A stretch of 64,000 bases of DNA, taken from assembly GCF_030296935.1 (NCBI RefSeq), contig NZ_AP028032.1:2790001-2854000 (forward strand), given 5' to 3'. Of the stretch, positions 1 to 64,000 are shown one piece after another (the first letter of the stretch is position 1; each line of letters starts with the position of its first letter). Source of the stretch: Coprobacter fastidiosus (GTDB lineage Bacteria > Bacteroidota > Bacteroidia > Bacteroidales > Coprobacteraceae). The notes beneath the pieces are model-generated. The model had not been told where the DNA came from. It saw only the letters and a list, made by a program, of their open reading frames with translations, and did no database searches. The translations under genes and the position numbers were made by a program.

Positions 1-1740
1 GGCGTTGGGTTTATCGACTTTGTTAATGGCAAATACGATAGGTACTCCTGCTGCCGATGCGTGGTTGATTGCTTCGACGGTTTGCGGCATCACGCTGTCG
101 TCTGCGGCAACGATGATGATTGCGATGTCCGTAACTTTAGCTCCTCGTGCACGCATGGCGGTGAAAGCTTCGTGTCCGGGTGTATCCAAGAACGTGATTC
201 TTCTACCGTCGCTCAATTTTACATTGTAAGCCCCGATATGTTGGGTGATACCTCCGGCTTCACCTGCGATGACATTCGCATTACGGATATAGTCGAGTAA
301 CGAGGTTTTTCCGTGATCGACATGTCCCATAACCGTGACAATCGGGGGACGGTGAGTCAAGTCTTCTTCTTTATCCTCTTCTACATTGATCGCTTCTACT
401 ACCTCCGCACTGACATATTCTGTCTTGAATCCGAACTCTTCTGCTACGATATTGATCGTTTCCGCATCGAGTCGTTGGTTGATAGATACCATAATACCGA
501 TGCTCATACAGGTTGCGATAACGTTATTTACCGGTACATTCATCATGACGGCCAGATCGTTAGCGGTAACGAACTCGGTCAGTTTCAGAATGCGACTTTC
601 TTCCATCTCCTGCTCTTCCAGTTCCTGAGCTTTGTTGGCAAAAGCTTCGCGTTTCTCTTTACGCCATTTTGCACTCTTTTTCTGTCCTTTAGTTGTCAGT
701 CTGGCCAGTGTTTCCTTGATCTGTTTCTGTACATCCTCTTCACTGATTTCGGCTTTTACCGGTTTTTTCAGTTTCAACTTAGGACCTTTTGGGTTACCGT
801 TGTTTCGAGATTGCGGATTTGTGGTCGGCGCATTCTTCTCAATATCGATTTTTTCTTTGCGGATACGTTTCCGTTTTTTACGTTCCATATCCGTTTCTTG
901 AGATTCGGCCGTTTTTGCGTCCGCAATAAGCGGCTTTTTCAGATCATTGCGCTGTTTATCTTTAGCTTCGCGCTCTTTTCTTTTTTCTTCTTTTGTTTTT
1001 TTCTTCGGACGAGTTTGTTGATTTAGTGCTGAAAGGTCTATTTTCCCGACAACATTGATATTCGTAGTCAGTTTAGGCCGGTTTAGCGTAAATATTTCGT
1101 CTTCTTTTGTTTCTTCGTTCATATGGATGGGTTCATCGTCCTCTTCTTCTTCGGAATTCTCGTCAATATCGTTTTCTGAAGTCAGATTTTCTTCCTCTTC
1201 TTCGATATTTGCAGTTTGGGGTTCTTCTGTAATTTCGGGTTCTTTTATAGAAATTTGTTCTTCTTCCTGAATTTCCTTTTCGATCTCGTTATGATCTTGT
1301 ACGGGTTCTTCGGTAACTGTTTTTTCCTCTTTGTCCGTTACGGTCTCTTCCGGTTCTTCTTTTTTAGGAACTACCGGACGGTATAGATTATCTAAATCTA
1401 TCTTTCCGACTTGTTTTATTCTCGGCTTTAATTCTTCGTCTATGGTTGTCGCTATTTCCGTTTTTCCCGATTCATTGTCCGATGCGGGTTCTTCATAGCC
1501 TTCGAGAGCGACGGTTGCTTTGTTCTTATCTTTATTATGGCGCTCCTGGCTGATACGTTCCGATTCGATTTTCAGATCTTTATCCGTACTGAACTCTTTT
1601 ACCAGCAGGGCATACTGTTCGTCACTGATTTTCGTATTGGGATTTGACTCAATAGAAAATCCTTTCTTTTGCAGGAAATCGACAGCTGTCTGAATTCCTA
1701 CATTTAAATCTCTTGCTACTTTATTTAACCTTATCGTCAT
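1..1740 (-). CDS. infB: Translation initiation factor IF-2 (C-terminal part outside window)
   Basis: IF-2 is the GTPase that brings initiator tRNA to the small ribosomal subunit. The 580 visible codons start at 1740 with [15 protein letters not shown], the usual Bacteroidetes IF-2 N-terminus, followed by a long charged, low-complexity linker rich in E, K and D. The GTPase core then begins: G1 [11 protein letters not shown] near 320-300, G3 DTPGHEAF near 195, and G4 NKVD near the left edge, where the reading frame leaves the window. The lost part should hold the rest of the GTPase and domains II-IV. It follows nusA on the same strand after a 118-base gap, in the order rimP-nusA-infB, which is widely conserved. 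Nothing looks broken; the truncation is only the window edge. Confidence 0.97.
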
Positions 1741-1821
1741 AATCGTTTTTTAGCGTTATACAAAATGAAAGAAGAATATTTAGTCGGATTCCGGGAGATT
1801 TTCCAGACTAGGAAACAGGGT

Positions 1822-1853
1822 AAATCCGTCTTACTTCGCAGTATGACGGATTT
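1822..1853 (-). promoter_or_regulatory. Hairpin between nusA and infB
   Basis: A perfect 9-base inverted repeat (AAATCCGTC at 1822-1830, GACGGATTT at 1845-1853) lies in the nusA-infB gap. It is not followed by a clear T-run on the minus strand, so it is more likely an RNA processing or partial attenuation structure than a full terminator. The role is inferred. Confidence 0.4.
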
Positions 1854-1858
1854 CCTTT

Positions 1859-3115
1859 CTATTCTTCTTCAAATTCTGCTTTTAATATATTAATTATTTC
1901 ATCAACGGTATTTTCTTCGAGATCTGCTTTTTCGATCAATTCCTCTCGAGACATTGCCAATACGCTTTTGGCCGTAGCACATCCGATAGCTTTTAGGGCT
2001 TCTATCACCCAACCGTCGATTTCGTCTTTAAATTCATCGAGATAAATGTCTTCTTCTTCTGTTTCATCGATATCACGATACACATCTATCGTATATCCGG
2101 TCAGCATACATGCTAATTTTATATTCAGTCCTCCTTTGCCGATAGCGAGAGAAACTTCTTCCGGTTTTAAGAATACTTCGGCTTTTTTTTCTTCTTCGTT
2201 CAGACGAATTGAAGAAATTTTTGCCGGACTCAGCGATCTTTGGATGAAAAGAGATGTATTTGCAGTATAATTGATTACATCGATGTTTTCATTTCTCAAT
2301 TCTCTGACGATACCGTGAATGCGAGCGCCTTTTACCCCGACGCAAGCGCCTACCGGATCGATGCGATCGTCATAAGATTCTACCGCAATTTTAGCACGTT
2401 CTCCCGGGATACGTGCTACTTTGCGAATAGTAATCAGACCGTCATGTATTTCCGGAACTTCCAGTTCGAACAACCGTTTCAGAAATTCTTCCGAAGTTCG
2501 GGATATGATAATTTTCGGATTATTGTTTTTGTTATCGACACGGGCGACTACCGCTCTTGCGGTTTCTCCTTTACGATAAAAATCCGAAGGAATTTGCTCT
2601 GTTTTCGGAAGAAGAAGTTCGTTCCCTTCATCATCGATAAGAAGCATTTCCTTTTTCCAGATCTGGTAAACTTCTGCACTGACGATTTGTCCGATTCTAT
2701 CTTTGTATTTATTGTAAATGGCATCTTTTTGCAGTTCCAGAATTTTTGATGCCAATGTTTGACGCAGGTTTAAAATGGCCCGGCGTCCGAATTTTTCGAA
2801 AATTACTTCATCGGTAACTTCTTCACCTACTTCGTAATCGTTATCGATTTTTTTGGCCTCGGATAAAGAGATTTGCAGATTGGGATCGCTGACTTGTCCG
2901 TCTTCGACTACTTCGCGGTTTCTCCATATTTCAAAGTCCCCTTTGTCGGGATTTACAATAACATCGAAGTTTTCGTCCGTACCGAACATTTTCGCTAATA
3001 CGTTGCGGAACGATTCTTCCAACACGCTGATCATTGTCGTTCTGTCAATGTTCTTCAGTTCTTTAAACTCCGAGAACGTGTCGACCATGCTGATTGCTTC
3101 CTCTTTTTTGGCCAT
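1859..3115 (-). CDS. nusA: Transcription termination/antitermination factor NusA
   Basis: NusA binds RNA polymerase and nascent RNA and modulates pausing, termination and antitermination. The 418-residue product has the family layout: an N-terminal polymerase-binding domain, an S1 RNA-binding domain at roughly 130-200, and two KH domains at roughly 210-345 with the GKGGLNIKLA and GVKGARI loops. An acidic C-terminal region with helix-hairpin-helix-like sequence ends in EFEEE. The length fits Bacteroidetes NusA, which lacks the long tail of some proteobacterial forms. Its start is 2 bases downstream of the rimP stop, so translation of the two is probably coupled, and infB follows. The ATG at 3115 gives the expected MAKKEE start. 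Confidence 0.97.
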   Translation of the reverse strand: MAKKEEAISMVDTFSEFKELKNIDRTTMISVLEESFRNVLAKMFGTDENFDVIVNPDKGDFEIWRNREVVEDGQVSDPNLQISLSEAKKIDNDYEVGEEVTDEVIFEKFGRRAILNLRQTLASKILELQKDAIYNKYKDRIGQIVSAEVYQIWKKEMLLIDDEGNELLLPKTEQIPSDFYRKGETARAVVARVDNKNNNPKIIISRTSEEFLKRLFELEVPEIHDGLITIRKVARIPGERAKIAVESYDDRIDPVGACVGVKGARIHGIVRELRNENIDVINYTANTSLFIQRSLSPAKISSIRLNEEEKKAEVFLKPEEVSLAIGKGGLNIKLACMLTGYTIDVYRDIDETEEEDIYLDEFKDEIDGWVIEALKAIGCATAKSVLAMSREELIEKADLEENTVDEIINILKAEFEEE

Positions 3116-3117
3116 AT

Positions 3118-3585
3118 TTATTTAAATCTGATTAAATATTTTGTGTACTTTATTTCATCATAACCGAAAACGAGATCTTCCGATACCTCTACTTTTCGTT
3201 TACTGGTTTCTGTCTTTACTTTTTTCGTTATCGTAACAGTAAATTTGTCTTCATCCGCTTCCTTTAGGATTCCGTTGAGTTTTAGTCCCGATTTTGTAAG
3301 AACTTCGACCTCATTACCGATATTTTTTTTATACTGTTTCCGAACTTTGAACGGAGATGTAATGCCTGCCGACCCTACTTCAAGCTCATAGTCTTCTATA
3401 TCCCGGTCGAGGTGCTCTTCTATAAATCTGTGCAAGGTCGAGCATTGTTCTATATCTATACCGTCTTCGTTATCTATTTCGATAATGATGCTGTTACCCG
3501 GCTTTACCTGAACATCTACTATAAAGCAGTCTGTACCCGACAATCCTTTTTCTACAAGTTCCTTTACAAAATCTTTTTCTATCAT
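3118..3585 (-). CDS. rimP: Ribosome maturation factor RimP
   Basis: RimP assists 30S ribosomal subunit maturation. The 155-residue product shows the family N-terminal alpha/beta domain, with the acidic stretch IEIDNEDGIDIEQC at about 50-65, the SHxxxxxLD-like core and the ELEVGSAGI segment. A C-terminal SH3-like domain contains LNGILKEAD. It is the first gene of rimP-nusA-infB; the nusA start follows after 2 bases. A good Bacteroidetes promoter lies about 120 bases upstream, with a GC-rich hairpin between promoter and start. Identity is secure from context and sequence. Confidence 0.93.
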   Translation of the reverse strand: MIEKDFVKELVEKGLSGTDCFIVDVQVKPGNSIIIEIDNEDGIDIEQCSTLHRFIEEHLDRDIEDYELEVGSAGITSPFKVRKQYKKNIGNEVEVLTKSGLKLNGILKEADEDKFTVTITKKVKTETSKRKVEVSEDLVFGYDEIKYTKYLIRFK

Positions 3586-3661
3586 TCAATTTCTTTTAAT
3601 GGGGAAGGAGATGATGTCTAATATATTTTTCGATAGCGATAGTTTTATATTAGAACAAAAC

Positions 3662-3682
3662 GAGGGGGCAATGTGCCCCCTC
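3662..3682 (-). promoter_or_regulatory. GC-rich leader hairpin of rimP operon
   Basis: GAGGGGGCA at 3662-3670 and TGCCCCCTC at 3674-3682 form a perfect 9-bp stem with a 3-base loop. On the minus strand it is followed by GTTTTGTTCT. Because it lies downstream of the operon promoter and upstream of rimP, it could act as an attenuator or RNA-protecting leader hairpin. It could also be read as a terminator for the metallopeptidase gene upstream on the same strand. Confidence 0.6.
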
Positions 3683-3703
3683 CTTCTTCTCCCTTTTGCG
3701 TTG

Positions 3704-3734
3704 CAAATATACAAAATATAGGTACGTCAACAAA
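3704..3734 (-). promoter_or_regulatory. Promoter of rimP-nusA-infB
   Basis: Read on the minus strand, TTTG (3734-3731), exactly 19 bases, then TATATTTG (3711-3704) matches the Bacteroidetes primary sigma consensus. Predicted transcription starts about 110 bases before the rimP ATG. Confidence 0.75.
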
Positions 3735-3816
3735 TAGTTTGGTTGCATTTTCCTATCATAATGCAAAATTATTTTATTATTTTAATATATATTTATATGT
3801 ATTAATATATTGGATT

Positions 3817-4521
3817 CTATTCAATAGGAAACGGGAAAGACTTGAGCTCTTTTTCTAAAATTTTCTCTTTGCCTTGACAATATCGGTTACATAGTTGGTG
3901 AAAACGTTCTCCGTGATTCATTTCAGATAAATGAGCTAATTCGTGAAAGATCACGTAGTCGATCAGACGATCGGGTAGGAACATGAGATGATAGGACAGG
4001 AGTATGTTGCGTCGCATATCGCATCTGCCGAGCCGTTTCCGTCCGTGGGAAACCGATACGCTGTTATAGGTCAGGTTTAATTGTTTGGCTAATAAATCGA
4101 GGCGTTCCGGCAGGTACTTTTCGGCCTCTTGTTTGATGAATCGTTTGATACCGGCAGATATGATTCTTTGGGTTTCGGGAGATTCGAAATCTGTCGTGTC
4201 GGGGCAGAATATAAATAGCGTATTGTTGTGTAGCTTGAACAGGTATTTGTTTTTGTTATGTGTTTGTATGGCAATAGTAAAGTTTCGGGTTTCGAGCAAA
4301 GTTCCCGGACGTAATATTTTGTCGTTCTTGCGTACGTATATTTTTCGTATGTTTTCTCTGTTTTTGTTTATGGATTGTGTTATCTGTGCATAGGTAATAC
4401 CTTCCGGAACGGTTATCTGTAGTGAATTATCCCGTATCTTGAAAATGAGATGCCGGGCTGTCGGGTGGAGATACAGAATTATTGTACCGAATTCGGGGTC
4501 TTCGTATTGATATTTTTTCAT
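3817..4521 (-). CDS. YgjP-like (DUF45/M48-type) zinc metallopeptidase
   Basis: The 234-residue protein carries FHELAHLSEMNHGERF near residues 188-203. This is the HExxH zinc site with a third histidine in the NHGxxF segment that marks the YgjP/DUF45 family. The N-terminal half has the beta-rich DUF45 sequence (HPTARHLIFKIRDNSLQITVP). There is no signal peptide or membrane segment, so it is probably cytoplasmic. The substrate is unknown for most of the family. It stands alone on the minus strand, separated from rimP by the rimP promoter, and the first strong repeat of the window begins just upstream of its start. Confidence 0.85.
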   Translation of the reverse strand: MKKYQYEDPEFGTIILYLHPTARHLIFKIRDNSLQITVPEGITYAQITQSINKNRENIRKIYVRKNDKILRPGTLLETRNFTIAIQTHNKNKYLFKLHNNTLFIFCPDTTDFESPETQRIISAGIKRFIKQEAEKYLPERLDLLAKQLNLTYNSVSVSHGRKRLGRCDMRRNILLSYHLMFLPDRLIDYVIFHELAHLSEMNHGERFHQLCNRYCQGKEKILEKELKSFPFPIE

Positions 4522-4566
4522 GTGGCAAATATATTGTTTTTATCAGATACTGTGTGTCTATAAATG

Positions 4567-4742
4567 TTAGAGTCTATATAAATTTTCCGACAAAGAGATT
4601 TTATCCGGTTATTTTTTTTGTGTTTCTTTCTACTCTGTTTTCTCGCTTTCATTCATCGGGTGCTCTACTATCTCCTTCGTAAGAACAAAAAAATTAGAAG
4701 AAGGTATTAAACTTGACCTGAACAAAATTTAAACAGACTTTA
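4567..4742 (+). repeat. Dispersed intergenic repeat, copy A
   Basis: This copy of 176 bases has imperfect terminal inverted repeats: left AGAGTCTATATAAATTTT, and right end reading AAAGTCTGTTTAAATTTT on the other strand. The core TTTTTGTGTTTCTTTC and the right-hand ACCTGAACAAAATTTAAAC are shared with the copies at 32980 and 57077. It fills much of the 412-base gap between the metallopeptidase and padR genes. No reading frame in it is convincing. Confidence 0.75.
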
Positions 4743-4873
4743 GGTGAACTAAATTTGCATAAGTAGTTTTCTTTATCGTGTTTTGTTCTGATCTGTTTGG
4801 GGTTAAGAATATTTATATGTATCGGAAATTTTCTATATAAATGTTTTTAACGTCTATATAAGGTTAAAATCAG

Positions 4874-4914
4874 TACCTTGTATTGCAAGGTATTTATATT
4901 TTGTGTTATATTTG
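4874..4914 (+). promoter_or_regulatory. padR promoter with overlapping inverted repeat operator
   Basis: TTG at 4883-4885, 21 bases, then TATATTTG at 4907-4914 forms the promoter. A 7-base perfect inverted repeat TACCTTG-5 nt-CAAGGTA (4874-4892) overlaps the upstream promoter element. PadR-family regulators commonly repress their own operon from such dyads, so this is the natural candidate operator (inference). Confidence 0.6.
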
Positions 4915-4933
4915 TAGCGTAAAGGTGTAATGT

Positions 4934-5260
4934 ATGAATACGGAAAATATAAAATCTCAGATGCGCAAGGGGATTCTTGAGTATTGTACGCTCTTGATTC
5001 TTAGTAAAAAGCGGGCGTATGTGTCAGATATTATACAATCTTTGAAAGAATCTCGTCTTATTGTGGTCGAAGGTACGCTTTATCCGCTGTTGACACGCTT
5101 GAAAAATGCCGGTCTGCTTGATTATGAATGGGAAGAATCTCCTCAAGGTCCTCCTCGAAAATATTATCGTTTGACAGAGACCGGGAGAGCGTTCCTGAAT
5201 GAGTTGGAAAGTGCTTGGACAGAATTGAACCGCACAGTCGAATATATTCGGGAGATATAG
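4934..5260 (+). CDS. PadR-family transcriptional regulator
   Basis: This is a 108-residue single-domain winged-helix regulator. It starts MNTENIKSQMRKGILEYC and contains the family segments YVSDIIQSLKE, VVEGTLYPLLTRLKNAGLL and PPRKYYRLTETG (helix-turn-helix followed by the beta-hairpin wing). Its size matches short PadR proteins, which have little beyond the winged helix and a C-terminal dimerisation helix (residues 85-108). It is followed after 35 bases by the PspC-domain gene. This padR-pspC pairing is recurrent in Bacteroidetes and suggests control of an envelope-stress membrane protein. The inverted repeat in its promoter suggests autoregulation. The inducer is unknown. Confidence 0.9.
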   Translation: MNTENIKSQMRKGILEYCTLLILSKKRAYVSDIIQSLKESRLIVVEGTLYPLLTRLKNAGLLDYEWEESPQGPPRKYYRLTETGRAFLNELESAWTELNRTVEYIREI

Positions 5261-5295
5261 TTTTATATAGATGATAAATAATATATATAATAGAT

Positions 5296-6393
5296 ATGAA
5301 AAAGACGCTAACGGTAAATCTTAATAATACGGTATATCATATCGATGAAGACGCTTATAGCCAGTTGCAGGATTACTTGGAAAGTCTGAACGATTATTTC
5401 CGGAATGAAGAAGGAGCAAGCGAGATATTGAGCGATATCGAGGCTCGTATTGCCGAGTTGTTTAAAGAAAGAATGCGTTTCGGTATGCAGATAATTACGG
5501 TGCGCGAGGTGGATGAAATCATCTCTGTCATGGGACATCCCGAAGATTTTGCTTCTGATACGCTGAATATTGAAACCGATGATAAGGAGGTCGGAGAAAA
5601 AGAAGTTGAAAATCAGAATACTGAAAAAGGGGAGGATGGAACGACACCTCAGGAAAAAATTCCCGAGAGAAACCGACGGCGTCTGTTTAGGGATAAGGAC
5701 GATGCTTTTCTTGGCGGTGTAGCTTCAGGATTGGGATATTATCTCGGTGTCAGCACAGCGCTTGTCCGCATTTTGTTCGTATTGTTTACTTTTCTTACCG
5801 GATATGCGCTTCTGATTTATTTGGTTTTGTGGATTTGTATTCCGGAGGCTAAAACTGCTGCACAGAAATTAGAGATGAGAGGGGAGGCGGCGACGGTCGA
5901 TAATATCAAACGATTTGTTTCCGAAACGATAGCAAAAGAGGAATTAGGACCGGAGAAAAAAACTTTCGGTGATTATGTGCTTTCGGCAATTAAGATCGTA
6001 TTGAAATTCGTATTTATAATTTTCGGTGGATGTCTTGGTTTTATTTTGCTGGTTCTTTTGTCTTCTTTATTGTTTGTGTTATTGGCGGCGGCCGGAGGCA
6101 CGGTTGGAATTGTTACGCAAGGCATAGATCCGTTTTTTATGCAGATGTTCTCTGCCGTTCACTATCCGTGGATGTTGACTGCCGTTTTGCTGGTATTGTT
6201 GGCCATTCCGGTATATGCCGTATTGAGAATGGTTTTAGGGCGTGTATTTAATTTCCCTCCCCAATCCCGCTGGGTGACAGTCTTGTTGGTTATATTGTGG
6301 AGCATAGCTTTTGTTGCCGGTATGGTAATGTGGTTTATTTCGTTACCCGGAATACATACTGTATTGAATCAGTATCAGGGGAATATAATATAG
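5296..6393 (+). CDS. PspC-domain inner membrane protein
   Basis: The 365-residue protein has a cytoplasmic N-terminal region (residues 1-90, MKKTLTVNLNNTVYHIDEDA) typical of Bacteroidetes PspC proteins. An acidic linker follows, then the PspC domain at about 127-190 (FRDKDDAFLGGVASGLGYYL and a hydrophobic hairpin ending LWICIPE). Several further membrane segments follow at roughly 235-275, 290-310 and 325-350. PspC proteins take part in phage-shock-like envelope stress responses; the exact partner here is not known. It is the second gene after padR and is closed by a strong terminator. Confidence 0.88.
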   Translation: MKKTLTVNLNNTVYHIDEDAYSQLQDYLESLNDYFRNEEGASEILSDIEARIAELFKERMRFGMQIITVREVDEIISVMGHPEDFASDTLNIETDDKEVGEKEVENQNTEKGEDGTTPQEKIPERNRRRLFRDKDDAFLGGVASGLGYYLGVSTALVRILFVLFTFLTGYALLIYLVLWICIPEAKTAAQKLEMRGEAATVDNIKRFVSETIAKEELGPEKKTFGDYVLSAIKIVLKFVFIIFGGCLGFILLVLLSSLLFVLLAAAGGTVGIVTQGIDPFFMQMFSAVHYPWMLTAVLLVLLAIPVYAVLRMVLGRVFNFPPQSRWVTVLLVILWSIAFVAGMVMWFISLPGIHTVLNQYQGNII

Positions 6394-6432
6394 GCGGATC
6401 GGTTGATCTTGATTGGTTCTAAGGGGTTATTA

Positions 6433-6467
6433 AAAGCCTTTGTCCGTTTGATTCGGACAAGGGCTTT
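6433..6467 (+). terminator. Terminator after pspC-like gene
   Basis: AAAGCCTTTGTCCG and CGGACAAGGGCTTT form a 14-bp stem (one G-T pair) with a loop of about 7 bases, followed by T-rich sequence. It lies between the pspC-like gene and the convergent araC-type gene and may serve both. Confidence 0.85.
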
Positions 6468-6483
6468 CTTCTTTAGTATAATC

Positions 6484-7329
6484 TTATTGGCTGTTGCGAT
6501 AAGCTTGAGGACTCATGCCGACATGGCGTTTGAAATATTTCCCGAAAAATGATACGTTCGGGAAATTCAAGGAGTAAGAAATTTCCTGTATTGTCAATTC
6601 TGTCGATTTTAGTTGGGCTTTAGCGTCGAGGATTACCATTCGGGCAATAATGTCGGATGCGGTAAATCCTGTGATTTGCTTTATGGTCGTGCACAAGTGT
6701 TGCGGAGTGATATTCAGTTGTTCGGCGTAAAATGAGATGGAACGTTCTCGTGTATAATGTTGCATGACAAGTCCGACAAACTGTTTCCGAATTTCTTCTT
6801 TCCGGGTAAGGGCAGGCGGATTCAATGTATGTTTCTGATACATGTATCCGATTCCTTGCAGCATTGATTGTAAGATACTCTTGGTAATTTCCGTATTGAA
6901 TATTTCTGTGATCTGTTCCTGGGTTTTCACCAGTAAAGAAAAATATTCCGCAAGAAGTTCTGCGCTTTCTTGTTTTAAGGATATTACCGGATTTTCTATG
7001 ACTTGAGGCAGGAAATCTGCTGAAAATTTTACCATGTTGGTTTGGCTCAGAAATTCCGATGAAAAAGCGACGAAACACAATCGGACTTTTCCTTGTTGTC
7101 CGATAAACTGAAGGATATTTCCCGGTAAAATAGAGACGAAATCATTCTTCTTTATATAATAGTCGGTCATTTTTATGGAAGCATGTATCTCTCCTTCTAA
7201 ACATAACACGAAGATTCCGGCTTTTAATCGGAACGGTTGTTTGTAAAATGCCAAGATTTCTTCGGTGATATCTGTTCCTATAATGATATTTTCAGATATG
7301 TCGAATTGTGGTAAATCGGTTCTAAGCAT
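6484..7329 (-). CDS. AraC-family transcriptional regulator
   Basis: The protein has 281 residues. The N-terminal 170 residues look like a cupin-type sensor domain (GEIHASIKM, KNDFVSILPGNILQF). The C-terminal 100 residues form the double helix-turn-helix, with SISFYAEQLNITPQHLCTTI and the second-helix signature LNFPNVSFFGKYFKRHVGMS. That last segment is the AraC family hallmark. It is a lone gene with its own probable minus-strand TATTTTTG box at 7355-7362. It converges on the pspC-like gene and lies next to nadK on the same strand. No target or ligand can be named from the context. Confidence 0.9.
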   Translation of the reverse strand: MLRTDLPQFDISENIIIGTDITEEILAFYKQPFRLKAGIFVLCLEGEIHASIKMTDYYIKKNDFVSILPGNILQFIGQQGKVRLCFVAFSSEFLSQTNMVKFSADFLPQVIENPVISLKQESAELLAEYFSLLVKTQEQITEIFNTEITKSILQSMLQGIGYMYQKHTLNPPALTRKEEIRKQFVGLVMQHYTRERSISFYAEQLNITPQHLCTTIKQITGFTASDIIARMVILDAKAQLKSTELTIQEISYSLNFPNVSFFGKYFKRHVGMSPQAYRNSQ

Positions 7330-7409
7330 ATCTTGTATTTTTAATATTCGATTGCAAAAATAAGAAAATAAAACCGATATTCCTATGAAAATATTAAAAA
7401 TAGATCAAT

Positions 7410-8288
7410 TTATATATTGTATCGTTTATCTGCTCCCCACATGAGTTTGTCTCGTAAGGTATCAATAAAAACATGATTGTTTCGTTTCACGATAGGGGTA
7501 GTGAAAGGGGCTTTGCAAATAATTAATTCATGATTTGTACCCATCATGGCGGAACGTCCGTCCAGACTTACCAAAAAGTTGTTACTTCGGCTTTCGATTT
7601 GCATACGGATCGTATCTTGGTCATTGAATACCAAAGGACGGACATTCAAACTGTGGGGAGCAACCGGTGCTATTACGAAGTTCGGAGCTTGCGGAACGAG
7701 TATCGGGCCACCTACGCTCAATGAATATCCGGTCGATCCGGTAGGAGTCGAAACAATTAGCCCGTCAGCTTGATAGGTGTTCAGAAATACATCGTTCAAA
7801 TATGTGCGGATGGTGATCATTGAAGAACTGTCTCTTTTCAGAATGGCGGCTTCGTTCAGTGCAAAAGGCCAAAACTTAACGGGGAGAGCATCTGCTTTTA
7901 GTTGTAGTAGAGAACGCTCTTCGATTCGGTAATCGCCGTTAAACAGTTCTGCTACAGCTTCATCTATTTCATTTTCGGCTACATCGGCAAGAAATCCGAG
8001 ACGTCCGGTATTGATTCCCAATATCGGGATGTGTTTGTTCCCGACCCGTTCGGCAGTTTTTAAGAATGTTCCGTCTCCGCCGAGGCTGAGAGCCATATCT
8101 GCCGAAAAATTATTGTCTGTAATCAGCTTGCTGTATCGAGGTTCTATTTTCATTACAGTATGCAGAAAGCGGTAGAACTCTTCACAAATAAGAATTTCCG
8201 CATTATATTTGCTTAATGCGTTGAAAAGATGCTTTGCCTGTATGCTTTTTTCTGCTTGATATAAATTCCCGAAAATGGCTATTCTCAT
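7410..8288 (-). CDS. nadK: NAD kinase
   Basis: NAD kinase phosphorylates NAD to NADP using ATP or polyphosphate. The 292-residue protein contains the diagnostic GGDGTFLKTAERV (around residue 70), NTGRLGFLAD (about 93-102), the NEAAI segment and TPTGSTGYSLSVGGP (about 180). These make up the nucleotide- and NAD-binding sites of the family. The length is normal for bacterial NadK. It is transcribed divergently from pdxJ across a shared 196-base region, an arrangement common in Bacteroidales. Confidence 0.96.
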   Translation of the reverse strand: MRIAIFGNLYQAEKSIQAKHLFNALSKYNAEILICEEFYRFLHTVMKIEPRYSKLITDNNFSADMALSLGGDGTFLKTAERVGNKHIPILGINTGRLGFLADVAENEIDEAVAELFNGDYRIEERSLLQLKADALPVKFWPFALNEAAILKRDSSSMITIRTYLNDVFLNTYQADGLIVSTPTGSTGYSLSVGGPILVPQAPNFVIAPVAPHSLNVRPLVFNDQDTIRMQIESRSNNFLVSLDGRSAMMGTNHELIICKAPFTTPIVKRNNHVFIDTLRDKLMWGADKRYNI

Positions 8289-8359
8289 CGTTATTTACAT
8301 TTTTTATAAGCTTTTTGATCTTTTGCTAACGTTTTTCTTTAGATTTCTGTAAAACCTAT

Positions 8360-8367
8360 TAATTTTG
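8360..8367 (+). promoter_or_regulatory. Likely pdxJ -7 box
   Basis: TAATTTTG fits the TAnnTTTG element and precedes the pdxJ ATG by about 120 bases. I see no strong TTTG element 19 bases upstream, so this is a tentative call. Confidence 0.4.
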
Positions 8368-8484
8368 CATCAGCACAAAGTTCTTTTGCAAACGTACATA
8401 AAATTTTTGGCTTCGGAGATATTTTTCAGTCTTACCGGGTCGAAAAAAGTTCTTTTTATCATAAGTAGAATTAATTTTGGAAAA

Positions 8485-9198
8485 ATGACCAAATTAAGTG
8501 TAAATGTAAATAAGATTGCCACATTGCGTAATGCCAGAGGTGGCAATATGCCTAATGTCTTGAAAGTCGCGCTGGACTGTGAAGCTTTTGGTGCTGACGG
8601 AATCACGGTACATCCTCGTCCGGATGCACGGCATATCCGCTATTCTGACGTGTATGAGCTCAGACCTCAGTTAAGAACTGAATTCAACATAGAGGGTTAT
8701 CCGTCCGATCCTTTTATAAATTTGGTGTTGCAGGTCAAACCGAATCAGGTGACGTTAGTTCCCGATGCTCCGGATGCGATCACTTCCAATGCCGGTTGGG
8801 ATACACGTACGCATTTCGATTTTTTAAGCGAGATAATAGACCGATTTAATCAAGTCGGTATTCGAACATCGATCTTTGTGGATACCAATCCTGAATTGAT
8901 AGAGTTTGCCGCCAAAACCGGGACGGACAGAATCGAATTATATACCGAACCGTATGCTTCGGCTTATGCTTCGGATCGTGAAAAAGCTGTCGCTCCTTTT
9001 ATCAAGGCTGCGGCATTGGCTCATAAATTGGGCTTGGGGATCAATGCCGGACATGATCTGAATCTTGAGAATTTGCGATATTTTCATGAGCAGATTCCTG
9101 TTTTGGATGAAGTTTCTATCGGGCATGCTCTTATCACTGACGCCCTTTATTTGGGATTGCAGGAGACTATTCGCCAATATAAAGATTGTCTTAAATAA
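8485..9198 (+). CDS. pdxJ: Pyridoxine 5'-phosphate synthase
   Basis: PdxJ closes the pyridine ring in the DXP-dependent vitamin B6 pathway, from 1-deoxyxylulose 5-phosphate and aminoacetone phosphate. The 237-residue product starts [20 protein letters not shown], the standard N-terminus. An in-frame upstream extension to 8365 is rejected because it overlaps the promoter region and is not conserved in the family. TIM-barrel active-site segments are visible: [31 protein letters not shown] and SIGHALI. It heads a cluster with exbB, exbD and a tonB-like gene 26 bases downstream. That order is common in Bacteroides relatives although the functions are unrelated. Confidence 0.96.
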
Positions 9199-9224
9199 CA
9201 TCGATAACCGAAAAATAAAATTAT

Positions 9225-9926
9225 ATGAATTTGTTGCTTTCTCTTTTAGCTGATGCTAATATGGTAATGCCGGTTTCTGCCGGGACGACTGCAGCTCCTG
9301 TTGCTGAGTTGAATATGTGGGATTTGTCGCTGAAAGGCGGTGTTATTATGATTCCGCTTCTGATATTGTCTATTCTGGCAATTTATATCTTTATAGAACG
9401 GGCTGTGGTCATCCGTAAAGCGGCACGGGAAGACCGTACGTTTATGGATCGCATCAAAGACTATATCCATGAAGGAGATGTAGATGCGGCTTTGAATCTT
9501 TGTAAAAAGACCGATACTCCTTATGCGCGCTTGATTGAAAAAGGAATTACCCGATTGGGACGGCCTATGAATGATGTGCTGGTAGCGATAGAGAATGTCG
9601 GTAATCTCGAAGTTGCGAAGCTGGAGAAAGGTTTTCCTTGGTTGGCAACGGCTGCGGCGGGCGCGCCGATGCTCGGATTTCTCGGTACGGTGACCGGTAT
9701 GGTAAGAGCTTTTTACAATATGGCATCTGCCGGAACGAGTGCCGATATCACAACTTTGTCCGGAGGTATTTATGAAGCGTTGGTTACTACTGTTGCCGGT
9801 TTGGTCGTGGGGATTATAGCGCTGTTCGCTTATAATTATTTGGTAGCCCGTGTAGATGGAGTGGTCAATCAGCTCGAAGCCAAAACTATGGAATTTATGG
9901 ATCTGCTGAATGAACCTGCAGATTAA
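9225..9926 (+). CDS. exbB: MotA/TolQ/ExbB proton channel protein
   Basis: This inner-membrane proton channel subunit energises TonB. It has 233 residues. An N-terminal membrane segment lies at about 33-55 (IMIPLLILSILAIYIFIERA), followed by a cytoplasmic domain. Two C-terminal segments follow at about 140-160 (GAPMLGFLGTVTGMVRAF) and 185-210 (VTTVAGLVVGIIALFAYNYL). The GTVTGMVRAF motif is the ExbB/TolQ pore signature. A short N-terminal periplasmic stretch precedes the first segment. It is followed by exbD after 15 bases and a tonB-like gene, giving a complete energy-transduction unit. This may serve receptors such as the one at 54962. Confidence 0.93.
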   Translation: MNLLLSLLADANMVMPVSAGTTAAPVAELNMWDLSLKGGVIMIPLLILSILAIYIFIERAVVIRKAAREDRTFMDRIKDYIHEGDVDAALNLCKKTDTPYARLIEKGITRLGRPMNDVLVAIENVGNLEVAKLEKGFPWLATAAAGAPMLGFLGTVTGMVRAFYNMASAGTSADITTLSGGIYEALVTTVAGLVVGIIALFAYNYLVARVDGVVNQLEAKTMEFMDLLNEPAD

Positions 9927-9941
9927 GTTGGAGGTGAAAGT

Positions 9942-10355
9942 ATGGCTCTGAAACGAAGAAATAGAATAGAGGCCTCATTCAGTATGGCTTCTATGACCGA
10001 TGTGATTTTTCTGTTACTGATCTTTTTCATGGTAACTTCGACTTTTGTTTTTCCGAATGCGATAAAAGTGCTGTTGCCGCAAAGTAAAGAGCAGACGGCC
10101 GCAAAGCCTTTGGCAAGGGTGACAATCGATGCACAGCTCAATTATTATGTCTCTTTCGGCAATGAAGCGGAACATCCTGTTCAGTTGGAGGAAATAGCTC
10201 CTTATTTGCTGAGTGCATTGAGTGAAGAACCAGATATGTATGTTGCTCTTTATGCTGATGAAAGCGTACCTTATAGAGAAGTTGTTAAGGTGTTGAATAT
10301 TGCCGGAGAGAATAAATTGAGAATGGTATTGGCTACGCGTCCTATAAAGGAGTAG
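9942..10355 (+). CDS. exbD: ExbD/TolR-family biopolymer transport protein
   Basis: This is the partner of ExbB in the proton channel. The 137-residue protein has one membrane segment (residues about 18-38) containing the key protonatable aspartate D20 in SMTDVIFLLLIFFMV. A periplasmic domain follows, with the usual VTIDAQLNYYVSF start and a VVKVLNIAGENKLRMV end. It lies between exbB and the tonB-like gene with gaps of 15 and 18 bases, so it is almost certainly co-transcribed. Confidence 0.93.
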   Translation: MALKRRNRIEASFSMASMTDVIFLLLIFFMVTSTFVFPNAIKVLLPQSKEQTAAKPLARVTIDAQLNYYVSFGNEAEHPVQLEEIAPYLLSALSEEPDMYVALYADESVPYREVVKVLNIAGENKLRMVLATRPIKE

Positions 10356-10373
10356 TCCCGAAAATTATGATCT

Positions 10374-11150
10374 GTGAAAGACAAGACGAAAAATAAATTA
10401 TGTGGTATAGCGGGGACGGTGTTATTCCATCTCCTGTTATTTCTTATGTTGTTTTATTTTACTTTTCCCCGTCCGGAGATTCCGGATGAGGCAAGCGGTG
10501 TTTTGGTTCAGTTGGGAACAATCGATGAGGCGAGCGGGACTTTTCAACCCGAAATGAGCGGGCAGAACGTTGCTGATGCGATGGAGGCCGAGATACCGGA
10601 TGAAGCATCCGAAGAATCTATCACACAGGATATAGAGGAGAGTGTGGCTGTCCCGGATAAAAAGAAAGAGGAGAAGAAACAGCCTGAGCCCGAGAAAAAA
10701 ACACAACCGAAGCCTGAGGTAGATAATAGAATTAAAAATCAAGTGGCCAATGCTTTCAGTAAAGGGAATGCCGGATCTAATCGAGGAACATCGGATAGGG
10801 GTTCTGGAGCAGAGGGAAGCCCTAACGGAAATAGTACTACCGGTGCTAAACACGGTTCTCCCGGTTATGGGGATTATGATTTGGGAGGTCGAGGTTTAAA
10901 AGGGGAATTGCCTATTCCTCAATATGACGCCAGTAACGATGAGGGAACGATCGTTGTTTCGATATATGTCGATGCTCAGGGAAAGGTGACTCAGGCTGCG
11001 GCTACGCCGAGCGGCAGTCGCGGAACGGCATACGCCAATCTTACGTTACGGGCAAGAGCCGAAGCGGCTGCACGGAAAGCTGTTTTTGAAAGAAAACCGG
11101 GTGCGGTTACCGAGAGGGGAACGATTACTTATTATTTCAGACAAAATTGA
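10374..11150 (+). CDS. TonB-like energy transducer
   Basis: The 258-residue protein has a short cytoplasmic N-terminus and one membrane anchor at about 10-31. A long periplasmic linker rich in E, P and K (about 95-125) and a Gly/Ser/Asn-rich stretch follow. A C-terminal domain (about 175-258, GTIVVSIYVDAQGKVTQA) resembles TonB_C. It is third in exbB-exbD-tonB order. The start is taken as GTG at 10374, because the ATG at 10367 opens only a 9-codon frame and no ATG fits the membrane segment. It should carry proton-motive energy to outer-membrane receptors. The C-terminal domain is divergent, so a TolA-like role cannot be excluded. Confidence 0.82.
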   Translation: MKDKTKNKLCGIAGTVLFHLLLFLMLFYFTFPRPEIPDEASGVLVQLGTIDEASGTFQPEMSGQNVADAMEAEIPDEASEESITQDIEESVAVPDKKKEEKKQPEPEKKTQPKPEVDNRIKNQVANAFSKGNAGSNRGTSDRGSGAEGSPNGNSTTGAKHGSPGYGDYDLGGRGLKGELPIPQYDASNDEGTIVVSIYVDAQGKVTQAAATPSGSRGTAYANLTLRARAEAAARKAVFERKPGAVTERGTITYYFRQN

Positions 11151-11184
11151 TTTAGGGTAATTTCGGCCTTTATTACGAGAAAGA

Positions 11185-12654
11185 ATGAACGGTACGGTTA
11201 TTTTACTTATTATTGTCATCTATTTTGCTTTTCTGATGCTTATATCGCATTTGACCGGGCGTAAAAGCGATAATGACACATTTTTTTTGGGAGGGAAACA
11301 ATCTCCTTGGTTTTTGGTTGCGTTCGGAATGATCGGTACATCTATCTCCGGAGTGACGTTTGTTTCTGTTCCCGGTATGCCGTTGAGTATCGACATGACT
11401 TATTTGCAGACCGTTTTGGGGTTTACGGTAGGATATCTCGTTATTGCAAAGATATTGTTGCCGCTTTATTATAAGCTTAATCTTACGTCTATTTATACAT
11501 ATCTTGAAAAGCGTTTCGGTCGAAATGCTTATAAAACCGGGGCATCGTTTTTCTTGCTTTCTAAAATCATAGGTGCAGCTGCACGTCTTTACATTGTCGT
11601 ACTTATTTTACAACGTTTTGTGTTCGATGCATGGAATGTGCCTTTTGTCGTTACATCGACTGTGATCGTTGCGCTTATTTGGCTCTATTCCCACAGAAGC
11701 GGAATAAAGACGATTGTTTGGACGGATGCTCTGCAAACAGCTTTTTTATTGGGAGCTTTAGTGTTGATAATTTGGCAGTTGACCGATAAGATGCAGCTCG
11801 ATTTTCCCGGAGTGGTGAATACGGTCAGGAACAGCGGTATGGATCGGATATTTGTTTTTGATGATTGGCAGACAAAACAGAATTTTTTTAAGCAATTTTT
11901 CAGCGGCATATTCATAACGATTGTTATGACGGGGCTCGATCAGGATATGATGCAAAAAAATCTCTCTATACGGACCTTGAAGGCTTCTCAGAAAAACATG
12001 TACTTTTACGGAGTCGCTTTTCTTCCGGTAAATCTTTTGTTTCTTGTTTTGGGGATTTTGCTGATTACGTTTGCCGGTCAGCAGCAAATCGCTATACCTG
12101 CTCTGAGCGATGAAATGCTTCCGCTTTTTGCTACGCAATATTTAGGATTTCCGGTGCTGTTGTTTTTCTGCATAGGAATTATTGCGGCTGCTTTTTCCAG
12201 TGCCGACTCGGCATTGACGGCTCTCACCACCTCGTTTTGTGTCGATATTCTCGAGGTCGGGAGATATCCGGCCTCAAAAGCGGTATTATGGCGTAAGCGG
12301 GCGCATGTTTTCATTTCGTTGCTTTTTGTCATTATTATTTGCGTGATCAGGGCTGTGAATGATAAAAGTATTATCGATGCTATCTATATGATAGCGGGTT
12401 ATACTTACGGTCCGTTGCTCGGTCTTTTTTCTTATGGACTTTTCATGCACGGAAATCCTCGGGATAAATGGATTCCTTACATCGCTTTGTTGTCTCCGGC
12501 TCTTTGCTTCGGTCTCGATTTCTTGTTGAGAGAATTATATGGTTATAAACTGGGATATGAGATGCTGATGATAAATGGGGCGTTGACATTTGCCGGGCTT
12601 TATCTGGTCGCTTTGGGTAGAGACGGGAAAAAGAGCCTCTGTCCGGAATCTTGA
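11185..12654 (+). CDS. Sodium:solute symporter (SSS family)
   Basis: The 489-residue protein has about 13 hydrophobic segments spread over its full length, typical of the LeuT-fold SSS family. Family features are visible: FLGGKQSPWFLVAFGMIGTS near residues 35-55, GASFFLLSKIIGAAARLYI in segment 4, and FSSADSALTALTTSFCVDI at about 338-356, which holds the Ser residues of the second sodium site. It follows the tonB-like gene after 34 bases and ends at a strong hairpin terminator shared with the convergent sialidase gene. The substrate cannot be told; the nearby sialidase makes sialic acid a thought, but the two are not co-transcribed. Confidence 0.88.
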   Translation: MNGTVILLIIVIYFAFLMLISHLTGRKSDNDTFFLGGKQSPWFLVAFGMIGTSISGVTFVSVPGMPLSIDMTYLQTVLGFTVGYLVIAKILLPLYYKLNLTSIYTYLEKRFGRNAYKTGASFFLLSKIIGAAARLYIVVLILQRFVFDAWNVPFVVTSTVIVALIWLYSHRSGIKTIVWTDALQTAFLLGALVLIIWQLTDKMQLDFPGVVNTVRNSGMDRIFVFDDWQTKQNFFKQFFSGIFITIVMTGLDQDMMQKNLSIRTLKASQKNMYFYGVAFLPVNLLFLVLGILLITFAGQQQIAIPALSDEMLPLFATQYLGFPVLLFFCIGIIAAAFSSADSALTALTTSFCVDILEVGRYPASKAVLWRKRAHVFISLLFVIIICVIRAVNDKSIIDAIYMIAGYTYGPLLGLFSYGLFMHGNPRDKWIPYIALLSPALCFGLDFLLRELYGYKLGYEMLMINGALTFAGLYLVALGRDGKKSLCPES

Positions 12655-12676
12655 TATTCGGAAGATATAAATATAA

Positions 12677-12716
12677 AAAACCGGAAACAAATCTCGTAAT
12701 ATTCATTTCCGGTTTT
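12677..12716. terminator. Bidirectional terminator
   Basis: AAAACCGGAAA (12677-12687) and TTTCCGGTTTT (12706-12716) are perfectly complementary, with an 18-base loop and A/T runs on both sides. It lies between the convergent symporter and sialidase genes. Confidence 0.85.
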
Positions 12717-12739
12717 ATTTAGAAAATTTAAACAGATAC

Positions 12740-15028
12740 TTACTCTTCTACATAAGGTTTTATAAGATCTCGCCACATGGCATAAGCCGGTCCTAATAAA
12801 TGTAGTCCGTCATTGGTATATTGAATATTCATTTTGCCTGAAGAGTTGGCAAAAAGGGAGTAAACGTCGACATAGGTCAGTTTATTTTCCTTTGCGATTT
12901 TTTTCAGTTCTTCATTGATCGGGACAACTATTTGCCAGCGGGATGTGTGTTCCTCGAATTTCCCGAAATAGTCGTTTACAGGCAGTAGACTTTGTAAATA
13001 TAATTTCGTTTTGGGAGAAACTTTTTTGATCTTTTTTACTAATTTGTCGATATTCCCGGTAATTTCTGCGATGCTGTGACCTTTAGAAATATCGTTTATG
13101 CCTGCCATTAAAAATATTTTGGATGGCTTCCCTTTCAGAATTTCGTCTATGCGATCATTTATGCCATTAATGACGTCTCCGCTTATTCCCCTGTTTTTAA
13201 TATTTTTGTTTTTAAGAAGTTCGTGCCATTCGCAGCCGTTTGTGATACTGTTTCCTAAAAAAACGATGTCTTTGGACGTGATTGGCAATATGTCGAATAA
13301 AGACGCACGTTGATAATAATAGGTAGAATATCGGGGTAGAGCATATCTGTCAGTGCCGTTCGTGATCCAATCTAATGAGAACCGCATAAAATACAGGCTG
13401 AATCCGTCTTCTCCCGGTAGATTTTTGTCCCATTTGCCTTCCTCGACGACAATGCCGATCGTTCCGTCCGGTAATACGGTCATTGTAGAATAAGCAGAAT
13501 AGCCCGGACATATCGTTTTCTTTATAGGCCAGGTCGCTCCTTCATCATAACTGACAGCTATAGATACGTTTTGCCGTATTATTGTGTCATTGGGGAGAGA
13601 ATGCAGAATACAGGATTTGTTTCTTAGCCCGAGAATCGATGCATAGTTAAGTATGTCTCCGTTACATGCAGGCTCTTTTAAATCGGTGTTTTTCGAAGCT
13701 TTCGACCAATTGACCCCCCGGTTTGTCGAAATACTGAACGTGCGGTTTTTAGGACTGCGAATGCTCATCATTATATTGCCGTTGTTCAGCTCTACCAGTT
13801 TGGCCTCGTCTCCGGCAGATGTGGCTGCATTTTCTGATACGGCCCATGTTTTGCCACCATCATCGGAGTAGCATGCATAATTTGATAAATTGCCGCCCCA
13901 TGGTCGTGTATCAGGAGTTCGTACGGCAAGGACGAACATCAAGCGTCCGTCTTTCAGTTGTAGGCCTCGTCCGGAAGCGGCAAAAGCTCCGTGCCAGTTA
14001 CGGCGTACGGGGTCTTTACATTCCGCGCCGTATATTTGCGAGGTAATATCTTCGGTAGGACTCCATGTCTTCCCGTTATCTTTGCTGCGTGACAACCCTA
14101 TACGGATAGGATCGGATGCGGTAGATTGCCATAATCCTTGTCCGAAGGCATAGATACACAGAATATCTCCCGTTTTTTTATCTACGATCAATAGCGGATC
14201 TCCATATCCCTTTGAATCATCATCAGCTCCGGCTACAATCGATGTGGCCGACCAGGTTTTCCCTTTATCCTCACTGCGTTTGGCGACAATGTCTATATGT
14301 GAGGGCAAGTCGTTCAATTGCGTCCATCTTTTGTCTGCGACCATGATCAAAGAGCCGTCTGCGGCTGTTGCTAAAGCGGGAATACGATAGTATTTCGAAC
14401 CTTCATCTCCGGGAGCGAAAAGCAGTTTACGTTCCAGAATGATTTCTGTTGTTCCTCCGGCTTCATTTTGCGATAGCGTACAAAATCCGATAGTCGATTC
14501 TAAAGACAATAATCTGATGTTTATACAGTTTCCTTCATAAGCATTGTTTCTTACCGAAGCTACGATATAGAAATAATTGTTACCCGAAGAGAGCGGTTTG
14601 TCAAATGCGATATGAATATTATCGGATGAAATGTCGGTAACAGAGGCGCATAACGTTGCCGTCTCCGGTTTAAACCGGTCGTCTGTATTTTGACTGTAAA
14701 TTTTTAGTGCAGTAATATCTGTTATGTTCGTAGATCCTTTGAGATCGATATTTATGCCTTTTAGCCGGTGCGGATTTTCTGTATCGGTAGTTCTGACGTT
14801 GAAAGACAATATCGCTTCGGAAGAGCCCCTTCCGACCAAAGTAGCGGTTCGTTTTAACGTGACATCACAAATTGCAGATGGTCGATTGCTTTGTGTACAC
14901 TCCGTTGGTCGGGTGGAATATTCTTGTCCGACCGACAGATATTCAGGTATTGCATTACAGTAAGTCCCGGAGAAACCTTGTGTAGAAAACAAGCATAGAC
15001 ATGCGAATGTTAAAAATCTGTTCATCAT
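12740..15028 (-). CDS. Sialidase (GH33) fused to SGNH/GDSL esterase
   Basis: This is a 762-residue secreted protein. After a signal peptide (to about 20), residues 40-200 form a beta-rich N-terminal module like those preceding Bacteroidetes sialidases. The catalytic sialidase domain follows (about 205-560), with YRIPA (R215 of the arginine triad) and Asp-boxes SEDKGKTW, SKDNGKTW, SDDGGKTW, STNRGVNW and SYDEGATW. The C-terminal 175 residues are a complete SGNH hydrolase: GNSIT (S594), RGISGD, AGIND and DGLH (D740, H743). Sialidases release terminal sialic acid from host glycans. The esterase would plausibly remove O-acetyl groups that block them (inference). A TATATTTG box lies at 15060-15053. 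Confidence 0.9.
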   Translation of the reverse strand: MMNRFLTFACLCLFSTQGFSGTYCNAIPEYLSVGQEYSTRPTECTQSNRPSAICDVTLKRTATLVGRGSSEAILSFNVRTTDTENPHRLKGINIDLKGSTNITDITALKIYSQNTDDRFKPETATLCASVTDISSDNIHIAFDKPLSSGNNYFYIVASVRNNAYEGNCINIRLLSLESTIGFCTLSQNEAGGTTEIILERKLLFAPGDEGSKYYRIPALATAADGSLIMVADKRWTQLNDLPSHIDIVAKRSEDKGKTWSATSIVAGADDDSKGYGDPLLIVDKKTGDILCIYAFGQGLWQSTASDPIRIGLSRSKDNGKTWSPTEDITSQIYGAECKDPVRRNWHGAFAASGRGLQLKDGRLMFVLAVRTPDTRPWGGNLSNYACYSDDGGKTWAVSENAATSAGDEAKLVELNNGNIMMSIRSPKNRTFSISTNRGVNWSKASKNTDLKEPACNGDILNYASILGLRNKSCILHSLPNDTIIRQNVSIAVSYDEGATWPIKKTICPGYSAYSTMTVLPDGTIGIVVEEGKWDKNLPGEDGFSLYFMRFSLDWITNGTDRYALPRYSTYYYQRASLFDILPITSKDIVFLGNSITNGCEWHELLKNKNIKNRGISGDVINGINDRIDEILKGKPSKIFLMAGINDISKGHSIAEITGNIDKLVKKIKKVSPKTKLYLQSLLPVNDYFGKFEEHTSRWQIVVPINEELKKIAKENKLTYVDVYSLFANSSGKMNIQYTNDGLHLLGPAYAMWRDLIKPYVEE

Positions 15029-15052
15029 AGCATTAAATCTGATATATTATTG

Positions 15053-15060
15053 CAAATATA
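15053..15060 (-). promoter_or_regulatory. Sialidase gene -7 box
   Basis: On the minus strand this reads TATATTTG, 24 bases before the first ATG of the sialidase gene. A matching upstream TTTG is not clear. Confidence 0.45.
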
Positions 15061-15181
15061 CAATAATGATTAAATTTTTAAAGAGAAATATTTTGTTTTT
15101 TGCATTTTATTAATCGAAACGGATATTTCCGATAAGTTCTGTTTGTAATATTTTTCAATATTTATTTATTATGCTAAAAGA

Positions 15182-15211
15182 TTGCATTTCGATGAGGAAA
15201 TACTACCTTTG
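15182..15211 (+). promoter_or_regulatory. Promoter of DUF4836-ABC operon
   Basis: TTG at 15182-15184, 19 bases, then TACCTTTG at 15204-15211 is a close consensus match. It implies a leader of about 240 bases before the ATG at 15460, most of which is repeat copy B. Confidence 0.7.
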
Positions 15212-15216
15212 CAATA

Positions 15217-15395
15217 AGGGTCGGCTTGAATTTTGCTCAGGTCTGGTATGAATGTTTCTTTCAGGGGTGTTCTGTTGTTTTTATGAAGATGATGACGGAT
15301 TATCAGACGAGCGAAAGGGAGAAAACAGTCATGGAAGGAAACGCAAAAATAACTTGATAGTGTTTTCTTATCGGAAAATCTGGACGGATTCTAAG
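15217..15395 (-). repeat. Dispersed intergenic repeat, copy B
   Basis: This is an inverted-orientation copy of the family seen at 4567, 32980 and 57077. The right end GGCTTGAATTTTGCTC comes first, then GTTTCTTTCAGGGGTGTTCTG, the core GAAAACAGTCATGGAAGGAA and the left end GGAAAATCTGGACGGATT. It sits just downstream of a good promoter and so forms most of the 5' leader of the next gene. The rest of the 431-base gap holds the two promoters and nothing else I recognise. Confidence 0.7.
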
Positions 15396-15459
15396 GCTAT
15401 CGAGATTTTAGAGAACTTGAAAACGGGATTGAATGTTATAAGACTAAAAAAATAAAAAT

Positions 15460-17025
15460 ATGAAAAATCGGATCTCTTTTACAGGCTTGTGCGCACTATT
15501 GTGTACTTTTTTATTTTTGTTCTCATGTAGTGAAAAATCGGAATATATGCAGACTATTCCTTCGGATGCCGCTTTTGTCATGACATTTGATATGAAGTCT
15601 TTATCGGAAAAAGGAGATGTTGCCGATTGGATAAAGTCAGAAAAAAACGCATCTCTTTTTAACGCTTTTAGCAGCGGTATGGGTGAAGGAACTGTGAAAC
15701 TTTGGAAAAAGATACAAGAAGATCCGGAAATCTCAGGACTTTCTTTTACGGATAATTGGGTCTGTTTTGCTGCCGGAGAGACAAATCCTGTACTTTGTAT
15801 TTTAGCCAAGATTTCCGATGTCGATAAATGGAGGGAAGTTATGAAGGCTATGGAGGCTGAAGGTGTTGCGACTCCGATATCGAAGGAGGACAATGTAGAA
15901 AGTTCTCTTATCGGTCAGAGAGCCAAATGTCTTTTTGACAAAAACCGAGTGTTGTTGTTAATAGGACAGGATGCGACAGGTATTTTGGAGAGTAAAACGG
16001 CGGCCGGATGGTTTACGCAAAAGAAAGAGAACAGTCTTCTGTCGAATGGAGAATTTTCTGCTTTTTTGAAGGAACGAAAAGACGTTAATTATTGGTATCG
16101 CATGGGGGCTCTGCCGGTATTTTTCCGTTCGGTATATAGCGCTTATTTGCCGGATGGGATTTTGTTGGGATCACTTTACTCGATCGGGTATTGTGATTTT
16201 CAAAAAGGAAAAATCGAAGTAACATCCGGATTGCGTTCTGATGATAAAGATTCGATGAAGAAACTGGAAGAAATTTTTAAGATGGGAGGAAAGCAGTCCG
16301 GTAAGTTCTTGAAACAAATTCCGGCAAATGCTCTTTATGCTGTCGGCATGAATTTGGATGGGCAAAAGTTGTATAAGTTTCTTTCGGCATTGCCCGGGCT
16401 CACCCAGACACAGATGAATGCAATTCAGAGTGAAGATACAAAAAAAATAATAAGTTCTATCGATGGAGATCTGTTATTATCTGTGATCGGTTTGTCCGGA
16501 AACGCATCCGGATTTATGGGGACTGCAATACCAGATGTGGCTGTTTTTGCCCAAGTAAATGATGATTATGCCGTAGAGTTGATAAAACGTAATTTGGGTA
16601 TATTGGGAGTAAAAGAGATCGGGAAAAACCGTTATAAACTGAGTATGGGAGAAGCATCGTTATATTTCGGGTTGGAAAATAAGAAGAATTTTTTCATTAC
16701 GAACAGTACGCAAGTGTTCGAGAATATTAGCAACGGTATGCCGGAGTCTTTGGCAAATACTCCTTATGCTTCGGCTTTTGATAAACAGTTTTATAGCCTT
16801 GTTATTAATATGAAAGAAGGAATCGCTAACCTTATGCCGATGGTTATGGGCTCTTATTCTTCAAGACAGTATGTTTCGTTATTTGAACAATGTCCTTTTA
16901 CTTATTTGAGCGGTTCAGGCAACGGAACGAATGGCAATATTGAAATATTCTTGTCTGATGACAGTAAGAATGCTTTTGCTGCTATTCTTGACTGGATAAC
17001 GGTTGTGGCTTCACAAGAGAGGTAG
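15460..17025 (+). CDS. DUF4836 family lipoprotein
   Basis: The 521-residue product has a lipoprotein signal peptide with the lipobox FLFSC (C23). The mature start EYMQTIPSDAAFVMTFDMKS is characteristic of the Bacteroidetes DUF4836 family. The remainder holds repeated alpha/beta stretches of the type VFAQVNDDYAVELIKR, without a catalytic motif I can name. The function of the family is not established. It is followed after 12 bases by an ABC ATPase and then an FtsX-like permease. It is probably an envelope lipoprotein produced together with that transporter. Confidence 0.85.
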   Translation: MKNRISFTGLCALLCTFLFLFSCSEKSEYMQTIPSDAAFVMTFDMKSLSEKGDVADWIKSEKNASLFNAFSSGMGEGTVKLWKKIQEDPEISGLSFTDNWVCFAAGETNPVLCILAKISDVDKWREVMKAMEAEGVATPISKEDNVESSLIGQRAKCLFDKNRVLLLIGQDATGILESKTAAGWFTQKKENSLLSNGEFSAFLKERKDVNYWYRMGALPVFFRSVYSAYLPDGILLGSLYSIGYCDFQKGKIEVTSGLRSDDKDSMKKLEEIFKMGGKQSGKFLKQIPANALYAVGMNLDGQKLYKFLSALPGLTQTQMNAIQSEDTKKIISSIDGDLLLSVIGLSGNASGFMGTAIPDVAVFAQVNDDYAVELIKRNLGILGVKEIGKNRYKLSMGEASLYFGLENKKNFFITNSTQVFENISNGMPESLANTPYASAFDKQFYSLVINMKEGIANLMPMVMGSYSSRQYVSLFEQCPFTYLSGSGNGTNGNIEIFLSDDSKNAFAAILDWITVVASQER

Positions 17026-17037
17026 TCGTATTTTCTT

Positions 17038-17685
17038 ATGGAAAGAATTATTTTAAAACAAGTACTTCCCCATGTCTTTTCGGAGAGTGGGGATGTTCTT
17101 GATTCGGACGTCTGGAAAAAAGACGTAACATTAGAGAGAGGTCAGGTTTATCTGATAGAGGCTGCTTCGGGCACGGGAAAGTCTTCGTTTTGCAGCTATT
17201 TGTACGGTTACCGGGACGATTATTCCGGGCAGATTTATTTTGACGATCAAGATATAAGGCGGTTGTCTGTGTCCCGGTGGATCGATCTTCGCCGTCATTC
17301 GTTAAGCCTTCTTTTTCAAGAGCTTCGACTTTTCCCTGAATTGACGGCTTGGGAGAATGTCATGATAAAGAATAATCTTACCGGTTATAAAAATGATAAG
17401 GAGATAGAAGCCTTTTTCGAGCAGCTCGGAATAGCCGATAAGAAAAATTCTTTGGTCGGAAAGATGTCTTTCGGACAGCAGCAACGGGTTGCTTTTATCC
17501 GAGCGTTGTGCCAACCGTTCGACTTTATTTTTTTGGATGAGCCGATCAGTCATTTAGATGAGGAGAACGGTCACATTCTCTCTTCTATTTTATTGAAAGA
17601 GGCAGAGAATCGGGAGGCCGGTGTAATTGTGACATCCATCGGCAAACATTTGGATATAAGGTATGATAAGGTACTGAGGTTATAG
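17038..17685 (+). CDS. ABC transporter ATP-binding protein (LolD/MacB-like)
   Basis: The 215-residue ATPase has Walker A at about 45-52 (ASGTGKSS), a Q-loop in SLLFQELRLFP and Walker B FIFLDEP at about 163-169. The D-loop SHLDEE follows. The signature is MSFGQQQR rather than the usual LSGGQ: the serine is kept but the first glycine is Phe. The size and the pairing with an FtsX-like permease point to the LolCDE/MacB/FtsE class, which acts on envelope lipoproteins or cell division rather than importing solutes. The start at 17038 lies 12 bases after the DUF4836 stop. Confidence 0.87.
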   Translation: MERIILKQVLPHVFSESGDVLDSDVWKKDVTLERGQVYLIEAASGTGKSSFCSYLYGYRDDYSGQIYFDDQDIRRLSVSRWIDLRRHSLSLLFQELRLFPELTAWENVMIKNNLTGYKNDKEIEAFFEQLGIADKKNSLVGKMSFGQQQRVAFIRALCQPFDFIFLDEPISHLDEENGHILSSILLKEAENREAGVIVTSIGKHLDIRYDKVLRL

Positions 17686-17734
17686 GGGGTGTTACGGCTG
17701 CATGAGTATATAATTAAAAAATGGTTTTGAAATT

Positions 17735-18925
17735 ATGGTGTGGAAACTCTTGAGACGGCATCTGAGCATAGTCCAATTTGTAGGATTCTTTTTGGCAAAC
17801 CTTTTAGGTATGTTCATTGTGCTTCTCAGCATTCAGTTTTATCAAGATGTGAAGCCTCTTTTTTCACAAGAAGACGGTCTTATGAAAAAAGAGTATATGA
17901 TCTTGTCCAAGCGGGTCAGTACGTTGGGTTCTCTTGTAAAAAAGAGTTCGGGCTTCACTTCGGAAGATGTTGACGAAATTAAGAACCAGCCTTTTGTGAA
18001 AAATGTCGGAGCTTTTACTCCGGGACATTTTAATGTATCTGCGGGAGTCTCGATGGCCGGAGGCATGGGGATGAGTACACAGATGTTTTTCGAGTCAGTT
18101 CCCGATGCCTATATTGATGTAAAATTTGCCGATTGGCGTTTTGATGAGCGGTCAGATTTTCTTCCGATAATCCTTCCTCGTAATTATTTGAATTTATATA
18201 ATTTCGGATTTGCCCAGTCTCGGAATCTTCCGCAACTTTCCGAAGGGGTGTTGGGTTTGGTCAATGTGGATATCCATATTTCGGGAAATGGAAAAAGCAG
18301 ATCTTTTAAAGGGAACATCGTTGGTTTTTCCAATCGACTTAATACGATTTTAGTGCCGGACAGATTTATGCAATGGGCAAATGGAGAGTTCGGAAACAGA
18401 GAAGTGAAAGATCCTTCTCGCTTGATAGTGGAAGTCGGTAATCCGTCTGACGAGCGAATTGTGACTTTTTTACAAAAGAAGGGTTATGAAACCGAAGGCG
18501 GAAATCTGGATGCCGGAAAAGCTACTTATTTTCTCAAGATCGTCACGGGGCTGGTCATTGCAATCGGTCTGTTGATTACGGCATTGTCATTTTTTATTTT
18601 GATGCTGAGTATTTATTTGCTGTTGCAGAAGAATACACGGAAATTGCAAAACCTGTTATTGATCGGTTATACTCCTGCACAAATATCCCGTCCTTATAGG
18701 ATGCTTACGATAATGCTGAATTTGTCGGTTTTTCTTTTTTCGTTGCTTGCCGTGTGGGGAAGTAGGGGATATTATACCGACTTGCTTTCCCGTATGTGGC
18801 CCGGATATGAGCCGGGATCGTTTTTGCCGACCGTCTTTATCGGGTGCGCTCTTTTATTGGCCGTATCGTTTTTTAATTGCCGTGCAATATATCGAAAGGT
18901 CATGAGCTTGTGGCGGATAAAATAA
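17735..18925 (+). CDS. FtsX/MacB-like ABC transporter permease
   Basis: This is a 396-residue membrane protein. One N-terminal membrane segment (about 14-36) is followed by a periplasmic domain of roughly 230 residues. Three C-terminal segments then lie at about 270-298, 320-345 and 365-385, the FtsX-like fold. The last cytoplasmic loop NTRKLQNLLLIGYTPAQI resembles the coupling region of LolC/MacB permeases. It follows its ATPase after 49 bases and converges with cca, separated by only 14 bases with no obvious terminator. The substrate is unknown; the upstream DUF4836 lipoprotein is a likely partner. Confidence 0.85.
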   Translation: MVWKLLRRHLSIVQFVGFFLANLLGMFIVLLSIQFYQDVKPLFSQEDGLMKKEYMILSKRVSTLGSLVKKSSGFTSEDVDEIKNQPFVKNVGAFTPGHFNVSAGVSMAGGMGMSTQMFFESVPDAYIDVKFADWRFDERSDFLPIILPRNYLNLYNFGFAQSRNLPQLSEGVLGLVNVDIHISGNGKSRSFKGNIVGFSNRLNTILVPDRFMQWANGEFGNREVKDPSRLIVEVGNPSDERIVTFLQKKGYETEGGNLDAGKATYFLKIVTGLVIAIGLLITALSFFILMLSIYLLLQKNTRKLQNLLLIGYTPAQISRPYRMLTIMLNLSVFLFSLLAVWGSRGYYTDLLSRMWPGYEPGSFLPTVFIGCALLLAVSFFNCRAIYRKVMSLWRIK

Positions 18926-18939
18926 TGATTTCAGGGTGT

Positions 18940-20370
18940 TTATTTTGTTGGTTTCAGACCTTTGGAAGCGGCAAAGTCGAGCATGAAGCGAAAAGCGGCA
19001 TCCCTTTCGTTCGGGATAATACCATCGAGAATAGCGTCTTTGATGGCGCTTTTTATATCTCCGACCTCCCGGCAAGGTGTCAATCCGAAAATATCCATGA
19101 TCTCTTCACCGCTGATCGGGGGCTGCATATTTCTTATTCGATCTTTTTCCTCTATCTCTTTCAGTTTACCTCGTACCAGTGTGAAATTGTCTAAGAATTT
19201 TTTTACTTTTTCTTGATTTTTAGATGTAATATCCGCTTCACAAAGGGTCATGAGCTCCTCTATATCGTTACCGGCGTCGAATAATAGACGCCGAACGGCA
19301 GAATCGGTAACTTCTTCTTCGGCCAATACAATAGGACGCATGTGCAAGTCGACCATTTTCTGGACAAATTTCATTTTGTCGTTCAATGGCAGTTTCATAC
19401 GTCGGAAAATACCCGGAATCATTTTGTAACCGATAAAATTATGGTTATGAAAAGTCCATCCTGATTTTTTGTCGTACCGTTTTGTTACCGGTTTGGCAAT
19501 ATCATGTAATATGGCGGCCCAGCGTAGCCATAAATTATTACTTTTCTTTGCAACATTGTCCAGAACGGTCAGTGTGTGATAGAAATTATCTTTATGTCCC
19601 CGACCGTCGATGGTTTCTATTCCTTTGAGCGCATTCAGCTCGGGGAAAATTAAGGGCAATAGTTTCGATTTGTCCAGTAATATAAAACCCGTAGAGGGTT
19701 TTGAAGATGTTACGATCTTATTTAGCTCATCGATGATTCGTTCTTTTGAAATGATCTCTATACGTTTACGGTTTCGCTCTATTGCAGCGAAAGTTTCTTT
19801 TTCGATAGAGAATTCTAATTGGGTGGCGAATCGTATGGCCCGCATCATGCGTAACGGATCGTCACTGAATGTAATATCCGGATCTAAAGGCGTGCGGATA
19901 ATACCTGCTTTCAGATCTTCCATTCCATTAAACGGATCGATCAACTCTCCGAAATGTTCTTTATTCAAGCAAATCGCTAATGCGTTTATTGTGAAATCCC
20001 TACGGTTTTGATCATCGCAAAGAGTACCGTCCTCTACGATCGGTTTGCGTGAATCATGGGTGTAAGACTCACGGCGAGCTCCGACAAATTCTACTTCGAT
20101 ATCTTTGTACTTGACTTGTGCCGTACCGAAGTTTTTAAATACCGATAGTCGAGCCGACTTTCCCAATTTCTCGGCGAAAGTCGTTGCCAATTCGATACCG
20201 CTTCCTACGGTAACGATATCGATATCTTTCGAATCCCTTTCCAGAAAAATATCACGAACATATCCTCCGATAACATAGCAAGGGAGGTTCATCTCGTCTG
20301 CGGTCTCGGAAATCTTCGGGAAAATAAAATGGCTCAAATGTTTTTTTTGCAGGGCAATGTCAAGTAACAT
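18940..20370 (-). CDS. cca: CCA tRNA nucleotidyltransferase with HD domain
   Basis: This enzyme adds or repairs the 3' CCA of tRNAs. It has 476 residues. The N-terminal class II nucleotidyltransferase head has IGGYVRDIFLERDSKDIDIV (GGxVRD and the DxD metal site) at about 33-52. RRDFTINAL and the DDPLRMMRAIRFATQ neck motif follow. A C-terminal HD domain contains RWAAILHDIAKPVT. The gene lies next to a tRNA-Asp gene that lacks an encoded CCA, which fits the need for this enzyme. A TATTTTTG-like box on the minus strand lies about 30 bases upstream. Confidence 0.95.
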   Translation of the reverse strand: MLLDIALQKKHLSHFIFPKISETADEMNLPCYVIGGYVRDIFLERDSKDIDIVTVGSGIELATTFAEKLGKSARLSVFKNFGTAQVKYKDIEVEFVGARRESYTHDSRKPIVEDGTLCDDQNRRDFTINALAICLNKEHFGELIDPFNGMEDLKAGIIRTPLDPDITFSDDPLRMMRAIRFATQLEFSIEKETFAAIERNRKRIEIISKERIIDELNKIVTSSKPSTGFILLDKSKLLPLIFPELNALKGIETIDGRGHKDNFYHTLTVLDNVAKKSNNLWLRWAAILHDIAKPVTKRYDKKSGWTFHNHNFIGYKMIPGIFRRMKLPLNDKMKFVQKMVDLHMRPIVLAEEEVTDSAVRRLLFDAGNDIEELMTLCEADITSKNQEKVKKFLDNFTLVRGKLKEIEEKDRIRNMQPPISGEEIMDIFGLTPCREVGDIKSAIKDAILDGIIPNERDAAFRFMLDFAASKGLKPTK

Positions 20371-20430
20371 CTTTATTAAGAATCTGATTTTTCGATTGCA
20401 AAAATAGCTATTTTTATCGATCTGCCGAAA

Positions 20431-20577
20431 AGCCTTCTGATTTATTCTCGTTTGCTCTGATGTCGAGGATATTCGTTGCGACCGAAGAGACAGGGTAAAA
20501 GGTCTCTTGTTATTATGAAATTAAGGCTGAGTATTTCTTAATAAATCTTTTTGTTGAAAAATTTAGACGCCTCTAAG
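20431..20577 (-). repeat. Degenerate copy of the dispersed repeat
   Basis: The left end GAAAAATTTAGACGCCTCTAAG (20556-20577) resembles the ends of the copies at 52624 and 54863. The other side GCCTTCTGATTTATTCTCG resembles their right end. The core is only weakly alike, so this is a decayed copy or two solo ends. It fills much of the 365-base gap between cca and tRNA-Asp. Confidence 0.4.
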
Positions 20578-20664
20578 CTTCTGTAAACTTATCGGTTATG
20601 AGTTGAACTATAGAATTGTCGCTTTATTAAAGGAATTATGAAGGTAAAAATTTTCATTAAACTA

Positions 20665-20694
20665 TTGCAGAATAAAAAAAAGTATCTATCTTTG
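20665..20694 (+). promoter_or_regulatory. tRNA-Asp promoter
   Basis: TTG at 20665-20667, 19 bases, then TATCTTTG at 20687-20694. The mature tRNA begins about 42 bases further on. Confidence 0.65.
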
Positions 20695-20735
20695 CAAACG
20701 CAAAAGGGAACAGGAGAGTTCCTTATGACAAAAAT

Positions 20736-20809
20736 GGTGCGGTAGTTCAGCTGGTTAGAATACATGCCTGTCACGCATGGGGTCGCGGGTTCGAGTCCCG
20801 TCCGCACCG
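20736..20809 (+). tRNA. tRNA-Asp (anticodon GTC)
   Basis: A full cloverleaf is visible: acceptor GGTGCGG/CCGCACC, D-arm around AGCTGGTTAGAAT, anticodon stem CATGC/GCATG with loop CTGTCAC (anticodon GTC at 20770-20772), T-arm GCGGG-TTCGAGT-CCCGT and discriminator G at 20809. CCA is not encoded; the next bases are CGAAAG. A terminator follows. The AT-rich abiH patch begins right downstream, so this tRNA may have served as an integration neighbour. Confidence 0.97.
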
Positions 20810-20821
20810 CGAAAGAAAAAG

Positions 20822-20852
20822 CTCTGATTCTGTAGAGAGTCAGAGTTTTTTT
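20822..20852 (+). terminator. Terminator after tRNA-Asp
   Basis: CTCTGATTCT and AGAGTCAGAG form a 10-bp stem with one T-G pair and a GTAG loop, followed by seven T. Confidence 0.85.
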
Positions 20853-20884
20853 ATAATAAAGTTGAATATATTTTTTAGGAGTGG

Positions 20885-22018
20885 TTATTTGATTTTCTGT
20901 TCCTTTTGTGGTAATGGTTTGCAAAACTCTTTGTTGACAACCCTATCTCTCATTAATTTCATATTGGTGAAATTTCTACTTATATTTTGAACAATTTCCA
21001 GATAATTGTCCGATCCATTAGCCTTTTGGTAGTAGAAAGGTTTTATAGATATACAATTTTTGTGTTCGAATAATGTGTTAAGTAATGTTCGGTCTGAATT
21101 TCCGCAAGAGTGCCCCATGATATATACTTGGTATGGGGTATGTTCGATAAACTCAAGGAGTTTCCGGTAACGGTCAGATTCTAAGTATCGTATTGATTTG
21201 ATGTTTTTTAAAAAAGTATTATCGTTAAGTTTGAGTAGATCTTTATAATCGTCATCTAATTCATCTCCGTAGCCGAAAATTATACTTTGAGGATGTGTTA
21301 GTTCTCCGTGAATGTGATTTATAATGAAATTTGAAGTCGAGCTAGTGTTGATATCTGCAGTTTTTGTATAGTTGAAATTCAAGAGCATTATTTGACTTGG
21401 TTTACATTCATTCAGTTTTATATCTTGCGACTCTTTATAAAACTTAGAAGCCCCTTCGATAGAAATGTCTTTTGCATCAAAAGGTTCGGTAATTATATTT
21501 TCTATTTCAGGATAAATATTATTGTTATTATTTAATTGATTATTTTGAATTTCGACTAAGTATTCTATTAGCAATGATTTGATGAGTTCTAATTCGCTAT
21601 TTAATTTTTCAGGAGTATCGTATCCTTGGGGACATTCATTTTGAGCAAATGATCTCAAAATGTTGTAAAATTCGTTTTCTATATCCACCCATCCTTTAGT
21701 GTCGATGGACCGACACACTTTTTCCATAAAAGGAGTCTGTTTAACTATATAATAATTAGGTTTATTTTTTATACAATCGATAACATTTTTTCCTTTTGGC
21801 GGATTTAAAATTGATATTTCCCTCTGAATAAAATTATTCCATTTAAAAAACTCGTCTCTTAACGTGAACGAGCACAATTCGTCGGATTCCGTATTTTTGA
21901 AGCTTTTTCTTAATGTCTTAAACCATCGTTCCCAATACCAATCGATAAAATCTTTGTATCTGGTCGGAAGTCCGTGTGCTAAATCAAAACCATTGCCTAT
22001 GAGGATTATTCTGTTCAT
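20885..22018 (-). CDS. AbiH-type bacteriophage abortive infection protein
   Basis: The 377-residue protein starts MNRIILIGNGFDLAHGLPT, the hallmark of the AbiH family (GNGFDLAHGLPTxYxDF). A second conserved region lies near the end, YIMGHSCGNSDRTLL, preceded by the conserved LNFNYTKT segment. AbiH was defined as a lactococcal phage-abortive-infection protein; its mechanism is not settled. There is no signal peptide or membrane segment. The gene lies 23 bases downstream of a broken hsdM tail and next to tRNA-Asp. The patch looks more AT-rich than the neighbours, with runs of Asn and Lys codons, which suggests horizontal transfer. Confidence 0.82.
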   Translation of the reverse strand: MNRIILIGNGFDLAHGLPTRYKDFIDWYWERWFKTLRKSFKNTESDELCSFTLRDEFFKWNNFIQREISILNPPKGKNVIDCIKNKPNYYIVKQTPFMEKVCRSIDTKGWVDIENEFYNILRSFAQNECPQGYDTPEKLNSELELIKSLLIEYLVEIQNNQLNNNNNIYPEIENIITEPFDAKDISIEGASKFYKESQDIKLNECKPSQIMLLNFNYTKTADINTSSTSNFIINHIHGELTHPQSIIFGYGDELDDDYKDLLKLNDNTFLKNIKSIRYLESDRYRKLLEFIEHTPYQVYIMGHSCGNSDRTLLNTLFEHKNCISIKPFYYQKANGSDNYLEIVQNISRNFTNMKLMRDRVVNKEFCKPLPQKEQKIK

Positions 22019-22041
22019 CTTTGTTCACGTCATTATTGCAT

Positions 22042-22307
22042 TTATTGAATCGGAGGTAGTCCCAGTTCTTCTAAAAAACGATTATGTTTGGCTTTGGCAA
22101 TCTTAATATCTTCTTCTATTTTTTTAGTTGTTTGTGAACTTCAGCCAAGTTAACGGGGATTTCTTCTTTGGCTATACTTACGTAACGAGATATATTCAGA
22201 TTATAGTCATTATCAATGATCTCACACATAGAGACAGAACGAGAGTAACGTTCTGTTTCTTTTCTGTATTGGTAAGTTTCTACAATTCCATATCTATTTG
22301 ATTCCAT
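22042..22307 (-). pseudogene. Remnant of type I restriction methyltransferase HsdM (C-terminus, frameshifted)
   Basis: Reading from 22307, IVETYQYRKETERYSRSV and NDYNLNISRYV match the end of HsdM, the methylase subunit of type I restriction systems. The frame stops at 22117 after QLKK. In the +1 frame the expected tail continues at once (KIEEDIKIAKAKHNRFLEEL, then GLPPI) and ends at TAA 22044-22042. The shift falls in a run of seven A, where eight would restore one frame. The upstream methylase domain is absent: an in-frame stop lies about 40 bases before 22307. It is therefore a short, doubly broken leftover just ahead of abiH. Confidence 0.75.
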
Positions 22308-22336
22308 GTTTGTCAGCCATTTTTTTGTTTTGGGGG

Positions 22337-22570
22337 TTATACATTAGTTTTATCTTTGTTTACAAAGATATAAAATGCTGCATTATATAATAAGTAGAGA
22401 ATAAGAAAAACTCTTTCTTTTTGTTCGGAATTACTCAAATAATAATTTATTATATTAGCGCTGTTGAGTAGTAAGACAAAAATATACACTCGAAAAAACT
22501 CTCTAATATGATCTGTGTAAAATCGGATAGTTTCTAATTTTTTCGATAAGAAATTATATATCCCGGACAT
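22337..22570 (-). CDS. Small two-pass membrane protein, unknown
   Basis: I do not recognise this 77-residue product. It has two hydrophobic stretches (about 27-46 and 53-70) separated by a short polar loop with SNSEQKER, and a basic N-terminus, so a small two-pass membrane protein is plausible. It lies upstream of the hsdM remnant and abiH on the same strand in AT-rich sequence. It could belong to the same acquired patch. No homology or ribosome-binding evidence supports it beyond the open frame and composition. Confidence 0.4.
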   Translation of the reverse strand: MSGIYNFLSKKLETIRFYTDHIREFFRVYIFVLLLNSANIINYYLSNSEQKERVFLILYLLYNAAFYIFVNKDKTNV

Positions 22571-22665
22571 TTTCAGACATATATTCGGTAATGAGTAGGA
22601 TAATATAGTTAATGTTTTGTAATTATCTTTTGGCTTTTCTTAATTAACGGTTACCTTTTAGTTAT

Positions 22666-22673
22666 TATATTTG
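22666..22673 (+). promoter_or_regulatory. -7 box of macroglobulin-like gene
   Basis: TATATTTG lies 4 bases before the ATG at 22678, which would place that ATG at the transcription start. The next in-frame ATG (22708) begins a proper signal peptide, so this box decides the start. Confidence 0.55.
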
Positions 22674-22707
22674 TAGTATGACAGATAGGTTAGGAGGGCA
22701 ATGTATT

Positions 22708-25700
22708 ATGAAAAAGTTTATTCTTGTTTTTTTATGGGTAATCGGGGGGATATGCACAGTTTTCTCTCAGGGGATTACGAAAAATGAGGTTGTTGCTATG
22801 CGGAACAAAACGGCGAAACCGCGTACGGCTTTGGTTGAAGCTGATGAGAATTTGAAGAATGCGATACAAGAAGAGAACAATCCTTTGATAGCAAAGTATC
22901 TGCTCGAATATGTGCATTATCAGTTACTGATTTCACGAGATAGTTTCCCTTCGTTGATACGGTTTGCCGAACATTTGAGGGAGTCTTCTACCGATTCGGT
23001 GCAACGTGCCGTGCTCAGCTCTATTGAGGCTCAGATGATCTTTGATTATTATGAGAATACTCGGGGGGTATTGGAGAATGGTGTTCTGACAGATGTAGCT
23101 CCCGATCTTGCGAAGATCGATGAATGGGATAGAGCAGCTTTTGTAAGAAAGATATCCGATCTGTTGCAGTCTTCCGTCAAACCGGCAGAAATTTTACATA
23201 AAACTTCTACTCAGATTTATAAGGAAGCTCTGGATACTGATAAAGATTGGGAAATATTGACCCCAACCATGCTCGACTTTTTGGCGTACCGTGCAATAGA
23301 TATATATGAGGGATTATTGTCGAATCCGGTGCTTCCTCTTATTCTTGAAGAGCCTTTGTTGAAAGAATTGAATATGCCGGCGGCGGATTTTGTAAACTAT
23401 CCGTATTTCCCTGAGAAATATCAGTTGAGACATCAGATAATTGCCGTGTATCAGTTGTTGTTGAGATTTTCCGATCCGGGATCGCCCTCTTACCTTATAG
23501 CTGATTTGAAACGGTTGAAGTTTTTACAGGATAACAACTCCGGGGTTGAATACCCTCAAAAATTAGAGAATCTACTGAATGTTTATAAAGATAGTCCCTA
23601 TTCGGTAGAAATAGCGATAGATTTATTGGATTATTATAGTCGGATATGGAATACATCTCCCGAAACCAAAGCCTATCTGGTAAAGTTATCTGATCGGTTG
23701 ATTTCCCGTTTCCCGGAATATCCCCGTTTGGATTGTCTTAAATCTGAACGAGATCAATTGACGGCGTATAGCTTCAATCTGAATATGGGTCAGGTTTTAT
23801 ATCCGGGAGAACCGCATACACTCTCTTTTGAGTATAAGAATATCAAGCAGCTTTATTTGACGTTGTATCGTACGGAGGGTAATGACAGCATACTGCAATT
23901 TGCAAATACTTTGCATTTGAGTGATACGTTGAGTTTGGCAGATCGTACCGGGAAATGTGTTCTTCCGGCACTGAATAACGGAGAGTATTTCTTGAGATTT
24001 TTTTCGGAAGAGAAAGCTGATCTTGGAAAAATCGGTTTTTATGTTTCCCGCATCTACGCGGCGACTTTAGCTCCGACAGAAAAAGAGACTCTCGTTATCT
24101 TGACTGATTCTAAAAGCGGAAAACCGTTATCCGGGATTCCGGTAAAATTGTTTCGTTCAGATTCTGAGGATTCTTATGTGAATACGGTAAAGGCAGATCG
24201 TTTGGGTTTGGTTCGTTTGGGTGAGAAAGATACGGTAATGTATTTTAAACCCGAAATGAAGAATGATGTTTATTATCCACTTCAGAACTTGAGATACGGA
24301 TATTGGAGCGGTGATGCGGATACGGAACGTGAAATGATTTCTCTCTTTACCGACCGTTCTGTTTATCGTCCCGGACAGACACTTTATTTTTCCGGAATTG
24401 ATTATCGGGTGGGAGAAAAAGTCGGGACAGTCGTGCCTGACGGACGTTATACAGTCGTTCTTTCGGCTCAAGGTAAAGATATTGCTCGTTGTACGGTTCA
24501 AGGCGACTCGTTCGGTTCGTTTACCGGATCTTTCGTGCTTCCTTCGGATATGGTAAACGGATATTGCCGGATTAGGGTAGAAGGTCGTAACGAAAGTTTA
24601 TCTGTACAAGTGTCGGAATATAAAAGACCCACTTTCCGTATTTTATTCGAGCCGGTAAAGGATGCCGTATCTTTAGGGCAGGTGGTCTCGGTTAACGGCA
24701 AAGTCATCAGCTTTTCGGGAGTTCCTGTTTCGGGAGCGGATGTTTCTTATACGGTGCAACGTCTTGCGAACAGTTGGTGGAGAAATAAGGGTGAACAGAT
24801 AGCTCAAGGGGAATTGTTTACGGGAGAAGACGGTGAGTTTACTCTCCGATTTGTTGCTCGGAAAAGCGATAAGGATGTGTTGAAAACCGGAACTTTTTAT
24901 CGATTCAGGATTGATGTGAATGTAACATCTGCTAATGGTGAAACGCAATCTCAATCTTATTGGGTGACGGTGGGAGAAAGTCCATTGTCGGTGCAGATGG
25001 AAGTTCCCGAAATGATTGACAAGAATGCGCCCAATCCGGTCAAGTTCAGGATAACGAATATGGCAGGGATGCCGGTTTCGGTGAAATGTAAGTATATATT
25101 ATATTCGATGTATGGTTTGGAAAATCCTATATCGAAGCATGATATTATAAGTGCCGATTCGTTGAAAGTGCGGATGCAGGTAGAAGAAAAGAGTTTCGTG
25201 TCGGATAATATTCCTGCTTTGGAAAGTTGGAAAAAATTGCCTTCGGGCATATACCGTCTTGTACTTCAGGTGACGGATACTAATGGAAACTTGGTTATCA
25301 GAAATGCCGATTTTGCTTTATATAGTATGCAAGATAAAAAGCCTCCGATAAAAACGTATGAATGGATACCTGAAGATTTGTATCAAGTTTCGGACGGAGA
25401 GTCTGTCGATGTCATATACGGGACTTCTATCAAGCAGGCATACGTTTTGTATAATTTATATGATGGATTTCGGTTGGTAGACTCCCGGAGAGTAAAAATA
25501 TCGGATAAAAATTACCGATTCCCTGTTTTATATAAACCGGAATATGGTGATCGTCTTAAGCTTTTCGTATCTTTTATAAAAGAAGGATGTTCTTATAACT
25601 CTGTGATAAATATACATCGGAAAAAGCCGGATATGAAATTGTCGATAACGACTTCTACTTTCCGGGACAGAACAGTTCCGGGCAGTCAAGAGTCTTGGAG

Positions 25701-28374
25701 CTTTACAGTGAAGGATGCATCGGGGAAGCCCGTTTCGGCACGCTTTATGACCGAGATGTTCGATGCTTCTTTAAATGAGATAATGCCTCATGATTGGAGT
25801 TTCAGACCGGTATATAATCCGATAGATTATGGCCTGTTTTTGCGGGATATAGGCGGGCGGAATATCTGGAAATCCGAGCAGATAAGCACTTCTTGTTTTC
25901 CGCTTTATTTCGGAAGGTTTGTTTATTCAACTATTTACAGAAGAATGACCTCTTTGACTTTTGCGACACAGATGAATACAATGGCAAAAAGTCGGCCCTA
26001 TATGTCTGTTGAAGATGTAGCAGCTCCTGCTGTCCCGGAGGATGCGGCCGGTTCTGGAAATTTAGAGCAAACACCTGTGCAATATCGGCGGAATTTCAAT
26101 GAAACGGCATTTTTTTATCCTCAATTGACAACAAATGAGCAGGGAGAAGTGTCTGTTAAATTTACGATTCCCGAAAGCAATACCGAATGGCAATTTCAGG
26201 CGTTGGCTTATACGAAAGATCTGAAATACGGTTCGTATAAAAATAATGTGATCTCTCAAAAACAGTTGATGGTAGCCCCGAACATACCTCGTTTTGTGCG
26301 TAGAGGAGATGAGGTTTCGATTGCTACATTAATGCAGAATATATCAGATCGTTTGATGAGCGGCGGTTTCACATTCGAGTTGTTCGATCCATATACTGAT
26401 AAAGTGTTGGAACAGAAAAAGCAGGAGTTTATTCTTGAAGCCGGAAAATCAAAATTGGAGAGTATGGATTTTACAGTTCCTGAGGGGTTGGATGTGTTGG
26501 GTATCCGTGTAAACGCGGTGACTCCCGGAGTAAGCGATGGAGAACAGCATATTATTCCGATATTGCCGTCGCGGACGTTGGTGACGGAGGCTGAACCTTT
26601 TGTGTTGAAAGGCGGGAAGGAAATAAAAAACATACGGATGCAAGGACTTTCTGATGATGCAGAGGAAAATTATCGTATGGTATTGGAGTATACGGCTAAT
26701 CCACTTTGGTATGTAGTGCAGGCTCTTCCTCAATTAAATGAAGTTTCGGGTACCGACGTTATTAATATTACGGCCGCTTTATATGGCAATACGGTCGCTT
26801 CGGTTTTAGCTCGCAATAATCCTGAGATCGTTTCGGCATTACAGACTTGGAAAGTTAAAAATGAGACCGGTTCATCTTTAGCATCTCCTTTGGAGAAAAA
26901 TGAAGAGTTAAAATCTGTATTGATTTCAGAGACGCCTTGGGCGTTGGATGCACAAAATGAAACGGAACGATTACAATCACTTTCCGGTTTGTTGGATGTT
27001 GCCCGTGCTGAGCAGTTGCAAAATAAAGCATTGGAATTGCTTCGTGACTTGCAGAAGCCCGAAGGCGGCTGGGGTTGGATGAAAAAAATGCCGGTTAGTT
27101 TCCTGATGACGGTTAATACTTTAGAAGGTCTGTCTCGCTTGACGAAATTAGGCGGAATACAATATGACGAGGCTTCTAAATATATGCAGATGCGGGCGAT
27201 CAATTATTTGGATAGTTGCATTATTTTGGATCAGGAAAGGAGGAAAGCTAATAAGTCGGGTGTGGTATCTAAATATGGCAAGCTTCTTTATGTATATGTG
27301 AGAAGCAGCTATCGGGATATGCCGTTGGCGAAAGCGCTGAGCGCTCATAAAGAGATCATCGAGTATATAAAGAGGGAGTGGGTTTCTTTCTCTTTGTACG
27401 AAAAAGCTGTTGCCGCAGTATCATTGTATCGTTACGGTTTTACCGCTGAGGCCAAAGAGATATTGGAGTCTTTGCGAGAATATTCTACAACGACAGAGGA
27501 GCTGGGTATGTTTTGGCAAAATAATAAGTCGTCTTATGCTTACAGAAATAGTGCAATACAGGTACATACTGCAATAATGAATGCTTTTGCAGAGATAGAT
27601 CCGAATTCAAAATCTGAGTTGAATGAGATGAAACGTTGGTTGATTATGCAGAAACAGACACAGAATTGGGGATCTGTGCCTTCGACGATAGATGCTGTCA
27701 ATGCAATATTGAATACCGGAGACTATATGTTGTCAGCATCGAGAAATACGGTAAAAATCACATGGGGGAAAACCGTTTTAAAACCGGAGATTACGGATGG
27801 TTTCACCGGATATGAACGGTATATCCGTCAGGGAGCGGAGATTACTCCTGATTTGGCAAATGTCGAAGTATCGGCCGATCAGAAACAACCTTCATGGGGA
27901 GCGTTATACCGACAGTATTTTGCCGATTTTACACAGATACGAAATAAGGCGGTCAAAGGTTTTTCTATCGATAAGCAGTTTTTTGTGGAACAAATGTCGG
28001 GAAAAGAAAAAGTGTATGAGCCTTTGAATAAAGTAACGCTGAAGAGCGGAGATAAGGTCAATATCCGTTTGATAATAAGGACAGATCGTGATTTGGAATT
28101 TGTCCATGTAAAAGATCAACGTCCTGCATGTTTCGAACCGGTCGATCAGTTGTCGCGTTACGAATGTAAAGACGGAGTTTGCTATTATCAGGAAACAAAA
28201 GATGCGGTGACGAATCTCTATTTCGATTTTCTTCCGAAAGGTACTTATGTAGTTAGTTATGATGTGTGGGCCGATCGTCCCGGAAGTTATCATAACGGTA
28301 TTTCTACAATACAGTGTCTGTATGCTCCTCAGTGGGTTGCCAATACAAAAGGGCGTATGATAATCGTGAAGTGA
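22708..28374 (+). CDS. Alpha-2-macroglobulin family protein lacking the thioester
   Basis: This 1888-residue envelope protein begins MKKFILVFLWVIGGICTVFS (signal peptide). It has a long helical N-terminal region (about 20-380), then macroglobulin-type beta domains including an MG2 segment (SLFTDRSVYRPGQTLYFSG) near residue 550. An A2M segment (YPQLTTNEQGEVSVKFTIPE) follows near 1140, then a helical thioester-domain region. Bacterial A2Ms trap proteases by a Cys-Gln thioester, usually CxEQ after QALPYL. Here QALPQLNEVSGTDVIN places Asp1350 and Asn1353 at the Cys and Gln positions, so the covalent trap is lost. The surrounding fold is well kept (TPWALDAQNETER). A perfect palindromic terminator follows. 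Confidence 0.9.
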   Translation: MKKFILVFLWVIGGICTVFSQGITKNEVVAMRNKTAKPRTALVEADENLKNAIQEENNPLIAKYLLEYVHYQLLISRDSFPSLIRFAEHLRESSTDSVQRAVLSSIEAQMIFDYYENTRGVLENGVLTDVAPDLAKIDEWDRAAFVRKISDLLQSSVKPAEILHKTSTQIYKEALDTDKDWEILTPTMLDFLAYRAIDIYEGLLSNPVLPLILEEPLLKELNMPAADFVNYPYFPEKYQLRHQIIAVYQLLLRFSDPGSPSYLIADLKRLKFLQDNNSGVEYPQKLENLLNVYKDSPYSVEIAIDLLDYYSRIWNTSPETKAYLVKLSDRLISRFPEYPRLDCLKSERDQLTAYSFNLNMGQVLYPGEPHTLSFEYKNIKQLYLTLYRTEGNDSILQFANTLHLSDTLSLADRTGKCVLPALNNGEYFLRFFSEEKADLGKIGFYVSRIYAATLAPTEKETLVILTDSKSGKPLSGIPVKLFRSDSEDSYVNTVKADRLGLVRLGEKDTVMYFKPEMKNDVYYPLQNLRYGYWSGDADTEREMISLFTDRSVYRPGQTLYFSGIDYRVGEKVGTVVPDGRYTVVLSAQGKDIARCTVQGDSFGSFTGSFVLPSDMVNGYCRIRVEGRNESLSVQVSEYKRPTFRILFEPVKDAVSLGQVVSVNGKVISFSGVPVSGADVSYTVQRLANSWWRNKGEQIAQGELFTGEDGEFTLRFVARKSDKDVLKTGTFYRFRIDVNVTSANGETQSQSYWVTVGESPLSVQMEVPEMIDKNAPNPVKFRITNMAGMPVSVKCKYILYSMYGLENPISKHDIISADSLKVRMQVEEKSFVSDNIPALESWKKLPSGIYRLVLQVTDTNGNLVIRNADFALYSMQDKKPPIKTYEWIPEDLYQVSDGESVDVIYGTSIKQAYVLYNLYDGFRLVDSRRVKISDKNYRFPVLYKPEYGDRLKLFVSFIKEGCSYNSVINIHRKKPDMKLSITTSTFRDRTVPGSQESWSFTVKDASGKPVSARFMTEMFDASLNEIMPHDWSFRPVYNPIDYGLFLRDIGGRNIWKSEQISTSCFPLYFGRFVYSTIYRRMTSLTFATQMNTMAKSRPYMSVEDVAAPAVPEDAAGSGNLEQTPVQYRRNFNETAFFYPQLTTNEQGEVSVKFTIPESNTEWQFQALAYTKDLKYGSYKNNVISQKQLMVAPNIPRFVRRGDEVSIATLMQNISDRLMSGGFTFELFDPYTDKVLEQKKQEFILEAGKSKLESMDFTVPEGLDVLGIRVNAVTPGVSDGEQHIIPILPSRTLVTEAEPFVLKGGKEIKNIRMQGLSDDAEENYRMVLEYTANPLWYVVQALPQLNEVSGTDVINITAALYGNTVASVLARNNPEIVSALQTWKVKNETGSSLASPLEKNEELKSVLISETPWALDAQNETERLQSLSGLLDVARAEQLQNKALELLRDLQKPEGGWGWMKKMPVSFLMTVNTLEGLSRLTKLGGIQYDEASKYMQMRAINYLDSCIILDQERRKANKSGVVSKYGKLLYVYVRSSYRDMPLAKALSAHKEIIEYIKREWVSFSLYEKAVAAVSLYRYGFTAEAKEILESLREYSTTTEELGMFWQNNKSSYAYRNSAIQVHTAIMNAFAEIDPNSKSELNEMKRWLIMQKQTQNWGSVPSTIDAVNAILNTGDYMLSASRNTVKITWGKTVLKPEITDGFTGYERYIRQGAEITPDLANVEVSADQKQPSWGALYRQYFADFTQIRNKAVKGFSIDKQFFVEQMSGKEKVYEPLNKVTLKSGDKVNIRLIIRTDRDLEFVHVKDQRPACFEPVDQLSRYECKDGVCYYQETKDAVTNLYFDFLPKGTYVVSYDVWADRPGSYHNGISTIQCLYAPQWVANTKGRMIIVK

Positions 28375-28413
28375 AATTGGTAATCGCATCGGAATCTACG
28401 AGAGTCGTTTAGT

Positions 28414-28437
28414 TTGAGAATCTATATAAATTTTACA
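28414..28437 (+). repeat. Solo left end of the dispersed repeat (tentative)
   Basis: GAGAATCTATATAAATTTTAC shares 14 consecutive bases with the left end of copy A (TCTATATAAATTTT) but no core follows. In such AT-rich sequence chance similarity is possible. Confidence 0.3.
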
Positions 28438-28453
28438 CGAACAATTTGGAGGC

Positions 28454-28501
28454 ATATAAAAGTCCTGCCGGTAAGAATTCTTACCGGCAGGACTTTTATA
28501 T
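28454..28501. terminator. Perfect 48-bp palindrome, likely terminator
   Basis: Every base from 28454 to 28477 pairs with its partner from 28478 to 28501 (centre GAATTC, arms ending AAAGTCCTGCC/GGCAGGACTTT). T-rich sequence follows on the plus strand and A-rich sequence precedes. It lies 80 bases after the macroglobulin gene and should act as its terminator. Confidence 0.8.
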
Positions 28502-28583
28502 ATGGCCCGGTTATCGCGATAGTTTGTCTTTTGAGGATGAAATGTTAAAAAAACATCGAAAATCTCTTTTTCAGTACATAGAT

Positions 28584-28614
28584 TTTGAAAACGTTAACAA
28601 CCTGCTTACATTTG
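28584..28614 (+). promoter_or_regulatory. Promoter of FISUMP lipoprotein gene
   Basis: TTTG at 28584-28587, 19 bases, then TACATTTG at 28607-28614: a full consensus match. The ATG follows about 72 bases later. Confidence 0.75.
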
Positions 28615-28685
28615 TCGATATTATATATGTTTCTTTTTGAAATTTATATGTTTATGTCTGTAACTGATTGCTTAAATAAAAAGAT

Positions 28686-29534
28686 ATGAACTTGAAAAAT
28701 TTATTGATTATGGCGGCGATGTCTGTGATGACGTTCGGATTTGCCGCATGTTCTTCCGATGACGATGATGATAAAGACGGAATGCTTTATGATGATGTAA
28801 ATTCGGAATATAATGACTATGTCAGTGTTTGCGGAATAAAATGGGCAAGAGGTAACCTTCAGCATTTAGGTGAAGATTGGAGGATTGCCGATCATCAGTG
28901 GGAATACTTTAATTATGTCGATGGTAATACCGGGTCGTCTATTTCACAAAGTTCTTCGCAAATGGATCATTTCAATTGGGGAGTATGCGGTGCAAATGCT
29001 TTGACTACCAGTTCTAGTGTTTGTGCAAAGAATGTGTCGCAGGATATAAGCGGTAAAATGTTTACCGATGAGGCATGTACGGCCGAGACCTCTGATTTTG
29101 CTGCCGCATTATACGGAGATATTGCTTATTGGGCAACACAAGGGGTATGGAGACTGCCGACACAAGCGGAGTTGCAGAAATTGTATAATGAAGCTTCATA
29201 TCAATATGGATATTATACGACAGAGGATGGTAAAAATGTATATGGATATTTGTTTACTCCTCCGATGAAAAGCGGTCGTGTAGAGAATACTTCAGCACGT
29301 CAGATTACCGATGAAGAATTGGTCGGCGGGCTTTTCCTTCCGGCAACGGGGTATCGTATCTATCCGGGATCGACGATTTCTAAAAGCGGAGAAGTCGGCT
29401 ATTACTGGACATCTCAGTATCGTAGTGCCGGAGATAATGATTATGCCTATTATTTAGAGTTGCAACCGACTCGGATTCGTTGGGCGGGAAATGCCAGCTA
29501 TTACGGACGGTCGGTACGACCTGTGAAAAATTAG
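28686..29534 (+). CDS. Lipoprotein with FISUMP domain
   Basis: The 282-residue protein has a lipoprotein signal with lipobox FAAC (C22), followed by an acidic SSDDDDDK tail. That tail matches the Bacteroidetes signal for export of lipoproteins to the cell surface. The mature part is a FISUMP-type domain (Fibrobacter succinogenes major paralogous domain): VCGIKWARGNL, WRLPTQAELQKLY, GGLFLPATGYR, YYWTSQYR and a final SVRPVK. These domains share a fold with formylglycine-generating-enzyme-like and C-lectin-like modules and are probably binding modules; no enzyme activity is established. It is a single-gene unit with its own promoter. Confidence 0.85.
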   Translation: MNLKNLLIMAAMSVMTFGFAACSSDDDDDKDGMLYDDVNSEYNDYVSVCGIKWARGNLQHLGEDWRIADHQWEYFNYVDGNTGSSISQSSSQMDHFNWGVCGANALTTSSSVCAKNVSQDISGKMFTDEACTAETSDFAAALYGDIAYWATQGVWRLPTQAELQKLYNEASYQYGYYTTEDGKNVYGYLFTPPMKSGRVENTSARQITDEELVGGLFLPATGYRIYPGSTISKSGEVGYYWTSQYRSAGDNDYAYYLELQPTRIRWAGNASYYGRSVRPVKN

Positions 29535-29569
29535 ATTGTAGAGTAACCTGATTAAAATTTCCCATAAAG

Positions 29570-29602
29570 GAATCCTCAAAGCAGACTTGAATAAAATTTA
29601 AA
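29570..29602 (+). repeat. Solo right end of the dispersed repeat
   Basis: ATCCTCAAAG followed by GACTTGAATAAAATTTA matches the right end of copies C and E (ATCCTCGAAAG and GACCCGAATAAAATTTA), with the stretch between shortened. It lies between the FISUMP gene and queF. Confidence 0.45.
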
Positions 29603-29645
29603 AAAGGTAGCCGTTTCCGATAAATGTCAGGATAACGGCTACTTT
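29603..29645 (-). terminator. Terminator after queF
   Basis: GTAGCCGTT and AACGGCTAC pair, with flanking A- and T-rich arms and a loop of about 18 bases. It lies just beyond the queF stop and can also end the FISUMP transcript. Confidence 0.7.
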
Positions 29646-29661
29646 TGGCATTATAACAGCT

Positions 29662-30111
29662 TTATCGATGGGTTCTCATTCTGTCTTTTGCCATTTCGGC
29701 ATATTCAGTACCGGGACGTCCGTAATTGCAATATGGGTATATGCTGATCCCGCCTCTCGGTGTAAAAAAACCGGTAACTTCGATGTATTTGGGATTCATA
29801 AGTTTGATGAGATCTTTCATAATCAAGTTGACGCAATCTTCATGAAATCCTCCATGATTGCGAAAACTGAATAGGTAAAGCTTCAGACTTTTGCTCTCTA
29901 CCATTTTTATATCCGGAATATAATCGATCTGTATAGTTGCAAAATCCGGTTGTCCTGTAATAGGACAAAGACTTGTAAATTCAGGACAGTTGAAACGTAC
30001 CCAATAATCCATCTCCGGGTGTTTATTATTGAATGCTTCCAATACTTCAGGAGCATAATCTTGGGGATATTCTGTCTTTTTTCCTAATAGGCTTAGTGTC
30101 GTTTCTTCCAT
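29662..30111 (-). CDS. queF: NADPH-dependent 7-cyano-7-deazaguanine (preQ0) reductase
   Basis: QueF reduces the nitrile of preQ0 to the amine preQ1 in queuosine biosynthesis. At 149 residues it is the short single-domain form. The active site [12 protein letters not shown] contains the nucleophile Cys49 and Asp56. The NADPH-side motif [20 protein letters not shown] is also intact. It is the second gene of a two-gene operon, starting 8 bases after the yhhQ stop, which strengthens the call of that transporter. The operon has a probable preQ1 riboswitch. Confidence 0.96.
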
Positions 30112-30119
30112 ATTAAATA

Positions 30120-30800
30120 TTATACTTCTTTTATTTTTAGTATATTATAAGAAATGTCGGTGTCATATACATCGCTTCCGTCAATTCGTTTGATTAGCTT
30201 TACCACTCGTATGGTAACCGGTAAAATAATAGCTTCGTAGGCCGATTTCAGAATTGCTTGAGTTACAATGAGTATCAGCAGCTCGTTAAACGGTACGACT
30301 CCGGCGAAAGCCACAGGAAAAAAGATCAAAGAGTCGGCGCTTTCTCCTACCAGTGTCGATACCATTGCCCGAAGCGAAAATCTTTTACCTTTGCTGGCTA
30401 CTTTCATTTTGCTCATGACGTAAGCATTTAAAAACGATCCGGCCAAAAATGCGATCAAACTGGCTACAGCGATACGAGGAGTTGCGGCAAATACCAAAGA
30501 AAAGGCTTCTTGTCCGTTCCAGAATGAAGCCGGAGGCAAGAGTATTGCCAACTGTATAAGCGCTACGGCGAGAAAGTTCATGGCAAATCCTGCCCAAATG
30601 ATCAACCGGGCTTTTTTATAACCCCATACTTCGGCAATACAATCATTTATAATATACGAGATAGGAAATACGATAAGTCCGGCAGTTGCCGTGACAGGAC
30701 CTAAAGAGATCATTTTCACTTCCAGAATGTTGGAAATGATGAGGCATACACAGAAAAGTATGCTCAACACCATAAAGGGGAGGCTGACTGTTTTTTTCAT
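30120..30800 (-). CDS. yhhQ: Queuosine precursor transporter (YhhQ/VUT family)
   Basis: The 226-residue inner-membrane protein has about six hydrophobic segments. It carries the family sequences [24 protein letters not shown] and [16 protein letters not shown], typical of YhhQ/VUT transporters that import preQ0 or preQ1. It is co-transcribed with queF. Its start codon lies directly behind a small RNA structure that resembles a preQ1 class I aptamer. The TACCTTTG promoter box on the minus strand (30849-30842) leaves a leader of only about 40 bases. Confidence 0.9.
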
Positions 30801-30804
30801 ACAT

Positions 30805-30836
30805 CTTGTTTTTTACGTGGTTTATCAAGCACACGG
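30805..30836 (-). ncRNA. Probable preQ1 class I riboswitch
   Basis: Read on the minus strand, CGTG (30835-30832) pairs with CACG (30819-30816) as P1. The loop TGCTTGATAAAC contains CTTG, which can pair with CAAG (30808-30805) after an A-rich stretch (TAAAAAA) to make an H-type pseudoknot. The loop end TAAAC before P1 and the A-rich tail are like known preQ1-I aptamers. The pseudoknot strand lies right at the yhhQ start codon, suggesting translational control. The family call is inferred from layout and context; P1 is short (4 bp). Confidence 0.6.
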
Positions 30837-30841
30837 GAGTG

Positions 30842-30849
30842 CAAAGGTA
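30842..30849 (-). promoter_or_regulatory. yhhQ-queF -7 box
   Basis: TACCTTTG on the minus strand. Transcription would begin at about the 5' base of the predicted aptamer. Confidence 0.6.
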
Positions 30850-31004
30850 CGATCTTAAGGAATACTTAATTGTTAAAAATGAAAAAATATTTATGCTTGT
30901 GTTTTTCTGAAAGAAGGAACTCTGATAATGCAATGGTGTGTCATCGCTTTTGAGGAACATTGATATATTTTTATAAAATACATCAGCTTGAGTATATTTT
31001 TCTC

Positions 31005-31012
31005 TATTTTTG
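31005..31012 (+). promoter_or_regulatory. -7 box of beta-lactamase gene
   Basis: TATTTTTG lies 26 bases before the chosen ATG and rules out translation starts further upstream. Confidence 0.45.
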
Positions 31013-31038
31013 TTTCTTATAAATACTATCGGATAATT

Positions 31039-31926
31039 ATGAAATATTTTATTGTTGGGGTCTTAATCGCATGTTTTGCCGTTACAGAGGCTTTTTCAAA
31101 GGAAGAAAGAGAGCTGAAGATGCGTATTGCTTCTGTTCTGAAAGAGAGAAAGGCAACCGTCGGAATTGCTGTTTTATATGGGGATAACCGGCTTTTTGAA
31201 GTGAATAGGGGTGATTATCCGATGATGAGTGTTTGCAAATTTCCATTGGCTCTTGCAGTTCTTGATTATCTTCATAAAAATAATCTTTCTCTCGATACCG
31301 AGATATTTATTCGGGAATCGGATCTATTACCTGATACATATAGTCCTTTGAGAGATCGGCATCCTCAGGGTAATATTAAGATGTCGATACAGGAGTTGCT
31401 TTCTTACACGGTATCGTTGAGCGATAATAATGCGTGTGATATATTATTCGGGTATATCGGCGGGACAAAAGTTGTCGATGATTATATTAAGCGGTTGGGC
31501 ATTTCGGGAATGTCTGTTGTTGCGACGGAAGCGGTGATGCATGAGTCGTTTGAGAAACAATACTGCAATACGGCTACACCGTCTTCTGCCGTTCTGTTGT
31601 TGGATAAATTTTTAAAAGAAGATTTGTTCAGAGACGAGTATGGGAACTATTTAAGAAAAATCATGATAGAAACATCTACGGGAAATGATAAGATAAAAGC
31701 CGGACTTCCTGAAAGGGTGGTAATGGGGCATAAAACCGGAAGCTCTGACCGGAATGTTGAAGGGGTAAAGGCGGGAGACAATGATCTGGCTTTTGTACAG
31801 TTACCCGACGGACAGTGCTATTGTATTGCCGTTTTTATACGGGATTCGAAAGAAGATGATAAAACAAATGCAGCTATAATAGCCTCTGTTTCAAAAGTTG
31901 TTTATGATTATATTGCAAAGAAGTAA
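31039..31926 (+). CDS. Class A beta-lactamase (subclass A2 type)
   Basis: This 295-residue secreted serine beta-lactamase-like protein has a signal peptide at about 1-20. The catalytic S64-V-C-K67 lies in MMSVCKFPLALAVLDYLHK, the SDN motif at 128-130 and the KTG motif at 232-234. The Cys next to the catalytic Lys and the LAVLDYLHK segment fit the Bacteroidetes A2 group that includes CfxA and CepA, which are mostly cephalosporinases. It is clearly not identical to a mobile CfxA, and no mobilisation gene is nearby, so it is probably an intrinsic chromosomal enzyme. The actual spectrum cannot be told from the sequence. Confidence 0.88.
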   Translation: MKYFIVGVLIACFAVTEAFSKEERELKMRIASVLKERKATVGIAVLYGDNRLFEVNRGDYPMMSVCKFPLALAVLDYLHKNNLSLDTEIFIRESDLLPDTYSPLRDRHPQGNIKMSIQELLSYTVSLSDNNACDILFGYIGGTKVVDDYIKRLGISGMSVVATEAVMHESFEKQYCNTATPSSAVLLLDKFLKEDLFRDEYGNYLRKIMIETSTGNDKIKAGLPERVVMGHKTGSSDRNVEGVKAGDNDLAFVQLPDGQCYCIAVFIRDSKEDDKTNAAIIASVSKVVYDYIAKK

Positions 31927-32002
31927 TAAGAGTCGGCTTTAATAAGCAAATTGTTTTGTATTTATTTAAGTATAAGTATATTATATATATTTTTTTTATT
32001 TC

Positions 32003-32010
32003 TATATTTG
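32003..32010 (+). promoter_or_regulatory. -7 box of tandem-repeat protein gene
   Basis: TATATTTG, 28 bases before the ATG at 32038; no clear upstream TTTG at 19 bases. Confidence 0.45.
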
Positions 32011-32037
32011 TTATTGTATAAATAAAGAGGTATTACC

Positions 32038-32982
32038 ATGAAAAAACTTTATCTGATAATTTCTTGTACATTGTTTTTTATCGTAGAGTTGGCAGCCCAA
32101 ATAACCGGTTTATTTACTTATGAAGGAGGGTATTTTGTGAAAGACGGGAATAATTGGGCAGAATACCGTCCTCAATCTAAGGATGGGGTATGGGCTTCTT
32201 ATATGAAATATGACGAAGACGAAAATTATTACTATATAAATAATTCGAAATGTTCTCTTTGTGTTCCGAAGAAAAAGCACAATAAGTTTTATATTTCTAA
32301 AAATGGCGAATGGGAGGTGATTTATTATACAAAAGAGATTTATAGCTATTTTAAAGCAAACGGGCGTCAAATATATTGCTACGAAGGAGGGTATTTTGTA
32401 AAAGACGGGAATAATTGGGCAGAATACCGTCCTCAATCTGAGGATGGGGTATGGGCTTCTTATATGAAATATGACGAAGACGAAAATTATTACTATATAA
32501 ATAATTCGAAATGTTCTCTTTGTGTTCCAAAGAAAAAGCACAATAAGTTTTATATTTCTAAAAATGGCGAATGGAAGGTGATTTATAACACGACCGATAT
32601 ATACGATGTTGCTTCGGAGTACGATTATATGCTTTATTTCAAATATTATAAAGTCGCTGATGCTGAAGGTAAATTACAAGAAGTGAATGAACCTGCATCG
32701 ATCAGTCTTAGTAGAAAAGGTAAAATGCGCTTATGTTGCGGAAATAAAAGCTATGATGGGAAATTTAGTGAGTTGGCAGTGACAACATTAAGAAACTCTG
32801 ATACGGAATTGGGATTTAAGTTGATCGTAGATGAAAATAATTATATCCAGTTTATCGGGGACTGGTGTATGGTTAATGTTGAGAGTATCTGTCCCTTTAT
32901 GGATTTTATGGATTGTACAAACAAAGATTTGATAGAGATAATAAAAAATAAAATTAAGGATAAAAGTTTCTTTGTTGATTAA
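32038..32982 (+). CDS. Secreted protein with two near-identical internal repeats, unknown
   Basis: I do not recognise the family. The 314-residue product has a signal peptide (to about 21, ending ELAAQ). Two copies of an 87-residue unit follow, beginning YEGGYFVKDGNNWAEYRPQS and ending near GEWEVIY. The unit is rich in Tyr, Trp, Asn and Lys and has a KCSLCVPKKKH segment with paired Cys. The DNA copies (from 32119 and 32380, offset 261 bases) differ at only a few positions, so the duplication is recent. A different C-terminal domain of about 110 residues follows. The stop codon lies in the left end of repeat copy C. Confidence 0.75.
   Translation: MKKLYLIISCTLFFIVELAAQITGLFTYEGGYFVKDGNNWAEYRPQSKDGVWASYMKYDEDENYYYINNSKCSLCVPKKKHNKFYISKNGEWEVIYYTKEIYSYFKANGRQIYCYEGGYFVKDGNNWAEYRPQSEDGVWASYMKYDEDENYYYINNSKCSLCVPKKKHNKFYISKNGEWKVIYNTTDIYDVASEYDYMLYFKYYKVADAEGKLQEVNEPASISLSRKGKMRLCCGNKSYDGKFSELAVTTLRNSDTELGFKLIVDENNYIQFIGDWCMVNVESICPFMDFMDCTNKDLIEIIKNKIKDKSFFVD
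32119..32590 (+). repeat. In-frame tandem duplication, 261-bp period
   Basis: Bases from 32119 and from 32380 run nearly identical for over 200 bases (for example GTCTAAGGATGG against GTCTGAGGATGG context), with mostly single-base differences. The period of 261 keeps the reading frame. The last part of each unit diverges. Confidence 0.9.
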
Positions 32983-33152
32983 GAGCCTGTGTGGATTTCT
33001 AATAATAATATAATCAGGCCATTTTTGTGTTTCCTTTCAGTCTGTTTTCCCGTTTTCATTCGTCAGATAGTCCGTTATCCTTCTTATAAAAACAGAAAAA
33101 CATCCTCGAAAGAAACTTTCAAATCTAACCCGAGTAAAATTCAGATGAGAAC
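32980..33152 (+). repeat. Dispersed intergenic repeat, copy C
   Basis: The left end TAAGAGCCTGTGTGGATTTC, the core CATTTTTGTGTTTCCTTTCAG, then CTGTTTT...AAAACAG pairing arms, GAAAGAAAC and the right end CCCGAGTAAAATTCAG. The first three bases are the stop codon of the upstream gene. It shares its whole length with copy E at 57077. Confidence 0.8.
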
Positions 33153-33181
33153 AGAGAAAGTTTATAAAGTCGGGGAAATAG

Positions 33182-33222
33182 AAATGCCGACAATCCTCAC
33201 AAAATATCTTGTCGGCATTTTT
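33182..33222. terminator. Bidirectional terminator
   Basis: AAATGCCGACAA and TTGTCGGCATTT form a perfect 12-bp stem with a 15-base loop and T/A tails. It separates the tandem-repeat gene from the convergent DJ-1 gene. Confidence 0.88.
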
Positions 33223-33234
33223 TGTAAATTTTTA

Positions 33235-33792
33235 CTATGCGTTTTCTGTCATCATTCCTTTTAAAACAGAGTCGGCGGTTTCTTTGCCCAATGTGTTTTC
33301 GATAATTTTTGCAGCAAATTTTATCGTAGAAGCCGGGCCGTTTCCGGTAATAATGTTTCCGTCTATTTCGACTGGTTGAGCTGTGTAAGTAGCTTCGGTG
33401 AGAAATTGTTCGAATCCCGGATAGCAAGTGGCCCGTTTACCTTTCAAAATTCCGTTCTTCCCGAGAACGAGAGCCGGTGCCGCGCAAATTGCAGCGATAT
33501 TTTCTCCTGAAGCTGCCCTTTTTTTCAGCATTTCGATTAGTGGTGCATACTCTTCAAGATGTTTTGCACCGGGCAATCCTCCGGGTAATATGATCCATTG
33601 TGCGTCAGATATAGTTTGTGTATCGAAAGTCATATCTGCACGGACAATGATGTCATGGGCACCTTTGACTTCTAATTTCGGAGAGATAGATACTGTTTTT
33701 ATTTCCATACCGGCCCGGCGTAACATGTCTGTAGTAGCAAGAGCTTCGATTTCTTCAAAACCTTCTGCTAATAAGAGATAAGATACTTTCAT
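33235..33792 (-). CDS. DJ-1/PfpI family protein
   Basis: The 185-residue single-domain protein contains the family nucleophile elbow AAICAAPALVLG with the conserved cysteine near residue 100. It also has LLLAEGFEEIEALATTDMLRR at the N-terminus with the partner glutamate, as in the YajL/DJ-1 branch. Members act in protection against oxidative or carbonyl stress or as chaperone-like hydrolases; the exact activity is disputed. It is a single gene with a TATATTTG box on the minus strand at 33839-33832. Confidence 0.9.
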   Translation of the reverse strand: MKVSYLLLAEGFEEIEALATTDMLRRAGMEIKTVSISPKLEVKGAHDIIVRADMTFDTQTISDAQWIILPGGLPGAKHLEEYAPLIEMLKKRAASGENIAAICAAPALVLGKNGILKGKRATCYPGFEQFLTEATYTAQPVEIDGNIITGNGPASTIKFAAKIIENTLGKETADSVLKGMMTENA

Positions 33793-33831
33793 AGTCGTAT
33801 TGAATTAATTCTTGTATTTTAATGAATATAA

Positions 33832-33839
33832 CAAATATA
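33832..33839 (-). promoter_or_regulatory. -7 box of DJ-1 gene
   Basis: TATATTTG on the minus strand, 40 bases before the ATG; no clear TTTG upstream. Confidence 0.45.
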
Positions 33840-33952
33840 CAATAAAGATTTTGGGATTTTGAAAATTAAATTCGATGAAAATTTTTTTTAACAACAATTT
33901 ATTCCGGTTGACTTTCGGGATTGTGAGAATCGGCAAAAATTTTTCTTTATAT

Positions 33953-33997
33953 GGAAACGCCTCCGAAAATTTAAGAGAAAATTTTTGGAGGCGTTTC
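33953..33997 (-). terminator. Terminator after OmpA-family gene
   Basis: GAAACGCCTCCGAAAATTT and AAATTTTTGGAGGCGTTTC form a long stem with a short loop, just downstream of the OmpA-family gene on the minus strand. Confidence 0.85.
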
Positions 33998-34018
33998 AAA
34001 ATTTTTAAAGAACTGTTT

Positions 34019-34708
34019 TTATTGTAGAGTCCCTTGTTCGGCTTGTTTAATCATATTTTCGTTTGCTGTGATATAGATATCCACCCGACGGTTCTGTGCA
34101 CGTCCTGCTTCAGTATCGTTGCTGGCGACAGGTTCGTGGTATGCTTTGCCGGCTGTAGTCATTCTGCTTCTGGGAATACCATTTTGTACGAGAAAGTCGG
34201 CAACAGCCTCAGCTCTTTGAGCGGAAATCCTTTCGTTTACGGCTAAAGTCCCGGTATTGTCGGTATGTCCCCATATTGTAATATCAGTTTCCGGAGTATT
34301 TTTTAGAGATGCGGCAAATTGAGACAATGCTGTTTTTGAAACTGCATTCAAAGTTGAACTGTTCAATTTAAATAGAATACCGTTGTCAAAAGTCACTTTA
34401 ATAGCTTGAAGTCCGTTTTGGTCTGTTACGGTAGAAACTTGAGCATTTTCTATTTTTTCCAGTTCGGCTTTTTGCTTATCCATCTTTTTCCCGATAAGAG
34501 CTCCTGCGCCGCTACCTACCGCAGCACCCACGGCAGCACCGATTGCCGCGCCTTTACCTTTTCCTATAAGAGCACCGATTCCGGCACCTAAAGCAGCACC
34601 GCCACCCCCGCCAATGAGAGCACCCTTACCTGTATTATTCATTGTACCACAACTGGCGAGCATCATGATCGCAGCTAAAAACAGCGCTGTAAATTTCAGG
34701 TTTTTCAT
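34019..34708 (-). CDS. OmpA-family lipoprotein with glycine zipper
   Basis: The 229-residue protein has a lipobox MLASC (C20). A glycine-zipper region follows (about 28-75, repeated GALIG/GAAIGAAVGAA). The C-terminal OmpA domain (about 100-220) holds the peptidoglycan-binding TDITIWGHTDNTG and NERISAQRAEAVADFL, then RAQNRRVDI. The layout is like YiaD-type lipoproteins that tether the outer membrane to the cell wall. It is a single gene; a TACATTTG box lies on the minus strand at 34758-34751 and a strong terminator follows. Confidence 0.93.
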   Translation of the reverse strand: MKNLKFTALFLAAIMMLASCGTMNNTGKGALIGGGGGAALGAGIGALIGKGKGAAIGAAVGAAVGSGAGALIGKKMDKQKAELEKIENAQVSTVTDQNGLQAIKVTFDNGILFKLNSSTLNAVSKTALSQFAASLKNTPETDITIWGHTDNTGTLAVNERISAQRAEAVADFLVQNGIPRSRMTTAGKAYHEPVASNDTEAGRAQNRRVDIYITANENMIKQAEQGTLQ

Positions 34709-34977
34709 TTTTCTCTGTTTTTTATTGATAAAAGATTAAAATCTTGATTACAAATGTAGGTATTTTTTTAGTTATTGTACTTTGTTTCATTCTTCTTTTT
34801 TATAGAAATAAAAAGATTTTTTTATTGGAAAATTTAAAGTTCTAAATAGTACCGTTTTTATCAGAGTAATAAAAAAATCGGGAAGATTTTACCGTTAGAT
34901 AAGTTTAATTTCATGTTTTTCTATTCAGGAAAAAGTCGTATCTTTACTTGCATATATTTTAGTAATATATTTAGACG

Positions 34978-36054
34978 ATGAATAGTTTCGGAACAATATT
35001 CAGGCTTACTTCATTCGGTGAGTCTCATGGAAAAGGAGTAGGAGGCGTTATCGATGGGATGCCTGCAGGAGTTGAGATCGATATGGATTTCATACAGAAA
35101 GAGTTGAACCGTCGTCGTCCCGGACAGTCTTCGATTGTTACTCCGAGAAAAGAAGGAGATAAGGTAGAGTTTCTTTCAGGCATATTTAACGGATATTCTA
35201 CAGGAACACCTATCGGCTTTGTCGTGTATAATGAAAATCAGCATTCCAGTGATTACGATAATTTAAGAGAAGCCTATCGTCCGTCCCATGCAGATTATAC
35301 ATATCAGCAGAAATACGGATACCGGGATCATCGAGGAGGCGGTCGTTCTTCGGCAAGAGAGACGATTGCCCGATGTGTCGCCGGGGCTTTGGCAAAGTTG
35401 GCATTAAGAAAACTTTCTGTCGATATCAGGGCATTTACCTCTCAGGTAGGACCGATCAAATTGCCTAAGGATTATACTCATTATGATTTGAATAAGATAG
35501 AATCGAATATCGTACGTTGCCCTGATGCCGATACGGCAGAAAAGATGATAGAATTGATTGCAGATGTCAAGTCCGAAGGGGATACGATTGGTGGGGTCAT
35601 TACCTGTGTCATTAAGAACGTCCCGGTGGGATTGGGTGATCCGGTGTTTAATAAATTACATGCCGATTTGGGTAATGCCATGTTGAGCATTAATGCGGTA
35701 AAAGGTTTCGAATATGGTATGGGATTCGATGGTGTTCAGTATCGCGGATCTGAAATGAATGATGTGTTTATAAAAAAGGACGGTAAAGTTTCTACAATGA
35801 CAAATCATTCGGGAGGAATACAAGGAGGAATTTCCAATGGAGAAGATATCTATTTCAGAGTTGCATTCAAACCTATTGCTACTATTTTGCGTGATATCCG
35901 AACACTGGATTATGCCGGCAATGAGATAAATCTGAAGGCAAAAGGACGTCATGACCCTTGTGTATTGCCTCGGGCAGTTCCTATCGTCGAATCTATGGCG
36001 GCAATGGTTATTCTCGATCATTATTTGTTAAATAAAACGAGACATATGGATTGA
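34978..36054 (+). CDS. aroC: Chorismate synthase
   Basis: AroC converts EPSP to chorismate, the last common step of aromatic amino acid synthesis, using reduced flavin. The 358-residue protein has the three family signatures: [17 protein letters not shown] at the start, the [20 protein letters not shown] region near residue 120, and [13 protein letters not shown] near 280 with the later [13 protein letters not shown]. It begins a plus-strand run with an M20 peptidase, a radical SAM gene and the broken DUF362 gene, with gaps of 29, 2 and 42 bases. Confidence 0.97.
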
Positions 36055-36083
36055 ATGTATTTGAAAAATAAAGATTTGAAAGT

Positions 36084-37442
36084 ATGAATGTAAAAGAATA
36101 TATTGAGAAAAATCGCGGACGGTTTCAGGAGGAGTTGTTTTCTTTGATTAGAATACCTTCTATAAGTTCAGATCCTTCACATAAGAACGATATGCAAGAG
36201 TGCGCTTTGCGCTGGAAAAATTTATTGCTGGAGACCGGTGTCGATATGGCAGAGGTGATGCCGACTTCAGCAAATCCGGTAGTATTTGCTTCTAAAGTTA
36301 TCGATCCGTCAGCTCCTACGGTTTTGGTTTATGGGCATTATGATGTGATGCCTGTCGAGCCTTTGGAGTTGTGGAATACCGATCCTTTTGAACTCGTAAT
36401 TCAGGACGGACGTTTGTGGGCGAGGGGGGCTGACGATGATAAAGGTCAATCGTTTTTGCAAGTCAAGGCATTTGAGATTGCTTTGCGGGAGAAGCTGTTG
36501 AAATGCAATGTTAAGTTTTTGTTTGAAGGCGGAGAGGAGATCGGTTCTCCCGGGCTTGAAGATTTTTGCCTTGCTCATAAAGACCTTTTGAAATCGGATA
36601 TAATTTTGGTTTCCGATACGAGTATGGTGGGAGCGGATGTCCCTTCTATTACTACCGGTTTGAGGGGATTGGCATATTGGGAAATAGAAGTGACCGGACC
36701 TAATCGGGATTTACATTCAGGTATTTTCGGAGGTGCGGTGGCAAATCCTATAAATGTTTTGTGTAAAATGATCGCCGGAATTACCGATAATGACGGACAT
36801 ATTACGATTCCCGGTTTCTATGATGACGTAGAAGAAGTTTCTGCTCGGGAACGGGAGATGTTGGCTGCCGTTCCTTATAGTGAAGATAAATATCGTGAAT
36901 CATTGGATGTAAAAGCTCTTTTCGGAGAGAAAGGGTATTCGACGCTGGAGCGTACGGCGATTCGTCCGACATTCGATGTTTGCGGAATTTGGGGCGGCTT
37001 CACGGGAGAAGGGTCGAAAACGGTTCTTCCATCTAAGGCTTATGCTAAAGTTTCGTGTCGTCTGGTTCCGCATCAGGAACATGAAAAAATATCAGGAATG
37101 TTTATCGATTATATCAATCGTATTGCTCCTGATTATGTACGGGTAAAAGTGACACCGATGCATGGGGGAGAAGGGTATGTATGCCCGATAGATCTTCCGG
37201 CATATAAAGCTGCGGAAAAAGGCTATGAGGATGCTTTCGGGAAGAAACCTTTGGCTGTTCGTCGGGGGGGGAGCATTCCTATTATCGCAGCTTTCGAGAA
37301 AGTTTTAGGAGTAAAATCTATTCTTATGGGTTTCGGTCTGGAGTCGGATGCGACGCATTCACCGAATGAAAATATGCCGATAGATATTATGGACAAAGGA
37401 ATAGAAGCGATTGTCGGATTTTATAGGGAGTACGGAAGATAA
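36084..37442 (+). CDS. M20-family dipeptidase
   Basis: The 452-residue zinc peptidase of the M20 (PepV/CNDP-like) family carries YGHYDVMPVEPLELW near residue 93, with the first metal ligand and catalytic Asp. GADDDKGQ and GGEEIGSPGLEDF follow, with the general-base Glu. The dimerisation domain is at about 190-320 (RDLHSGIFGGAVANP), and HSPNEN is near the end. It has no signal peptide, so it probably cleaves dipeptides in the cytoplasm. It lies in the aroC run and its stop is 2 bases before the next gene. Confidence 0.92.
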   Translation: MNVKEYIEKNRGRFQEELFSLIRIPSISSDPSHKNDMQECALRWKNLLLETGVDMAEVMPTSANPVVFASKVIDPSAPTVLVYGHYDVMPVEPLELWNTDPFELVIQDGRLWARGADDDKGQSFLQVKAFEIALREKLLKCNVKFLFEGGEEIGSPGLEDFCLAHKDLLKSDIILVSDTSMVGADVPSITTGLRGLAYWEIEVTGPNRDLHSGIFGGAVANPINVLCKMIAGITDNDGHITIPGFYDDVEEVSAREREMLAAVPYSEDKYRESLDVKALFGEKGYSTLERTAIRPTFDVCGIWGGFTGEGSKTVLPSKAYAKVSCRLVPHQEHEKISGMFIDYINRIAPDYVRVKVTPMHGGEGYVCPIDLPAYKAAEKGYEDAFGKKPLAVRRGGSIPIIAAFEKVLGVKSILMGFGLESDATHSPNENMPIDIMDKGIEAIVGFYREYGR

Positions 37443-37444
37443 GA

Positions 37445-38377
37445 ATGGATGATAAACCTTATGCCGATTTCGGGGTATTTCTGAAAAAATATTTTCGAGG
37501 TAAAGTTCAGAAAATTTCTATAAATGCCGGATTTACCTGTCCGAATAGAGATGGGACAAAAGGAAAAGGGGGATGTACCTATTGCAATAATCAGACTTTC
37601 AGTCCTGAATATTGCAATACCGACAAGTCTATTACCGAGCAACTGCAGGAAGGAATCGGTTTTTTCGGGCGCAAGTATCCCGATATGGAATATTTAGCCT
37701 ATTTTCAAGCCTACACCAATACTTACGGAGATTTGCGATCGTTGCAGGGTAAGTATGAAGAGGCTTTGAGCGTTCATGGTGTTGTGGGGTTGATTATCGG
37801 TACACGTCCCGATTGTATGTCGGATCGACTTCTTTCCTATTTATCGGAGCTGTCGAAAAAATATTTTGTCTTGGTCGAGTATGGCATAGAATCGACATGC
37901 GATGAGACGTTGAGAAGAATAAACCGGGGACATACTTTTTCCGATTCTGCGGATGCGGTAATGCGTACGGCAAATGCCGGAGTTTTAGCCGGAGCTCACA
38001 TGATTTTGGGACTTCCGGGAGAAGATCGGGAAATGATCATTTCTCATGCAGAAAGATTGTCTCAGTTGCCATTGTCGACATTGAAATTACATCAGTTGCA
38101 ACTGATCCGCAATACCCGTATGGCGTACGAGCAGGTGGAGAATCCTGAAGAATTTCACCTGTTCGATGTCGATGAATATATCGATTTGGTGATTGATTTT
38201 ATCGAACATCTGAGACCGGATATTACAGTCGAACGTTTTGTTTCCCAGTCTCCCGATGATTTGTTGATAGCTCCGAAATGGGGATTAAAAAATCATGAAT
38301 TCACTGCTCGTTTATTGAAACGTATGTTGCAGAGGAATAGTAGACAGGGGAAAATGTATGTTCCGTCTGTACTGTAA
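37445..38377 (+). CDS. TIGR01212-family radical SAM protein (YhcC-like)
   Basis: The 310-residue protein has the unusual radical SAM cluster motif of this family: CPNRDGTKGKGGCTYC, where the first Cys is far from the last two. The SAM-binding and core segments YFQAYTNTYG, VEYGIESTCDETLRRINRGH and GAHMILGLPGE follow. The family is close to YhcC/YtqA; its reaction is not established, although a link to tRNA or central metabolism is often proposed. It starts 2 bases after the M20 stop, so translation is probably coupled. Confidence 0.9.
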   Translation: MDDKPYADFGVFLKKYFRGKVQKISINAGFTCPNRDGTKGKGGCTYCNNQTFSPEYCNTDKSITEQLQEGIGFFGRKYPDMEYLAYFQAYTNTYGDLRSLQGKYEEALSVHGVVGLIIGTRPDCMSDRLLSYLSELSKKYFVLVEYGIESTCDETLRRINRGHTFSDSADAVMRTANAGVLAGAHMILGLPGEDREMIISHAERLSQLPLSTLKLHQLQLIRNTRMAYEQVENPEEFHLFDVDEYIDLVIDFIEHLRPDITVERFVSQSPDDLLIAPKWGLKNHEFTARLLKRMLQRNSRQGKMYVPSVL

Positions 38378-38419
38378 TATATTTTGAAATTGTATTTTTG
38401 CAGTCATAAATTTATCGAT

Positions 38420-39538
38420 ATGGAAAAGTCTAAAGTTTTTTTTACCGATCTGCACACGACACCGTCCAGTAATTTGTTGGATAAGATGGAACGTCTTTGC
38501 CGTAGGGCAGGTATTGCAGGATTGGATTTTTCGAATCCGTTTACTGCAATAAAAATTCATTTTGGCGAACCGGGTAATTTAGCTTATATCCGTCCGAATT
38601 ATGCAGCTCGTATGGCTAATTTGTTAAGAAGTTTAGGAGCGAAACCTTTTTTGACCGATTGTAATACCCTTTATTCGGGACGTCGTTCCAATGCGGTCGA
38701 TCATTTACGCAGTGCTATGGAGAATGGTTTCAATCCTATCTCGGCGCAGTGTGATGTAATTATCGGAGACGGACTGAAAGGAACTGATTATAAGGAGATC
38801 GAAATAAATCAGTAATATTGTCGGACTGCAAAAATAGGAACGGCAATTGCTGATGCAGACGTGATCGTGACAATGAATCATTTTAAAGGTCACGAACAAG
38901 CCGGGTTCGGAGGTGCTTTGAAGAATCTCGGAATGGGTTGTGCCAGTGTCGGAGGAAAGCTGGAGCTGCATTCTGCTTCATCACCCAGAATAGAGGAAGC
39001 AAATTGTAAGGGTTGCAATATTTGCGTAAAACATTGTGCTCATGATGCGATACACCTAAATGATCGTCATATCGCTCAAATCGATTATGAAAAATGTGTC
39101 GGATGCGGGCAATGTGTAGCCTTGTGCCAATATGATGCCGCACAATTGGGTGAAGGTGATACTTCGGAACGGTTGAACTATAAGATTGCCGAATATTCTT
39201 TGGCCGTATTGCAAGATAAACCTCAGTTTCATATCAGTTTTATTATGAACGTATCGCCTGAATGCGATTGTTGGAATCATAATGATGCGGCTATTGTTCC
39301 CGATCTAGGTATGGCTGCATCCCTCGATCCGGTTGCTTTGGATATGGCTTGTGCCGATTTGGTAATGAATGCTCCGTTGATTCCGGGCAGTCGTTTAGCG
39401 GAAGAACATCCGCATGAACATCTTGAAGGTGTAGATAAATTCGCCTGTCTGCATCCGGATACCAATTGGCGGGCAGGATTGGAACATGCCGAAAAAATCG
39501 GTTTGGGTATACGTGATTATGAACTGATAAAGGTTTGA
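38420..39538 (+). pseudogene. DUF362 ferredoxin-type protein interrupted by one in-frame stop
   Basis: The frame starts at MEKSKVFFTDLHTTPSSNLL and reads KGTDYKEIEINQ, then TAA at 38813-38815. It continues in the same frame with YCRTAKIGTAIADADVIVTM and on to 39538. Family members carry a Glu at that point as far as I recall, so a single GAA to TAA change is the simplest explanation. The second part holds two 4Fe-4S motifs (CKGCNICVKHC and CVGCGQCVALC) and conserved NHFKGHEQAGFGG. The gene ends the aroC run. It is either a recent pseudogene, a read-through case or a sequencing error. The family function is unknown. Confidence 0.85.
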
Positions 39539-39594
39539 TCGACAGACATATTCAAAAACGGATAAATTAAAATGTTTTGAATATAAAAAATGTT

Positions 39595-39615
39595 TTAGAG
39601 GCAGTCTAAATTTTG
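39595..39615 (+). repeat. Solo left end of the dispersed repeat
   Basis: AGAGGCAGTCTAAATTTT matches the left end of copy E (AGAGCTGGTCTAAATTTT) at 15 of 18 bases. The preceding 32 bases (from 39563) recur at 40900, just before the degenerate copy at 40932. Confidence 0.5.
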
Positions 39616-39693
39616 TATGGACGTTTTTAAAAAGAGTTTTTTTGAGAGAAATTTAGTTGTATAAATAGTAAGTTTTCTAGAAAATAAAATAAT

Positions 39694-40800
39694 ATGAGAA
39701 TAAGATTGTTCATGTATTGTTTGTTCTGGTCTTTTTGTATTTTTCATTCTAAGGCTCAGATTATAGGACCACAAGTTAATGAAAATGTAGAACTTATGAG
39801 TATTTTGGCGCGCTTGGCTGGATATCCGGAATATAATATGGACATGGCCGGACAATATATTACGGACATTGACTTACATTTCAAAAATACATTTGAACAT
39901 CCGGCTGTAATCTACATGAAAGACCTTAGGAAGCAACATGGGATATCGTATGATGCTGTTATGTCCATGGCCCTTCACGTAAAAGAGAAAGAAGGAAAAT
40001 TTTTTCTAATAGAAGAAGAAATAAACATGCTGAGAGAGCAGTGGGATAAAGTGGACAAGAATAAGTTCCTGAATTTACTTGCTGATTTCTATAAAGAAAG
40101 TCGTTTCCATGACTTCTTTAAAGCTCATCAAGAGTTTTACCAGAAAGGTATACAAGCTTACGAGGACAAAGTTTCTAAATATATTGATGAGAATTGGTTC
40201 GAATCATTTTATGGAAATGTGTTGAACGAGAAATTTTCTATCATCATCGGTTTTTGTAACGGTGGCGCAAACTATGGCGTAAGTCGTCATATAAAAGGGG
40301 AACAAAAAGAAGTGTTTGCTCTTGTGGCTTATTTTGTAAACAACAATGAGAATAAACCATTATACGTTAAGGAGGATTTATTGACTTTAGTACATGAGTT
40401 TAACCATTCTTTTATCAACTATTTGTTGGATGAAAGCAGGTATCCTAATCATGTAAAGGCTCTTGAAAGTTCTGGAAGTTATTTGCTTGAATCGTCAATG
40501 TGGGCTATGTCGCAACAGGCATATGGAGAGTGGAAAAGTATGATTAGTGAATCATTGGTGCGTGCTGCCGTAATTTGTTATATGTTGGATAAGAACTACA
40601 AACCGGAAGACGTGAGAAAAGAACTTTTGTATAATATGCAGCGTAATTTCAGATGGATGCCGGAATTGGTCGGGTTGTTAAGAAAATATGAGAGAAAGCA
40701 AAAAAAATACGGTAATTTTGAGAATTTCTATCCACAAATAATAGATTTTTTTGTAAATTATGCTGAAAAAGAAAATAAAAGATTGAGTAATGTAAAGTAA
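39694..40800 (+). CDS. DUF4932-type secreted putative metallopeptidase
   Basis: The 368-residue protein has a signal peptide (to about 21, FHSKAQ). Its zinc-site-like motif VHEFNHSFINYLLDE has H234, E235 and H238; a downstream Glu could be the third ligand, as in gluzincins. Upstream helices (MDMAGQYITDIDLHFKN) and FCNGGANYGVSRH fit the DUF4932 family of Bacteroidetes. The substrate is unknown. The gene is lysine- and tyrosine-rich, stands alone, and lies between two related repeats (39563-39615 and 40900-41112). It has a strong terminator after it and no good promoter that I can see. Confidence 0.75.
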   Translation: MRIRLFMYCLFWSFCIFHSKAQIIGPQVNENVELMSILARLAGYPEYNMDMAGQYITDIDLHFKNTFEHPAVIYMKDLRKQHGISYDAVMSMALHVKEKEGKFFLIEEEINMLREQWDKVDKNKFLNLLADFYKESRFHDFFKAHQEFYQKGIQAYEDKVSKYIDENWFESFYGNVLNEKFSIIIGFCNGGANYGVSRHIKGEQKEVFALVAYFVNNNENKPLYVKEDLLTLVHEFNHSFINYLLDESRYPNHVKALESSGSYLLESSMWAMSQQAYGEWKSMISESLVRAAVICYMLDKNYKPEDVRKELLYNMQRNFRWMPELVGLLRKYERKQKKYGNFENFYPQIIDFFVNYAEKENKRLSNVK

Positions 40801-40931
40801 TAGGAAATTTTTCTTCGGTAATATATATCTTGATAATAAGTTGTTTTTTTAGAGAACAGTCTTTTTTAGATAAGTTTTGTATCTTTTTTCTGGATATCCT
40901 AAATTGAAATGTTTTGGATGTAAAAATTTAT

Positions 40932-41112
40932 TTTAGGAGCGAATAATATTTTTTGATAAGAGAAATATTATTCGCTTCTTTTTGTGTTATCTTCTATACC
41001 ATAACGTTTTTGAGCTATCGGTACGGTTACCTTATCGAGAAAGTCTCCGACTATTCATGTGGATTGCTCTTGACTTTGATCCGATGAAATTCAGACAGAG
41101 TTTAAGAATGAA
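40932..41112 (+). repeat. Degenerate copy of the dispersed repeat
   Basis: The core-like CTTTTTGTGTTATCTTC and the right end TGATCCGATGAAATTCAGACAG match copy E at most positions. The left end has been replaced by or has evolved into the terminator hairpin. The distance between left end and core (about 45) and total length (about 181) fit full copies. The following stretch to 41353 holds nothing I recognise. Confidence 0.5.
40939..40983 (+). terminator. Terminator after DUF4932 gene
   Basis: GCGAATAATATTT and AAATATTATTCGC form a perfect 13-bp stem with an 11-base loop, followed by TTCTTTTT. Confidence 0.85.
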
Positions 41113-41353
41113 AGTCTTGCTCACTTTTTTTGCAAGAAATATTGCTGATTGTCGATAATAAATTATTTCAGATCGTTTTTGCGTATTTAAAATGTATTCG
41201 TTTAAGTTTAAAAATTTTGATATGACAAATTTTTTGATTTATAATACTTTGATTATTGTCATTGTATTATGACACAATTTTATATCTTGGTCTTAATACG
41301 AAGAAACAAATTAGTAGTATTCTTCATAAAAATGTTTAGTTATTAAGTAATAT

Positions 41354-43330
41354 TCAATACATTATTTTTGAAATAATGGTGTTCCCTTTCATATCTTTTA
41401 TCCGAACTATATAATATCCTCGGTTCTGAGCCGAAAAATCGATTGTTGTCGTATTTTTATTTTGAAAACAAAGTTTTCCAGATATATTATATATAGTAAC
41501 GGATTTGTTTTCAGGAAGATATAGAATGTTCCCGGTTAAATGAATATTCGTTATATCGGTTACTTCCGTTTCGGGAACACCGGTGGTCATGTTATCAGGT
41601 TTTACGATAAAATCATATATATTCCATCCCGAAGATTTGGAAATAAGGCGAAAAAACAGGTCTTTTGTTCCGTCGAAATCAATGCAGATTGTTTTTCCTG
41701 TTGCATCGTTAGTTACTTCCAACAATCCTCCTGGAATGTCGGAAAAATTTATGCCGTCTATAGAACTTTGCAATGATAGGGAACGGGGATTGATATTGAT
41801 ACCTGATGCCGCAACATGGCATATTACTTGTTTTACTTTAGGTTGTTTGGGGAATTGTACATAAGAGCCGTTGCCGTCTAATTTGACAGCTCCGGAAGAT
41901 CCTGGTGCGTTTGCTGCTTGTGATGGAATAAAACTTCCCGATTTACTGCCAGTTCCTCCTATGGTAATTCCGTGCTGTGTTCCGGTAGTTCCTCCTGTTA
42001 CTGTCTCGGCCGAAAAGATTCCCGGAATCGTACTGAAGTTTACCGTATAATCTTCGAGAGGGTCGGACGGATCGATATCTATATCTCCCGGTTGATATTC
42101 GTATGCGCCTAAATCGGGGGCATTACCGTTATAGGAAATACCAGTAATGACGATGCCTTTGTCGATGAGCGAACTGGTCGATTTCAAATGCAGACAGGTG
42201 AAATCCGGTAAATTCCCGTTTTCGTCACGATCTGCCAAATATTGATTTATGTTCAGGCTTACAAAATCATCTGTGTTGCAATTCAGATTTTCGTCCCATG
42301 TGTTATGACTCATATCTATCTGATCTGTACGACAGCTTATATTCGGTGTCGTATTCGATACTGAAATGCAATTTTTTATCGTTATTTTTTTCCCTTCAGC
42401 CAGATCTTGCTGTTTTTCTTTGGCTGCTACGAAAATATAGTCGTTTCCTTCATTAGCATAGGATGTACAATTATATAGAGTCATACTACCTATATTGCTA
42501 TTCCGGTCAAAACCGTTTTTTTTATTTTTGGCCGCTACGCAATTTTTTAATATGGCATTATGCGAGCGTAAAGCATCGGCATCGCATCCTCCCATTTTAA
42601 AGCCATTACCGTCTCCAGCCGCAGTTCCGTCCTGCAATATTCCGTTCATAAAAGCATAACAGCCTTCGTAAGTCGTAGTGATGTCGTTGCTGTCTTTTAA
42701 ATATCCGTCATATCCGTCATCAGAGTTCATCCATGCACGGCAATATCTGAATATGTTACCTGTTCCGGCACTTGTTTTACAGGCAAAACCATCTGCATTT
42801 CCCATATTTTTATCTGCATTATAATATGAATCGCAGTTCAGGATAAGATTATATGTCGCACCTCCTCCGATTTGTAATCCGGTATCTCCGTTTTCACTGA
42901 ACCTGCAAAATTCTATTGTGTTGTAGTTTCCCCCATCGATATAAAGTCCATTGTCACCGGCTTTAATAATATCCAATCCTGTAATGTGCCAATAATCTCC
43001 CGACAATTGAATTCCCCGGGCATTACTATCGAAGCGAGGTTGTCCGCTGAAGTCCAGAACCGGACGTCCAGTTTCCGGCTCGGGTTGCATCTTGATTGGA
43101 GAAGAGGTTGTTCCGTTTCTGCTTATTTTAACGGTTTCCGATAGAGAATAAGTCCCTCCGGCAAGATAGATAACGTCTCCCGGATTTGCTTTTTTTACGG
43201 CAGTCGTTATGTTGTAGGGGTTCTCTTTGCTTCCGTCGCCCTCCGGTTTTCCATTTGTCGACACATAATACGTTGTTGCAGAAACGTGTAAAATCAAGAA
43301 TTGGAACGCTAAAAATAAAATTTTCCGCAT
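41354..43330 (-). CDS. PL9-type pectate/rhamnogalacturonan lyase with T9SS tail
   Basis: This is a 658-residue secreted protein. After the signal peptide a right-handed parallel beta-helix (about 20-400) carries NADGFACKT and NSDDGYDGY, matching the calcium-binding and catalytic region of polysaccharide lyase family 9. A beta-sandwich module (about 425-575) follows. The last 70 residues (VTIYNISGKLCF, GYYIVRIKDMKGN) look like a type IX secretion sorting domain. The protein should therefore be exported to or beyond the surface and cut pectin backbones. It lies downstream of the HTCS gene, next to the GH28 and PL1 genes. Whether it prefers homogalacturonan or RG-I is not visible. Confidence 0.82.
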   Translation of the reverse strand: MRKILFLAFQFLILHVSATTYYVSTNGKPEGDGSKENPYNITTAVKKANPGDVIYLAGGTYSLSETVKISRNGTTSSPIKMQPEPETGRPVLDFSGQPRFDSNARGIQLSGDYWHITGLDIIKAGDNGLYIDGGNYNTIEFCRFSENGDTGLQIGGGATYNLILNCDSYYNADKNMGNADGFACKTSAGTGNIFRYCRAWMNSDDGYDGYLKDSNDITTTYEGCYAFMNGILQDGTAAGDGNGFKMGGCDADALRSHNAILKNCVAAKNKKNGFDRNSNIGSMTLYNCTSYANEGNDYIFVAAKEKQQDLAEGKKITIKNCISVSNTTPNISCRTDQIDMSHNTWDENLNCNTDDFVSLNINQYLADRDENGNLPDFTCLHLKSTSSLIDKGIVITGISYNGNAPDLGAYEYQPGDIDIDPSDPLEDYTVNFSTIPGIFSAETVTGGTTGTQHGITIGGTGSKSGSFIPSQAANAPGSSGAVKLDGNGSYVQFPKQPKVKQVICHVAASGININPRSLSLQSSIDGINFSDIPGGLLEVTNDATGKTICIDFDGTKDLFFRLISKSSGWNIYDFIVKPDNMTTGVPETEVTDITNIHLTGNILYLPENKSVTIYNISGKLCFQNKNTTTIDFSAQNRGYYIVRIKDMKGNTIISKIMY

Positions 43331-43444
43331 GATTTTGTTTATTTAGGTATTTTCTAAATGCAATATTATATCACATAGGAGATAAAAGAGCGTATTTTTC
43401 GGTATAAACGGTGGAATATTTGATACATTCGGAATAATAAAAAC

Positions 43445-43471
43445 AAAAACTCCCTGATGTGAGAGTTTTTT
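43445..43471 (-). terminator. Terminator after HTCS gene
   Basis: AAAACTC and GAGTTTT pair with a 10-base loop, and T-rich sequence follows on the minus strand. It lies between the HTCS gene and the PL9 gene, so the PL9 gene needs its own promoter. Confidence 0.65.
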
Positions 43472-43480
43472 GTTTTTTAT

Positions 43481-46400
43481 TTACTTGTTTTTTCCTTGTA
43501 TCTTATCTTTATATTCAGTAGGAGTCATTCCGTACTTTTGTTTAAAACACCGACTGAAATAGCGAGGATCGCTGATCCCTACCATATAAGATATTTGAGA
43601 AATGTTGTATTCATCGTTACAAATCAGTTCGGTAGCTCTTGTCAAGCGAAATTCTCTTATATACTCTACGGGGGAAAGACCGGTAAGCGCCTTCAGCTTT
43701 TTGAAGAAGACAGTTCTTCCCAACCCTACTTGTGATACTAATTCATCGATTGTGAAGTCGCTGTTATCGAGTTCCTTTTCCAATACGACGGTAATTGTAT
43801 CAATGAATTTTTGATCGCGGGAGTTCAGTACCGGTTGATCGGGACTTTTTGTTTCAGAATTTTTGTTATCGGTAGAGTGAGAAGCGTAGTATTCCTGAAG
43901 TTTTTTACGTGCTCGCAAAATGTTCTCGATTTTGGCTTTCAGATAAGTTGCGCTAAACGGTTTGGTGATATAATCGTCTGCTCCGTTTTCCAAACCCTCC
44001 ATTTGATTCTCAAGCGATGATTTTGCTGTGAGCAAAATTACAGGAATATGGCTCGTATTAATGTCTTCTTTGAGTTTCCGGGTAAACTCTATTCCATCCA
44101 TTTCGGGCATCATAACATCCGAAATAACAATATCCGGTTGTAAATTGCTTAGCCGGTTCAAAGCATCTGCACCATTTATGGCTTTATGAACTTCATATTC
44201 GGAACATAGGATGGTGCGAAGAAATTCTTGCAAGTCGGTGTTATCCTCAACGACCAGTATAACTGGTTTTCCGGTAGATTCTTGCATCGGATTTCCTGCA
44301 TTGTCCGTATATCCGATATTTTCTTGAATATTTTTAGTTTCCTTATCTGTTGTTTCGGTTGTCAGTTCTTTTTTGATTAAATCGGCTTCGTTCCCGAAAT
44401 GCCTGTATCCTTTTCTGAAAGTTACAGTAAATGTACTGCCTTTACCTTCAATGCTTTTTACCTGTATGGTAGCGCCATGCATATTGATCAGTTCTTTTGT
44501 TAAGTGCATGCCTACTCCTGTTCCCGGCTGCTTAGAGAGATTTTGTTTTTCGGAACTGGAAAATCTGTCGAAAATCGAATTGATTTTATCTTTATTGATC
44601 CCTATACCTTCGTCCGAAACTTGAAGGATTAAGTTATCATTTGTTTCAGAGGTCTTGACCGTAATAGATTTATTCGAGAATGTAAATTTGAAGGCATTCG
44701 AAAGCAAATTGCTCAGGATCGTTTCGAGTTTTTCTTTATCAGCCCATAAAATCGCCCCGTGCGAATGATCTTCGACAGAGAAATGGATGTGACGTTCTTC
44801 TGCTAACGGATAAAAATTTTCACAGATTCGTTGTACTTCAACCCCGAAATTAATTTCTTCTACGCTTAGACGCATTTTTTTGTTTTGAATTTTCCTGAAA
44901 TCCAGGATTTCATTGATCAGCCTAAGCATACGATTTGTATTCCGCTCTACTAATTGGAGCTGTTCTTTGACTTCGGGATTTACTTTTTCATTATGTAAAA
45001 TATAATCTACCGGTCCGGCAATTAATGTCAGAGGGGTGCGGAGTTCGTGAGAAATATCCGTAAAAAAGCGAAGCTTCATTTGGGTTAGAGTGTGTTCCAT
45101 CTGCACTTCGTGTTTCAACCGATATATGGTGAACAGCACATACATGACTGTTCCCATAATAAGAAGCAATACTATGATATAAAATATATATCCGGCTGTG
45201 CTGTTCCAAAATGACGGTAAAACCTTTATTTTAAGTTCTCTTTCGTTATCGATCCATTTTCCGTCGCTATTTGTTGATTTTACACGAAAGGTATATTCTC
45301 CTTTGGGCAAATTGGTATAAGTTGCAGTCCGTTGGTTATTTGCGTATGTCCAATTTTTATCAAATCCTTCTAATTTATATGCGTAATGAATCAATGAAGG
45401 ATCTCTGAAATCCAAGGTTGAGAACTCTATACTGAAATCGGATTGTTTGTGCGTCAGTGTCATTTCTTCCTGATCATCTAAAAGTTCCTTTAACGGGGAG
45501 TCTTCTGTTGTCGGATCTACTTCTCTCCCGAACAAAAGAAAACGGCTGAATGTCAAAGGCGAAAAGTAATCTTGTTTTTTTAGTTTCTCGGGCGAGAAGA
45601 TATAAATTCCGTCATCACTGCCGAGAAGAATATCTTTACCCATTTTGCAGATTGTCGCTTCTGAAAAATAACGGACGTCAATTCCCGACTCGATGCCATA
45701 GTTCTCAAAAGTATTTTCTTTCGGTTTAAATTTGGTAATGGTGCTTTCTGTTCCCATCCATATATACCCTCGGCTATCTTCGGTAATGCTGTACACGATG
45801 TCGCTCGGTTGAGGAACTTGAGAAATATAATTTTCAAATTTGAAACGCTCATTCCATTGATATGGTGGTGTTATTTTCAGCAGTCCGCCTCCGAAAGTAC
45901 CGATATAAATTGTGTTATCCGATGCCGGATAAATGTAATGTACATCATTGGCCGTAAGGCCGTCTTTCGACATATTGTCTTGCCGCAAATGGTTGAATTC
46001 AAGGGATTCCGGAGACGTGAAATGTGTAGAGAAACAGAGAAGCCCGCCTGTTGTTCCGACAAACATATTACCGTTTTTATCGCAGCAGATATGACGTGTA
46101 CGGAAACAGGAGGTCATCGGATAGTTTTTCAATTGATTTCCCGGATGGATAAATCGTGTTTTGCCATTGGCGGTATCGATATAATTGATACCGCCACCAT
46201 AAGTGGCTATCCATATCCGTCCTTCTGTATCTTGTGTGACGCAATATACATTATTATGGCTCAGGCTGAAGGGGTTTTTCCGATCGTGTTTGAAATTTAC
46301 CATACGAAATCCGGAATGAATATCTTTTCCGGTTAACTTATAAAGACCGTTGCCTTTTGTCCCTAACCAGATATTTTTATCTTTATCTTGAAAAATACAG

Positions 46401-47908
46401 TAAACGATCCCTTTGAACGGGGTGCCGTTACCTATTTTTCCGTTATCTAATAATTTGCCTATGGGGGAGTAGTTGCGGTCATACAGGTATAACGAGCCTT
46501 CTTTTGTCGCTACCCATAGATTATTTTGATCGTCTTTGAATAGAAATCTCACTTCGTTTACAGAGAAAGAGTTTGCCGAAGTGTTCGGTCGGAGTATTTC
46601 AACGGGAGTTTCTACAAAGCTTATTTTTTCAAGGCCTTTCGAGTGTGTGCACAACCAAAGGTTTCCTTGGCGGTCTGAGAAGGCGGTGTGCAGGATATTC
46701 GAAAATTTTCTTGCCGGGTCTTCCGGTGCATTATAAAAATATTTTAGTTTGTTTTCTTGTCTGTCGTAATAAGAGAATGCACCTCCGGACGGGCGTATCC
46801 ATAATCTGCCTTTGCAATCTTCTGAAATAAAAGGTGTAGGGGGGTATGAGTAGGGATTAATGACATCTCCTTTTAGCCAGAAATAATCGGTAGTACCGTT
46901 TTTGAGATTATGATGCAAAACACCGGTTTCGGAAAGTAGTAACCATATTTCGTTATGGGAATCTATAAAAGCCGAAATCATTTGCTGATGACGGGCTTGT
47001 AACGGAAATGTGTCTTGTTTTACATGGGATATTTGTCGGGTCGTTATGTCATAGATAAAAAATCCGTCTCGTTCGGTAAGAAAAAGAAGCTGTTTGTTTT
47101 TAAGTTGTTTAATGGAACAGATTATGTCTTCGGTCGGAAGTTGAATCAGTTCTGATATTCCGTTGTCGCTTTGCCTGAATATTTGACCGGAAGAAGAAGA
47201 AAACCACATGTGTCCTCCACTGTATAAAGCATCGTATATAATCGGTTGATGTACAGATGAAGGATAATGTACAGGATACGAATTTCCTACGGAATCTACC
47301 GAAATCATACCTTGCTTTGTCATGATCCAACTGTTTTTCTGAGGATCAGTATAAATTTTGTTTACGATGTCACTCGGCAGTTTTTTATTTTTTGTAGAAT
47401 ACCAATGGCTGGTTAGATTGTGCGTTTCAGGATCGGTTTCGATTCTGAAACAGCCTTCGGTATCGGATAATAACCACATCTTTCCTTCTCCGGCATGTTG
47501 AATATGTGTAATCCCTTTTCCACGATTGCTCCTTTCATGGGCATTTATCGGAATATTGTTGAATTTTTCTGAGCGGGGATCAAATCGGTGTACCTGACCG
47601 TCATAGGAGAGTACCCAAATGTATTGGTAACTATCTTCAATAATCAAGTCTACCCGGTTGTTTATCAGGCTTTCAGGATCAGAAGGCGTGGATTTATAAG
47701 TTTTAAACCGATACCCGTCGAATTTGCTTAACCCATTCCATGTCCCGAACCACATGAACCCCTTTTTGTCTTGAGTAATACTCATAACCGTTTTTCCGGA
47801 TAGTCCGTCGTCAGGAGCATAATGAGCGAAACTGCACTTTGGCTGGGCGTATGATAGCCCTTTAATACAGCATAATAGTGTTAGGATGATAGTAAATTTA
47901 AGTTTCAA
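43481..47908 (-). CDS. Hybrid two-component system sensor/regulator (HTCS)
   Basis: The 1475-residue protein combines a sensor kinase, response regulator and transcription factor. After the signal peptide (to about 22) come periplasmic Reg_prop beta-propeller repeats (about 30-740, many ITQDKKGFMWFGT-type units) and a Y_Y_Y domain (about 790-880). A membrane segment lies at about 903-928. HisKA has SHELRTPL (H954), then come HATPase (GTGVGMHLTKEL), a receiver (D1264 in ISDVMMPEMDG) and an AraC-type DNA-binding domain (about 1370-1470). HTCS proteins sense a released oligosaccharide and switch on the neighbouring polysaccharide genes. The PL9, PL1 and GH28 neighbours point to a pectin fragment. 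It follows the DUF4861 gene after 29 bases. Confidence 0.95.
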   Translation of the reverse strand: MKLKFTIILTLLCCIKGLSYAQPKCSFAHYAPDDGLSGKTVMSITQDKKGFMWFGTWNGLSKFDGYRFKTYKSTPSDPESLINNRVDLIIEDSYQYIWVLSYDGQVHRFDPRSEKFNNIPINAHERSNRGKGITHIQHAGEGKMWLLSDTEGCFRIETDPETHNLTSHWYSTKNKKLPSDIVNKIYTDPQKNSWIMTKQGMISVDSVGNSYPVHYPSSVHQPIIYDALYSGGHMWFSSSSGQIFRQSDNGISELIQLPTEDIICSIKQLKNKQLLFLTERDGFFIYDITTRQISHVKQDTFPLQARHQQMISAFIDSHNEIWLLLSETGVLHHNLKNGTTDYFWLKGDVINPYSYPPTPFISEDCKGRLWIRPSGGAFSYYDRQENKLKYFYNAPEDPARKFSNILHTAFSDRQGNLWLCTHSKGLEKISFVETPVEILRPNTSANSFSVNEVRFLFKDDQNNLWVATKEGSLYLYDRNYSPIGKLLDNGKIGNGTPFKGIVYCIFQDKDKNIWLGTKGNGLYKLTGKDIHSGFRMVNFKHDRKNPFSLSHNNVYCVTQDTEGRIWIATYGGGINYIDTANGKTRFIHPGNQLKNYPMTSCFRTRHICCDKNGNMFVGTTGGLLCFSTHFTSPESLEFNHLRQDNMSKDGLTANDVHYIYPASDNTIYIGTFGGGLLKITPPYQWNERFKFENYISQVPQPSDIVYSITEDSRGYIWMGTESTITKFKPKENTFENYGIESGIDVRYFSEATICKMGKDILLGSDDGIYIFSPEKLKKQDYFSPLTFSRFLLFGREVDPTTEDSPLKELLDDQEEMTLTHKQSDFSIEFSTLDFRDPSLIHYAYKLEGFDKNWTYANNQRTATYTNLPKGEYTFRVKSTNSDGKWIDNERELKIKVLPSFWNSTAGYIFYIIVLLLIMGTVMYVLFTIYRLKHEVQMEHTLTQMKLRFFTDISHELRTPLTLIAGPVDYILHNEKVNPEVKEQLQLVERNTNRMLRLINEILDFRKIQNKKMRLSVEEINFGVEVQRICENFYPLAEERHIHFSVEDHSHGAILWADKEKLETILSNLLSNAFKFTFSNKSITVKTSETNDNLILQVSDEGIGINKDKINSIFDRFSSSEKQNLSKQPGTGVGMHLTKELINMHGATIQVKSIEGKGSTFTVTFRKGYRHFGNEADLIKKELTTETTDKETKNIQENIGYTDNAGNPMQESTGKPVILVVEDNTDLQEFLRTILCSEYEVHKAINGADALNRLSNLQPDIVISDVMMPEMDGIEFTRKLKEDINTSHIPVILLTAKSSLENQMEGLENGADDYITKPFSATYLKAKIENILRARKKLQEYYASHSTDNKNSETKSPDQPVLNSRDQKFIDTITVVLEKELDNSDFTIDELVSQVGLGRTVFFKKLKALTGLSPVEYIREFRLTRATELICNDEYNISQISYMVGISDPRYFSRCFKQKYGMTPTEYKDKIQGKNK

Positions 47909-47937
47909 GGCTCTTTATAATTGGTTTCGAAACAAAT

Positions 47938-49122
47938 TTAATAATTTATTTCTAACAAATTGCAAGGCCGGGAAGCCCAAATTCGGACATATTTGAAAAA
48001 ATCCTTTGAATTGTGATATCCGAAAGTTTCTTTGTGTGAACATACGGTTATGCGATAGTTTATTTGATTGTTATTGTCCGGTTCGACCAAGTATAAATAA
48101 TTCGCTTTGTCTTCAGCGGGTTTGATGCATTTTGCTTTTCGAAGATCTACCGCTAAGCCGAGAGTCTGTTTCTCGTATTTTATTGTATCGTTTACAGGGA
48201 AATCCGTACCCCAAACGGCAATTCTGTTTTTTCCGTTTTGATCCATTTCGCAGTCTTTGATTTTTTGTACTCCGGTGCAAAAAATAAGACTGTCCGTATC
48301 TCCGGTAAATGTATTGTAAACTTCTGCATCGCGATGTCCTGCATATAAAATATAGCGAGATTTCAAATCTATTTTTTTCCCATTGTAAAGCCATCCGTAG
48401 CTGTTCATATCTACTACCGTTCTTAATGGGCCGCTTGCAATGATGCGGGCTTCACGGTTATCTACCGGTTCTATATGTATGGCCTTTTTCCCGTTCCAAC
48501 CTTTTAGTGTCCCGACTCCGGTACTTCCGCTTACTCTCAGGATGTCATCACCGAATCCTTCGGCAAGTTGTTCATCTGTCGGATACCAAAGCGAACGTGC
48601 CAGTTCCAATTGTTTATGATATTTACCATATACATCCACAGTCTGTTTTTTATCAAAATAGATGCGGTAAGCCATTAGTTCAGATTCGAATGCCGGTCCG
48701 TGATGATGGAGATTTTTGTAGAGCGTTCCGGTCGGAGAAGATGCTTCCGTAATCGGAGTAATGGATTTATCTTTCTCTTTTTTGAACATTTGAGCATGTA
48801 CGCGGGCTGCATATCTGTTTGTCGGGAATGGCTTTTCAGAAAATGTAATAGTGAATTCCTTTTTTTCTTTACCTTTAAAATCCGAAAGAAAAACGATTTC
48901 ATCGGCTATGCCGTCTTGGTCGAGATCATCGAGCTGAGATGCAATTTCTTTTCCTTTATAATAGATGGTGACTCCTTTTACGTTATTGTCTTTTACAGGT
49001 AGAACGATAGCTGCATCGTAAATCTGCTCATTCGAATTGTTCCGGACTCTGCATGTCCGGGTTACTTGAGCTTGTACCCACAGACTTGAGAATATGAAAA
49101 TGAAAACGGTTAAATATTTCAT
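47938..49122 (-). CDS. DUF4861 family protein
   Basis: Taken from the ATG at 49122, the product has 394 residues and a signal peptide MKYLTVFIFIFSSLWVQAQ. The longer in-frame start at 49200 falls in the terminator of the upstream gene and adds no signal, so it is rejected. The mature part matches DUF4861: VRNNSNEQIYDAAIVLPVKD, LHHHGPAFESELMAYRIYFD and PRANNLLEINY-like end. DUF4861 proteins recur in pectin and rhamnogalacturonan loci and are thought to be enzymes or binding proteins; the activity is not firmly known to me. It shares a transcript with the HTCS gene. Confidence 0.8.
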   Translation of the reverse strand: MKYLTVFIFIFSSLWVQAQVTRTCRVRNNSNEQIYDAAIVLPVKDNNVKGVTIYYKGKEIASQLDDLDQDGIADEIVFLSDFKGKEKKEFTITFSEKPFPTNRYAARVHAQMFKKEKDKSITPITEASSPTGTLYKNLHHHGPAFESELMAYRIYFDKKQTVDVYGKYHKQLELARSLWYPTDEQLAEGFGDDILRVSGSTGVGTLKGWNGKKAIHIEPVDNREARIIASGPLRTVVDMNSYGWLYNGKKIDLKSRYILYAGHRDAEVYNTFTGDTDSLIFCTGVQKIKDCEMDQNGKNRIAVWGTDFPVNDTIKYEKQTLGLAVDLRKAKCIKPAEDKANYLYLVEPDNNNQINYRITVCSHKETFGYHNSKDFFKYVRIWASRPCNLLEINY

Positions 49123-49186
49123 GTAATAAATTTGTCGGGACGGATAATTAAAAAGAGTTTCCATAAATTTAAACTGGTTCTGAGGT

Positions 49187-49223
49187 AAAACCATAAGCAC
49201 GATTTGTCTCGGCTTATGGTTTT
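49187..49223 (-). terminator. Terminator after GH28 gene
   Basis: AAAACCATAAGC and GCTTATGGTTTT form a perfect 12-bp stem with a 13-base loop. It separates GH28 from DUF4861 and shows that the 49200 start of the latter is not used. Confidence 0.85.
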
Positions 49224-49280
49224 GTCAACACACAAATAATATGATATTAAAGGATAATTCCGGTAATTTGTCCGAAGTTA

Positions 49281-50969
49281 TTATTTCAAAACAATTGCTT
49301 TTTCGGAAACTTCAGTTCCGATTTTTGCATTTGCTTCCAGCCGGGAAGAGTTTTTGATCTGAATATTTTCAGTCTTTTCACCGCTGATAGTAAGTGCTCC
49401 TTCTTTTGTCGGACAAGAAAAATTATCTACAAGAATATTTTTCGAGTTCTTAATTGTCAATGCAGCTCCTTTAGAAGGGGATATTTTTACGTTCTTGAAT
49501 ATTGCTCCGGTAGTTTCGACAACTTCTGCTCCCAATTGTGCTGTGATATTGCAATCGCTGACAGTTACATTTTGTACGTTCATTTCGGGGAGTCCGTTGA
49601 AATACATCGCCCGGCGAGCACCTTGACAGTTGACTCTTGAAATTGTAATATTTCTGAAAGCCGGAGTTTCTTCGGTTACGGCAGGGATGTTGCTTTCTTC
49701 TTTTACTTCATCCCCGTCGGCGAGAACTTCAGAAGCGGATTTACCTCCGTAGTACAGATCGAACAGTAACGCATCGGTAGGGATATTGATCATGTCGATG
49801 TTCTTGATAAAGATATTTTCTACGACCCCTCCGCGTCCCCGAGTACTTTTAAAGCGCAGTCCGACATCTGTTCCAAGAAATTGACAGTTCGATACCGATA
49901 TGTTTTTCACACCGCCAGACATTTCGCTTCCTACGACAAAGCCTCCGTGTCCGTGATACACGACACAATTATCGACAATAACGTTTTCACAAGGTATTCC
50001 ACGTTTGCGTCCGTCAGCGTCTTTCCCCGATTTTATACAGATTCCGTCATCACCGACATCAAAAGAGCAATTCGTAACGATTGTGTTTTTACAAGACTCT
50101 ATATCTAATCCGTCACCGTTTTGAGAATACCATGGGTTTCGGACGGTAAGATTTTCTATCGTTACGTTTTCGCACATGAGAGGGTGGAGGTTCCAACTGG
50201 GAGAATTTTGAAAGGTTACTCCTTGTAACAATACGTTTGTGCAATCGATAAAACTTAGTAGTACCGGACGAAGAAAGTCTTTTACTTCTTCCCATTCTTC
50301 GTCGGTTTTCAGCCCGCGAGGAACATTCATGTCACTACGCTCGTTTCCGAGTTTCGATTTTGCCGAGGGATACCAAATATCCTTTTTGTCATTCAATACT
50401 CCGCCTTTTTGCAATAAGGCTTTCCATTGGCTTGCCGTGAGTTTCGATTTCTTGACAGGACGCCAAGCATCCCCGTTTCCATCGATAGTTCCTTTCCCTG
50501 TTATAGCAATATTGACAGCTCCTTTGGCACTTATAGGCGATTGGCATCTGCGTGTATCCAATCCTTCGAAAGACGTATGTACGATCGGGTATAAATCGAA
50601 GTCGTCGCTGAATAAAATTATAGCTCCTCCTTGGAGATATATATGAATGTTGCTTTTCAATACGATCGGTCCTGTGTACCATATTCCTTGAGGTATAACA
50701 AGAGTTCCGCCTCCTTTTTTTTCTAAGGCCTCTATTGCTTTGGCAAAGGCTTCGCTATTGAGTGTAGTCCCGTCTCCTACACCTCCGAACTGAGTTATAG
50801 TAACTTTATAATCGGGAAATACAGGGCGTTGTACCGGATCCATTTTGAAAGGGAGATTCTTATAGAGTTCTTGAGATGACACTCCTTTACTTTTTGCTAA
50901 AACGGATGTGGTGAACATTGAAAAAATAATAGTACCGAATAGTATCGGTTTGAAAAATTTGTTCATCAT
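49281..50969 (-). CDS. GH28 polygalacturonase
   Basis: The 562-residue protein has a signal peptide (to about 25) and a right-handed beta-helix with all four GH28 signatures. These are NGDGLD near 287 (NTD position), [11 protein letters not shown] near 306 (DD), [10 protein letters not shown] near 340 (G/QHG) and [10 protein letters not shown] near 370 (RIK). The catalytic Asp residues are therefore present. GH28 enzymes hydrolyse galacturonic-acid linkages in pectin. It has its own promoter region and a strong terminator. It lies between PL1 and the DUF4861-HTCS pair in the pectin locus. Endo or exo action is not visible; the periplasm is the likely site. Confidence 0.93.
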
Positions 50970-51074
50970 GTTATTTATTAAAAAGGTGTTATATATTTAT
51001 ATTGCAAAACAACTCCTTTATTTTAGTATAAACGTGTATTTTTTGTGCTATTAGGTGGATAATCATGAAAAACG

Positions 51075-52508
51075 TTATTTTATTACCGGATAAATCTCTT
51101 TTACAGAGATGATAGCGTTTTTGTTACCGGCTTTCACGATTTCTTCGACCAAACTGTTTAAATAAATTTCCAGGTAAGTGTAACCGCTCGAATGGGTTTT
51201 AGCCCCGTCTGTTTTGTCATTCGGATTCAGATTGTGAGCTATTTCCCATTCATCAGGGATACCGTCACCATCACTGTCTTTAGGCGCTGGAGCCGATTGA
51301 TAAGTGATATAACCTCCTACATCGTTCTGGCTGTCGATAATTCCTCCTGTACTGCCTTTTGATCCTTTGTATTTGAATGTCCCGGTCATAGTCTCGTTAG
51401 TTACGCGTGTATCTATAATATCCCTGGCATAAGATGCTCCGGCATAACGTAAAACAGCGAGGAAAGCTTTCTGGGCATCATGGGTTGTCGTATTTTCGAA
51501 TGGAAATTCAGTGTCTGATTTGAAAATATCTTTGTCCATAGTTTTAGGTTTCGGTTCTATTCCTTTCCAATTATTCTTGGTTACATCGGGAGCTCCGTCC
51601 ATATAGTTTCCGTCAACATAAAATTTTCCCGTAACGCCAGCAGGTTGATTGTTTTTTCCATCATCTACCCCCGGAGAAAAAATACGTTTTCTGTTTTTCA
51701 ATGTTGCCGGTCCTGGTTTATAATAGTTGTTTACGATGTTGTAATTCCCGCCTTCTGCAGCATAACCGCTGTTCGATCCCCAGTTATAAATGACATTATT
51801 TCTGAGATCTACAAGTTCCAGATCGGGACGGTTCGTATAACGACTTCCGCAAAAACGGGGGTTGCGACTATCGTGACAGGCTAAAAGGTTGTGATGAAAA
51901 CTTGCTTTTTGGCCTCCCCATATTGCTCCGTATCCGTGATTTCCTTTAGCGTGGATCGATGTTCTCAGACTTTCGCTTAGGATGCACCATTGCAGAGTGA
52001 AATTTTCGTTGTTATAAAAAGAAGAACACTCATCGGTACTCCAGCTCATACTGCAATGGTCTATGATAATATTTTTATGATTTCGTCCCCACAATGCATC
52101 ATTCTCGTCTTTTTCCTGATCGCCTAATCTGCATCGGATAAAGCGGATGATGACATTGTCGGCCTTTATTGCAAGAGAATGATTTTTCAGGCAGATACCA
52201 TCTCCCGGAGCTGTCTGTCCGGCGATGGTAATATCCCCTTTATTGATACTGAGAGGTTCGTTGAGTTCTATCGTTCCGGATACGTCGAAAACAATTGTAC
52301 GAGGACCTGTTTTTCCGATGGCATGACGCAGTGTTCCCGGCTCTTTCGTGTCGGCCAGAGAAGTTACATGATAGACAGCCCCGCCTCTGCCTCCGGTAGT
52401 TGTATAACGGGCATATCCTTCAGCACCGGGGAAAGCGGGAGTTTGAGCTTGTATAGATAAACTTAAGCAAAGTGATAAGCAAATCGACAAAATAATTTTA
52501 TGTGTCAT
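51075..52508 (-). CDS. PL1-type pectate lyase
   Basis: The 477-residue secreted protein has a signal peptide (to about 21) and the PL1 start [18 protein letters not shown]. The beta-helix core follows with [12 protein letters not shown] near 150 (calcium-binding Asp) and DSRNPRF near 215, matching the RxPxxR catalytic arginine region. A C-terminal [12 protein letters not shown] motif is a calcium-binding type often found in Bacteroides pectate lyases. PL1 enzymes cut homogalacturonan by beta-elimination. It is the first minus-strand gene of the pectin locus, with its own promoter region next to repeat copy D. Confidence 0.9.
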
Positions 52509-52623
52509 AATGTTATGGATTTAAGAGCTAATTTTATGAGTGCAATATTATATACTATTTATAAAACTAAGGTGCACAAATTAGCTGAATAAGAGTAAAT
52601 ATTGTTACTTATGCTATCCTTTC

Positions 52624-52785
52624 AGAGCCTGTTTGAATTTTCACCTACATTTTTTTAGAGAGGTTTTCTGTTTTTGATAAGGACTATGGGTTATATGACG
52701 TGCAGGAACGGAGAAACAGATTGAAAAGAGAGCCAAAAAGTTCAGGTATATAATTTTATATTGGAAAATTTAAATAGGCTCTTAA
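52624..52785 (-). repeat. Dispersed intergenic repeat, copy D
   Basis: This copy has the clearest terminal repeats. The right end is AGAGCCTGTTTGAATTTTC, and the left end read on the minus strand is AGAGCCTATTTAAATTTTC (17 of 19 equal). The core GAAACAGATTGAAAAGAGAGCC corresponds to the cores of copies B, C and E. It lies in the 352-base gap between the PL1 and LTA-synthase-like genes. Confidence 0.8.
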
Positions 52786-52816
52786 CGAAGATTACTGCTA
52801 TTTCATAGAAAAAAGA

Positions 52817-52824
52817 TACATTTG
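52817..52824 (+). promoter_or_regulatory. -7 box of LTA-synthase-like gene
   Basis: TACATTTG directly precedes the gene. A longer in-frame start at 52822 would lie inside this box, so the ATG at 52861 is preferred. Confidence 0.55.
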
Positions 52825-52860
52825 CAATTCGTTAGCAAATTGTCAAAATTATCACGTATT

Positions 52861-54828
52861 ATGAAGAATTATCTTTATTCTCTTCGATTTCTGTTTTCAA
52901 TACATATTGCAGGGTTATTGTTGTTATCTCTTTTCCGGCTGATCTTGTTTTTTAGGGGAACAGCTAATCTCGGAGATGAGAGCGGGGAATATCTGTTGCA
53001 GTCCGAAGCTTTTTTAAGAGGATTGTGGTTCGATAATGTCGTTGCTTGTTATATTTTGCTTTTGCCGTTGGCTGTAGCCTCCATTTCTGCATGGTTCGGT
53101 TATTATGGCGCTCGGTTGTATAGAGGCTTAACTATATTTATGGGTATTATGTACGGAATCACTTTTGCTATCAGTGCATCGGACATACCCTATTTCGAAT
53201 ATTTCTTTAAGCATCTCAACGCATCCATATTTAATTGGATGGGATATGGAGAGACTACTTTGAAAATGATGTTCGGTGAACCGGCATACCGTTGGCCGAT
53301 CTTTTTCTTTGTAGTGGCAGTCGCCATATTTTCTGTTTTTTTACGTCGGATGCGTAAACTGACGGTCGCTTCTTTTGAGAAGAATCGTTTCAGATCATGG
53401 AAATCTGTCGGAGGAATCGTCGTTTTAACGGCTTTGACTTTATGGGCTTGTATGTTCGGCATACGAGGACGCATGGGGTATAATCCTATTCGTGTGAGTG
53501 CGGCATATTATTGCAATAATACTTTTTTGAACCAGTTAGGGATAAATCCGACTTTTAATCTGTTGCGTAGTACTTTAGAATCGACAAAAAAAGAGAATAA
53601 GAGCCTGAGGCTTATGAATGAACAAGAAGCGATCGAGAATGTCCGGGAATTTCTTGCTATCGAAGAGTCATTTCCGGATATATCGCCTATTGCCCGGACA
53701 ATAAATGCCGATACGTCATTTGTCCGAAAGAATGTCGTACTGGTATTGATGGAGTCTATGTCCGGAAAGTTCATGGAGCGTTATGGCGATAAACGAGGAT
53801 TGACTCCATTTTTGGATAGTCTTGCCGGACAGGCGACTTGTTTTGACCGTTTTTATTCTGCCGGGACGCATACGAATCACGGATTATATGCTACTTTATA
53901 CGGTTATCCGGCAATGATGAAAAAGAATTTGATGAAAGGCGCTGTTATTCCTTTTTACACGGGATTGCCTCGTATTTTGCAAGAAAATGGATACCGTACG
54001 CTTTTTTTTATGACCCATGAGTCGCAATATGATAATATGAACGGTTTTTTGCGATCGAACGGATATGACGAAATTTATGCGCAAGAAAATTATCCGTCAG
54101 AAAAGGTCGTCAACAGTTTTGGGGTTCAGGATGATTTTTTATATGAATATGCAATTCCTGTTTTGACCGAACGATCGGCCTCTGTACAACCGTTTTTTGC
54201 TACGTTATTGAGTATCAGTAATCATCCTCCTTATATAATTCCTCCGTATTTTAAGCCGCATAGTAAAGAGACAGAAGAACAAATTGTCGAATATGCCGAC
54301 TGGTCTTTGCGTAAATTTATGGATGAGGCATCTCGCCAGCCTTGGTATGAAAATACGATTTTTGTGTTTCTTGCCGATCACGGGAAATTAGTAGGAAGTC
54401 CGAAATCCGATATGCCGCTGACTTATCATCATATACCGTTGATTATATATGAACCGGGACAGTCTCCCTGCAAGTCGGAAGTATTGGGCGGACAAATAGA
54501 TGTCGGTCCTACAATTTTGGGAATGTTGGGTATCTCGTATATAAATAATATGTTCGGGATCGACTTGTTCCGTCAAAACCGTTCTTGTATTCTTTTCACT
54601 TCGGATGATGCTGTCGGCTGTATGGATAGAGATTATTTTTATATATATCGTCCCGGAGACGAACAGGAATGGTTGTTTAAGGTTCAGGACGGAGAGGAGG
54701 GGAGTGCCGTAACAAACGACACGATTCGGAATAAGTTGAGAAATTATGCTTTTTCTGTACTGCAAACAGCGCAGTCTATTATTGATAATGAAGAAACAGG
54801 AAAGTATAAAGGGTATGTTCCGAAATGA
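52861..54828 (+). CDS. LTA synthase/sulfatase-family membrane protein
   Basis: The 655-residue protein has about five N-terminal membrane segments (within residues 1-210) and a C-terminal alkaline-phosphatase-superfamily domain (about 290-640). NVVLVLMESMSGKF holds the first metal site, SAGTHTNHGLYATLYGYPA contains the candidate nucleophile Thr, and FLADHGK gives the final metal ligands. Members transfer phosphoglycerol or phosphoethanolamine to envelope glycans or lipids outside the inner membrane. In a Gram-negative Bacteroidales the product is not lipoteichoic acid, and the real acceptor is unknown. It is a single gene ended by a bidirectional terminator. Confidence 0.88.
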   Translation: MKNYLYSLRFLFSIHIAGLLLLSLFRLILFFRGTANLGDESGEYLLQSEAFLRGLWFDNVVACYILLLPLAVASISAWFGYYGARLYRGLTIFMGIMYGITFAISASDIPYFEYFFKHLNASIFNWMGYGETTLKMMFGEPAYRWPIFFFVVAVAIFSVFLRRMRKLTVASFEKNRFRSWKSVGGIVVLTALTLWACMFGIRGRMGYNPIRVSAAYYCNNTFLNQLGINPTFNLLRSTLESTKKENKSLRLMNEQEAIENVREFLAIEESFPDISPIARTINADTSFVRKNVVLVLMESMSGKFMERYGDKRGLTPFLDSLAGQATCFDRFYSAGTHTNHGLYATLYGYPAMMKKNLMKGAVIPFYTGLPRILQENGYRTLFFMTHESQYDNMNGFLRSNGYDEIYAQENYPSEKVVNSFGVQDDFLYEYAIPVLTERSASVQPFFATLLSISNHPPYIIPPYFKPHSKETEEQIVEYADWSLRKFMDEASRQPWYENTIFVFLADHGKLVGSPKSDMPLTYHHIPLIIYEPGQSPCKSEVLGGQIDVGPTILGMLGISYINNMFGIDLFRQNRSCILFTSDDAVGCMDRDYFYIYRPGDEQEWLFKVQDGEEGSAVTNDTIRNKLRNYAFSVLQTAQSIIDNEETGKYKGYVPK

Positions 54829-54862
54829 TAGAAAGCGGTTATAGTAAAAGTTTTTTATTTCA

Positions 54863-54887
54863 TCGGAAAATCTGGACAGCCTCTTAG
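54863..54887 (-). repeat. Solo left end of the dispersed repeat
   Basis: On the minus strand CTAAGAGGCTGTCCAGATTTTCC resembles the left end of copy B (CCGTCCAGATTTTCCGAT) and begins like TAAGAGCC of copy C. No core follows. Confidence 0.45.
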
Positions 54888-54908
54888 AAGTTTATGCAGA
54901 TACTTATA

Positions 54909-54945
54909 ATTATGCCGACAATGAAGTCTTTATTGCCGGCATAAT
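54909..54945. terminator. Bidirectional terminator
   Basis: ATTATGCCGACAAT and ATTGCCGGCATAAT pair with one bulge around a loop of about 9 bases, between the convergent LTA-synthase-like and receptor genes. Confidence 0.75.
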
Positions 54946-54961
54946 GAGGTCAGAATCTTTT

Positions 54962-57037
54962 TTATAGATTGATCGGAACAAGTATTTTGAATCCGATATT
55001 TCTTCCCATATTGAAAACCCCTTTTCTGCCTGTTATGACATTTGTGTCGGCATATTTCAATCTACTTAGATGATTTTGATAAGCTTTGTTGAATATGTTA
55101 TTTACCATAATATAAAATGAGAAAAGGTTTTTCTTACGATATGTTATGTTTGTACCGGCCGACATATTGAATAAGGTATATGACGGTGTCGGTGTTTCTG
55201 AGTTGTTTACTCTATATACATGGTTTTGTTTGAAATTATAATCCATTTCGACCTCTATATATGTATTATCCAATAGTTTGCTGTTTATATTGATATCATA
55301 GTGCAGGGTCGAAAGCCAGCGTGGTGCAGGAGTAAATGGGAGGAATCTGCTTTCTTCGGGCGAATGTAATTGTACGCTATTTATATAGGAAAAAGAATTC
55401 TCGAAATGTAGATGGCGGACTGGATGTATGATGATGCGAGCCTCACCTCCCATTATGCGTGCGTTGCCCGCAGTATATCGATAAGCGGGAACATCTTCGA
55501 TTTGTATATTTCCCAATTTCTGTATAAAAATGTAATTATCTATGCGGTTGGCAAATAATGAAAGTTGAAAAGACATGCGTTCGAACGAGTAGTCTATTCC
55601 GGCATCGAATTGCCAACTGTATTCGGGCTTAAGTCGTTTGTTCCCGATTTCATAGCGCAAAGTGCCTTCATGTTCCCCATTACTGCCCAGTTCGCTCAGA
55701 TTCGACGCACGATAACCTCGTGATGCGTTAAATCTTATGTCTAACTTTTCCGAGACATTATAAATGCCTCCGATGCTTCCTGTTAAACCGTTGAATGTAC
55801 GGGAAAAAGCAATGAAACGTTCTTTTTCTCCATCCATAAGAGAATGACTATGCAAGTGTCGGATATCGAAACGGAGTCCTCCGGTTAAATGAAGACGTTG
55901 GAACATTGATTTGCTAACAGTTATGAATGCCCCTAAATCAAACAGATCGTATGCCGGAATAAGAAATTCTTCGCCTTTGTTCAGAGACTTTTGATACATG
56001 CCGTTAATACCTGCATTTGTTTTCCATCCATTGTATTCAGGCAAAATATAACGTACATCGTAATTTATGGTATGCAACATAAAATCGAGACCACATTCAT
56101 TTTTACTCTCTTCATATTCTTGCCTGCGATTTTGCTGATAAGCAGCGATAATTTTTAAAGTTCCGGATTTTAATAAAAAGGAATTATCTAATACGGCTTT
56201 ATAGTGACGTACTTGTTGGAACGGAAGTTGCTTGCCGTAATGTTTGCCTCCGCTCGAGCTTTCCAATTCTCCGGTTTCGTTATTACGTTCACCTTCTATT
56301 ATTCCCGGCGTGAGATGATAATAGCTTAATTTCAGTCTGGAATATCCCCAATCCTTATTTAATCCTGACATCCCGGAAAGAACCCGTTCACGAAAACGGG
56401 AATTCGGAACATAACCGTCATACCGGTTTTTGTAATCGTGCGCCATCTTGTCCGAGTATCTCCAATTATATACAAATCCTTTCTTGTTTCCTTCAAAATT
56501 TACGGAATAGTTAAACAGTCCATTATTCGTTTGATACTCGCTAAAGACATTGGCTTTCATTTCTCCCGGAGATAAAATCGGTTTATCATGGAAAATCAAT
56601 ACTCCAGCCATAGCGTCCGAACCGTATATTAGAGAAGCCGGACCTTTCAGTATTTCTACGGAATGTATGTTTTGCGCATCGATTTCGACTCCGTGTTCAT
56701 CTCCCCACTGTTGACCTTCTTGACGGATACCGTCATTTACGACCAGTACTCTGTTATAACCTAATCCTCTAATAACCGGTTTAGATATTCCGCTACCTGT
56801 CGTTATTTGAGATATACCGGGCTGTTTGGCAATAATATCGATGATATTGGTGTATTGGTGTGTCTTTAAAAATTCGGAATTTATAATAGATATCGGAGAC
56901 GGTATTTGTTTGATGTGTGTACTGCCTGTGAGTCCTGTAACAGTGATTTCTTTTAGGTGTACACAACTATCCTGTTCCTCTGCGCGTATGCATAAAATAC
57001 TCCAGAGCAACAAACATGTTATTTTTATTGCTTTCAT
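54962..57037 (-). CDS. TonB-dependent outer-membrane receptor
   Basis: The 691-residue protein has a signal peptide (to about 19). A TonB box-like LKEITVTGL is followed by the plug domain (about 45-150, with PSPISIINSEFL, KPVIRGLGYNRVLVVNDGIRQ and EILKGPASLIYGSDAMAGV). The beta-barrel runs to the C-terminus. There is no SusC-type carboxypeptidase-like extension, so it is of the siderophore/metal/cofactor class. Divergent genes encode a BtuFCD/FepBCD-type importer, and the gene upstream on the same strand encodes a His/Cys-rich small protein. Together they suggest a metal or metal-chelate cargo. No cobalamin-riboswitch-like sequence is seen upstream. Confidence 0.92.
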   Translation of the reverse strand: MKAIKITCLLLWSILCIRAEEQDSCVHLKEITVTGLTGSTHIKQIPSPISIINSEFLKTHQYTNIIDIIAKQPGISQITTGSGISKPVIRGLGYNRVLVVNDGIRQEGQQWGDEHGVEIDAQNIHSVEILKGPASLIYGSDAMAGVLIFHDKPILSPGEMKANVFSEYQTNNGLFNYSVNFEGNKKGFVYNWRYSDKMAHDYKNRYDGYVPNSRFRERVLSGMSGLNKDWGYSRLKLSYYHLTPGIIEGERNNETGELESSSGGKHYGKQLPFQQVRHYKAVLDNSFLLKSGTLKIIAAYQQNRRQEYEESKNECGLDFMLHTINYDVRYILPEYNGWKTNAGINGMYQKSLNKGEEFLIPAYDLFDLGAFITVSKSMFQRLHLTGGLRFDIRHLHSHSLMDGEKERFIAFSRTFNGLTGSIGGIYNVSEKLDIRFNASRGYRASNLSELGSNGEHEGTLRYEIGNKRLKPEYSWQFDAGIDYSFERMSFQLSLFANRIDNYIFIQKLGNIQIEDVPAYRYTAGNARIMGGEARIIIHPVRHLHFENSFSYINSVQLHSPEESRFLPFTPAPRWLSTLHYDININSKLLDNTYIEVEMDYNFKQNHVYRVNNSETPTPSYTLFNMSAGTNITYRKKNLFSFYIMVNNIFNKAYQNHLSRLKYADTNVITGRKGVFNMGRNIGFKILVPINL

Positions 57038-57057
57038 TTTTTTATTCTGTTTTTAAG

Positions 57058-57263
57058 GCTTGTTTAACAGTCACTCTAAGAGCTGGTCTAAATTTTCCAA
57101 CAAAAAAATATTATATCAGGTCATTTTTGTGTTTTCTTTCGGTCTTTTTCCCGTTTTCACTTGTCAGATAACTCGCTATCAACTTCGTAAAGACAGAAAA
57201 ACATCTTTGAAAGAAACACCTAAACCTGACCCGAATAAAATTTATACAGGCTGTTAAACAAGC
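57058..57263. repeat. 13-bp inverted repeat around copy E
   Basis: GCTTGTTTAACAG at 57058-57070 and CTGTTAAACAAGC at 57251-57263 are perfect reverse complements and enclose repeat copy E, overlapping its right end. This could be an older hairpin split by insertion or an extension of the element's own ends. Confidence 0.75.
57077..57256 (+). repeat. Dispersed intergenic repeat, copy E
   Basis: The left end TAAGAGCTGGTCTAAATTTTCC, core CATTTTTGTGTTTTCTTTC, GACAGAAAAACATC, GAAAGAAAC and right end GACCCGAATAAAATTTATAC. It lies in the 254-base gap between the small His/Cys-rich gene and the TonB-dependent receptor gene, both on the minus strand, and may separate an old operon. Confidence 0.8.
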
Positions 57264-57291
57264 TTTGGTGATTAATGCTTTAATAATTATA

Positions 57292-57615
57292 TCAACTGAA
57301 AACAGAATATACAGGAGGAGCTCTGATAGATAGAGAACATATATAGGAATTACGGACTTTAGTTTCAGGTGAAATCCATTCAAAGGAAATAAACGGAAGA
57401 ATAAAGTCTGTTTGTATTCGTTCGGATTCGATGAAAGGAGACAAGAAAAATTGGCAAATACAGCAATTATCCGGATCATGGCTGTGTGGAATATTCGAAT
57501 GGGAGGAAATATCTTCTGTTACATTGTGGAAATGAAGAGCCTTCACAATGTGTACAGGCATTAGTGATGCGATCAAAAGCCATACTAATACGATATGTTT
57601 GCCCCCTCTTGCCAT
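57292..57615 (-). CDS. Small exported His/Cys-rich protein, possible metal binder
   Basis: From the ATG at 57615 the product has 107 residues and a hydrophobic N-terminal signal/anchor (MARGGKHIVLVWLLIASLMP). The mature part holds HFHN and HSHDPDNCCICQF, a dense set of His, Asp and Cys that looks made for metal binding. A longer in-frame start at 57654 adds only a poor N-terminus. Similar short proteins are often found beside TonB-dependent metal receptors in Bacteroidetes (recalled, not checked). It precedes such a receptor here, although repeat copy E separates them. The function is inferred. Confidence 0.7.
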   Translation of the reverse strand: MARGGKHIVLVWLLIASLMPVHIVKALHFHNVTEDISSHSNIPHSHDPDNCCICQFFLSPFIESERIQTDFILPFISFEWISPETKVRNSYICSLSIRAPPVYSVFS

Positions 57616-57660
57616 AGTTATCCTTTGGCTGCGAAGGTAAATATAAAAAGACAAATACAG

Positions 57661-57668
57661 TATATTTG
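57661..57668 (+). promoter_or_regulatory. -7 box of ABC import operon
   Basis: TATATTTG, about 60 bases before the ATG at 57728. The upstream TTTG element at 19 bases is not clear. Confidence 0.5.
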
Positions 57669-57727
57669 TGTCTGTTTTTAGATTATTTCTTCGATTTTAT
57701 GTAAGTTTGGAGATTAAAAATATAAAA

Positions 57728-58855
57728 ATGAGAAATAAAATATTCGGCGGTTTAATTTTAATTTCTTTATTAATTTCCTGTAATAAAAAAGGGAATACCT
57801 CTTCCGGTAATGAGGTCGATACGGCTTCTTATCGGGTGAATTATGCAGAGATGTTCCGTGTGAACCGTTTTCCCGATTATACGGAAGTGCAGGTGCGAGA
57901 TCCTTGGGATACGACTCGCTTGCTTCAAAAATATATATTGATACCGAAAGCTTCTTCTTTACCGGCATCTTTGCCTGAAGGAACAGTCGTACGTACACCT
58001 TTGTCTCGTGTGGCCGTGTATTCATCGGTGCATTGCAGTATGTTGGCGCAATTGGGAAATCTCTCCGATATTGCGGGAGTTTGCGAATCTCGTTATATAA
58101 TTATCCCGGAAATAAAGAAAGGCGTCTCAGAAGGGAAAATTATAGATTTAGGAGAATCGTATGCTCCGGATATAGAAAAAATTATAGATCTGAATCCTGA
58201 AGCGATAATCTCTTCTCCTTTTCAGAATATGGGTTACGGAAAAGTCGAAAAACTGGGTATTCCCATTATAGAGGGTGTTGATTATATGGAAACTACGCCT
58301 TTGGGACGTGCCGAATGGATTCGTTTTTTGGGGTTGTTTTTCGGAAAAGAATCGCTTTCTGATTCGATATTTGAAAAGACGGAAAGGTCATATCTTACTT
58401 TAAAAGAGAAAGTTGAGAACGTCTCTAAGCGCCCTACCGTTGTTTCGGAGATGAAAACTGGTCCTGTTTGGTATGTGCCCGGAGGAAATAGCTATATGGC
58501 ACGTTTTTTTGCCGATGCGGGGGCAGATTATTTTTGGAAGGATGTTCCGCAAACGGGATCTATGTCTCTCTCTTTCGAAGCTGTCTTCGACAAAGCTCAG
58601 CAGGCTGATTTTTGGCTGGTAAAATATAATCGGGATCGGGATATGACATTGGATGATTTGAGAAAAGATTATGCCGCTAATGCTAATTTCAAAGCGTTTA
58701 AAGATAAGAATGTGTGGGGTAGTAATAGTGCGAAAGTGCCTTTTTATGAAGAAGTTCCCTTACATCCTGATTATTTGTTGAGAGATTTTATTTTGATATT
58801 TCATCCGGATTTGTTACCCGGTGATACACTTCGTTATTTTAACTTGTTGAAGTGA
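57728..58855 (+). CDS. ABC importer substrate-binding lipoprotein (BtuF/FepB-like)
   Basis: From the ATG at 57728 the product has 375 residues and a lipoprotein signal with lipobox LISC (C18). The mature protein has the cluster A-2 binding-protein layout: a first lobe with RVAVYSSVHCSMLAQLGNLSDIAGV, then LNPEAIISSPFQNMGYGK, a linking helix and a second lobe with MKTGPVWYVPGGNSYMARFF and DADFWLVKYNRD. Such proteins bind siderophores, haem, corrinoids or metals. The stop TGA overlaps the next ATG by one base (TGATG). It is first in a three-gene importer operon divergent from the TonB-dependent receptor. Confidence 0.9.
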   Translation: MRNKIFGGLILISLLISCNKKGNTSSGNEVDTASYRVNYAEMFRVNRFPDYTEVQVRDPWDTTRLLQKYILIPKASSLPASLPEGTVVRTPLSRVAVYSSVHCSMLAQLGNLSDIAGVCESRYIIIPEIKKGVSEGKIIDLGESYAPDIEKIIDLNPEAIISSPFQNMGYGKVEKLGIPIIEGVDYMETTPLGRAEWIRFLGLFFGKESLSDSIFEKTERSYLTLKEKVENVSKRPTVVSEMKTGPVWYVPGGNSYMARFFADAGADYFWKDVPQTGSMSLSFEAVFDKAQQADFWLVKYNRDRDMTLDDLRKDYAANANFKAFKDKNVWGSNSAKVPFYEEVPLHPDYLLRDFILIFHPDLLPGDTLRYFNLLK

Positions 58856-59883
58856 TGAAGCCTTATTTTTATATCGGAGGATTATTGTTTTTGGCTTTTT
58901 GCCTGTTTATCGGAAATCTGTTTTGGGGATCTGTCTCTATTCCGGCGAGTGCGGTTTGGGATATTTGTTTGGGAAATGAGGTGGAGAAAAGCAGTTGGTC
59001 TTATATCGTATTGCAGTCTCGTTTTCCTCAGGCGGTTACGGCATTTTTTGCCGGAGCGGCTTTGGCAGTTTCAGGTTTGATGTTGCAGACTGCATTCAAT
59101 AATCCGTTGGCCGGACCGTCGATTTTAGGAATCAACTCCGGAGCGAGTTTGGGAGTAGCCTTGGTGATGTTGTTTTTAGGTGGTTCGTTAGGTTCTTTGG
59201 GGTCATTCGCTCTTTCCGGGACGATGGCGGTTTTGGCAGGTGCTTTTATCGGAGCTGTATTAATATTAGGCATTATTATTCTTTTTTCTACGATCGTACG
59301 CAGTAACGTAATGTTGCTTATTGTCGGGATTATGGTTGGATACATAACTTCTTCGGCAATATCTCTGTTGAATTTTTTTGCTACGGCTGAAAATGTTTTT
59401 TCTTATACATTGTGGGGAATGGGAGATTTTTCAGGAATATCGGTGAAGAGATTACCTTTTTTCTGTATTGCCGTTACGGTAGGTCTTGTTTTTTCGTTAT
59501 TGCTGATAAAGCCTTTGAATGCTCTTTTGTTAGGAGAAAGATATGCCGAAAATCTTGGGGTGAATGTCCGTCGTGTCAGGATTGTATTGTTATTAACGAC
59601 CGGATTGTTGACTGCTGTGGTTACGGCATTTTGCGGCCCGGTCTCCTTTATAGGGTTGGCTGTACCCCATATTGCCAGACTTGTTTTGGGATCTTCCAAT
59701 CATAAAATCTTGTTACCGGTAACGATTCTTATCGGTGCTGTAATTGCATTGATTTGCAATTTGTTGTGTGTGCTTCCGGGAGAAGCAGGGATTATTCCTT
59801 TGAATGCAATAACTCCGGTGTTGGGGGCTCCTGTAATTATTTATGTGATTGTAAACCAAAAGAAAATACAATATTTCAATTGA
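58855..59883 (+). CDS. FecCD-family ABC importer permease
   Basis: The 342-residue integral membrane protein has about ten hydrophobic segments. The FecCD family sequences are visible: SRFPQAVTAFFAGAALAVSG, GLMLQTAFNNPLAGPSILGI, LLLGERYAENLGVNVRRVR (the ATPase-coupling region) and CGPVSFIGLAVPHIARLVLG. It acts with the substrate-binding lipoprotein before it and the ATPase after it. Both junctions are TGATG overlaps, showing tight translational coupling. The permease passes iron chelate, haem or corrinoid; the substrate is not decidable here. Confidence 0.93.
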   Translation: MKPYFYIGGLLFLAFCLFIGNLFWGSVSIPASAVWDICLGNEVEKSSWSYIVLQSRFPQAVTAFFAGAALAVSGLMLQTAFNNPLAGPSILGINSGASLGVALVMLFLGGSLGSLGSFALSGTMAVLAGAFIGAVLILGIIILFSTIVRSNVMLLIVGIMVGYITSSAISLLNFFATAENVFSYTLWGMGDFSGISVKRLPFFCIAVTVGLVFSLLLIKPLNALLLGERYAENLGVNVRRVRIVLLLTTGLLTAVVTAFCGPVSFIGLAVPHIARLVLGSSNHKILLPVTILIGAVIALICNLLCVLPGEAGIIPLNAITPVLGAPVIIYVIVNQKKIQYFN

Positions 59884-60902
59884 TGAACAGAGTACCGGTT
59901 ATTGAAGCAGAAAATTTATCGATTGGTTATCGAGACGGGAGTAAAGCACGTCAGGAACTGTATGACAGTTTGACATTTTCTCTTTATCGGGGAGAACTTA
60001 CTTGCCTGTTGGGAACTAACGGAGCCGGGAAATCGACACTGTTGCGAACATTAGGCGCTTCGCAACCGGCATTGTCTGGGACATTGTTTTTAGAGGGAAG
60101 ATCATTATATGATTATTCGGCAACTGAAATTTCCCGAAGAATAGGTCTGGTGTTGACTGATCGTTCTTTGGCGGGAGGACTCCGAGTCAGGGAACTGGTA
60201 GCTTTGGGTCGTTATCCTTATACCGGTTTTTTCGGACGGCTAAACCGCTCGGATGAAAAAATCGTGGAGTATTCTCTCGATCGGGTAGGCATTAAACATA
60301 AGGCATCGGATTATTTTTCGGAACTTTCTGACGGTGAACGACAAAAAGTGATGATTGCTAAGGCCTTGGCTCAAGAGTGTCCTGTCGTACTGTTAGATGA
60401 GCCTACGGCTTTTTTGGATGTTCCGAGTCGTATAGAGATTATATCTTTATTGCGTGAACTTGCTACTGCCGAAAAAAAGACAATTCTCTTCTCGACACAT
60501 GATATGGAACAGGCATTGTTATTGAGCGATCGCTTGTGGCTTTTGTCCCGTCAGAACGGATTGCAATGCGGTGTTACGGAAGATATGGTTCTATCCGGAG
60601 CAGTCGGTGACCTTTTTTCTCACTCGTCCGTAAATTTTGATGTCTCTACCGGGAGTTTTTTCCCACGATACGAGTTAAACAAGAGAGCTGCAATTTCAGT
60701 TCCGGATAATATGGCTTTTTGGGTTCGTAACTGTCTGATGAGGGCGGGATATGAATGTTTGCCTGCGGGAACTCCCGGTACTGATGTTTCTCTTTTTTTC
60801 GTATCTCCTGAGAAGATCAGGCTGATGTATAAAGGAGGAGAGGAACTATCGCTGTCTTCATTTGCTGCTTTGAAGACAGCGCTCGGTGATCTTTCAGTTT
60901 GA
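59883..60902 (+). CDS. FepC/BtuD-like ABC importer ATPase
   Basis: The 339-residue ATPase starts MNRVPVIEAENLSIGY; upstream in-frame sequence overlaps the permease and is rejected. Walker A is GTNGAGKST (about 44-52), the Q-loop region is LVLTDRSLAGGLRV, the signature is LSDGERQKV (about 153) and Walker B is CPVVLLDEPTAFLD. The first 250 residues are the usual FepC size. A C-terminal extension of about 85 residues (AFWVRNCLMRAGYECLPAG) has no match I know and may be regulatory. It is the third gene of the importer operon. Confidence 0.92.
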   Translation: MNRVPVIEAENLSIGYRDGSKARQELYDSLTFSLYRGELTCLLGTNGAGKSTLLRTLGASQPALSGTLFLEGRSLYDYSATEISRRIGLVLTDRSLAGGLRVRELVALGRYPYTGFFGRLNRSDEKIVEYSLDRVGIKHKASDYFSELSDGERQKVMIAKALAQECPVVLLDEPTAFLDVPSRIEIISLLRELATAEKKTILFSTHDMEQALLLSDRLWLLSRQNGLQCGVTEDMVLSGAVGDLFSHSSVNFDVSTGSFFPRYELNKRAAISVPDNMAFWVRNCLMRAGYECLPAGTPGTDVSLFFVSPEKIRLMYKGGEELSLSSFAALKTALGDLSV

Positions 60903-60947
60903 AAATTTTATTCGAAATACACTTTAAAGCGGTAGATCGAAAGCCTT

Positions 60948-62081
60948 TTATAAACTTTTTATGGTTGCGACAATTTTTTTTGCTGCATTTTGAGGAGCAC
61001 CCGGATTTCCTAATCGTTCGGCTACTTCGGCATATCCTTGCAACATCTGTTTCCGTTTGTCCGGATCGTTTAATATTTTGTCCAGTTCGTTTTTTACATT
61101 TTCCGTAGTGAACAAATGTACCAGCAGTTCTTTTACGATTTCCCGGTCGGCAATCAGATTTACTAACGACACGAACTTTACTTTCAGTATATGCTTAAAA
61201 AGATTATATGCGATTTTTCCTCCTCCCATTTTGTAACATACGACTTGAGGAACTTTCAGTATAGCGGTTTCGAGGGTTGCTGTTCCTGAAGTTACCAATG
61301 CTGCCGAGGATTGTTGGAGCAATCTGTATGTTTTTTCAAAGACGATGGAAACCCGTTTGCCTGAAATAAATGTATGATAAAAATCGGGAGATATGCCCGG
61401 AGCTCCAGCAATGACTAATTGATAATCTGTAAATGAGGAGGCCGCATCGATCATAGTCGGCAAATTTGCTGTGATTTCAGCTTTCCGGCTACCGGCTAAT
61501 AGAGCAATGATAGGTTTGTTTTCAAGATTATTTTCGGAAATGAAAGAGTCGAACTTTTCATCGGCAAACGGTCTCACCGCCATTTCATCGACAGTGGGAT
61601 TTCCTACATAGTCGATCTGATAAAGATGTTTTTGATAAAACGGAATTTCGAACGGAAGTATCGAGTACATTTTATCTACATACCGTTTAATGTCCTTGAT
61701 ACGATACTCTTTCCATGCCCATATTTTAGGCGAAATGTAATAATGTACCGGAATATTGAGCCGGGTTTTAGCAAATTTTGCCATTCTCAGGTTAAATCCG
61801 GGATAATCGACAAGTATCAGTACATCAGGATGAAACTCTTCTATATCTGACTTACATAAACGAATATTGTGCAGTACTTTGTCGATATTCAGCAATACGG
61901 GAATAAATCCCATATAGGCCATTTCACTATAATGTTTGACCAGTGTTCCGCCTTCTGCCTGCATCAGGTCGCCTCCGAAAAAACGGAATTGAGCTTGCGG
62001 ATCTTCTTTTTTAAGGGCATTCATAAGTTTGGAGGCGTGTAAATCTCCAGAAGCTTCACCGGCTATCAGATAATACTTCAT
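60948..62081 (-). CDS. lpxB: Lipid-A-disaccharide synthase
   Basis: LpxB joins lipid X and UDP-diacylglucosamine at the inner membrane during lipid A synthesis. The 377-residue protein begins KYYLIAGEASGDLHASKLM, the standard N-terminus. It contains FFGGDLMQAEGG, DVLILVDYPGFNLRMAKFAK, YYISPKIWAWKEYR, LLAGSRKAEI and SSAALVTSGTATLETAI, all family signatures. The length is normal. A TACATTTG box lies on the minus strand at 62115-62108, 26 bases before the ATG. Its presence shows a Gram-negative outer membrane. Confidence 0.96.
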   Translation of the reverse strand: MKYYLIAGEASGDLHASKLMNALKKEDPQAQFRFFGGDLMQAEGGTLVKHYSEMAYMGFIPVLLNIDKVLHNIRLCKSDIEEFHPDVLILVDYPGFNLRMAKFAKTRLNIPVHYYISPKIWAWKEYRIKDIKRYVDKMYSILPFEIPFYQKHLYQIDYVGNPTVDEMAVRPFADEKFDSFISENNLENKPIIALLAGSRKAEITANLPTMIDAASSFTDYQLVIAGAPGISPDFYHTFISGKRVSIVFEKTYRLLQQSSAALVTSGTATLETAILKVPQVVCYKMGGGKIAYNLFKHILKVKFVSLVNLIADREIVKELLVHLFTTENVKNELDKILNDPDKRKQMLQGYAEVAERLGNPGAPQNAAKKIVATIKSL

Positions 62082-62107
62082 TGCGCAAATCGTATAAATT
62101 CTTTTTA

Positions 62108-62115
62108 CAAATGTA
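62108..62115 (-). promoter_or_regulatory. lpxB -7 box
   Basis: TACATTTG read on the minus strand, 26 bases before the lpxB ATG. Confidence 0.5.
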
Positions 62116-62166
62116 CATTAACTTTCTCATTTTATCTGAAAATAAGGTTGTTTTTGTCGATTTGAT

Positions 62167-62174
62167 TACCTTTG
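62167..62174 (+). promoter_or_regulatory. -7 box of beta-helix lipoprotein gene
   Basis: TACCTTTG, with a TTG 16 bases upstream (62148-62150), a little closer than the usual 19-21. Confidence 0.5.
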
Positions 62175-62245
62175 TTTCCGGAATATTGTTTCTCTTAATC
62201 TGATATTTTGCAATAACAACCGGATTTTTCCGTTAATATACAACA

Positions 62246-63661
62246 ATGAAGAAAAATATTTTCCATATAGTTTTTGTCCTGTTCATTTTTTCATTTGTTT
62301 TATCAGGATGTTTCGACGAGAGTTTTTCGAATGATCCTAACGATCGTTTGACTTTTTCTACAAACATTGTAAAGTTTGATACGATTTTTACGCAGCGCGG
62401 TACGGCTACACTATCTTTTAAAGTTTATAACCATGCGAAAAAATCGTTGAAAATAGAGTCCGTTACGTTGGCAGATGCCGCTAATTCTGGATTCTTTATT
62501 AATGTGGATGGTTCTAAAGGTCCGGTAATACGAGATTTGGAAATAAGGGGTAAAGATAGTTTATATGTTTTTGTGGAAGCAAATGTCGATCCGACAAACC
62601 AAAACTCTCCTCTATTGATAAAAGATTCTATCGTATTTGTTACGAATGGAATTCGTCAGGATGTCAAATTAGAGGCATACGGACAAGATGTCAATGTTTT
62701 ACGGGGTGAAGTATTGCCGGATGGAGAGAATGTATTTACCGGAGAAAAACCTTATTTGGTTTATGACAGTCTTGTGATTCCGGCATCATCGTCTTTGGCA
62801 TTGTCCGAAGGCACTACGCTTTATTTTCATAGTAAGGCGACGCTTGAGGTCAAGGGAAAGATAGACGCTCGCGGCACGGCTTCGCGTCCTGTAACTTTTC
62901 GAGGAGATCGTCTCGACCGTATGTTCGCTGATTTGCCGTATGACTATTTGCCTGGACAGTGGGGAGGAATTCGTATCCATACGGATAGTTACGATAACCG
63001 TTTCGACCATGTTGCCATGAGGGGCACTTCTACCGGAATCGTTATTGATTCGTCTGATGTTTCGAGAACTAAAATCATATTCAGCAATTCGGTGATTCAT
63101 AACTCCAGCAATAATCTGGTTTCTTCGACGGAAAGCAGGATTGAGGCCTGGAATTGTCAATTTTCTAATGCCAGCGGTGCTTTAATGAGTTTGTCGGGAG
63201 GAGAAGCAAAATTTGTTCATTGTACATTTGCCAATTATTTTCAATTGATGGATGTCATAAAATCCCCTTTACTGGTTTTTGACAGATATACTCAGACAGA
63301 AGAAAATTTGCCGTTGAAAGCATCATTTGAAAATTGTATTATTATCGGTAACAACACGTTGATGCAGCCTTTAGAATTGTTGAATACCCAGATTTATTTT
63401 AAAACTTGTCTTTTCAGGGTGAATGGTTCGGACGATGAGAATTTCATTCAGTGTATATGGAATGGAGATCCGATGTTTGTGGCTACAGGAGATAACTATC
63501 AGTATGATTTCAGATTGGCTTCAGAGTCTTCGGCAGCTTACAGAGCAGGAAATCCTGAATTTGTCGATGAGAATACACGTACGGATCTTTTAGGCAATCC
63601 TCGCCCTGAAGGGGTAAATCCGGACGTAGGCGCTTATCAGTATATGACTCCGACAGAATAA
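62246..63661 (+). CDS. Beta-helix lipoprotein, unknown function
   Basis: The 471-residue protein has a lipobox VLSGC (C22). An N-terminal beta-sandwich follows (about 35-150, LTFSTNIVKFDTIFTQRGT). A right-handed parallel beta-helix comes next (about 175-400, GIRIHTDSYDNRFDHVAMRG and SNSVIHNSSNNLVSSTE). The end, NPRPEGVNPDVGAYQY, is typical of Bacteroidetes beta-helix lipoproteins with a GAY-type close. No lyase or hydrolase catalytic motif is visible, so it is more likely a structural or binding envelope protein. It stands alone between lpxB and dnaX. Confidence 0.82.
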   Translation: MKKNIFHIVFVLFIFSFVLSGCFDESFSNDPNDRLTFSTNIVKFDTIFTQRGTATLSFKVYNHAKKSLKIESVTLADAANSGFFINVDGSKGPVIRDLEIRGKDSLYVFVEANVDPTNQNSPLLIKDSIVFVTNGIRQDVKLEAYGQDVNVLRGEVLPDGENVFTGEKPYLVYDSLVIPASSSLALSEGTTLYFHSKATLEVKGKIDARGTASRPVTFRGDRLDRMFADLPYDYLPGQWGGIRIHTDSYDNRFDHVAMRGTSTGIVIDSSDVSRTKIIFSNSVIHNSSNNLVSSTESRIEAWNCQFSNASGALMSLSGGEAKFVHCTFANYFQLMDVIKSPLLVFDRYTQTEENLPLKASFENCIIIGNNTLMQPLELLNTQIYFKTCLFRVNGSDDENFIQCIWNGDPMFVATGDNYQYDFRLASESSAAYRAGNPEFVDENTRTDLLGNPRPEGVNPDVGAYQYMTPTE

Positions 63662-63697
63662 AAATACACTCTTAGTCAAAGCCTATTGGGGATATCG

Positions 63698-64000
63698 TCA
63701 TGCCAGTTCTAAGCCGAATTTGTCTTTTAAATGCATAATGTTAGGATTTTTCTGAACCATAAGGTCAAATCGTTCCCGTTGGCTGAATGCCTTGTGCTTT
63801 TCTTGTTTCTCGCTTTCTCTTGGACGCATGGAGATACGGGTGTTTTTTAATTCTTTTTTCAAGAATTGCATTAAGTCCGTTCCTCTTTCGTTCAGCCGGT
63901 CTAATTGTTCTTTGTTATCGACTACAACTTCGAAGTCTGTTGCATTCAGCATTTTAGGCGGACAAGTGCGCATCGTATTCACCAGAACGGTTTCGGTAGG
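63698..64000 (-). CDS. dnaX: DNA polymerase III subunit gamma/tau, C-terminal end
   Basis: The reading frame is open to the right edge, so only the last 100 residues are seen. It reads TVLVNTMRTCPPKMLNATDF and ends MHLKDKFGLELA. The sequence MRPRESEKQEKHKAFSQRER and the KNPNIMHLKDKFGLEL end resemble the tau-specific tail of Bacteroidetes DnaX. The call rests on this C-terminal resemblance only, since the AAA+ clamp-loader core lies outside the window. Confidence 0.65.
   Translation of the reverse strand, partial: PTETVLVNTMRTCPPKMLNATDFEVVVDNKEQLDRLNERGTDLMQFLKKELKNTRISMRPRESEKQEKHKAFSQRERFDLMVQKNPNIMHLKDKFGLELA

Follow-up and report, generated by a model that had tools for sequence, protein, structure and literature searches.

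An abiH gene behind the remnant leader of a putatively deleted type I restriction-modification operon in Coprobacter fastidiosus

Introduction

First described in 1996, AbiH was still listed as having an unknown mechanism in a 2025 paper, where a lone abiH gene protected Streptococcus thermophilus against Vansinderenvirus (PMC12322248). An abortive effector within a type I restriction-modification (RM) operon is exemplified by PrrC of the EcoprrI system, which is kept latent by the Hsd complex (PMC3506569). The same source set out, in 2012, an immunity-suicide coupling hypothesis in which predicted Sir2 enzymes are components of AbiH and Sir2 enzymes are linked to type I RM; both predictions date from that year. 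The passages of that article considered here contain neither a structure of AbiH nor tallies of AbiH next to RM genes, and describe no comparable remnant. For the effectors DSR2 and ThsA, the pocket residues are given as N133, Y134, D135 and H171 in the former and N112, Y113, D114 and H152 in the latter, and D135A is reported to reduce DSR2 activity (PMC11263360); cleavage by ThsA is abolished by N112A and by H152A (PMC7272460).

Here we describe an abiH gene located in a 64,000-nucleotide stretch of DNA (hereafter the window), which corresponds to positions 2790001-2854000 of the single-contig, 3.44 Mb genome of Coprobacter fastidiosus (99.88 % complete). Its product falls in the same Pfam family (PF14253) as AbiH of Lactococcus and S. 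thermophilus and covers nearly the whole model, but differs from the lactococcal and streptococcal proteins in scoring just 24.1 bits to the PADLOC AbiH model (E 5.4e-6) and in sitting behind an hsdM tail. The likeness to SIR2-HerA (Nezha), DSR2 and ThsA consists of a predicted fold and, as matched by motif, the order of Asn-Tyr and His. In contrast to these proteins, AbiH carries Thr or Ser in place of Asp and yields no secure sequence match; it is also without a DSR2-like sensor domain, and its slot without the HerA partner of Nezha. The parallel with PrrC lies in operon context, as the type I operon with the closest HsdM tail that we found (locus L137) carries PrrC. AbiH, however, is not a PrrC homologue, and no RM enzyme is left in the slot, whereas relatives have one.

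Results

A variable slot beside tRNA-Asp

The sole tRNA that ARAGORN predicted in the window, tRNA-Asp, flanks one side of a variable slot, whilst an alpha-2-macroglobulin gene flanks the other. The slot and its contents were as follows.

20736..20810, plus strand: tRNA-Asp (GTC), from ARAGORN; left border of the slot
20811..22607, no strand: variable slot, delimited by blastn against genome G003, which has other ORFs there
20885..22018, minus strand: abiH, 377 aa, intact, with a predicted SIR2-like fold (Pfam, alignment and structure model)
22042..22286, minus strand: end of a type I hsdM gene, about 80 codons with the stop and one frameshift (HsdM alignments to L137 and L037)
22288..22344, minus strand: beginning of an XRE controller gene, in which 16 codons precede an amber codon, with the match extending to a TGG codon (XRE gene alignments)
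22352..22369, minus strand: inverted repeat with 8-base arms and a 2-base spacer (arms placed by eye); putative operator and promoter
22337..22570, minus strand: 77-aa ORF, initially annotated as a membrane protein; overlaps the leader and is most likely not a gene

G003 is the nearest member of the genus at this slot, having both flanks in common with the window and the same gene order (ABC genes, cca, tRNA-Asp, alpha-2-macroglobulin). DNA similarity between the two broke off at 20810, the end of the tRNA, and restarted at 22608. The G003 slot contained two large ORFs, which we named by eye as AraC-like and membrane/kinase-like; the best relative of the latter elsewhere in the genus was 42 % identical over about half its length. 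The description of the patch as AT-rich was accurate, with GC content at 0.31-0.33 in 1-kb windows lying in or mostly in the slot versus 0.41 just outside on both sides, and an equally low value elsewhere in the profile at 32000-32999 (0.325). A hairpin and T run, identified by eye, follow the tRNA. We likewise found no clear attachment repeat: when the final 15 bases of the tRNA were compared without gaps to 20811-23200, at most 10/15 bases matched. The patch had no second copy in its own genome, where the other matches were tRNA genes and short matches.

Comparison of the region downstream of tRNA-Asp was made across species of the genus (five genomes). AbiH was carried only by G000 and G001, and in G001 it occupied another location, straight 3' of hsdR in a locus that also contained hsdM. 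Because AbiH is confined to these two genomes and the G003 slot holds other genes, the decayed patch does not represent an old state shared by the genus, an alternative raised in the initial annotation.

AbiH is intact and has a predicted SIR2-like fold

The 377-aa product matched Pfam AbiH over model positions 1-251 of 260 (E 5.8e-30; 105.7 bits against a cut-off of 30.9), confirming that an intact abiH-type gene lies near tRNA-Asp; NCBIfam held no family for it. Alignment with 22 relatives showed that 53 of the 54 columns invariant among them were kept, the exception being Asn for Tyr at position 224. Identity to relatives was 40 % across residues 1-125, 25 % across 126-206 and 62 % across 207-377, and the proteins of L034 and L052 gave best matches to the window protein of 72-73 % towards its end but 37-42 % towards its start. 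The C-terminal half of AbiH is far more conserved than the N-terminal half and the middle. Two relatives of AbiH were found on viral contigs.

An AlphaFold model of the protein had a mean pLDDT of 87.3 and a pTM of 0.87. Structural comparison with VIA-align gave a Z of 13.0 to 8yhx_Q (its title names HerA alone), of 12.3 to PsSIR2 (rmsd 5.1, 247 aligned) and of about 10 to ThsA and DSR2 chains. The other rows shown were SIR2-HerA, SPARSA, KomBC, ThsA, DSR2, Avs5 and sirtuin entries; we take all the listed entries to hold SIR2 domains, in part from their titles. Foldseek returned a single match under E 0.001, again 8yhx_Q, and SIR2-HerA chains came next. A search of the AbiH profile against PDB gave no SIR2 link, its best match being the unrelated apolipoprotein A-I (E 0.08), and hhalign of AbiH against five SIR2 proteins reached a probability of 7.9 %. 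A SIR2 fold is predicted for AbiH by the structure model; sequence methods by themselves did not reveal it.

Asn216, Tyr217, Thr218 and His237 were invariant in the 23 aligned AbiH proteins. The order of Asn-Tyr and then His is that of DSR2 and ThsA, as judged by motif matching and not superposition, with Thr218 (Thr in 23/23) sitting where DSR2 and ThsA have Asp (D135 and D114, respectively). Of 27 further AbiH proteins listed, 24 have T or S directly after FNY, and three gave no match to the motif searched for. We read AbiH as, most probably, an abortive effector of SIR2-like type that is frequently carried along with RM operons.

AbiH genes near RM genes in the order

Searching the order Bacteroidales for AbiH at E 1e-10 produced 35 matches in 29 of 295 genomes, and these 29 genomes also held 99 N6_Mtase matches at E 1e-6. 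With the window's own AbiH left out, 9/34 lay no more than 10 kb from an N6 methylase compared to 0.9 expected from genome sizes irrespective of contig ends; five of these nine came from one genus (G084, G187 and G275), so the Poisson probability of 4.6e-7 is too strong. The other 25 were located away from N6 methylases. An RM gene was present in at least 17 of 32 loci of close homologues, a lower bound given that the Pfam scan covered part of the other 15 and several were cut by contig ends. These loci, made up of 29 from the homologue search, two from the viral-contig search and L052, were chosen by similarity to the window AbiH and not at random. HsdM or HsdR matches were seen in L024, L026, L027, L030, L031, L033, L036, L037, L042, L046 and L052, and other RM genes in L021, L023, L028, L032, L035 and L047.

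Gene arrangements in these loci were diverse. The initial annotation proposed looking for complete hsdMSR-abiH loci, and one does exist: L037 has the order hsdR-hsdS-hsdM-abiH, with a one-base overlap between hsdM and abiH. In L027 and L052, abiH is immediately 3' of hsdR (hsdM and hsdR were seen in L052, and hsdS was not identified), and in L116 it starts two bases 3' of an N6 methylase. In L021, abiH follows an XRE gene, a pair of C5 methylases, an AAA protein, a LlaJI-like nuclease and two further ORFs. L137 (4795-11934, in G260) is a type I operon of XRE-hsdR-hsdS-PrrC-hsdM, its PrrC matching PADLOC at 3.9e-99. The complete order XRE-R-S-M-abiH occurred in no single locus examined.

Some neighbouring arrangements were observed in passing. 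L046 (1126-11263) is a type I locus with both a SIR2_2 protein (4483-5982) and AbiH (10001-11263), and a separate protein of approximately 527 aa with a SIR2_2 domain is present in the genome of the window (C1:682254-682679, L128). In L023 (10001-13993), AbiH lies directly 5' of a DpnII-type system comprising a D12 methylase, a DpnII nuclease and a second methylase, and L028 and L032 resemble L023 by ORF starts.

Probable remnants of an RM operon lie upstream of abiH

Read along the minus strand, the slot comprises a leader, an XRE start with an amber codon, a junction, an hsdM tail and intact abiH. According to the initial annotation, all that survives of a type I methylase is its final 80 codons. 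Our alignments agree, the tail covering residues 448-527 of the 528-aa L037 HsdM in two frames, with the frame changing at seven consecutive A near 22120. The best HsdM-tail match that we found was L137, identical at 44 of 54 residues (HsdM 460-513); the L037 match was identical at 37 of 54 (HsdM 448-501). The tail then continues in a second frame to its stop. Profile scores were 2.3e-8 for Pfam N6_Mtase, 2.3e-12 for PADLOC MTase_I and 2.2e-6 for NCBIfam TIGR00497, the last far below its cut-off. Proteins of L037 and L052 used as queries detected no further hsdM, hsdS or hsdR pieces in the slot at E < 0.01. The complete type I gene set (hsdM, hsdS and hsdR) is absent, and the hsdM end alone remains.

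The XRE start meets the hsdM tail at 22288/22286 and shares 26 to 33 of 48 bases with six XRE genes. For the stretch 5' of the hsdM tail, the best places elsewhere were the leaders and first codons of XRE-type controller genes, both at 786.9 kb in the same genome (L057, E 0.038) and in L078/L137. The leader is common to L057 and L137. When the L057 leader was used as the query, no other position on either strand of the window scored as well as the slot (54 versus 32 for the next), and the score of 54 compared with a maximum of 34 in 500 shuffles; the L137 leader likewise placed the slot first on both strands (47 versus 30). The more distant leaders of L021, L138, L139 and L022 did not find the slot as their best place in the window. 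Cut to exclude the XRE codons, the L137 leader reached a score of 25, below the 27 attained by shuffled sequence; the stretch 5' of L037 hsdR scored 18, with 33 as the highest shuffled value. Sequence overlapping the inverted repeat resembles, by eye, a Bacteroides -7 box. Relative to the L137 layout, PrrC included, about 6.8 kb of DNA is missing from the slot.

In the six loci with this type of XRE gene, the genes that follow belong to type I systems (L137 and L138), an N6 methylase (L057), C5 methylases (L021), a type III system (L139) and IetAS (L022). This small XRE type may possibly be a general controller of defence operons, in a small and partly biased set where four of the six were included for an AbiH, RM or leader match and L138 and L139 came from an XRE protein search. 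In the XRE-headed L057 (6921-9615, about 786.9-789.6 kb in the genome of the window), a stop codon separates an HSDR_N-like ORF (7108-7812) from an N6 methylase ORF (7924-9615) that shares its frame; in G275, one 837-aa ORF with a similar start occupies 8023-10536 of L118.

The 77-aa ORF was initially annotated as a small, possibly two-pass membrane protein and potential partner of AbiH, a proposal that our data do not support. Hydropathy stayed below 1.6 throughout, no Pfam or PADLOC match was obtained and the best NCBIfam score was 0.019. Matches at E <= 0.01 occurred in 13 of 295 genomes of the order. Apart from its own copy, the 12 matches were no stronger than 7.7e-4, and ten of them carry internal stops. 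One of the two stop-free matches, L078, corresponds to a translated leader, that of the XRE controller gene heading a type I RM operon. Predicted membrane spans were not enriched in ORFs of at least 90 aa beside AbiH (10/42 versus 90/405 in the same loci). We rejected the two-pass membrane protein and its role as a partner on the combined basis of its hydropathy, weak homologues with mostly broken frames, overlap with the leader and ordinary membrane neighbours. The ORF most likely represents the leader read as protein and not a gene.

Discussion

We consider it probable that the slot is an internal-deletion derivative of an operon ordered XRE-hsdR-hsdS-hsdM-abiH, and that abiH now encodes a lone abortive effector with a SIR2 fold. 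This reading draws on the observed anatomy of the slot, two half-templates, the RM linkage, the predicted fold and the conserved residues. The ancestor would have been a type I RM operon whose order, from XRE controller to abiH, we composed from L137 and L037. Roughly 6-7 kb would have been deleted, starting near codon 19 of the XRE gene and stopping short of the final ~80 codons of hsdM, with the leader and abiH kept at opposite ends, and the junction may have originated in a single such event. Because the leader and first XRE codons also remain, an internal deletion that spared both operon ends is the preferred account of the loss. The initial suggestion of a decayed defence island is upheld in the sense of a decayed type I RM locus with a surviving abiH, consistent with the L037 gene order and the N6 methylase linkage, but not in the sense of an island with attachment repeats.

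The slot might instead be a dying remnant, in which the same deletion occurred and abiH is silent or useless, its frame intact only because the event was recent. The frameshifted hsdM tail and the amber codon in the XRE start do point to a decaying slot, and this account merits consideration, yet abiH has 377 codons free of stops and retains 53/54 invariant columns, and a lone AbiH is not unusual, because 25/34 are away from N6 methylases; on balance we regard it as unlikely. Arrival of the pieces in two unrelated events, with an hsdM-tail-abiH fragment recombining in behind a stray XRE leader and no operon deleted in place, would accommodate the lack of any full XRE-R-S-M-abiH locus and the different genes in the G003 slot. 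However, the three pieces are co-directional, in operon order and within 500 bases of each other, and XRE genes of this type head RM operons, including that of L137 with the closest hsdM tail found, which makes separate arrivals improbable.

An assembly or sequencing artefact, such that the junction or frameshift is absent from the organism, is more improbable still: the frameshift does fall at a run of seven A, a frequent error site, and may itself be a sequencing error, but the genome is a single contig of near-full completeness, and the one other full N6 methylase locus found in it is of another kind. We give least credence to abiH operating with a two-pass membrane partner, for which the 77-aa ORF is at least open and moderately hydrophobic, as its homologues with intact frames appear only as weak matches, it overlaps the leader and membrane neighbours are no more common beside AbiH than elsewhere in the same loci.

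Under the internal-deletion reading, the abiH product would consume NAD+ or a related nucleotide upon phage infection and so halt growth, a reaction and trigger that we infer. Within complete loci, AbiH would act as an add-on effector beside the RM enzyme, much as PrrC does in a related operon. In the slot it would act by itself, and its transcription may start in the former leader, with the XRE controller gone, provided that the leader retains promoter activity. A more speculative extension, which we hold to be doubtful, casts AbiH as a guard effector that RM operons can exchange for PrrC. Loss of the RM enzyme and XRE controller would then have left the copy described here behind the leader of its own operon as a free-standing, unrepressed SIR2-like effector with a changed (Asn-Tyr-Thr) pocket, which would sense phage unaided and need no restraint from RM proteins.

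A literature search on SIR2 proteins embedded in type I RM operons found nothing. The new elements here are the anatomy of the remnant, support for the Sir2 prediction from a structure model, and the finding of PrrC in one related type I operon and AbiH in another. The predicted SIR2-like fold and changed pocket open AbiH to a direct enzyme test, and the pairing of an orphan copy with relatives inside RM operons makes it possible to ask if AbiH is held back by RM proteins or functions independently. More broadly, the slot illustrates a possible way for the core of a defence operon to disappear while an effector persists behind the leader, and suggests that partner genes such as abiH can outlive the system they came with.
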